From the IMG/VR virus record IMGVR_UViG_3300017751_000168, positions 1-27,457 of that record: a stretch of DNA of 27,457 nucleotides; one strand, given 5' to 3'. Shown piece by piece: positions 1 through 27,457 of the stretch (its first letter is position 1; every line of letters begins with the position of its first letter). The DNA comes from a virus. The notes under the pieces were generated by a model. It searched no databases. It had not been told where the DNA came from and worked only from the letters and a program-made list of their open reading frames with translations. The position numbers were made by a program, and so were the translations under genes.

Positions 1-663
1 ATCACCATCTACATCTAAGGTATAATTATTAGGTACTGTAACCTTATATGTTGCATCATTTGCAAGTGTATGAGTTACGGTGTCATTACCTGCACCGTTT
101 TTAAAGATGATATCGTTACCATCGGCATCCAGTGTAATGTCACCAGAGAAATCTAAGTTAAGGGACGTACCCTCTTGTGTTTGAGATCCAGTAGTTGTAA
201 GTGTAGAGTTACCTGCAATGTCTGCATCAAGGTTACTTGATATGTTAAGATCAAGGATACCAGTAACTGCTAATTGGTTTGTTGCACCTAATGTAAATGC
301 AAATCGATTGACAGAGTCATCAAGGAAGTTGATGTTTGCTCCACCTGCATCGAGATTGATATCACCCACTGCATCAAGATCAATACCTAATCCAGATTTT
401 AAAATAATATCTGTACCACTGTTTTGTGCAGTACTTAATAGTAGTCTAGTTTGAGTCTCACCCTGCAAGGCATTGCCTGTGGGATATAATATCTCACCTG
501 CCGAAGCATCGAACACTCGTTCGATTTCGTTAATTGCCATGACAACATCACTGTCACCATTGGTCAGTAAGTTGGCAGGATCCCCTACGTTGTACGAGAC
601 CGTATTTAAGTTGTCTCGTAATATTTTAAACGAGTCTGATAATTTTGTAAATGGTCTTGACAT
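1..663 (-). CDS. Tail fibre-like structural protein, N-terminal part (runs off left edge)
   Basis: The reading frame is open from an ATG at 663 to the window edge (221 codons, no stop), so the gene is truncated by the window. The protein starts MSRPFTKLSDSFKILRDNL and has a segment VGDPANLLTNGDSDVVMAIN that resembles the particle-attachment regions at the N-terminus of many marine T4-like fibre proteins. From about residue 60 it turns into short Asp/Asn/Gly/Leu-rich beta repeats (DIILKSGLGIDLDAVGDI, then INLDAGGANINFLDD), as expected of a trimeric fibre shaft. No Cys is seen. Its start directly follows the stop of the 82-aa gene (TAG then ATG), so the two are probably translated together. A fibre or peripheral virion role is inferred from composition and position; the receptor-binding end lies outside the window. 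Confidence 0.8.
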   Translation of the reverse strand, partial: MSRPFTKLSDSFKILRDNLNTVSYNVGDPANLLTNGDSDVVMAINEIERVFDASAGEILYPTGNALQGETQTRLLLSTAQNSGTDIILKSGLGIDLDAVGDINLDAGGANINFLDDSVNRFAFTLGATNQLAVTGILDLNISSNLDADIAGNSTLTTTGSQTQEGTSLNLDFSGDITLDADGNDIIFKNGAGNDTVTHTLANDATYKVTVPNNYTLDVDGD

Positions 664-912
664 CTATAGTTTCTCTACTAGTTGTGAGAGTAATGATTTG
701 ATGTCAGAGATATCACTCTCTAACACGTCAACCTTATTTCTCAGTTTATCCTCTTCTGACTGTTTTGCCAGTCTCTTTTTCTTTGCATCCTTTGCTTTCT
801 GGATACTACTTCTATTTATATTAATAATCGCACCAGATTCGGGATCTCTCACCAAATCTGGTTCATCTTGTACCTTTACATAATCATCAAAATTTTTAGT
901 TGGTCTTTTCAT
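664..912 (-). CDS. Small coiled-coil protein (82 aa) between giant baseplate protein and fibre
   Basis: This 82-residue, highly charged protein has two parts. Residues 1-35 contain a short DPESGAIININRSS segment. Residues 36-82 form a Lys-rich helix (AKDAKKKRLAKQ) followed by a heptad-like coiled coil (VDVLESDISDIKSLLSQLVEKL region). It has no signal peptide or membrane segment. The ATG overlaps the stop of the upstream 1983-aa gene by one base (TAATG) and its stop abuts the next start, so it is translationally coupled on both sides. I do not recognise a named family. The coiled coil and its position suggest a small trimeric connector or assembly factor for the neighbouring fibres, which is inference only. 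Confidence 0.85.
   Translation of the reverse strand: MKRPTKNFDDYVKVQDEPDLVRDPESGAIININRSSIQKAKDAKKKRLAKQSEEDKLRNKVDVLESDISDIKSLLSQLVEKL
813..820 (-). promoter_or_regulatory. Possible late-promoter octamer TATAAATA inside the 82-aa gene
   Basis: The minus strand reads TATAAATA, the exact T4 gp55-dependent late-promoter consensus. It lies inside the coding sequence (encoding part of ININRS), about 145 bases before the fibre start at 663. The other octamers in this window lie 21-35 bases from a start after allowing for the usual start-site offset, so this one fits less well. It may be a chance match or an internal promoter for the downstream fibre gene. Confidence 0.35.
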
Positions 913-3900
913 TATGTTGCCAATGCAATTACTCTTAGGTCACGGAACGATGGTACATGTGCAGAACTTATACTACGCATTACAATCTTAACTTGGAACT
1001 GTGTAAACTCTGGTAAGTTACCTTCATCTCCACCAACTAAGTAACGATACTCACGGAAAGTATTTGGATTAATATCTGGTTGTATCGTTGACTCTGGTTC
1101 TATAAGTGCCCATGTCATTTTATCAATGTTAGCAGATCCTTCCTGTGCTACTTTGAAATACATTTGGAAGTCTGCCTGTGGTGGTCTATTTGCGGCGACC
1201 ATAATTTTCAAACCAGTTGCCGGTACAGACAAAGTAGTTACCTTAGTAATATGCTTTGCGGACTCAGTACCAAAACTCGGAGACAACTCTGAGATATATG
1301 TTAATGGTACGTTATATCCATCGGTAGCGGCAGAATCTTGTCTTGAAATCAAGTTATGCATAGTCATAACATTTGTTGACTGCAAGTCAAGGATAGGTGT
1401 TAAGAACGGATTAGTTGTAGTCATGTTGACCTGTACATCTAATGAACGTCCACCTGCCATTTTACCGGCACCTGTTTGGTCTTCAGTACGTCTGTTATAA
1501 ATTGCACGAGCATTATTATACCTAATGTTAGCACCATCTTCCACAACCTCAAACTTCGAATCTTTAACGAATCTAGTTTCTGTTCCGGCAAGTGATTGCT
1601 GAGTCACACCTTTTAATGATACAGTTATGTTAGTATTGGATGGTTGAGTGATTCCCATATTTGGTCGTATAACTTCGTAGTTTACGTTCTGTGATGAAGT
1701 TACTGTCTTACCACCAAACCACTTACGTGAAGTAGCAGTAGCATCTGCTTGATAAGTATATCCAGAATTATCCATTCCAGTAACAACTCTTATACCGTTA
1801 ACCTGTGCACCAGTTAATCCATTTCCAAAGTTAGTTGCAGAATCAATACCACGAATATTAGTGATATCACCTACTCTCAAACCATGGTTACCAAACATAA
1901 CTCTAACTGAGTTAGAACCGGCATCAACAATTAAAGGATCCTTTGCAAGTGCTTCTGGTTCTACGTTAGTGTTGTGTAACATTGCGGTACCAGATGTTGC
2001 AAATCTAGCAACGGTAAGTCTATATGCAAGGTCTGTATCAGAAGCAGGTTCCCAAATTCTAGAGTTCTGAGATTTAAAGAATGATCCAAGAATAGGTTGT
2101 TGTTGAATACGTGCTTCGGTAGTACCTAATTGGAACTCACCTACTTTACCTACATATACATTAAAGTCTGGATCATTTTCTAACGGTCTTAGACAGATAG
2201 CATATTCACCAGGCGCAGATAAGAACGTTGGTGGTATTGAAAATGTTGTACCGTTCTGTAGCATAACTTTGTTTGTAGCACCATCTGGTACTACATTAAT
2301 TTGAGATGCCATTAATACAGTGTCTTCTATAATTTGTGAAGAAGATGGAACACCATTTATTGTTGGACGAATTTCCATGGCAACACCGGTAGAACCTTTA
2401 GATGAGAAGAATACTTCTACATCTGTAAGCATTACACCACCTGCTTGTGATATTTGGAAAGTCTGAGCAATAGGATCGTGATATATGCCATACTCACCTT
2501 CATAATCATTGACACGTCCACCTTGAGCAACTGCTCCTGTGGTACCATAACCATCAGTCCCAGCGTCAGGGTTGGTGCCACCGGCAGGTGTACCAGTATC
2601 TGAACTATGGTCTGCGACAGGCCATATACCATCCCATGCTTCGTATTCTATTGTCTGTCCTGCATATTCTGTAGTCGTAGTTTGATTACCAACAATAACA
2701 CCTTGAGTTTCAGATACTCTTACGTCTGTAGCGATAGTTTCATCAACAAGTGTTTCTGTCCAAGTAGTGAAAGCACTAGTAGTTTCTGATTCACTGCTAG
2801 TAGTTTCTGAACCTACAATTTTAAGTGTACGAACAATGTGAATATGTTCTTCTCTTGTTTCTAGTTGTCCCGCAGATGTAAAGATAGCAGAACCACTTGA
2901 AATAGAGGAAACTTTATCAGAACTGTTAACATCGTTTAAATCAAACACACGTTGCCCAGTACTAAACTTCATTGCACTGTTACATGGAACTTCAAAAGAT
3001 CCTATAATAGTACCATTAGCATCTGAGATTAAATTACTTTTACCTCTACTATGTTCTTGAGTAGGTTTCTTAACACCGTCATTATCTTTGTACGTTGCGG
3101 CGTTCTCAATATGTTTAGTAGACATTTCTTTAAATGCAGTCTCTTCTCTACAGAATGATGAAACATTTGTATTATCAAAGAATGGGAAGTATTGAGTATT
3201 TGGTCTACATCCGTCTGCTTGGAAAAATATTTCTATTGAACGCATAATTGGCAATACGGTAATACTAAGAAGATGATCACCAACTACTTCACTGATAGAT
3301 GATTCAGATGCCACACGGTTTACTGTATTACTTGTTGTAGTAGTTGTAGTAGTTTGTTGCTCTGATTGATATGTGTTAGTAGTCTCTATCGTCCTAGTCT
3401 GTTCGTAGGTAGAGGTGTTGACTGTATTAATACCAGTTCTAGTTTCAGTAGTAACAACATCCCACATATCTGTAGTAATGATATCACCCCACCAGTATTG
3501 TCCCCAATCCCAGTAACCGTAACCTGTTCCAGATCCACCTAGACCGAAGTCTCCGGTAAAATATCCACCACCCCACTCATAACCACCGTACCAACCAGAC
3601 CAGTCAGTCCACTGTCCGTCTGTCCAGTTCCACCATGAGTCAATAGCACTACGTGATATTTCTTCGGTACGTTCTCTTGATATTTCTACAGTTTCAGTAT
3701 ATAATGTTTCTACGTCTGTTACAGTACCGACTTCAACCCATTCTCCTAATGTTTCAGTAGTTTCACTACCAATAAGAATTGGATCTGTATTATCCGTAAC
3801 TACTGTAGTTGAGGTAGCACTAGTAAATCCATTCGTATCACCCACTTCTAATGTATCTGGATCAACACCATACCATGAATTTGCTGAGTTATTCCAGTTA

Positions 3901-6863
3901 AGTGCTTCACGAAGATCAAGTTTTGTGCTTTTACCTACAACTTTCTGTCCAACATACTCAGTATCTTTCCACCTATCAACTTCTGGTGAAATTTTCATTC
4001 TCAATAGAGATTTGTGCTGATAAAATGGTGCGAGGTTTTCTGTACCAGATGCAAGTTCTTGTGCTTCGAATAGTTGTCCAGTATAGTTAAGTACTACCTT
4101 ATCACGTTTAATTTTAGTAACACCAGTCGTTAAGACATCAGCAGAATCAAAGAATAAAGAAACGTTTTCTTCTGGTGCTCTTGGTCTTAATGTTTTATTC
4201 GGCCCATCGATTGCTGATTTAGCACCTTCACCTTTGTTTTGTGTATGTTGATGGTCTACAAATGAATCTACAAAGAAACCAGATTTTGCACGGTCTCTAC
4301 CACCACTATCAAGAACATCCATAAACTTAGTATTCAGTTCTAGTAATGATAATGCAGTAACTTCTTCTAGACGTTCTACTTTCTTTTCTAGTTTACCGAT
4401 ATCTGCCATCGTGAATCCCTTACGTGGAATCAACGTTTGCGTTATATCTTCGGTATGCATAGTATTTGGTTCCATACGAATATTGTATAGATCCATAGAA
4501 CCTTCTGGGATAGCAGGATATTTCGGATTAAGAGATGATGAACCTCTAATAATTTTTAGACCTGCTTCTGGATTGATAATTAGTTTGTCTAAACGTGGCA
4601 AGTAATATGTTGCATCCGCAGTAATAGTATCACTTGGCACTGGTAGTAACGGTACATTGTTATATACACCGTAACCATTAGTAGATGGACGGAAATCAAT
4701 AACATCTCTTAGAGAGACTTTGTTACCGTCACGTAATGTCTGAGCAGGTATTTTTAGGTAATCTACTTCACCGTCATATGAGTTGACTGCGAAGAATGCT
4801 CCAGACGCATCCGGAGAGAAGTGTTTAAACCTAACAAATACTGGTTGGTTAGCACTATCTAATCCACCACCTTGATAAAGCAATCTACCATCTTCATACG
4901 ATTGCATACGAGCACCGGCATCGAATCTAAAGTGTGGGAATATATCTTCACCATCCGAGTCATGTTTTCTAACTCTATCGACAGAATATATATCAGATGC
5001 TCCAAGTTTAATAACAGACCAACCTTTACCGTCACTATCAAGTGTACTGGTAACAGTAGTTTCTACTAAATCTTTATTCTTAACAGCAGAATTTGTCTTC
5101 TTAATGAATCCAATTACTTCATATGCTTTACCACTTGTCAAACCACTTAAACGTAAAACTTTATTGTTTGACTGTAATGAGGCAGACACTCCAGAAGGCA
5201 TCCAATCATCTGTAGCGGCAATGAGTACATCCGATACGTTTACAAACGATTCTCCGGCATCTGTTAAAGTAATGTCTTTTGTAGCGGCACTCGCAGTAAA
5301 GTTATACTTCTTCATAAATGTATAAGTTACATCTAAGAATGATTTTGGTCTACGAATAGGAGCATCAAATAATAAACCTGCCTTTTCTTGCTCATATATG
5401 TGGTTAATATTATTTTTGTCTCGTACTACAGTAACATAGTGAGTATTAGTGGCAGACTTAACTGACATTACGTCACCGATAGACTTAGTTAAATTAGTGA
5501 CTTGTACGTTAAACAAGTGAAGTTTGTATGCGGGTGTACGTGCAAATTCTACTGCACCACGACCAGATTCAACACGGAGTCTACCTGCCGGTTCACCTTG
5601 AGTAATGGCACGAACATTGGCAGTACCAATTTTGGTACCCGTACCGTTTGCGTTCGGTAAGAGGTCAACTGTTTCACATGTATCGACATCAAGCATACCA
5701 ACACCAGAATCGAAATACATGTAGTTACCATAACTAATACCAATTTGATCTTCACTTCTTTCAATCGTTTCGGTTGCTCTTTTTAGAGGAAGAATTTTAG
5801 GTGAGTCGGTTTTTACTCTTTTACCTTGAATATAAGCAGAGCCTGGATCTACTATAAGTTTAAAGTAGTCATCTACAGTTCCATCTGCTTTGTAAATTGA
5901 TTTACCGTTTGGAGTAACACGTGTTTTCCAATACTTCTTAATGAAGTCACCGGCAAGGTCGTTGATTCTTTCATCAACATATTTAAATGTTTTGTGTTCT
6001 GCTTGTTGTACACCACCTTCGAATCGTCTACCTGCTACAACACGACCTACATGTAAGTACGTATCACCCGCAACAACATCATTTCTCTTAGTTAAAATAA
6101 GACGAATACGTAATCTGTCTGCGCCAGGCGATGATCTGTTTGGAGTTGCCGCTTGGTTATCATACAATGCATCTGTATCAGTAACTGTTATGATATCTTG
6201 AACTACTTTAAATCCGTAGTCTACTGTTTGGTTGTTCTTGTACTTGTCTAAGAAAATCTTTTGCTTATCGGCATATACAAAATGACCGGCAACAAAGAAG
6301 TCTGTGGCATTAGTTTCAACAATAGAACCAAAACCAATAGCACGGTTAGTAGTGGTATTTGTAGTTTGTACAGTTAAGTTAATATTAGATCCATTACTTA
6401 AAACTTCACCCAGTGTCACAACAACATTATCTGTTTGTTGATTAGCAGGTGAAATAGTATTTGGATTTTCTAGGTATTGGACATAAATAGTATCCGGATC
6501 TGATCCGACAGCGGCAACTGCTTCTACTACTCTAACCTTTATACTAGAGGTTGCACCAGTAAGTACTGTACCCTCAAGTGTGCTAATATCATCAAAAGAA
6601 TTATTGGCATCGTTTGATATTTTAATATACGAGTATGTGTTAGTTACAGCACTACCACCCGCAGAAACCTCAACACCATCTTTTTCTAGAACATACATTC
6701 CAAAACGAGCAATCTCTTTCTGGAGAATCGTTTGTAACTGAGTTAATTCACGTGCCTGTAGAGCACGACCTGCGTTAAAGAGTATACGATGATAATTATC
6801 GCTATCTTTATAATCGTCCTTATACGTTGAACGTAATGTTTGTTCTGTTAAAGTAGTTGCCAT
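912..6863 (-). CDS. Giant DUF4815-type baseplate/tail-fibre structural protein (1983 aa)
   Basis: At 1983 residues this is the largest gene in the window. Its N-terminus has the motif RALQARELTQLQTIL (about residues 33-47), which I recognise as typical of DUF4815 phage structural proteins. A later segment near residue 1462 (HDPIAQTFQISQAGGVMLTD) starts a beta-sandwich common at the far end of such proteins. In between are beta-rich domains, a Trp/Tyr/Gly-rich low-complexity stretch (about 1076-1127) and Thr/Ser/Glu-rich flanks. It lies directly after gp8, where T4 has genes 9-12, so it probably takes the peripheral baseplate or fibre-network role of gp10/gp12; that is inference from position. 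The start is supported by TAGGAAAT a few bases upstream. Its 3' end overlaps the 82-aa gene by one base. Confidence 0.85.
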   Translation of the reverse strand: MATTLTEQTLRSTYKDDYKDSDNYHRILFNAGRALQARELTQLQTILQKEIARFGMYVLEKDGVEVSAGGSAVTNTYSYIKISNDANNSFDDISTLEGTVLTGATSSIKVRVVEAVAAVGSDPDTIYVQYLENPNTISPANQQTDNVVVTLGEVLSNGSNINLTVQTTNTTTNRAIGFGSIVETNATDFFVAGHFVYADKQKIFLDKYKNNQTVDYGFKVVQDIITVTDTDALYDNQAATPNRSSPGADRLRIRLILTKRNDVVAGDTYLHVGRVVAGRRFEGGVQQAEHKTFKYVDERINDLAGDFIKKYWKTRVTPNGKSIYKADGTVDDYFKLIVDPGSAYIQGKRVKTDSPKILPLKRATETIERSEDQIGISYGNYMYFDSGVGMLDVDTCETVDLLPNANGTGTKIGTANVRAITQGEPAGRLRVESGRGAVEFARTPAYKLHLFNVQVTNLTKSIGDVMSVKSATNTHYVTVVRDKNNINHIYEQEKAGLLFDAPIRRPKSFLDVTYTFMKKYNFTASAATKDITLTDAGESFVNVSDVLIAATDDWMPSGVSASLQSNNKVLRLSGLTSGKAYEVIGFIKKTNSAVKNKDLVETTVTSTLDSDGKGWSVIKLGASDIYSVDRVRKHDSDGEDIFPHFRFDAGARMQSYEDGRLLYQGGGLDSANQPVFVRFKHFSPDASGAFFAVNSYDGEVDYLKIPAQTLRDGNKVSLRDVIDFRPSTNGYGVYNNVPLLPVPSDTITADATYYLPRLDKLIINPEAGLKIIRGSSSLNPKYPAIPEGSMDLYNIRMEPNTMHTEDITQTLIPRKGFTMADIGKLEKKVERLEEVTALSLLELNTKFMDVLDSGGRDRAKSGFFVDSFVDHQHTQNKGEGAKSAIDGPNKTLRPRAPEENVSLFFDSADVLTTGVTKIKRDKVVLNYTGQLFEAQELASGTENLAPFYQHKSLLRMKISPEVDRWKDTEYVGQKVVGKSTKLDLREALNWNNSANSWYGVDPDTLEVGDTNGFTSATSTTVVTDNTDPILIGSETTETLGEWVEVGTVTDVETLYTETVEISRERTEEISRSAIDSWWNWTDGQWTDWSGWYGGYEWGGGYFTGDFGLGGSGTGYGYWDWGQYWWGDIITTDMWDVVTTETRTGINTVNTSTYEQTRTIETTNTYQSEQQTTTTTTTSNTVNRVASESSISEVVGDHLLSITVLPIMRSIEIFFQADGCRPNTQYFPFFDNTNVSSFCREETAFKEMSTKHIENAATYKDNDGVKKPTQEHSRGKSNLISDANGTIIGSFEVPCNSAMKFSTGQRVFDLNDVNSSDKVSSISSGSAIFTSAGQLETREEHIHIVRTLKIVGSETTSSESETTSAFTTWTETLVDETIATDVRVSETQGVIVGNQTTTTEYAGQTIEYEAWDGIWPVADHSSDTGTPAGGTNPDAGTDGYGTTGAVAQGGRVNDYEGEYGIYHDPIAQTFQISQAGGVMLTDVEVFFSSKGSTGVAMEIRPTINGVPSSSQIIEDTVLMASQINVVPDGATNKVMLQNGTTFSIPPTFLSAPGEYAICLRPLENDPDFNVYVGKVGEFQLGTTEARIQQQPILGSFFKSQNSRIWEPASDTDLAYRLTVARFATSGTAMLHNTNVEPEALAKDPLIVDAGSNSVRVMFGNHGLRVGDITNIRGIDSATNFGNGLTGAQVNGIRVVTGMDNSGYTYQADATATSRKWFGGKTVTSSQNVNYEVIRPNMGITQPSNTNITVSLKGVTQQSLAGTETRFVKDSKFEVVEDGANIRYNNARAIYNRRTEDQTGAGKMAGGRSLDVQVNMTTTNPFLTPILDLQSTNVMTMHNLISRQDSAATDGYNVPLTYISELSPSFGTESAKHITKVTTLSVPATGLKIMVAANRPPQADFQMYFKVAQEGSANIDKMTWALIEPESTIQPDINPNTFREYRYLVGGDEGNLPEFTQFQVKIVMRSISSAHVPSFRDLRVIALAT
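3483..3638 (-). other. Trp/Tyr/Gly-rich low-complexity segment within the giant baseplate protein
   Basis: These 52 codons (about residues 1076-1127, from SWWNWTDGQW to QYWWGD) contain 11 Trp, 6 Tyr, 2 Phe and about 16 Gly by hand count. They contain no Lys, Arg or His. The flanks are rich in Thr, Ser and Glu, including a run of seven Thr close downstream. The composition is unlike the rest of the protein. No frame disruption is seen, so it is part of the product. Confidence 0.85.
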
Positions 6864-6873
6864 TTCTTATTTC

Positions 6874-8256
6874 CTAGATTGTTATAACTATTTTCAAGTC
6901 TTCTGTTTGGTCTGCTGAACGAGTTACTGCTGAACGGTTATCAATATATAGCAGATCTCCCGTAAACGGATTGAACTCACCTTCAGTAATTGATTGAATA
7001 GTTCCATTAATAGTTGCGTTACCCACTACTGATATACTCTCACCATTTTGAAATGCTTTGAATCCTGTAGTTTCATTCTGGTGATACCAAACACTAGAAG
7101 AATCATTCGTATCATCGATGATTCCCTTTGCTCCACTAGTAGCACCTAATATTGTAGATTTTTGTACACTTGACTTGACAAAACTGTTTCCGTCTGTTAC
7201 AATCTTATCAACACCACGAGCAGTAGTAGATGTAAGTCTTGGGCCGTTCGCACTATCTACATGAGGATTACGTAGTAACAATACTTGACGGAAGATCTCA
7301 TCACCTGTGATGAAGTCACCAGTCTCAATACCATTTGGTTTAGAGTTGAACATCATGCCCTGTGATTTTAAATCGACTACTGGGTTTGCACCAATACCTT
7401 CTGGATTTCCAAATATAGGTCTCACGGTTGCAGAAGAACTTGCAGTTGCTCCACCCCCAGTAAGTGTTACGTTTGCATAGTCATATCCTGTTCCATAGTA
7501 TGATGCACTTGAGTTACCCGCACTGTCTGCCTTTACTTTAACATCAATAATGGTCTCACCTGCACGTACTGCATATGCAGTAGCACCAGTACCATTACCT
7601 GTAATAGTTACTGTCGGTTCAGAGGTATAACTGGATCCTGCATTAGTTACTTTATATCCAACAATCTGACCTCTAACCGCATTATTCTGTACAATTTTCT
7701 GTTGTAAGTCTTCTGCCGGTGAATCTGAATCAGTTGTTGTTACAAATCTTACTGGCATGAACGCAGAAGATAGGAACTTATCGGCACGTAACGCACCAAT
7801 TGAGTACAAGAACTTCCACGTATAACCATCAGAAGTTCTGAATGGAGTACCAGTGGTCTGACCTGTAGGTTGAATTGTAGATAACTGAGTAGTGCCGTCT
7901 TGCTTCTTACCTTGCTCTAGACAGATATAAATCTCGTTGTTTGCATTAATAGCATAGAATGGGTTCTCTGGAAAACCTACATCCGCATCATCGTATGCGT
8001 CATAGATTAAGTTAGCAACCCAACTTCTACGTGGGATTACGTATGTAGCATCTTCAATTAATTTTAATGATTGTATAGAACCACGAGCACTACGAGTATC
8101 ACGTAGACTATTAAGAGGAATAGTTGCCACGTCTGAATCATTCCAATCCTCGGAACGTCCAATACCTGCAAAGTATCTTACACTAGCAGAGTCATTGAAG
8201 TCTTGAAGAAGATCATCAAGTACTTGTTTTTTAAATTTATCTGTAATTACTGGCAT
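6874..8256 (-). CDS. gp8: Baseplate wedge protein gp8
   Basis: This is the T4 gp8-type wedge protein, which in T4 forms a dimer in the outer baseplate wedge binding gp7 and gp10. Matching motifs occur in the T4 order: GRSEDW (33-38; T4 GRSEPW), VIPRRSW (73-79; T4 VIPRRDW), DGYTWKFLYSI (about 143-153; T4 GDGYVWEYLFEI) and a C-terminus TGDLLYIDNRSAVTRSADQT that parallels T4 SGEMIYMENRPPIIMAMDQT. The length is 460 residues against 334 in T4. Much of the excess is a central insert (about 205-290) with two glycine-rich beta repeats of the type YTSEPTVTITGNGTGA. It sits between a fibre-like gene and the giant DUF4815 gene. AGGAATA lies upstream of the ATG. Confidence 0.92.
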   Translation of the reverse strand: MPVITDKFKKQVLDDLLQDFNDSASVRYFAGIGRSEDWNDSDVATIPLNSLRDTRSARGSIQSLKLIEDATYVIPRRSWVANLIYDAYDDADVGFPENPFYAINANNEIYICLEQGKKQDGTTQLSTIQPTGQTTGTPFRTSDGYTWKFLYSIGALRADKFLSSAFMPVRFVTTTDSDSPAEDLQQKIVQNNAVRGQIVGYKVTNAGSSYTSEPTVTITGNGTGATAYAVRAGETIIDVKVKADSAGNSSASYYGTGYDYANVTLTGGGATASSSATVRPIFGNPEGIGANPVVDLKSQGMMFNSKPNGIETGDFITGDEIFRQVLLLRNPHVDSANGPRLTSTTARGVDKIVTDGNSFVKSSVQKSTILGATSGAKGIIDDTNDSSSVWYHQNETTGFKAFQNGESISVVGNATINGTIQSITEGEFNPFTGDLLYIDNRSAVTRSADQTEDLKIVITI

Positions 8257-8270
8257 TTTCTATTCCTATA

Positions 8271-9272
8271 TTATGTTAGGGTTGCTCCACCCTGCAAGTT
8301 TGTTACTATCCAAGTGTTAGTGAACCACATTAATGTTACACTTCCGTTCTGTGGAATGGTTAATGTACTTCCACCGGCAATGTTACTGTTCTCATTAATT
8401 GTTTGTTGTCCCGCACCAGATACGACAAGAGTCTTAACTTCTCCATTGATACTAGTTGTACCACTACCCATTGTGTGTGTTCCAGTAGATCCAGAAGTAA
8501 ATAAAGTTACAGGATCAGTTGAGTTTACTGTACCACCAGTACTTGAAATACCTTGTGTCTTATATATGACTTTACTATTGAACGAAATACCACCATTACC
8601 TTTAGTATGTAGTTCAAGAGTAACGTTTGTATCTGTACCCGTTGCAGTAACTTTTGGATTGTTTGAGGTTGCACTATTCGCAACATCAATAAAGTTTACC
8701 GCAGCTGCGGTCTTAGTAAGTTGAATTAACTCATTACCTGCACTATCCGCAATGAACGCACCAATCTTAGGTGAATTCAATTGTGGTGATTGTAGTGTTT
8801 TATTCTTTAGTGTAGCAGTATGATCATTGAATACAAAAGTATCTCCTCCACCGAGTAGAGGCAGAGTTACTATACGATCAGCGGCAAGTTCACTTACTGC
8901 GAATACATACTGGTGATTTGCACTTGTGTCATTGATCTGCGGTGTAGTTAACACTGGACTAGTCAGAGTCTTGTTTGTAAGAGTCTGAGTATTAGTATCC
9001 ATGGTAAGGATACCTGTATGATCTGGGATCTGTGCAAGGTTAGTCCCTGTAGGATCCACTACACGTAATGTAGTCTTATGTGCGTTAGCAGTTACACCAT
9101 CAAAGATGATACCACTAGAATCGAAATCGATCAGTGACATCAATGATGCACCGTCACCCAGTTTGTTATAAATTTCAGAGAAGTTTTGCCCAATCTTCAG
9201 TCCGGCAGTTCGGAGTGTATCTCCTGTACCATCGTTGGCAACGGTTCCTCTGTTTAATACTTGTAATGTCAT
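8271..9272 (-). CDS. Tail-fibre-like virion protein (333 aa) with NKTL repeats
   Basis: The N-terminus (NRGTVANDGTGDTLRTAGLK, then IGQNFSEIYNKLGDG) matches a segment I know from structural proteins of marine T4-like phages. Residues about 95-170 hold two copies of a fibre repeat (TLTNKTLTSPVLTTPQI and TLKNKTLQSPQLNSPKI). The remainder is Gly/Thr/Ser-rich beta sequence with no Cys. It occupies the place between the gp7-like gene and gp8, where T4 has no fibre gene. It has its own late-promoter octamer at 9299-9306, and AGG lies eight bases before the ATG. It is likely a virion fibre or baseplate-attached protein; the exact attachment point is unknown. Confidence 0.8.
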   Translation of the reverse strand: MTLQVLNRGTVANDGTGDTLRTAGLKIGQNFSEIYNKLGDGASLMSLIDFDSSGIIFDGVTANAHKTTLRVVDPTGTNLAQIPDHTGILTMDTNTQTLTNKTLTSPVLTTPQINDTSANHQYVFAVSELAADRIVTLPLLGGGDTFVFNDHTATLKNKTLQSPQLNSPKIGAFIADSAGNELIQLTKTAAAVNFIDVANSATSNNPKVTATGTDTNVTLELHTKGNGGISFNSKVIYKTQGISSTGGTVNSTDPVTLFTSGSTGTHTMGSGTTSINGEVKTLVVSGAGQQTINENSNIAGGSTLTIPQNGSVTLMWFTNTWIVTNLQGGATLT

Positions 9273-9298
9273 GTTATCTACCTAAAGATTATTACTTC

Positions 9299-9306
9299 TA
9301 TTTATA
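9299..9306 (-). promoter_or_regulatory. Late promoter TATAAATA for the 333-aa fibre gene
   Basis: The minus strand reads TATAAATA, identical to the T4 late-promoter consensus. It directly follows the TAG stop of the gp7-like gene (9307-9309) and lies 27 bases upstream of the fibre ATG at 9272. With the usual T4 spacing the transcript would start near 9293, giving a leader of about 21 bases. Confidence 0.75.
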
Positions 9307-10425
9307 CTAGAAGTTACGTTTAATTGCTTCTCTTAGAGAAATTTCACTATCAGAATCACCAACAGGTGTACTGAATGTTGGGTGGTCTGAGTCTACCCTA
9401 GATACTGCGGGGTTCCAAGAGAATACTTCTTGGTCAATTCTCTCTGTACTAGAGAAATCAAATCCTGCAAACTGTGTAGATCCATCACTGTCATCATCGA
9501 ATGTCGGTGAATCTGGTGTTAAGTACTCACCAAGACTTGAGTACATTCTATCAATATTGTCGATAGTAAGGTTCTCAAGATCATTAATATCATTACCTCT
9601 TGGAATACCCAATGATAGTTGTGCCGAGTCTTGTGCAAGACCAGAACTACTACCCATTCTCATTCTAAACTGTATTCTTGAACCACTCACGTCTGTAGGA
9701 TTATTGATGTCGAACAATGCGGTATGTTGCTCGTATGCTCTTTCATCAAAGTCTGCTTGACCTTCCAATACAATTGGTGGTTTAAGTGCTTCGCCTGGAT
9801 CGTACTGTAATGAATCAAGTCTACCTTCTCCTACTATCTGTGTAAGACCACCAAGATACATTCCTGCCGGATGGACTAATAATTTGTACGCATCCCTCCA
9901 CTGTGCTAAAGATAATTCTGATCTAATCTGTAGAGCAAATGTCTGATACAGTTTATCATCCGTTAAGTATCGAGCACTTTCTGAACCTATCTTAGATTCA
10001 TTTAAGTTAAATATATACTGTTTCGTATATACAACATCCGGTTCAATACCAAAGAACGTCTTAAAGAACTGTCTTATAGAGTATTTAGTACCTTTACTAC
10101 GATACAAATAACTAGAGTATTTTACTGCTGTTCTTTTATCAATGAACCCTTGGAAGTAGTTTTGTCCAAGTAGATACTCATCCTCAAAGTATTCTAGTAG
10201 ATCTAAATCTGTTTGAGATACGTCTCTTGTTTCGAAAACATTATTAATGAAACGAGTTAAGGAAGCATTATCATTTTCAAACTCATAATATTTTTTTAGA
10301 AACGTTACGAATTTAGGATAGTCTGCTAAAAAGTGAGACGGTAAAACAGCATCGACCTGCGACTCACGCAGATTAATTGCACGTCTATTTGTATCCTTTA
10401 ATGTTTTATCAAAAACAGTACTCAT
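9307..10425 (-). CDS. gp7: Short gp7-like baseplate wedge protein (C-terminal part of T4 gp7 only)
   Basis: The 372-residue product sits exactly where T4 has gene 7, after gp6. Parts resemble the C-terminal third of T4 gp7 as I recall it. LYRSKGTKYSIRQFFKTFFG (about 107-126) parallels the T4 segment with SRSYDFYSTKGIEASYKFLF. LQIRSELSLAQWRDAYKLLV followed by HPAGM (about 165-189) parallels the T4 segment with LPSSRWKSDVIRFVHPVGFG. T4 gp7 is about 1032 residues, so roughly its first 600 residues have no counterpart here. Residues 30-50 (FLADYPKFVTFLKKYYEFE) match the entry to the same T4 region. In T4, gp7 clamps gp6, gp25 and gp53 in the wedge core. The assignment rests on motif order plus position, so it is good but not certain. 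Confidence 0.72.
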   Translation of the reverse strand: MSTVFDKTLKDTNRRAINLRESQVDAVLPSHFLADYPKFVTFLKKYYEFENDNASLTRFINNVFETRDVSQTDLDLLEYFEDEYLLGQNYFQGFIDKRTAVKYSSYLYRSKGTKYSIRQFFKTFFGIEPDVVYTKQYIFNLNESKIGSESARYLTDDKLYQTFALQIRSELSLAQWRDAYKLLVHPAGMYLGGLTQIVGEGRLDSLQYDPGEALKPPIVLEGQADFDERAYEQHTALFDINNPTDVSGSRIQFRMRMGSSSGLAQDSAQLSLGIPRGNDINDLENLTIDNIDRMYSSLGEYLTPDSPTFDDDSDGSTQFAGFDFSSTERIDQEVFSWNPAVSRVDSDHPTFSTPVGDSDSEISLREAIKRNF

Positions 10426-10434
10426 ATATTACTC

Positions 10435-12315
10435 TTAGTTCGATGATGTGGTACGAATACCTTTCGCACTTAGTCTTGTGGTATCATGCTTGAGAATATA
10501 TTCTCTTGTAGGTACAATAGCAGATGCATTAGCAGGTGTAACAGATAACTTGATTGAGTCATTAGTATTGGATTTAAACCCTACTAGACTTACTGTTCCT
10601 GCACCTGCATCATATGAACCTACATTGTCAACCTTAATATCACCACTAGCAGTATCTACAATTTGTAATCTCCTACCAGTAGTTGTATCAGTCTTTAACT
10701 CGTTTTCAATACGACAGTTTAATAACTGTCCAGCGAATGTTCGTTTAAAGATTGATGATTGTACGACAGTAGTAACATCATCTGGTGACTGTATTGAAGC
10801 AGGGAATGCAAAAGAGAAATCCTGTTCAACACCCGAAGATGGATATATTCTTTGTTGCATCTTAGTCTCTACACGAGATGATAAGATAGCAGGACTTACG
10901 TCATCAATCAATCTAAGTAGTTGTGATGCTCTGTATGCCTGTCCGAACTTACCTATATTTCCACTATAGTATACGTTCATTATATTTTTAACATTTTCTT
11001 GCAAAGTATTGATTGACAAGTTAGTGTAATCTGGGTTATACTGGAAGAACACATTACTTTCAATAAAAGTATCGATTGGATCTGTGTACTTCAATGCAAA
11101 AGAGGCAATAGATAATTGATCAACGAGCACTCGTATATTTGACTTAGCAGTATCTTCGATTACTTTTTGCTGATCAGATGTAACACCTTGTGACTCTTTG
11201 AAGTCAATAGACACGAACGTCACACCATATTCTGGTATAAGGTTGTCTTCTCCACCCCAAGAAATAATATCATTAATTAAAGATCCATAGTTACGAAGGA
11301 TAAGATTGGAATAGTCTGCATGTGTTACCATTCTATTTTGAGATGCATATCTGAATGGTGAGTTTCTGCGAATAGACGCAAGTGATTCTTTATCATCACC
11401 ACCGACTGAACGGTTCACTGTAGATACAATAGGTAATCTTTGTAGACCAGTACCAGAAACGGGTTCAGTAACCTCAACGGTATTCAATGGTTCGAATAGT
11501 CTAGCACCGTTGGCACTAGTACCATCCACTGAAAGATACTCTACTGTGATCTTAGTACCTGCTTTTGGTACTGCACCCAATGTAGATCCATTACCAAATG
11601 TCAGTTCGAAGTATCCGTTCGGTGCTTCTTTGAGAATATATGCCGGAGTTGTTGCAGTAATATTAGTAGCAGTCTCCAAATTAATATATGTTGTGAAGTC
11701 AGAAGATGTCGGACTATCAAATATTTTAATGACGGCAGTTGCACGATCTAAATTTTTATCTGGTATAATATATAAGGCATCCTCTGCATCTTCTCCTGCA
11801 AAGAAAGTTTTGGTTTTGGCAATACCTTCGAATATAGGAATGTTTACGTTGCCGTCTAGTGTTTTAAATTGGAAGAAGTTGTTACCATCGTTGGTTGCTT
11901 CGATCAATGATTGTGTTTGGAATGTATACGAAGCATCATCAACTGACGCAGTAAATTTATATCCGGATAATATCTGTAATGTTTCCGGTACGTCTTGCTG
12001 ATCAACACCGATATTGAACGACAGATTAATTGTTCCTTGAGATGCAGTTTTTGATTGTGGTATATAACCTAGTGTCTCTGCATGAGATACTACACTAGAT
12101 CTTAACTGAGCAGTGTTTAAGAACGATTCGTTCAATGCCATGTTTGCAGTCAAACCATTGATATGCGTATTGTATGCTAGAACGTCTAACAGATTAGATA
12201 ATCCAGACGCATCAAAATCATAGTCTTTAAACTCTGATTGTTGTTTTAAATACGTCTTTAGATTAGTCTTTATCGAGTTAAAGTCTAAATCAGATGAATT
12301 GATTGTTGTTGCCAT
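10435..12315 (-). CDS. gp6: Baseplate wedge protein gp6 (baseplate J-like)
   Basis: The 626 residues compare with about 660 in T4 gp6, the baseplate J-type protein that forms the inner ring of wedges around the hub. The N-terminus (SSDLDFNSIKTNLKTYLKQQ, then YDFDASGLSNLLDVLAYNTH) and the following NMALNESFLNTAQLRSSV stretch are the conserved gp6 signature in T4-like phages. A middle segment RRNSPFRYASQNRMVTHADY (about residues 310-330) is the typical baseplate J region where the chain re-enters the core. The ATG overlaps the gp25 stop by one base (TAATG), so gp25 and gp6 are coupled, matching the physical gp25-gp6 contact known in T4. Confidence 0.95.
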   Translation of the reverse strand: MATTINSSDLDFNSIKTNLKTYLKQQSEFKDYDFDASGLSNLLDVLAYNTHINGLTANMALNESFLNTAQLRSSVVSHAETLGYIPQSKTASQGTINLSFNIGVDQQDVPETLQILSGYKFTASVDDASYTFQTQSLIEATNDGNNFFQFKTLDGNVNIPIFEGIAKTKTFFAGEDAEDALYIIPDKNLDRATAVIKIFDSPTSSDFTTYINLETATNITATTPAYILKEAPNGYFELTFGNGSTLGAVPKAGTKITVEYLSVDGTSANGARLFEPLNTVEVTEPVSGTGLQRLPIVSTVNRSVGGDDKESLASIRRNSPFRYASQNRMVTHADYSNLILRNYGSLINDIISWGGEDNLIPEYGVTFVSIDFKESQGVTSDQQKVIEDTAKSNIRVLVDQLSIASFALKYTDPIDTFIESNVFFQYNPDYTNLSINTLQENVKNIMNVYYSGNIGKFGQAYRASQLLRLIDDVSPAILSSRVETKMQQRIYPSSGVEQDFSFAFPASIQSPDDVTTVVQSSIFKRTFAGQLLNCRIENELKTDTTTGRRLQIVDTASGDIKVDNVGSYDAGAGTVSLVGFKSNTNDSIKLSVTPANASAIVPTREYILKHDTTRLSAKGIRTTSSN

Positions 12316-12764
12316 TATCGTAACCTGCTTAGTTTAAAGTCGAACTCTACTAGTTCTCCTTGGTTAATTATATTAAATATCACTGTTATATCCAGTGAGT
12401 TATTATCTGCGTCCGGATTTACGTTTACCTGCAACCTCGTAAAGTCAATTCTAGGTTCAAACACACGGATCTGTTCTTGGATGACATGTTTAATTTGTCC
12501 ATATGTAGCATCGTCTGCTAACTCAAATAAATAAGAATTTAGATTTGCACCCATAAAAGCATTAAATGGTTTTTCGGTACGTTGCGTTAAAAGTAAATTC
12601 TTTAATGATTGTTTAACAGCAGAGATGGCAGTCTTCTTATAAACATCTCCTGCCCCTTTCACAGCAAAACTAAGATCCAGATCAAGAAACTGTCTGTTCT
12701 TTGTTGCGCTGAGAGAGGTTTGATTATCAAGACCTCCGTCTTCTATTGAAAATGCTCTTGCCAT
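12315..12764 (-). CDS. gp25: Baseplate wedge protein gp25 (GPW/gp25 family)
   Basis: This 149-residue protein belongs to the GPW/gp25 family (T4 gp25 is 132 residues). In T4 it joins the wedge core with gp6 and gp7 and touches the first sheath ring. The N-terminal part (LDLDLSFAVKGAGDVYKKTA) followed by AVKQSLKNLLLTQRTEKPFN and FMGANLNSYLFELAD holds the family signature, a helix leading to the TQ-GE/K-pF-p-G type motif. The C-terminus is a beta pair ending FDFKLSRLR. AGGA lies seven bases upstream of the ATG, and a late promoter at 12791-12798 would give a leader of about 21 bases. gp6 follows with a one-base overlap. Confidence 0.95.
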   Translation of the reverse strand: MARAFSIEDGGLDNQTSLSATKNRQFLDLDLSFAVKGAGDVYKKTAISAVKQSLKNLLLTQRTEKPFNAFMGANLNSYLFELADDATYGQIKHVIQEQIRVFEPRIDFTRLQVNVNPDADNNSLDITVIFNIINQGELVEFDFKLSRLR

Positions 12765-12790
12765 TTTAGTATCCTAAATTCCTATAGTTC

Positions 12791-12798
12791 TATTTATA
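12791..12798 (-). promoter_or_regulatory. Late promoter TATAAATA for gp25-gp6 (overlaps upstream stop codon)
   Basis: The minus strand reads TATAAATA. Its internal TAA (12794-12796) is the stop codon of the 201-aa gene, so coding end and promoter are interlocked. The expected transcript start is near 12785, about 21 bases before the gp25 ATG. Confidence 0.78.
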
Positions 12799-13399
12799 CG
12801 TTATCGAGCACTTCTATTAGTTCATTCTTTGCAAAAAGTTGACCATTATAAAATGTCTCAACTTTACGTTCGAAATAAATAGAGAAGTCCTCTGGTACTT
12901 TAGGAACCTCTATTGCTATCTGAGCAGTAAGGGATCCGTCTGGATTCCAGTTATCGTACTCTAGTGTTAGTTTTTGATAGTGCCCGTAATCTTTCCAGTA
13001 CTCTGCCAGATCAAATGTTCGTTCAAAATCAATCTGACCAGACTCATCAACTAATCTATAAACTACTAATTCACCGTCTTGTTTCTTCAAGTTATCTCCG
13101 GCAACTGTCTCCAAAGGCCCACCTCTATACACACCTTCTATCACTACTAGTCTTACATCCTTAAACATATCAGTATTGTTATTAATCATACGGAATAGTT
13201 CTGCGTGTAGATACAAGTTACGTGCGAGTTGCTTACGTGCATCTTGATCCGTCTGATACTTTTTGATAGATGTCAAACTACATGGATTGCCTTTAGATCC
13301 AAGAAATTTAGAAAGTGCTACGCCAGGCGATAACTTTAGACTAGAGTCGATAGTCTCTGCAAAGTTTGGATTATAATTTTGGTCTGGTACTATTATCAT
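12794..13399 (-). CDS. Conserved-looking baseplate-cluster protein of unknown function (201 aa)
   Basis: I do not recognise a named family. The protein begins MIIVPDQNYNPNFAETID, has a helical segment QLARNLYLHAELFRMI (about 59-74), then an alpha/beta part with VRLVVIEGVYRG and VVYRLVDESGQIDFERTFDL, and ends with a beta-rich KVETFYNGQLFAKNELIEVL. There is no signal peptide or membrane segment, and no His/Asp/Glu cluster that would suggest a hydrolase. It lies between the gp5 needle gene (ATGA overlap at 13396-13399) and gp25. In T4 that interval carries small genes 5.1-5.4. A tail or baseplate assembly role is inferred from position alone. Confidence 0.85.
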   Translation of the reverse strand: MIIVPDQNYNPNFAETIDSSLKLSPGVALSKFLGSKGNPCSLTSIKKYQTDQDARKQLARNLYLHAELFRMINNNTDMFKDVRLVVIEGVYRGGPLETVAGDNLKKQDGELVVYRLVDESGQIDFERTFDLAEYWKDYGHYQKLTLEYDNWNPDGSLTAQIAIEVPKVPEDFSIYFERKVETFYNGQLFAKNELIEVLDNV

Positions 13400-14832
13400 T
13401 TAAATCTCTTTCCTCTATTATTAACAGAGTTGCCTAGTGCCGTATATCCAAATCTAGGTGACGTACTCTTCTTAGCAATACGTCCCGTCTTTGGTGGGAA
13501 AGGTTTACTCCACTCAGCATTCAATTGTTTTTCACCTATCAATAAGTCTACTACGACTGTTCCTTCATCATTCGCAATTGTTTTATTTGCCGGATCTCTT
13601 AACGTAGAACGAATCTCATCCATAGTAGGAACTTTTTCGTATAATCCTGCATAGTCATCTCTGAACAAAAGAGTATTACGTAAATCATCCTTGGGATCAA
13701 TAGCAATTGCTCTAATAGATAAATGACCATCTGATAGTATACCCGCAACTGCATCACATATCGGTATAGGTTTTACTGGTGCAATGCTTTCCATATTAGT
13801 AGGAACATCCGGAGCACCACCACTTGGTTGTCCAGGCGATTCTTTATCTGCTTTCTTCGCAGTCTTAGCATTCTCTGCTTTATGTGCAAACTTAGACTTG
13901 ATTGCTTCTAGTGCTTGTCCGTGGAATGAACCATAGAAAGATGCACCAGATGTAAATGGCACTGCACCCTGCGGCCCCATGTATACAGGAGATGTCATCT
14001 CTACCTGTTCACCACCCATCACACCTTTCATACCTATAACTGATATTTCTGTTGCAGATATGTTTGTCTGTAGTGCGGACATAGCAATTTCTTCTTCGGC
14101 AGATACTTGGAATCTATTGGCAGTAAATATTTCTGCCTCTGAACCAATGTTGTTCTTCCAGTAACCTTTTACGATATGGTCTTCATTACCCAATACAGTT
14201 CTTGCTTCGTGTTCTACTGTCTTATATACTGCCGTACCTTTTGTTGTGTAGTTTGTATTGAGACCTACCTTGGTTTTATTATTCTTACGTATATCAGTAT
14301 TGACGTTTCCATCTACAGAAACATTATAGTCACCCCCGACATTTACATTGTAATCTCCTGTTACTTCAAGGTTTAGATTACCATTATACACTAATTTTCC
14401 GTTACCTTCAACTATTACTGTCTGATCACCACCAGTAACTTCTACTTTATTGTTAAGGGCGGCAATGACCACAGATCCGTCTGCACGTACTTCAACACCG
14501 GCACCTTTTCTGTGCTTAATAAGAATACGTTCTCCGCCAGGCGTATCATCATAAGATACGATATGACCAGACGCAGTTTCTTTTACTTGGTTGAAAGGAA
14601 AACGAGATGGTTCTTGATCCTCTAGATTAAGATCTGTACCAATTGTACCACCACCAACATAAAGGTTTTCTACTTTTAATCCACGAGCAGAACGATTGAT
14701 AGACGAACCATAAAAATATTCTTGCTTGGGATATTCCCCTGTCGGATCTTGAAACCCATCATGTGGGACACCTTCGGTGTTCTCGATTGCAGGATTATTA
14801 CCTAGTGGTTCGTTTTTAGTTGTAGTTGTCAT
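13396..14832 (-). CDS. gp5C: Spike needle protein: gp5 C-terminal beta-helix as a separate gene
   Basis: This 478-residue protein is the needle half of T4 gp5. Residues about 24-33 (DGFQDPTGEYP) match T4 GFSDPTGQYP. Residues about 75-115 (ETASGHIVSYDDTPGGERIL) match T4 ETESGHIQEFDDTPGQERYR, just before the T4 needle. From about 128 there are at least six octads of the VxGxxxxx type (for example NLEVTGDY, NVNVGGDY, NVSVDGNV), the triple-stranded beta-helix repeat that pierces the outer membrane. T4 gp5 ends soon after the helix. Here roughly 200 more residues follow: an Ala/Lys stretch (SKFAHKAENAKTAKKADKE), a Pro/Gly linker and a C-terminal domain with no family I recognise. There is no OB fold or lysozyme in this protein; those are in the upstream genes. 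Confidence 0.88.
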   Translation of the reverse strand: MTTTTKNEPLGNNPAIENTEGVPHDGFQDPTGEYPKQEYFYGSSINRSARGLKVENLYVGGGTIGTDLNLEDQEPSRFPFNQVKETASGHIVSYDDTPGGERILIKHRKGAGVEVRADGSVVIAALNNKVEVTGGDQTVIVEGNGKLVYNGNLNLEVTGDYNVNVGGDYNVSVDGNVNTDIRKNNKTKVGLNTNYTTKGTAVYKTVEHEARTVLGNEDHIVKGYWKNNIGSEAEIFTANRFQVSAEEEIAMSALQTNISATEISVIGMKGVMGGEQVEMTSPVYMGPQGAVPFTSGASFYGSFHGQALEAIKSKFAHKAENAKTAKKADKESPGQPSGGAPDVPTNMESIAPVKPIPICDAVAGILSDGHLSIRAIAIDPKDDLRNTLLFRDDYAGLYEKVPTMDEIRSTLRDPANKTIANDEGTVVVDLLIGEKQLNAEWSKPFPPKTGRIAKKSTSPRFGYTALGNSVNNRGKRFK

Positions 14833-16799
14833 ACTGGTCTCACGTTTACTAGTTCTTTTCTAGATTTTGATGTTTCGGTTAATGGATCCTTGTATATGGA
14901 TTTCTTGCCAAACTTGTTTTCAACATAAGATAATACATCGAAATATGGATCTTGAGATTTCGCATCGATTGCATTATGCCCTAATACCTGTCCACCCGAA
15001 CACTTCTTATAGAATGCTTCGATAATAGTCTCCAAAGATTTCATCTGTGCTTGTGTAAATGATGTGGATGATAGATTAAGTAATGGGTTATCTGATTCAG
15101 ATGGAACGTTAACACCACCCACTAAACACACATCAATACAATTAAACTTGTGCCTATTGACATCACTAGCATCTGCAATTTTGTTTAAAGGTAATGCACG
15201 TTGTACTGTACCATCACGTCTTACTACGTAATGATATTGAATACCTACGTGTCCGGCATCGTTATGTCTTAGTTGTATTTCTTCTGCACCTATGTTAGCA
15301 TTTGTATATGTCTCACTAGCATGTACTATAAGTTCTGAAAACTCACGACTCGCTTGATGCATCTCTAATTCTAATTCTTCTTTAGAGTCTACATAAGTAA
15401 ATTTTCTAACATACCTATTGTATCGTTTTGCTAGTTCTTGTAGATCTAAATCTTCTGTATAAAATTCACCCACAGTAGATACCACAGATCCGGATATGGT
15501 AGCATCAATTTGAGATAAGGCAGTTTCAACTGTTCCTGCTTTTGCACTAAACTGATCGATCTCTGTTTGTGGAATTTTCTGTGCTTTTGCTTTTGTTACA
15601 ACATCCGTGGTTAATTCAGCAGGTGATTCGGCAGTTGACTCCCTAATAATCTTTTGGAGTTCTGGTGAAGTATTTCTATCTGCACCAAGTAATGTTTTAG
15701 TGGCACGTGTTAAGTTGATGTCACCACCAGTCATTACGTCTGACATTATACTACTTATTAAACTATTGTCAAGAGGTACAAGATTTCCGAATAGTCCTTG
15801 TAATTGGTTTCCTACATTACCAGTCAATTCTTCGAACAGGTTAGATAAATTACCTAGTTCCGATTCTATACCAGATGTGACATTACTTACTAGGTCACCT
15901 ACAGCATTTCCTAATCCTTCAACTACCCCAGATAGTCCATCTCCGATAGCATCCGTTACTTGACTTAATGTAGATCCTATTGCTCCGGAAAGACTATTAG
16001 TGGCAGTGGCACTTGCCTGTGCTACTGTATCACCAATACCTTCTACTGCACTTACCGCACCTGCGACTTCATCCAGTAATGCTCCGGAGTTTGCTTTGCT
16101 TTTTACTTCATCCATCTTAGATGTTACATCATTCATGGCAGAAGTCAGTTCTGAACCCAGTCCAGTGGATCCACCTTGATCTTGTTTGGTAGAGGCACTT
16201 GCAACTGCGGAGATCTCTGATAATAAACTTGACTTTCTTTCGGATGCCACTTCTATGGCACCTGCAATCTCATCTAATGCACCACCACCAAGTGATACAA
16301 TAGTAATAGGTTCGATTGGTGGTACAATGCCTGTGAGTGATGTAGTTAAAGCATCGAGTGACTGTGCCACACCCGTACCTGCCATTGATATGGTAGCAGA
16401 AATAGTATTAACACCATTAGCACTGTCACGTCCTACAAGATCATTAGCACTATCAAACACCAGATCAAATCCCGAATCGATTGTCTGTACTACAGTAGCA
16501 ATACCGGCAGATACCCCAACTGAAAATGATGAGGCACTCGTTGATGGGTATGATGTGTTGCTAGGTAAACATTGTACCATGTTGTCTGCGGTGCTAACTG
16601 CTCCACTAACAGTACCTGCAAGATTGTCTAAACTCTTTATACCATTAACCGTTTGCCCAACGTCTTGACCTAATACTGTTGTTTTGTTAACAACAAGTGC
16701 GTCATTAATCTTATTGACCTTATCATTGATATCAACTGAATAGGACGTTGCCTTAGTGTTACTGATTAGTTTTGCATTTATTGTTGATAATTGAGACAT
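14829..16799 (-). CDS. Tail-associated T7-lysozyme-like N-acetylmuramoyl-L-alanine amidase (656 aa)
   Basis: The C-terminal domain (about 485-640) is a zinc amidase of the T7 lysozyme/Amidase_2 family, which cuts the MurNAc-L-Ala bond of peptidoglycan. Aligned by eye to T7 lysozyme: IVHASET (H493; T7 H17), IQYHYVVRRDGTVQ (Y522; T7 GYHFIIKRDGTVE), DVCLVGG (T7 GVCLVGG), FTQAQMKSLE (T7 FTPAQMQSLR) and GHNAIDAKSQDPYFD with H608 and K614 (T7 H122, K128). The third zinc ligand, Cys130 in T7, appears to be D617, as in AmpD-type enzymes. The first 480 residues have few aromatic or basic residues and many Ala/Gly/Ser/Val amphipathic segments (GDGLSGVVEGLGNAVGDLV), resembling membrane-active or tape-measure-like sequence. 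It lies between the OB-fold and needle parts of gp5, overlapping the needle gene by ATGA, so it is likely the spike's peptidoglycan hydrolase. Confidence 0.9.
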   Translation of the reverse strand: MSQLSTINAKLISNTKATSYSVDINDKVNKINDALVVNKTTVLGQDVGQTVNGIKSLDNLAGTVSGAVSTADNMVQCLPSNTSYPSTSASSFSVGVSAGIATVVQTIDSGFDLVFDSANDLVGRDSANGVNTISATISMAGTGVAQSLDALTTSLTGIVPPIEPITIVSLGGGALDEIAGAIEVASERKSSLLSEISAVASASTKQDQGGSTGLGSELTSAMNDVTSKMDEVKSKANSGALLDEVAGAVSAVEGIGDTVAQASATATNSLSGAIGSTLSQVTDAIGDGLSGVVEGLGNAVGDLVSNVTSGIESELGNLSNLFEELTGNVGNQLQGLFGNLVPLDNSLISSIMSDVMTGGDINLTRATKTLLGADRNTSPELQKIIRESTAESPAELTTDVVTKAKAQKIPQTEIDQFSAKAGTVETALSQIDATISGSVVSTVGEFYTEDLDLQELAKRYNRYVRKFTYVDSKEELELEMHQASREFSELIVHASETYTNANIGAEEIQLRHNDAGHVGIQYHYVVRRDGTVQRALPLNKIADASDVNRHKFNCIDVCLVGGVNVPSESDNPLLNLSSTSFTQAQMKSLETIIEAFYKKCSGGQVLGHNAIDAKSQDPYFDVLSYVENKFGKKSIYKDPLTETSKSRKELVNVRPV

Positions 16800-16800
16800 C

Positions 16801-17676
16801 TTATACCTTCTTGTTTGCGTACAGTTCGTATATTCTTAACACTTCGTCATTGTAGTCACCTAAGATCGGTGCATAGTGCCTACCTATAATATCACCTAGT
16901 GCCTTACCTTTACTCTTATCAATGATATCTGAGTTAAGTATGCGAATGTTTGCTTCTGTATGTGATGTATTTAGTTCGTATAATATAAATGCTAATTGGG
17001 TTGTGTATGTAAACCATTCGTTGTTAAACTGCTTTAATCGGGTGAAACGTACTCCGTTCCATCCCATCAATCCCATATTACCCTCTTTTTCTTGAATTGT
17101 GTCAAACCCACTATTGTTCTTAGATATTGCACCAGTCAATGCAGTTGCTTGTTTTATAGTATAACCGTTTGATAAAAAGAACTTTACCGCAAGATCTCTA
17201 CGTAACTCAACGGTTTTAGTGTCCAAAGGCCCGTCTTCGTTACGGTATTTATTTTTGATTGCTTCGTTCTCTTCATCTAATGTTGAGATAGACTGATTGT
17301 AAAACTCTTGATCTGGATCGACTCTATCTGCTAAATCATCATATGCAATGCTTTGTTGTATGGGGGTGGGATATTCTGTACGTGGAAGTGATCCCAATAC
17401 TAGAGGTACTTGAGACTCTTGTCCATCCATGAACATACCAAAGACTAACGCACCTGCTTTTAAATCTGGAGACGTACCAATACCAGACACACCACCTTCG
17501 GTAGTTGGCAAGACACATTGTGCCCACGGCAAGTCATTCTGTGCTACTTGCCTAGTGGTTGGATTGTGTACTCCATGTATACGCACACGTACTCTACCCT
17601 CATATCCAAATGGAGGCGTGCCATCAATAACTGTTCCGATAAACCATCTGGTTTTATCACCATAGAAACTATTCAT
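16801..17676 (-). CDS. gp5: Spike protein: gp5 OB-fold with lysozyme-like domain lacking the usual Glu
   Basis: Residues 1-105 match the N-terminal OB-fold of T4 gp5: TRWFIGTVIDGTPPFGYEGR and VRVRIHGVH against T4 NWFVGVVEDRMDPLKLGRVR and VRVVGLH, then LPWAQCVLPTTEGGVSGIG against T4 LPWMSVIQPITSAAMSGIG. In T4 this fold sits on the gp27 trimer. Residues about 150-260 look like a phage tail-lysozyme (Phage_lysozyme2-type) helical domain: LAVKFFLSNGYTIKQATALT, SGF, then MGLMGWNGVRFTRLKQF and a helix ending LYELN. At the position where that family has ESG with catalytic Glu, this protein has N188-S-G, so it is probably not an active muramidase. The gene ends before any needle repeats; those are two genes downstream. 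It overlaps the gp27-like gene by eight bases. Confidence 0.82.
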   Translation of the reverse strand: MNSFYGDKTRWFIGTVIDGTPPFGYEGRVRVRIHGVHNPTTRQVAQNDLPWAQCVLPTTEGGVSGIGTSPDLKAGALVFGMFMDGQESQVPLVLGSLPRTEYPTPIQQSIAYDDLADRVDPDQEFYNQSISTLDEENEAIKNKYRNEDGPLDTKTVELRRDLAVKFFLSNGYTIKQATALTGAISKNNSGFDTIQEKEGNMGLMGWNGVRFTRLKQFNNEWFTYTTQLAFILYELNTSHTEANIRILNSDIIDKSKGKALGDIIGRHYAPILGDYNDEVLRIYELYANKKV

Positions 17677-19024
17677 CTACACCTCTTTCCAACTTAAATA
17701 CAGTCATTGCAACATCATGTCTAGTGTCTCTAAACTGGTGTCTTGTATTGTAAACAATAAAATCACCACTACGCAAGGCATCTAGTTGATTTGGTTCATC
17801 TGGATCATTTGCATCTTTCAATATGTTGATCGTGATTTTATCTCCTATAGTACCACCGGACTTAATAAAGCCTGGGCCAGGAACTGTAACATCAAATATG
17901 TTTTTATACACAGCATTCTTATATGCAAGTGCCTCTACTTTTTTTAGAAACATAGATGGGGATACTTGATCGTGAATACTTTTCTTGTCACCATACACAC
18001 CTCTTGATACAACTTGGTGAAAGACCGATCCATTTGTATCGTGTAGGTGTTGACCTTCGATGTTTACTTCTACAAAGTCTGGTGTCTTATAATCATCATT
18101 ATACACGTTTTGTTTAGATTTGTCAATGATTCCTGCTTCGTCTGCTTTACTTAATAATGCATCGATGCTAAAATGTTGTTGTACTTGTCTACCACTACTC
18201 AAATCGGTAACAGTATACTGAGATCCAATTGCACCTGTGCTCAATTGCTTTAAGGTATTCTGCACATTACTAGTCTTCAAAGACTGCACTTGAAAATATT
18301 GTGAAGTAGGATCTCCACCTTCTTCTTGTTTTTGTGTATTTGATGGGGAGAATATAAATGGTGACTTAGCATTCCACGCAGGTTGTTCTAACATCTTATC
18401 TAAACTACCTAGTCGTAGATTAGTATCATGTATAGATGCATAGAGATAGAACGGCATTCCTAATTCAGTAGTTGCTTTGGTTGTTAACCAAGTTGCCGCC
18501 TCTAGTGGATTCATATAAGGTATTACACCCTTAAAGTTATTCTGTACAGTTGGGTTAGCATATGAAAGATCCACATTCTTACCACATTCATTCTGGCAAA
18601 GTTTAATAATCTCTTTATCCAATTCATCTTTAATTGAACGGGATACTGTTCTTGATTTAGAAACAACTGCATGTTCGTCAATGAGACTGATTGTATATAA
18701 AGCACTCTGTCCAGAGTTAGAAGACTTGACAGTATTAATGAGTGATGACATAATAAAGACTCTATCCATTACTATGTCTTCTTCTTCGGATTCGGACAAT
18801 TCACTTAGCATTTGGATATGCAATCTTTCTGTTCCAGAGAAATTAACAGAATCGAATAAACCACTATCATCGGATATTGCGACAACTCCAGTGAGATAAG
18901 GTTTATCTAGATTCTCATAAAATACCAATTCAACGATCAATGAACGAACATCTAGATTAAGACTAGGAATACGTTCAGACGTTATTCGTGCAAGTTGATA
19001 TTTAAATTGTGATTGTCTTTTCAT
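17669..19024 (-). CDS. gp27: Baseplate hub protein, gp27-like
   Basis: This 451-residue protein lies immediately before the gp5 OB-fold gene and overlaps it by eight bases. Hub proteins of the gp27/VgrG-N type form the trimeric ring that holds gp5. The N-terminus (LNLDVRSLIVELVFYENLDK, PYLTGVVAISDDSG) looks like the first hub barrel. The C-terminus (GGTIGDKITINIL, DALRSGDFIVYNTRHQF, DVAMTVFKLERGV) parallels the T4 gp27 end, [20 protein letters not shown] then an Asn-rich strand. T4 gp27 is 391 residues; a Gln/Ser-rich middle segment (about 225-310) seems to account for the extra length. Sequence identity to T4 gp27 is low, so the call rests on position and the end-domain pattern. A related hub protein of marine T4-like phages is the alternative. 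Confidence 0.65.
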   Translation of the reverse strand: MKRQSQFKYQLARITSERIPSLNLDVRSLIVELVFYENLDKPYLTGVVAISDDSGLFDSVNFSGTERLHIQMLSELSESEEEDIVMDRVFIMSSLINTVKSSNSGQSALYTISLIDEHAVVSKSRTVSRSIKDELDKEIIKLCQNECGKNVDLSYANPTVQNNFKGVIPYMNPLEAATWLTTKATTELGMPFYLYASIHDTNLRLGSLDKMLEQPAWNAKSPFIFSPSNTQKQEEGGDPTSQYFQVQSLKTSNVQNTLKQLSTGAIGSQYTVTDLSSGRQVQQHFSIDALLSKADEAGIIDKSKQNVYNDDYKTPDFVEVNIEGQHLHDTNGSVFHQVVSRGVYGDKKSIHDQVSPSMFLKKVEALAYKNAVYKNIFDVTVPGPGFIKSGGTIGDKITINILKDANDPDEPNQLDALRSGDFIVYNTRHQFRDTRHDVAMTVFKLERGVDE

Positions 19025-19027
19025 AAA

Positions 19028-20092
19028 TTACACTTCATTCATTACTTTATTAAAGTCATTAGCAACACTTTTAATTACGTTCTTCTTTAGCACTTTAACT
19101 TTACGTAATGCCTCATTCTCTTGTTCTAAGTTTTCTAATAGAGTTATTTCAATAGCACCAGAAGGAACTGCTTGAGTCAACGGGTTAACGTCAACCCAGT
19201 TACCGGATGCATCTTGGTAATGATGAGTACCATTATACTGATCGGTTTCTGTATGTACTATACCAGAAGTCTGACCACCTGCCGGATTAGGATAAGATAT
19301 CTCTTCACCTGCGGTAAACGTACCGTCTGTTAAGTTTTTGGTATTAACAAAGTAAGACAATGTATATGTTGACGTGGGATCAAAAGCAATACCAGAGATA
19401 ACTACCTTTCTACCAAAGTCATCAATATTTATTCGAACATTTAATGTCTCACCATCTTTACTTAATGCCCATAGCAATGGATCGGTAAAGGTTTCTGCTT
19501 CGGCAAGGTCAACTCTTTCTAGTTCAATAATACCATTAGAGTTTGGTGTAACTGATTCATTGGACACCTGTGATCTAGTAACTACATTTATAGTATCGAT
19601 TACGAATGTACCTAAAGATAAGTCTCGTTTAATTATGACACCCTTCGTACCGGATATAGATCCTTCCACAACTCTTCCTACTTCGAAGTTATCCGGAGAA
19701 GTACCAATTAGTTTTGTACGATATATCGGTTTATTGTCATCGTCATAATAGTCAACAACATCTGGTTGCTTTAATTTCATTGTCACCATTCTATGCGGGT
19801 ATCTTTCTACTGCCGCCGAACGTACTTCGTTAAGTGTCAGAGGCCACCCTCTCTCACGTATGTGGTCATTTGTTAAGTAAAATGTCCAGTAAAAGTCCGT
19901 ATTACCATAGATTCGAAAAGAAGTTTGATCTGGTCTTTCGTTTCTAGGGATGATAAAGTCATTCAACATAGTATCATTGACTTTAATAAGATCAACAAGA
20001 TCAGAGTATTGTGTTAAATTAGTTGCAAGAGATAGACTACTCTCATTGCCAAACTTATATAACGTTGGATTAAAACTTTTAAAATAACTCAT
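19028..20092 (-). CDS. gp53: Baseplate wedge protein gp53, enlarged
   Basis: Both ends match T4 gp53, the wedge protein that in T4 joins the gp6-gp7-gp25 core and carries a LysM-like fold. Residues about 58-85 (TSFRIYGNTDFYWTFYLTND) parallel T4 ELANAIYGNPQLYWVLLMCN. Residues about 320-354 (NEALRKVKVLKKNVIKSVAN, DFNKVMNEV) parallel T4 NEKLRQIKIIAKSDINSFMN, DLIRIMEKS. T4 gp53 is 196 residues and this one is 354, so some 150 residues are inserted between about 115 and 300. The insert is beta-rich, including VGRVVEGSISGTKGVIIKR. The ATG overlaps the gp48 stop by one base (TAATG), which couples the two. Confidence 0.88.
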   Translation of the reverse strand: MSYFKSFNPTLYKFGNESSLSLATNLTQYSDLVDLIKVNDTMLNDFIIPRNERPDQTSFRIYGNTDFYWTFYLTNDHIRERGWPLTLNEVRSAAVERYPHRMVTMKLKQPDVVDYYDDDNKPIYRTKLIGTSPDNFEVGRVVEGSISGTKGVIIKRDLSLGTFVIDTINVVTRSQVSNESVTPNSNGIIELERVDLAEAETFTDPLLWALSKDGETLNVRINIDDFGRKVVISGIAFDPTSTYTLSYFVNTKNLTDGTFTAGEEISYPNPAGGQTSGIVHTETDQYNGTHHYQDASGNWVDVNPLTQAVPSGAIEITLLENLEQENEALRKVKVLKKNVIKSVANDFNKVMNEV

Positions 20093-21219
20093 TAGAATCC
20101 TCCTTCCACGTCTGCACGTGTAAGTGCTTTTGTTTCTTGGAATGCGAGAGTCATATCAACTTCCATAAAGTTGCCATCGGAATGCATTGCCATTTGAGAC
20201 GCATTGAATGTAGTAGACACGTCACGTAAATAACATGGTTTGATCTTTGCTAAATTAGGGATCTCTTGTGCTCCATATTTAAACTGTAGATTAAACTTGT
20301 TAGGAAAACGATAACCCAATGAGATATCTTGACCACCTATCTGTGATACAATATCTTCTGGGTAAAGTTCCGTTCTAAAGAACTTAACAATCTGATTAAT
20401 CTGATCTGCTTCCTTTGCACTCTTCGCAATCATCTTGAATGTAAATGCAAATTCACGAATGTTAGGTTGCTTAAATAATACACGAGAGTTGGGGTTAACT
20501 GTAACTCCACCTTGGATCTTTTGTGCCGCCTGTGCCTCTGAACCAAAACTTGACATCTTACCCGCAAGTTGTATACCTGCTAGTTTTGCAAGATCACTGC
20601 CGGATCCAGAACTAATATTTTCAATAAAAGAACCAACCCCTTTAACTAGAGAGGATGCCATGCCCATACCACCCTCCATCATTGCACCGGTTGCCCCTAA
20701 GTCAAAGTTCTCATAGGTTACGTTATCACGGAATGCTAAACCTATCGGAAGATATAAGCACACTTCTCTACCAAAGTTATCAATAGTTGCTTTAGTATTG
20801 ACCTCAGTTGCCTCTCCTTTAAAGTTACTCTTATTTCCAATAAGAGTTTCGTACTCTTCTTTTAATTTCTTGGAACCCTCTTTAAATTCTTGCTCAGTTT
20901 TGCTTGTTGCTTTTAGTTCAGCGACTTTTTGGTTGAATTCTTCTTTTAATGCTCTTTGAGATTTAGCATCATCCTTTAGAATGTCACTGAGCAGTTTATC
21001 CATTTGACCAGTCGATTCCTGTTCAATAACAGAGAACACTACTTTTGCTTGATATTCAGTTGTATCAAGTGGATAGTATAGGGGTTGTTTATCTTTTACT
21101 TCATCTGGGATATCCTGCGGAGCATCTTCAACTGATCCACCTGCCGCCTTGTATATCTGTTCTGGAGTAAGGGTGTCACCTACGTTGACATCCATTATAT
21201 CTGTGTTGTTTTCGGGCAT
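20092..21219 (-). CDS. gp48: Baseplate tail-tube cap protein gp48
   Basis: This 375-residue protein (T4 gp48: 364) is the tube-fold cap that sits on the hub and starts the tail tube. The C-terminus LTRADVEGGF parallels T4 LNRASLYTGTF. Upstream, NIREFAFTFKMIAKSAKEAD and QINQIVKFFRTELYPE parallel the T4 stretch with KVFTWDLTPRSTEDLMAIIN, and IKPCYLRDVSTTFN parallels the T4 part with FGPCQIQSIRFDKT. Residues about 70-130 form a Lys/Glu-rich coiled-coil insert that I do not see in T4. A Gly/Met/Ser-rich segment around 180-215 corresponds to the flexible T4 middle. GGAATAA lies before the ATG, and a late promoter is at 21260-21267. gp48 and gp54 are related; the ending favours gp48. Confidence 0.85.
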   Translation of the reverse strand: MPENNTDIMDVNVGDTLTPEQIYKAAGGSVEDAPQDIPDEVKDKQPLYYPLDTTEYQAKVVFSVIEQESTGQMDKLLSDILKDDAKSQRALKEEFNQKVAELKATSKTEQEFKEGSKKLKEEYETLIGNKSNFKGEATEVNTKATIDNFGREVCLYLPIGLAFRDNVTYENFDLGATGAMMEGGMGMASSLVKGVGSFIENISSGSGSDLAKLAGIQLAGKMSSFGSEAQAAQKIQGGVTVNPNSRVLFKQPNIREFAFTFKMIAKSAKEADQINQIVKFFRTELYPEDIVSQIGGQDISLGYRFPNKFNLQFKYGAQEIPNLAKIKPCYLRDVSTTFNASQMAMHSDGNFMEVDMTLAFQETKALTRADVEGGF

Positions 21220-21230
21220 CTTATTTATTC

Positions 21231-21238
21231 CATAAATA
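21231..21238 (+). promoter_or_regulatory. Late-promoter-like octamer CATAAATA for the gp4 operon
   Basis: The plus strand reads CATAAATA, one base off the T4 late consensus TATAAATA. Expected transcription would begin near 21244, about 23 bases before the gp4 ATG at 21267, the same leader length seen for the exact octamers. It faces the minus-strand octamer at 21260-21267. Confidence 0.55.
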
Positions 21239-21259
21239 GGTTTTGAAATGTTATGAATC

Positions 21260-21267
21260 TATTTATA
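21260..21267 (-). promoter_or_regulatory. Late promoter TATAAATA for gp48 and the leftward baseplate genes
   Basis: The minus strand reads TATAAATA. The expected start is near 21254, a leader of about 35 bases to the gp48 ATG at 21219. The octamer touches the first base of the gp4 ATG on the other strand. Confidence 0.72.
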
Positions 21268-21773
21268 TGAAAACTTACAAAGGAAAGTATAAAATTAAGA
21301 ATCCAGACAAATATCTGGGGGATCCAAAGAACGTAGTATATCGTTCTGGTTGGGAACTCGCAGTTATGAACTGGGCAGATACTTCTCCGCAAGTTAAAAA
21401 GTGGGGCAGTGAAGAGACTGTTATACCTTATATATGTGAAACTGACAAGAGAATACATAGATACTTTATGGATTTTTCTATACAGTATGATAATGGTAAG
21501 ATTGTATTGGTTGAAGTAAAACCGCATCAACAGACATTACCACCCAAGACTGGCAAGGGGGTGTCTCGTAGAAAGATATTAAGTGAGGGTATGACTTATA
21601 TTAAAAACCAGAGTAAGTGGAAGGCGGCACAAGAATATGCCCTAGATAATGGGTGGCATTTCGAAATCTGGACTGAAAATGAATTGAGACATATGGGACT
21701 ATTACCTAAACCTATGGGTAAGAAACCCTTTAAACCATTAAAGAAATTGAAACCATACAAGAGAAAAAAATGA
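21267..21773 (+). CDS. gp4: Head completion protein gp4 with nuclease-like (PD-(D/E)XK/TnsA-type) motif
   Basis: This is the T4 gp4-type head-completion protein, needed to finish DNA-filled heads before tail joining. The start at 21267 gives MKTYKGKYKIKNPDKYLGDP, the usual start of the family; an upstream TTG at 21243 would add eight unsupported residues. The product has 168 residues. Conserved stretches are VYRSGWELAVMNWAD, KKWGSEETVIPY and RIHRYFMDF. E30, D69 and E83-V-K85 are arranged as in PD-(D/E)XK nucleases such as TnsA, so trimming or cutting DNA is a plausible activity (inference). The C-terminus is Lys-rich (PKPMGKKPFKPLKKLKPYKR). There is no clear Shine-Dalgarno sequence. Its stop overlaps the sulfotransferase ATG by ATGA. 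Confidence 0.9.
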   Translation: MKTYKGKYKIKNPDKYLGDPKNVVYRSGWELAVMNWADTSPQVKKWGSEETVIPYICETDKRIHRYFMDFSIQYDNGKIVLVEVKPHQQTLPPKTGKGVSRRKILSEGMTYIKNQSKWKAAQEYALDNGWHFEIWTENELRHMGLLPKPMGKKPFKPLKKLKPYKRKK

Positions 21774-22375
21774 GCAAAGTATTTTTTATAGGAATGAACA
21801 GAACAGGGACAAAGTCCTTTCACCATTTGTTTACACAGTCGGGATACGAGTCGGTGCATTATAGTACATATAATCCAGAAGGTGGGCCACCACTCGTCAT
21901 TGGTGAAATGATAAGTGATCGAGCAGAAATACCACGTCATAATAGAAAAAAACTCCTACATGGTGCTGAAAGGTTTATTGCATACAGTGATATGTTTTTT
22001 CATAGACAACATAAATGGTGCGATGGGGTTAAACTCTTCAAACAACTAGAGGCAGAGTATCCCGATTCATATTTTGTTTTACAAACAAGAGAGATGGAAG
22101 GATGGTTGCGTAGTAAAAAAAACCATAAAGACGGAGAATACCTTCATCGATCAATGATATATCATAGAAACAAATCGAGTAATAAAATGATGGAATGGTT
22201 TAGAAAGGATCGTGATGAGCACCATAAAGCAGTAAGAGATCATTTCAAGGATAGTGAAAGGTTCATCGAGTTTGATATTGAAGAGGATAATATAGAAAAA
22301 TTTATTAACTTCATGCGTCAAGCAGATATAACTTTATTGAAAGGACATTGGAAACATCTTGGTAAAAGTGTATAA
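21770..22375 (+). CDS. Sulfotransferase family protein (PAPS-dependent)
   Basis: The 201-residue product has the two PAPS-binding motifs of sulfotransferases. The 5'-phosphosulfate loop is VFFIGMNRTGTKSFHHLF (4-21, core RTGTKS). The 3'-phosphate motif is PDSYFVLQTREMEGWLRSK (98-116) with R107 and S115. The family moves sulfate from PAPS to hydroxyl or amino groups of sugars, lipids, proteins or small molecules; the substrate here is unknown. The late part (FIEFDIEEDNIEKFINFM) resembles the end of the family's core domain. At about 200 residues it is short for the family. No membrane segment or signal is seen, so it should act in the cytoplasm. It is coupled to gp4 by ATGA overlap and sits in a late structural operon, so it is probably made when virions assemble. 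It looks like an accessory gene inserted between conserved ones. Confidence 0.85.
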   Translation: MSKVFFIGMNRTGTKSFHHLFTQSGYESVHYSTYNPEGGPPLVIGEMISDRAEIPRHNRKKLLHGAERFIAYSDMFFHRQHKWCDGVKLFKQLEAEYPDSYFVLQTREMEGWLRSKKNHKDGEYLHRSMIYHRNKSSNKMMEWFRKDRDEHHKAVRDHFKDSERFIEFDIEEDNIEKFINFMRQADITLLKGHWKHLGKSV

Positions 22376-22378
22376 ATA
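22371..22378 (+). promoter_or_regulatory. Late promoter TATAAATA for the 193-aa gene (overlaps upstream stop)
   Basis: The plus strand reads TATAAATA, an exact T4 late consensus. The TAA stop of the sulfotransferase gene (22373-22375) lies inside it. The expected start is near 22384, about 22 bases before the ATG at 22406. Confidence 0.78.
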
Positions 22379-22405
22379 AGAGTATGGATTTTAGAGAGAC
22401 TATAA

Positions 22406-22987
22406 ATGTCTGATATTTTTAACAGATTAGAACGTAATGCGTTCCGTGCAGGGATAACACCCCGTACAGCAGAGTCACGTAAGTGGTTTATGAAGAAAGC
22501 AATGAACATGCGTTCTATTAACCGTGAAGCATTGATGAAGGAAGATCCGATCAAGTCACGTAGTAAACAGATCATTGGTGGCATGTATATGTTCACATAT
22601 GATCCGAAGCATAAAGAAACCTTGCCTTACTACGACATCTTTCCTCTTGTTATTGTTATCGGCCCTGCAAAGGGTGGGTTCCTTGGATTGAACCTACACT
22701 ACTTACCACCTAAGTTACGTATGCAATTCTTTGCAAACCTAATGGATATACAGGGTAGTAAGAAATCAGATGATGAGAAATTCTCTCTTACATACAGAAC
22801 ATTAAAGAAAGCATCCAACTTGAGATACTTTAAACCTTGTATAAAGCATTATTTAAATTCTCAAGTAACAAGTAAGTTTGCAGAAGTGGAAGCACCAGAG
22901 TGGGAAGTGGCAATCTTCTTACCAACTGCACAGTTCCGTAAGGCAAATAGTTATAAAGTACATTACGACAGTAGGCAAATGATATGA
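22406..22987 (+). CDS. Conserved T4-like phage protein (193 aa); hub or DNA-end-protector candidate
   Basis: The central region, GGMYMFTYDPKHKETLPYYD then FPLVIVIGPAKGGFLGLNLH and YLPPKLRMQFF (about 58-110), is a pattern I associate with a widespread protein of T4-like phages. I cannot settle which T4 gene it is. The N-terminus is helical and basic (RKWFMKKAMNMRSINREALM). The C-terminus (EWEVAIFLPTAQFRKAN) also looks conserved. Candidates are gp2 (DNA end protector, a neighbour of gene 4 in T4) and a hub protein such as gp28 (near 26 and 29 in T4). It has its own late promoter. The next gene overlaps its stop by ATGA. Confidence 0.85.
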   Translation: MSDIFNRLERNAFRAGITPRTAESRKWFMKKAMNMRSINREALMKEDPIKSRSKQIIGGMYMFTYDPKHKETLPYYDIFPLVIVIGPAKGGFLGLNLHYLPPKLRMQFFANLMDIQGSKKSDDEKFSLTYRTLKKASNLRYFKPCIKHYLNSQVTSKFAEVEAPEWEVAIFLPTAQFRKANSYKVHYDSRQMI

Positions 22988-23712
22988 GTTTTTCAGTAGA
23001 AGATCTTCAAGGGCAGATATCCCAGTCTGGTGGATTAGCACAGAAGCATCAATTTTTAGTGCAACTTCCACAACTAACTGGGTTTACAGCAGATGCTCAA
23101 GAGTTGAATCTATTCTGTACGGTTGCCGCCATACCGGGCCGACAGATCATGTCGTTGGATCATGTTATCGGAACTACTTCAAGAAAGATGGCAAACGGAT
23201 ACGCAACAACAGATATGACAATGACTTTCCTTGTCGCAAACAATCATGCAGTACGTGATTACTTTGAGCATTGGCAGTCATTAGCACACAACCCAGTAAC
23301 TAAAGAGATTGGATACTTCGAAGACTATACTCGAAATATTAAAATCAAGTTACTCGAAAGAGGTTTAAGGATGTCTTTAATTAAAAAGCAATTAGGGTTC
23401 ACAGATAAGATCCCTAGTTTCATTAGGGGGAGACTCCCGAAAGTTGGGCCTATCGATCTATCACAAGGTGAATTAGATATAGGTGCATCGTTTAGAGATA
23501 AAGAGACATATTCTGTAACACTTTTAGAATGTTTCCCTACTACGTTGGTTGACCAACCATTGGGTAATGCTGAAGAAGGAGTAATGGAGTTGAGTGTACA
23601 GTTATCATTTACTGATTATGAATCAGAACTTGGTGACTTTACTAAACAAGGTGAAAGTATTGCACGTGGCGGATTAGGTGCCCTTGCAGGTTTCATTAGT
23701 GGTAAAATATAA
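22984..23712 (+). CDS. Tail-tube-fold protein (gp19/gp54-like)
   Basis: The 242-residue product shows the tail-tube pattern. After an N-terminal extension come NLFCTVAAIPGRQIM (the PG of tube proteins), YATTDMTMTFLVANNHAVRD then YFEHWQSL (the F-x-V/A followed by W-x-x-W-type stretch), YFEDYTRNIKIKLLERG, and near the end VTLLECFPTTLVDQPLG with EGVMELSVQLSFTDYE, which parallel the YPTT and final beta strand of T4 gp19. T4 gp19 is 163 residues. The extra length and the location next to hub genes (gp26, gp29) rather than the sheath gene suggest the tube initiator gp54 or a gp54 analogue. gp48 is across the divergent promoter. The ATG overlaps the upstream stop (ATGA). Confidence 0.8.
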   Translation: MSFSVEDLQGQISQSGGLAQKHQFLVQLPQLTGFTADAQELNLFCTVAAIPGRQIMSLDHVIGTTSRKMANGYATTDMTMTFLVANNHAVRDYFEHWQSLAHNPVTKEIGYFEDYTRNIKIKLLERGLRMSLIKKQLGFTDKIPSFIRGRLPKVGPIDLSQGELDIGASFRDKETYSVTLLECFPTTLVDQPLGNAEEGVMELSVQLSFTDYESELGDFTKQGESIARGGLGALAGFISGKI

Positions 23713-23736
23713 TTTTATATAATAGGAGAAAAAAAT

Positions 23737-24444
23737 ATGGCATTGCCTAAGTTAAATAACAACCCAAAGTATAAGTGTACGGTACCCTCTAGTAAAGAGG
23801 TAGTAACATACAGACCATACTTGGTGAAAGAAGAAAAGGTTTTGATGATAGCATTTGAAACTGGTGATCAGAAACAAGCATTGGGAGCAATCGTAGATAC
23901 TCTAGATGCATGTATTGACGGTGATCAGAACGTAGGTGACTTGACTACATTTGATGTGGAGTATTTGTTTACTCAGATCAGATCTAAGTCAGTCGGTGAA
24001 ACATCTAAGATACTAGTACCATGTGGTGCATGTAATCATAAGAATGAAGTATCAGTAAATCTGGCAGATATCGAAGTCAAGTTTAAAGAAGACTTCACTG
24101 ATAGAGTTCAGATTACGGATGAAATCTCTATTGAGATGAAGTATCCGACATACAGTCAAGTAATCAATATGGATTTTGAAGGTGACCAGACTGCTATGGG
24201 TATGGACATTCTTTGTAATTCTATCAGTGCGATTATGACTGAAGAAGAACGAACAGATTGTAAAGATATTAAACAGGAAGAGATTCAAGAGTTCTTAGAC
24301 TCTATGACATCTGAACAGTTTGGTAAACTATCCGCTTTCGTAGAGACACTTCCTTCTCTCGAAAAGGATCTCAAGGTTCCGTGTGAATCTTGTGGAGAAA
24401 CTATTGAAAGGACATTAAAAGGTATATCGGATTTTTTATCATAA
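23737..24444 (+). CDS. gp26: Baseplate hub protein/tail assembly chaperone gp26 (zero-frame product)
   Basis: This 235-residue protein matches the T4-type gp26 baseplate-hub family. It has an N-terminal KYKCTVPSSKEVVTYRPYLV, then KEEKVLMIAFETGD, then FDVEYLFTQIRSKSVGE (73-88). It ends with the family's F-x-x-x-LP-x-L pattern (FVETLPSLEKDL, 201-212). Two Cys pairs, C96-x2-C99 (CGAC) and C216-x2-C219 (CESC), look like a zinc ribbon. It lies just before the tape-measure gene, where many phages have tail assembly chaperones. AGGAG (23724-23728) eight bases before the ATG is the strongest ribosome-binding site in this block. The last codons contain T TTT TTA (24432-24438), which could send some ribosomes into the -1 frame to make a longer product. 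Confidence 0.9.
   Translation: MALPKLNNNPKYKCTVPSSKEVVTYRPYLVKEEKVLMIAFETGDQKQALGAIVDTLDACIDGDQNVGDLTTFDVEYLFTQIRSKSVGETSKILVPCGACNHKNEVSVNLADIEVKFKEDFTDRVQITDEISIEMKYPTYSQVINMDFEGDQTAMGMDILCNSISAIMTEEERTDCKDIKQEEIQEFLDSMTSEQFGKLSAFVETLPSLEKDLKVPCESCGETIERTLKGISDFLS
24432..24438 (+). promoter_or_regulatory. Candidate programmed -1 frameshift site, T TTT TTA
   Basis: In the gp26 frame the end reads GAT TTT TTA TCA TAA, so bases 24432-24438 are an X XXY YYZ heptamer, T TTT TTA, the type used at the HIV gag-pol junction. Slipping back one base lets both tRNAs re-pair and opens a frame of 64 further codons to 24632. The zero-frame stop follows only one codon after the heptamer. A downstream stem TTGGTC/GACCAA (24462-24467 with 24479-24484, loop of 11) could help, although it starts further away than is usual for a stimulator. 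Confidence 0.72.
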
Positions 24445-24632
24445 ACCTTTCTCACGATAATTTGGTCAATCATTATAAGACCAATTTTTCGTTGATGCAA
24501 CATCATCATTATAGTCTAAGTGAAATGGATATGATGATGCCGTGGGAAAGGGAGATATACGTAAGCATGTTATTAGATTATATTAAGGAAGAAAACGACA
24601 GAATTAAACAGGAAAACATGAGAAGGCAGTAA
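24438..24632 (+). CDS. -1 frame extension of gp26 (tail assembly chaperone long form, GT-like)
   Basis: Read in the -1 frame after the slippery site, this stretch is open for 64 codons, IINLSHDNLVNHYKTNF onward, to a TAA one base before the tape-measure ATG. With the first 234 residues of gp26 the fusion would be 298 residues. The added part has a coherent, charged, protein-like sequence: HHHYSLSEMDMMMPWEREIY, then a helix LLDYIKEENDRIKQENMRRQ. This resembles the short frames that marine T4-like phages and other tailed phages carry just before the tape measure. The frame has no ATG before 24495, and I see no ribosome-binding site there, so frameshifting explains it better than independent initiation. 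In lambda the analogous gpG/gpGT pair binds the tape measure. A free-standing 45-aa protein from 24495 is the alternative. Confidence 0.7.
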   Translation: MINLSHDNLVNHYKTNFSLMQHHHYSLSEMDMMMPWEREIYVSMLLDYIKEENDRIKQENMRRQ

Positions 24633-24633
24633 A

Positions 24634-26790
24634 ATGGCAGACAACATATCACTACAAAAGTCAATCGATATGCTCCGTGTCGAGAATGCGAAGGATGCTG
24701 AAAATAAGCAGTCCAGAGATTTAAGGCAAGAAAAGGAACTAGTCAACTTGAACAAAAACTTCAAGAAGTTCCTTGACGGTGTTGCGGGCGGAAAGAAAGA
24801 CGAAGAGGAAGAGAGACGGGATAAGAAGAAGAAGAAACCATCTTCGGCAGGATCCCCTATCGGTGATATGGCATCAGAACTAAAAGGTGCAAACCTTGGT
24901 ATCGGTTCAATGATCGGTGTGTTGACTGCGGCGGTTGCCGGTCTTGCTGTAGGTATTGCTGAGACAATAGGTCGTTTTGTAAAGAACATTCTACCCAAGT
25001 CTTTTCTAAATGCCTTGAGCAATATGAAGAATGCTTTCATAGCAGGAACCAATGGTGTCAAGAGTGTATCCAAAACTACTAATGGTGCATTCAAAAAGAT
25101 GGGATTCATTAGTAGTGCAATCAATAAAGTAGGTAAGACATTCTTCCTTATAGGAAAGGGTTTTGAAAAAGTAGGTAAAATTGCATCTAACATACGTGCC
25201 ACTGTAAGTGGTAATATATCGAAAGGTGTCACTACAATGCAATCCGCATTTAAAACTCTGACTAAACCATTCACTGCAATTAGTAAGGCACTGGGTGCTA
25301 CTACTAAGTCTACTGGATTAGTTACCACAGTATTTGGTAAAATAAGTGGGTTCTTTAGTAATTTAGGTAAGGGTATTAAGTTACCCAATATGAATTTATT
25401 CTCTAAGGTCTTTAGTGCATTCCGTGTTATTGGTGGAAAGATTCCAGTCATAGGACAGATCATTGCAGTCTTCATTGGTATCTTCGATGGTATCAAAGAT
25501 GCTTTCGCACAGACAGGTGATCTTGGTGATAAGATCATTCGTGGTATATACTCTGCGATTGGTGCGGGACTAGGATTCTTCTTCGGTGGTCTACTAGATC
25601 TTGTAAAGAATGGATTGAGTTGGATACTATCTAAGTTCGACTTCACCAAAGGAGTGAGTGCATGGTTAGATAGTTTCAGTTTTGAAGAGATGATCATTAG
25701 TTGGTTCGATTTCCTTGGTGATACGTTAATTAATATAAAGAGAAGTATTGGAGAGTTCGTATCCAACTTCAGTATCGGTGAATTCATCGATAATCTTTCT
25801 GAGTCATTCTTTGGCATGGTTGATTCTATCGGAAAAGCAATCAGTGGTGGTATTACATCGATAAAGGATAGGATTGCTAACTTCTCTATTGGTGATGCAC
25901 TTGCCGGTGCTTTGGATTGGGCACATGAGATGAAAGAATCACTTAAAGCATTTATCCGTGGTACACTTCCAGATCCGGATTCATGGAAAGGTATGCTGAT
26001 CCCAGATAAGATATATGATTGGGTTGGTGAGGCAAAACCAGAACCAAAGGTAGTGAAGGAAGAATCTGGTGGTGAACTAGATCCTGTGGATGTTGTTCCA
26101 GAAGACGCACTTACTCAAAAAGATGTTATTGGTATTACCGCAGAAGAACAAGCAAGTAATATGGCATCAATGCAGGCGGCAAGAGACGCACTATCTAGTG
26201 ACGGCCCAGTAGAAGAAGAAGACTTCCATATGCAGAATGATGATGGAGATGATGATCTTGATTCAATCTCTGCCGAAGACGTGGAATCAAATGTAGTCGC
26301 AATAGATCCAGAAACAGCGGCATTCTTGAAAGAACTAGAAAGTCCAGAGTTTATTGCTGAAGCAAAAGCAAAACGTGAAAAACGTGAAGCAGATATGTTG
26401 AAGATGCAGGAAGAGGCGGCAATACGTAGAGAAGAATTCCGAAAGGCAGATGAAGAAAAGTATAGGTTGAGTCTTCTAAGGAGAGAAGAAGACTACAAAA
26501 TGATGCTCGAAACTGGTGTCGATCATCGTAGTGGTAAAGAGTTAACAGATGCTCAGAGAGCAATGGCAGAAAAAGGACTAGTAAGGATTGATAAGATACA
26601 AGCACGTAAGGGTTATGATATCGATCAAATGTCTAAAGAGAATGCACAAAATTCTGGACAAACCAATGTGAATGTGGTAGCACCACAAACCTCTACTCAG
26701 AATGTAAATAACACTGCACAGACTACAGCAGTTATGGATGCAAACCATTCAACTGTAGATCCAAACGACAGACAAGCAAGTTTTGGGTAA
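24634..26790 (+). CDS. gp29: Tape-measure-like tail protein (gp29 role)
   Basis: The 718-residue protein directly follows the candidate chaperone frame, the usual place of the tape measure (T4 gp29: about 590 residues), which sets tail length inside the tube. It starts with a charged helix (1-70, ending RRDKKKKKPS). Hydrophobic helical segments follow: GIGSMIGVLTAAVAGLAVGI (about 88-107), IPVIGQIIAVFIGIFDGI (about 270-287) and IYSAIGAGLGFFFGGLLDLV (about 304-323). Amphipathic Ile/Phe/Gly/Lys-rich repeats lie between them. The last 250 residues are acidic, then a long Glu/Arg/Lys coiled coil (about 560-660), and end in a Gln/Asn/Thr-rich tail. The membrane-like helices fit proteins that enter the host membrane during ejection. 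AAGG lies seven bases before the ATG. Sequence similarity to T4 gp29 itself is not visible to me; the call is by position and composition. Confidence 0.82.
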   Translation: MADNISLQKSIDMLRVENAKDAENKQSRDLRQEKELVNLNKNFKKFLDGVAGGKKDEEEERRDKKKKKPSSAGSPIGDMASELKGANLGIGSMIGVLTAAVAGLAVGIAETIGRFVKNILPKSFLNALSNMKNAFIAGTNGVKSVSKTTNGAFKKMGFISSAINKVGKTFFLIGKGFEKVGKIASNIRATVSGNISKGVTTMQSAFKTLTKPFTAISKALGATTKSTGLVTTVFGKISGFFSNLGKGIKLPNMNLFSKVFSAFRVIGGKIPVIGQIIAVFIGIFDGIKDAFAQTGDLGDKIIRGIYSAIGAGLGFFFGGLLDLVKNGLSWILSKFDFTKGVSAWLDSFSFEEMIISWFDFLGDTLINIKRSIGEFVSNFSIGEFIDNLSESFFGMVDSIGKAISGGITSIKDRIANFSIGDALAGALDWAHEMKESLKAFIRGTLPDPDSWKGMLIPDKIYDWVGEAKPEPKVVKEESGGELDPVDVVPEDALTQKDVIGITAEEQASNMASMQAARDALSSDGPVEEEDFHMQNDDGDDDLDSISAEDVESNVVAIDPETAAFLKELESPEFIAEAKAKREKREADMLKMQEEAAIRREEFRKADEEKYRLSLLRREEDYKMMLETGVDHRSGKELTDAQRAMAEKGLVRIDKIQARKGYDIDQMSKENAQNSGQTNVNVVAPQTSTQNVNNTAQTTAVMDANHSTVDPNDRQASFG

Positions 26791-26878
26791 GTACTTAGTC
26801 ACATATAGAACCCTACTCGTACTATGGTGCAGTCTTGGACTGAACGTAGGGTTTCTTATCGCACTTCTGTTCCTATAA
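26783..26878 (+). CDS. Possible 31-codon hydrophobic peptide overlapping the tape-measure end
   Basis: From TTG at 26783 to TAA at 26878, in the +1 frame relative to the tape-measure gene, the frame encodes a short basic N-terminus (GKYLVTYR) and a strongly hydrophobic remainder (TLLVLWCSLGLNVGFLIALL region), as in a one-span membrane peptide. Against it: there is no ATG, no clear ribosome-binding site, and most of it overlaps an RNA hairpin. It may be chance. Confidence 0.25.
   Translation: MGKYLVTYRTLLVLWCSLGLNVGFLIALLFL
26809..26853 (+). other. Nested hairpin after the tape-measure gene
   Basis: An eight-base outer stem AACCCTAC/GTAGGGTT (26809-26816 with 26846-26853) encloses a five-base stem CAGTC/GACTG (26830-26834 with 26838-26842, loop TTG). 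No T-run follows on the plus strand, so it is not a standard terminator. It could protect the 3' end of the late transcript from exonucleases or slow RNA polymerase at the convergent junction. Confidence 0.55.
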
Positions 26879-26901
26879 AAAAAGGGGTGTTACCACCCCT
26901 T
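26877..26901 (-). terminator. Rho-independent terminator of the 55-aa gene (minus strand)
   Basis: An eight-base perfect stem AAGGGGTG/CACCCCTT (26882-26889 with 26894-26901) has a four-base loop. On the minus strand it runs into seven T (26877-26883). The loop contains the TAA stop of the 55-aa gene (26890-26892). It also separates that gene from the convergent tape-measure operon. Confidence 0.85.
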
Positions 26902-27057
26902 GCTAATTCGTGTATCAAAGTAATATTGTTTACACTCCTTAACCGTTTTGGAAGTACCTTCCTTAACTTCCTTATCACATAGATCATTTAATTTCATCGA
27001 ACCGTCTACGGCACCAATGGTACCCATGACAACGATAACCCAAAAAACTATAGTCAT
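26890..27057 (-). CDS. Small membrane or secreted protein (55 aa), unknown function
   Basis: The ATG at 27057 is preceded by AAAGGAG with good spacing; another ATG at 27061 is too close to that site and out of frame. The product has 55 residues. Its first 16 are hydrophobic (MTIVFWVIVVMGTIGA), a membrane anchor or signal sequence, followed by VDGS. The remaining part is hydrophilic and lysine-rich with two Cys (LCDKEVKEGTSKTVKECKQY) that could form a disulfide outside the cytoplasm. I recognise no family. It lies between two minus-strand terminators, downstream of gp32. I see no promoter in the short gap, so it is probably expressed by read-through from gp32. Confidence 0.75.
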   Translation of the reverse strand: MTIVFWVIVVMGTIGAVDGSMKLNDLCDKEVKEGTSKTVKECKQYYFDTRISKGW

Positions 27058-27078
27058 ACATTACTCCTTTCTATAAAC

Positions 27079-27103
27079 AAAAAAAGGGAACCCGAAGGTT
27101 CCC
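27079..27103 (-). terminator. Rho-independent terminator downstream of gp32 (minus strand)
   Basis: On the minus strand the perfect seven-base stem GGGAACC/GGTTCCC with a TTCG tetraloop (stem bases 27086-27092 and 27097-27103) is followed by seven T (27079-27085). It follows the gp32 stop by about 50 bases and precedes the 55-aa gene. Confidence 0.9.
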
Positions 27104-27112
27104 ATAAAGTGG

Positions 27113-27150
27113 TAGGTTTCACTCACTCCCCGTGAGTTTACCTATTTTCT
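27113..27150 (+). terminator. Possible plus-strand terminator hairpin before the gp32 end
   Basis: TAGGT/ACCTA (27113-27117 with 27140-27144) and ACTCAC/GTGAGT (27121-27126 with 27132-27137) form a two-part stem with a small internal loop. On the plus strand TTTTCTTTTTATT follows. It may stop rightward transcripts that leave the tape-measure operon before they run antisense into gp32. Confidence 0.55.
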
Positions 27151-27155
27151 TTTTA

Positions 27156-27457
27156 TTATTCTGCTTGTGCCATCTGTGCAAAGTATGACAATGTGTCATC
27201 CTCTTCAGCAGATGCGGATGCAGTTTCCGGTGCAGAAACAATCTCTGGTTCTGGGGCAGATTTTCCAACCTGTTGTTCCGCAGTCTCAGTGAGTGCTTCA
27301 TTCTTTTGAGTCACGTTTGCACCTACAGCAGTACCAAGTACTAACTCTAGACGTGATTCGAGATCTTGATAAGACTTGAAGTTCTCTGGATCAACAAACT
27401 CACCTAAGTCAAATTGTTGATTGTAAGTTGCTTCGAGTTTAGTCTCATCCGCATCAA
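27156..27457 (-). CDS. gp32: Single-stranded DNA-binding protein gp32, C-terminal part (runs off right edge)
   Basis: Only the last 100 codons are in the window. ETKLEATYNQQFDLGEFVDP then ENFKSYQDLESRLELVLGTA parallels T4 gp32 near its end, in particular T4 FKSFEELNTKFGQVMGTAV. A linker rich in Glu, Ala and Pro follows (GKSAPEPEIVSAPETASASA), then an acidic tail EEDDTLSYFAQMAQAE. In T4 the acidic C-terminal tail of gp32 binds other replication and recombination proteins. The DNA-binding core with its zinc site must lie beyond the edge. The gene is followed by a strong terminator at 27079-27103. Confidence 0.88.
   Translation of the reverse strand, partial: DADETKLEATYNQQFDLGEFVDPENFKSYQDLESRLELVLGTAVGANVTQKNEALTETAEQQVGKSAPEPEIVSAPETASASAEEDDTLSYFAQMAQAE

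Follow-up and report, generated by a model that had tools for sequence, protein, structure and literature searches.

A conserved slip site at the end of gp26 in marine T4-like phages, with a probable -1 frameshift to a long tail assembly chaperone

We analyzed a 27,457-nt IMG/VR record, IMGVR_UViG_3300017751_000168 (the window), which comes from a marine T4-like phage, and conclude with roughly 93% probability that a -1 frameshift at the end of its gp26 gene yields a long tail assembly chaperone (TAC). The slip site, its phase, its conservation, the coding character of the -1 frame, and the homology to T4 gp26 and gp51 are established from sequence. By comparison of relatives, the predicted frameshift is conserved across marine T4-like phages but misannotated as two genes. 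The central idea, that gp26 and gp51 of T4-like phages are chaperones of the frameshift type, was in essence already published in 2022, judging from papers that cite that study (see below); what this analysis adds is how widely the arrangement is conserved, along with modest Shine-Dalgarno (SD)-like signals upstream and hairpin signals downstream of the slip site.

The slip site and the -1 frame in the window

The features on which the reading depends are as follows.

22984..23712, plus strand: tail tube protein gene, directly upstream of gp26 (phrog_45, 6e-29)
23737..24444, plus strand: gp26, the putative short TAC (TAC-N, lambda G-like), 235 aa (PF12322 T4_baseplate, phrog_150)
24432..24438, plus strand: slippery heptamer T TTT TTA, in the right phase for -1 tandem slippage
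24438..24632, plus strand: -1 frame extension, 64 codons plus TAA, the predicted C-terminal domain of the long form (gp51 C-terminus; TAC-NC, lambda T-like)
24442..24444, plus strand: zero-frame stop TAA ending the short form
24634..26790, plus strand: 718-aa tape-measure-like gene directly downstream, so called from position, hydrophobic segments, and composition only

The gp26 gene matches PF12322 at 2.2e-57 (194.7 bits against a cut-off of 24.5) and phrog_150 at 1.4e-61, and it stands between the tail tube gene and a gene that is tape-measure-like by position and composition only. Its last codons are GAT TTT TTA TCA TAA, and the first base of the heptamer is the third base of a gp26 codon, which is the phase needed for a -1 slip. 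An open -1 frame runs from 24408 to 24632, a single base (24633) lies between the extension stop and the ATG at 24634, and the fusion would have 234 + 64 = 298 residues. Its predicted junction peptide is GISDFLIINLSHDNLVNHYK, and the short form ends in GISDFLS. An earlier note, made from the letters of the window, had claimed the in-phase heptamer, the frame open to one base before the next ATG, and the fusion of 298 residues, all of which were borne out. It was also right in that no start codon of the extension has a convincing ribosome-binding site: anti-SD pairing of the ATG and TTG codons in the extension ranges from +0.3 to -3.1 kcal/mol, whereas gp26 reaches -7.3 and the gene downstream -5.4. 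Its naming of the gene at 24634 as the tape measure fits position and composition but found no backing from family models, as profile and sequence searches returned no convincing Pfam or PHROG family match and no phage match.

Elsewhere in the window, the gp5 hub/tail lysozyme is apparently split (13396-17676, minus strand): the piece at 16801-17676 matches the N-terminal part of phrog_430 (15-109), the piece at 13396-14832 matches a later part (331-556), and a 656-aa protein with an amidase domain (phrog_822) lies between them. A sulfotransferase-like gene (21770-22375, plus strand; PF17784, 1e-12) sits between a gp4-like head closure gene and a gp2-like DNA end protector, and a 1983-aa protein matching phrog_358, of unknown function (912-6863, minus strand; 1e-276), adjoins the baseplate wedge genes.

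Conservation of the heptamer among relatives

Relatives were gathered from IMG/VR, in a sample skewed toward relatives of the window, and from named phages. Once the two-gene T4-type loci, a fragment, and a locus truncated immediately past the slip had been set aside, 89 nonredundant loci (gp26 <90% identical) were kept. Comparison of gp26 ends had been suggested as a check on the reading of the window, and both heptamer and -1 frame persist in nearly all relatives, with an in-phase T TTT TTN close to the end of gp26 in 87 of 89 loci. In the gp26 alignment, the codon preceding the slip ends in T and the following F codon is TTT in 87/87 loci, compared with TTT in 50 to 82% at other well-conserved F columns; the third slip codon is background-like, being TTT in 61% of the loci with F. 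Outside the slip site, an in-phase TTTTTT occurs at 9 of 20,187 codon positions of the 87 gp26 genes; at the slip site it occurs in 87/87. The heptamer is thus present far beyond chance. The conserved-site counts take loci as independent, ignoring relatedness, and the same treatment gives a chance of ∼10^-31 for T at both wobble positions throughout, a figure that is overstated since the loci are related.

Heptamer-bearing Straboviridae include Aeromonas phage AsFcp_2 and Vibrio phage nt-1, and the two-gene T4 state was found in Edwardsiella phage PEi20 and Acinetobacter phage ZZ1. Relatives without the heptamer but with a start and ribosome-binding site of their own for the extension did not appear, save for Vibrio phages D494 and K469. 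In both, the heptamer is missing, the -1 frame extension is retained, and an ATG overlaps the gp26 stop. Because these two keep the extension without the heptamer, a second route to it exists; they may reach it by re-initiation, and they possibly represent a natural switch from frameshifting to re-initiation. No large tape-measure-like gene directly follows in D494 and K469. In nt-1, phiN3, YB07, and XG4, the heptamer is present and an ATG also overlaps the gp26 stop, and a separate small extension product is possible in these phages.

Evidence that the -1 frame is read from the slip point

From the heptamer onward, 90 nt form a gap-free alignment of 65 sequences. In 80/85 loci, the P of a conserved P(W/F)ER motif is found exactly 34 codons past the slip, and in the hard-fused T4 gp51 there are 33 residues from the junction to the same P. 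The zero-frame stop has no fixed place and falls 7 to 34 nt past the start of the heptamer. In the -1 frame, variation peaks at third codon positions, both overall and within the first seven codons past the slip. We conclude from these comparisons that the extension evolves as a -1 frame protein.

Alternatively, the extension might be a small gene in its own right (gp51), with translation beginning at a start codon of its own or through coupled re-initiation past the gp26 stop. Public records do annotate a distinct “baseplate hub assembly catalyst” gene, and the overlapping ATG of the six phages named above would suit re-initiation. We consider this reading highly improbable overall. In 60/85 loci, the -1 frame contains no ATG, GTG, or TTG between the second codon upstream of the slip and the eighth codon downstream, and the best SD pairing of later possible starts averages -1.1 kcal/mol, whereas gp26 starts average -5.5 and those of the next gene -4.3. 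The first in-frame start within the extension of the window is a TTG without SD, at 24462, and the annotated starts in C48C1, Melnitz-2, and Mosig truncate a conserved LSHDxLxNxYKTNF block. A separate gene also leaves unexplained why the two wobble bases of the slip are conserved in 87/87 loci and why T4 gp51 is fused.

Identity of the extension and the T4 genes

On its own, the 64-residue extension matches phrog_634 (gp51, “baseplate hub assembly catalyst”) at 1.1e-25; a weaker match, at 8e-6, is to the C-terminus of phrog_150, the gp26 profile. BLAST aligns the window fusion with nearly all of T4 gp51, junction included, and by this homology the extension is the C-terminus of T4 gp51. A search against T4 gp51 had been proposed together with the description of the extension as a charged helix; that description holds as far as helices are predicted, but the extension is more than that, namely a C-terminal domain with real homologues (phrog_634).

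T4 gp26 consists of the PF12322 domain only, and T4 gp51 has that domain at 1-201 plus the extension and matches phrog_150 nearly end to end. T4 gp51 is thus a gp26-type domain with the extension, and T4 holds the short form (gene 26) and the long form (gene 51) separately. T4 and the window share the PF12322 domain, the C-terminal extension, and the junction spacing, but in T4 the two forms are separate, divergent (oppositely oriented) genes, whereas the window has one gene and a -1 slip site. In a tree with an arbitrary root, T4-type gp26 and gp51 group together, apart from the slip-site lineages, with middling support (83/79); this is compatible with a duplication on the T4-type branch. The assignment of gp26 as the G-like short form and of the fusion as the GT-like long form, made in the earlier note, is therefore well supported by the phrog_634 and phrog_150 matches and the layout of T4 gp51.

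T4 gp26 and gp51 are listed as hub assembly chaperones by Leiman et al. 2010 (PMC3004832), and gp51 is needed in tail assembly and is not in the virion (PMC3004832). Sullivan et al. 2010 (PMC3037559) reported cyanophage and marine vibriophage gp51 without the first ∼200 residues. A frameshift from gp26 would account for these “missing” residues: what is there a short gene would here be the end of a product whose missing part is gp26 in the preceding frame.

Predicted folds

The AlphaFold model of gp26 is confident (pLDDT 94) and widely matches predicted phage “baseplate hub” proteins. Against the PDB, its matches with a probability of at least 0.5 among the matches listed were solely the HK97 tail assembly chaperone 2OB9 and its homologue 3FGX, at probability 0.51 to 0.60 and E values of 0.6 to 2.5 (below significance). 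These fold matches are in line with the chaperone reading and on their own are not significant. The gp26 profile found no relative among PDB sequences, and the 64-residue extension, predicted as helices, gave no match in a fold search.

Proposed mechanism and possible stimulators

We infer slippage, its frequency, and the chaperone mechanism as follows. In a fraction of the ribosomes decoding TTT TTA, the P- and A-site tRNAs would shift back by one base and pair anew on T TTT TTA. Slipped ribosomes would bypass the TAA a few bases on and translate 64 further codons to give the 298-residue long form, whose C-terminal helices probably touch the tape measure protein encoded next. The short form would make up the bulk of the copies, as in lambda G/GT.

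The two frames could also be joined in the transcript, by RNA polymerase stuttering on the T run and adding one U, and the run is indeed 7 to 8 long in about half of the relatives. It is exactly 6 T in the window, shorter than the runs known to give transcriptional slippage, and the last heptamer base is not T in 40/87 relatives. Polymerase slippage would moreover need no codon phase, and the phase is identical in 87/87; we give this explanation even less credence than a separate gene. A single heptamer in one AT-rich contig could arise by chance, but the comparison of relatives refutes both a chance heptamer with an open frame and a longer gene broken in two by a sequencing error: the arrangement recurs in 87 nonredundant loci and in named isolates, an error cannot recur in all of them, and codon positions of the -1 frame show selection.

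Two candidate stimulators flank the slip site of the favored ribosomal frameshift.

24417..24423, plus strand: candidate upstream SD-like stimulator AAAAGGT, weak in the window (-3.9)
24454..24492, plus strand: candidate downstream RNA hairpin, with core TTGGTC (24462-24467) and GACCAA (24479-24484), from synonymous resampling and pair counts

The upstream SD-like stretch is strong in many relatives (GAGGG/AAGGGG), and the anti-SD energy has a family mean of -5.87 against -5.00 under synonymous resampling (p = 6e-5 with loci taken as unrelated). The GG at -11/-10 from the heptamer is nearly invariant across relatives because of a conserved glycine. Downstream of the slip, folding of the first 60 nt in the window has a z of -4.4 against synonymous resampling; across the family, the mean z is about -1.5 for 60 nt starting 12 to 18 nt past the heptamer start and near zero beyond. 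The commonest hairpin register scores 0.245 in pair counts, compared with 0.197 when shuffled and at most 0.124 when slid, and a second register, that of the window, likewise exceeds its controls. RNAalifold found no consensus structure in the 90-nt region. The candidate hairpin begins 15 to 20 nt after the heptamer, farther than usual stimulators, and its pairing register differs by lineage; its role as a stimulator is suggestive. We tentatively propose, as a possibility of modest likelihood, a three-part frameshift element in which an SD-like stretch ∼10 nt upstream and a register-shifting hairpin 15 to 20 nt downstream are kept as tuned signals across marine T4-like phages. If so, these two signals together with the slip site would set the ratio of short to long form.

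Relation to known systems and significance

The layout resembles that of lambda G/GT, in which a short form and a long form reached by -1 frameshifting are encoded immediately ahead of the tape measure gene; the likeness is one of layout, and no sequence similarity is claimed. The lambda slip heptamer is G GGA AAG, whereas that of the window and its relatives is T TTT TTN. Xu, Hendrix and Duda reportedly treated lambda G/GT and other frameshifted TACs in 2004.

Among the T4-like phages themselves, the TACs and their short/long logic were identified by Vladimirov et al. 2022 (Virology 566:9-15), according to the papers that cite it (PMC10885494, PMC12846349). The PRFect paper (PMC10885494) cites Vladimirov, Gautam and Davidson 2022 for some T4-like phages having separate short and long TAC genes rather than frameshifting, and a 2025 paper (PMC12846349) cites the same work for poly-T slip sites in TAC-N genes of T4-like phages. 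The tie of gp26 and gp51 to the general chaperone system, put forward in the earlier note, is thus supported by sequence but is not new, going by these citing papers. Beyond these papers, our literature search turned up no report of a frameshift in gp26/gp51. A TAC frameshift with a GTTTTT motif in Vandenendeviridae and Andersonviridae (PMC12846349) likewise has a poly-T slip near the TAC-N end and a -1 frame that is open family-wide and annotated as a hypothetical gene, but these families differ from that of the T4-like phage of the window.

The extension is present in 551 public records, where it is listed as a gene of its own, as a hypothetical gene, or not at all, and the joined gene is marked in none of the records inspected. 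Among Kyanoviridae records, it is unannotated in S-CAM1 and ACG-2014b, and the Mosig gene is truncated, its start lying within the conserved block.

The general frameshift rule for TACs would extend to cyanophages, pelagiphages, and other marine T4-like viruses, which are among the ocean's most abundant tailed phages. Together with T4 genes 26 and 51, these phages would present frameshifting and gene duplication as two ways to one product pair.
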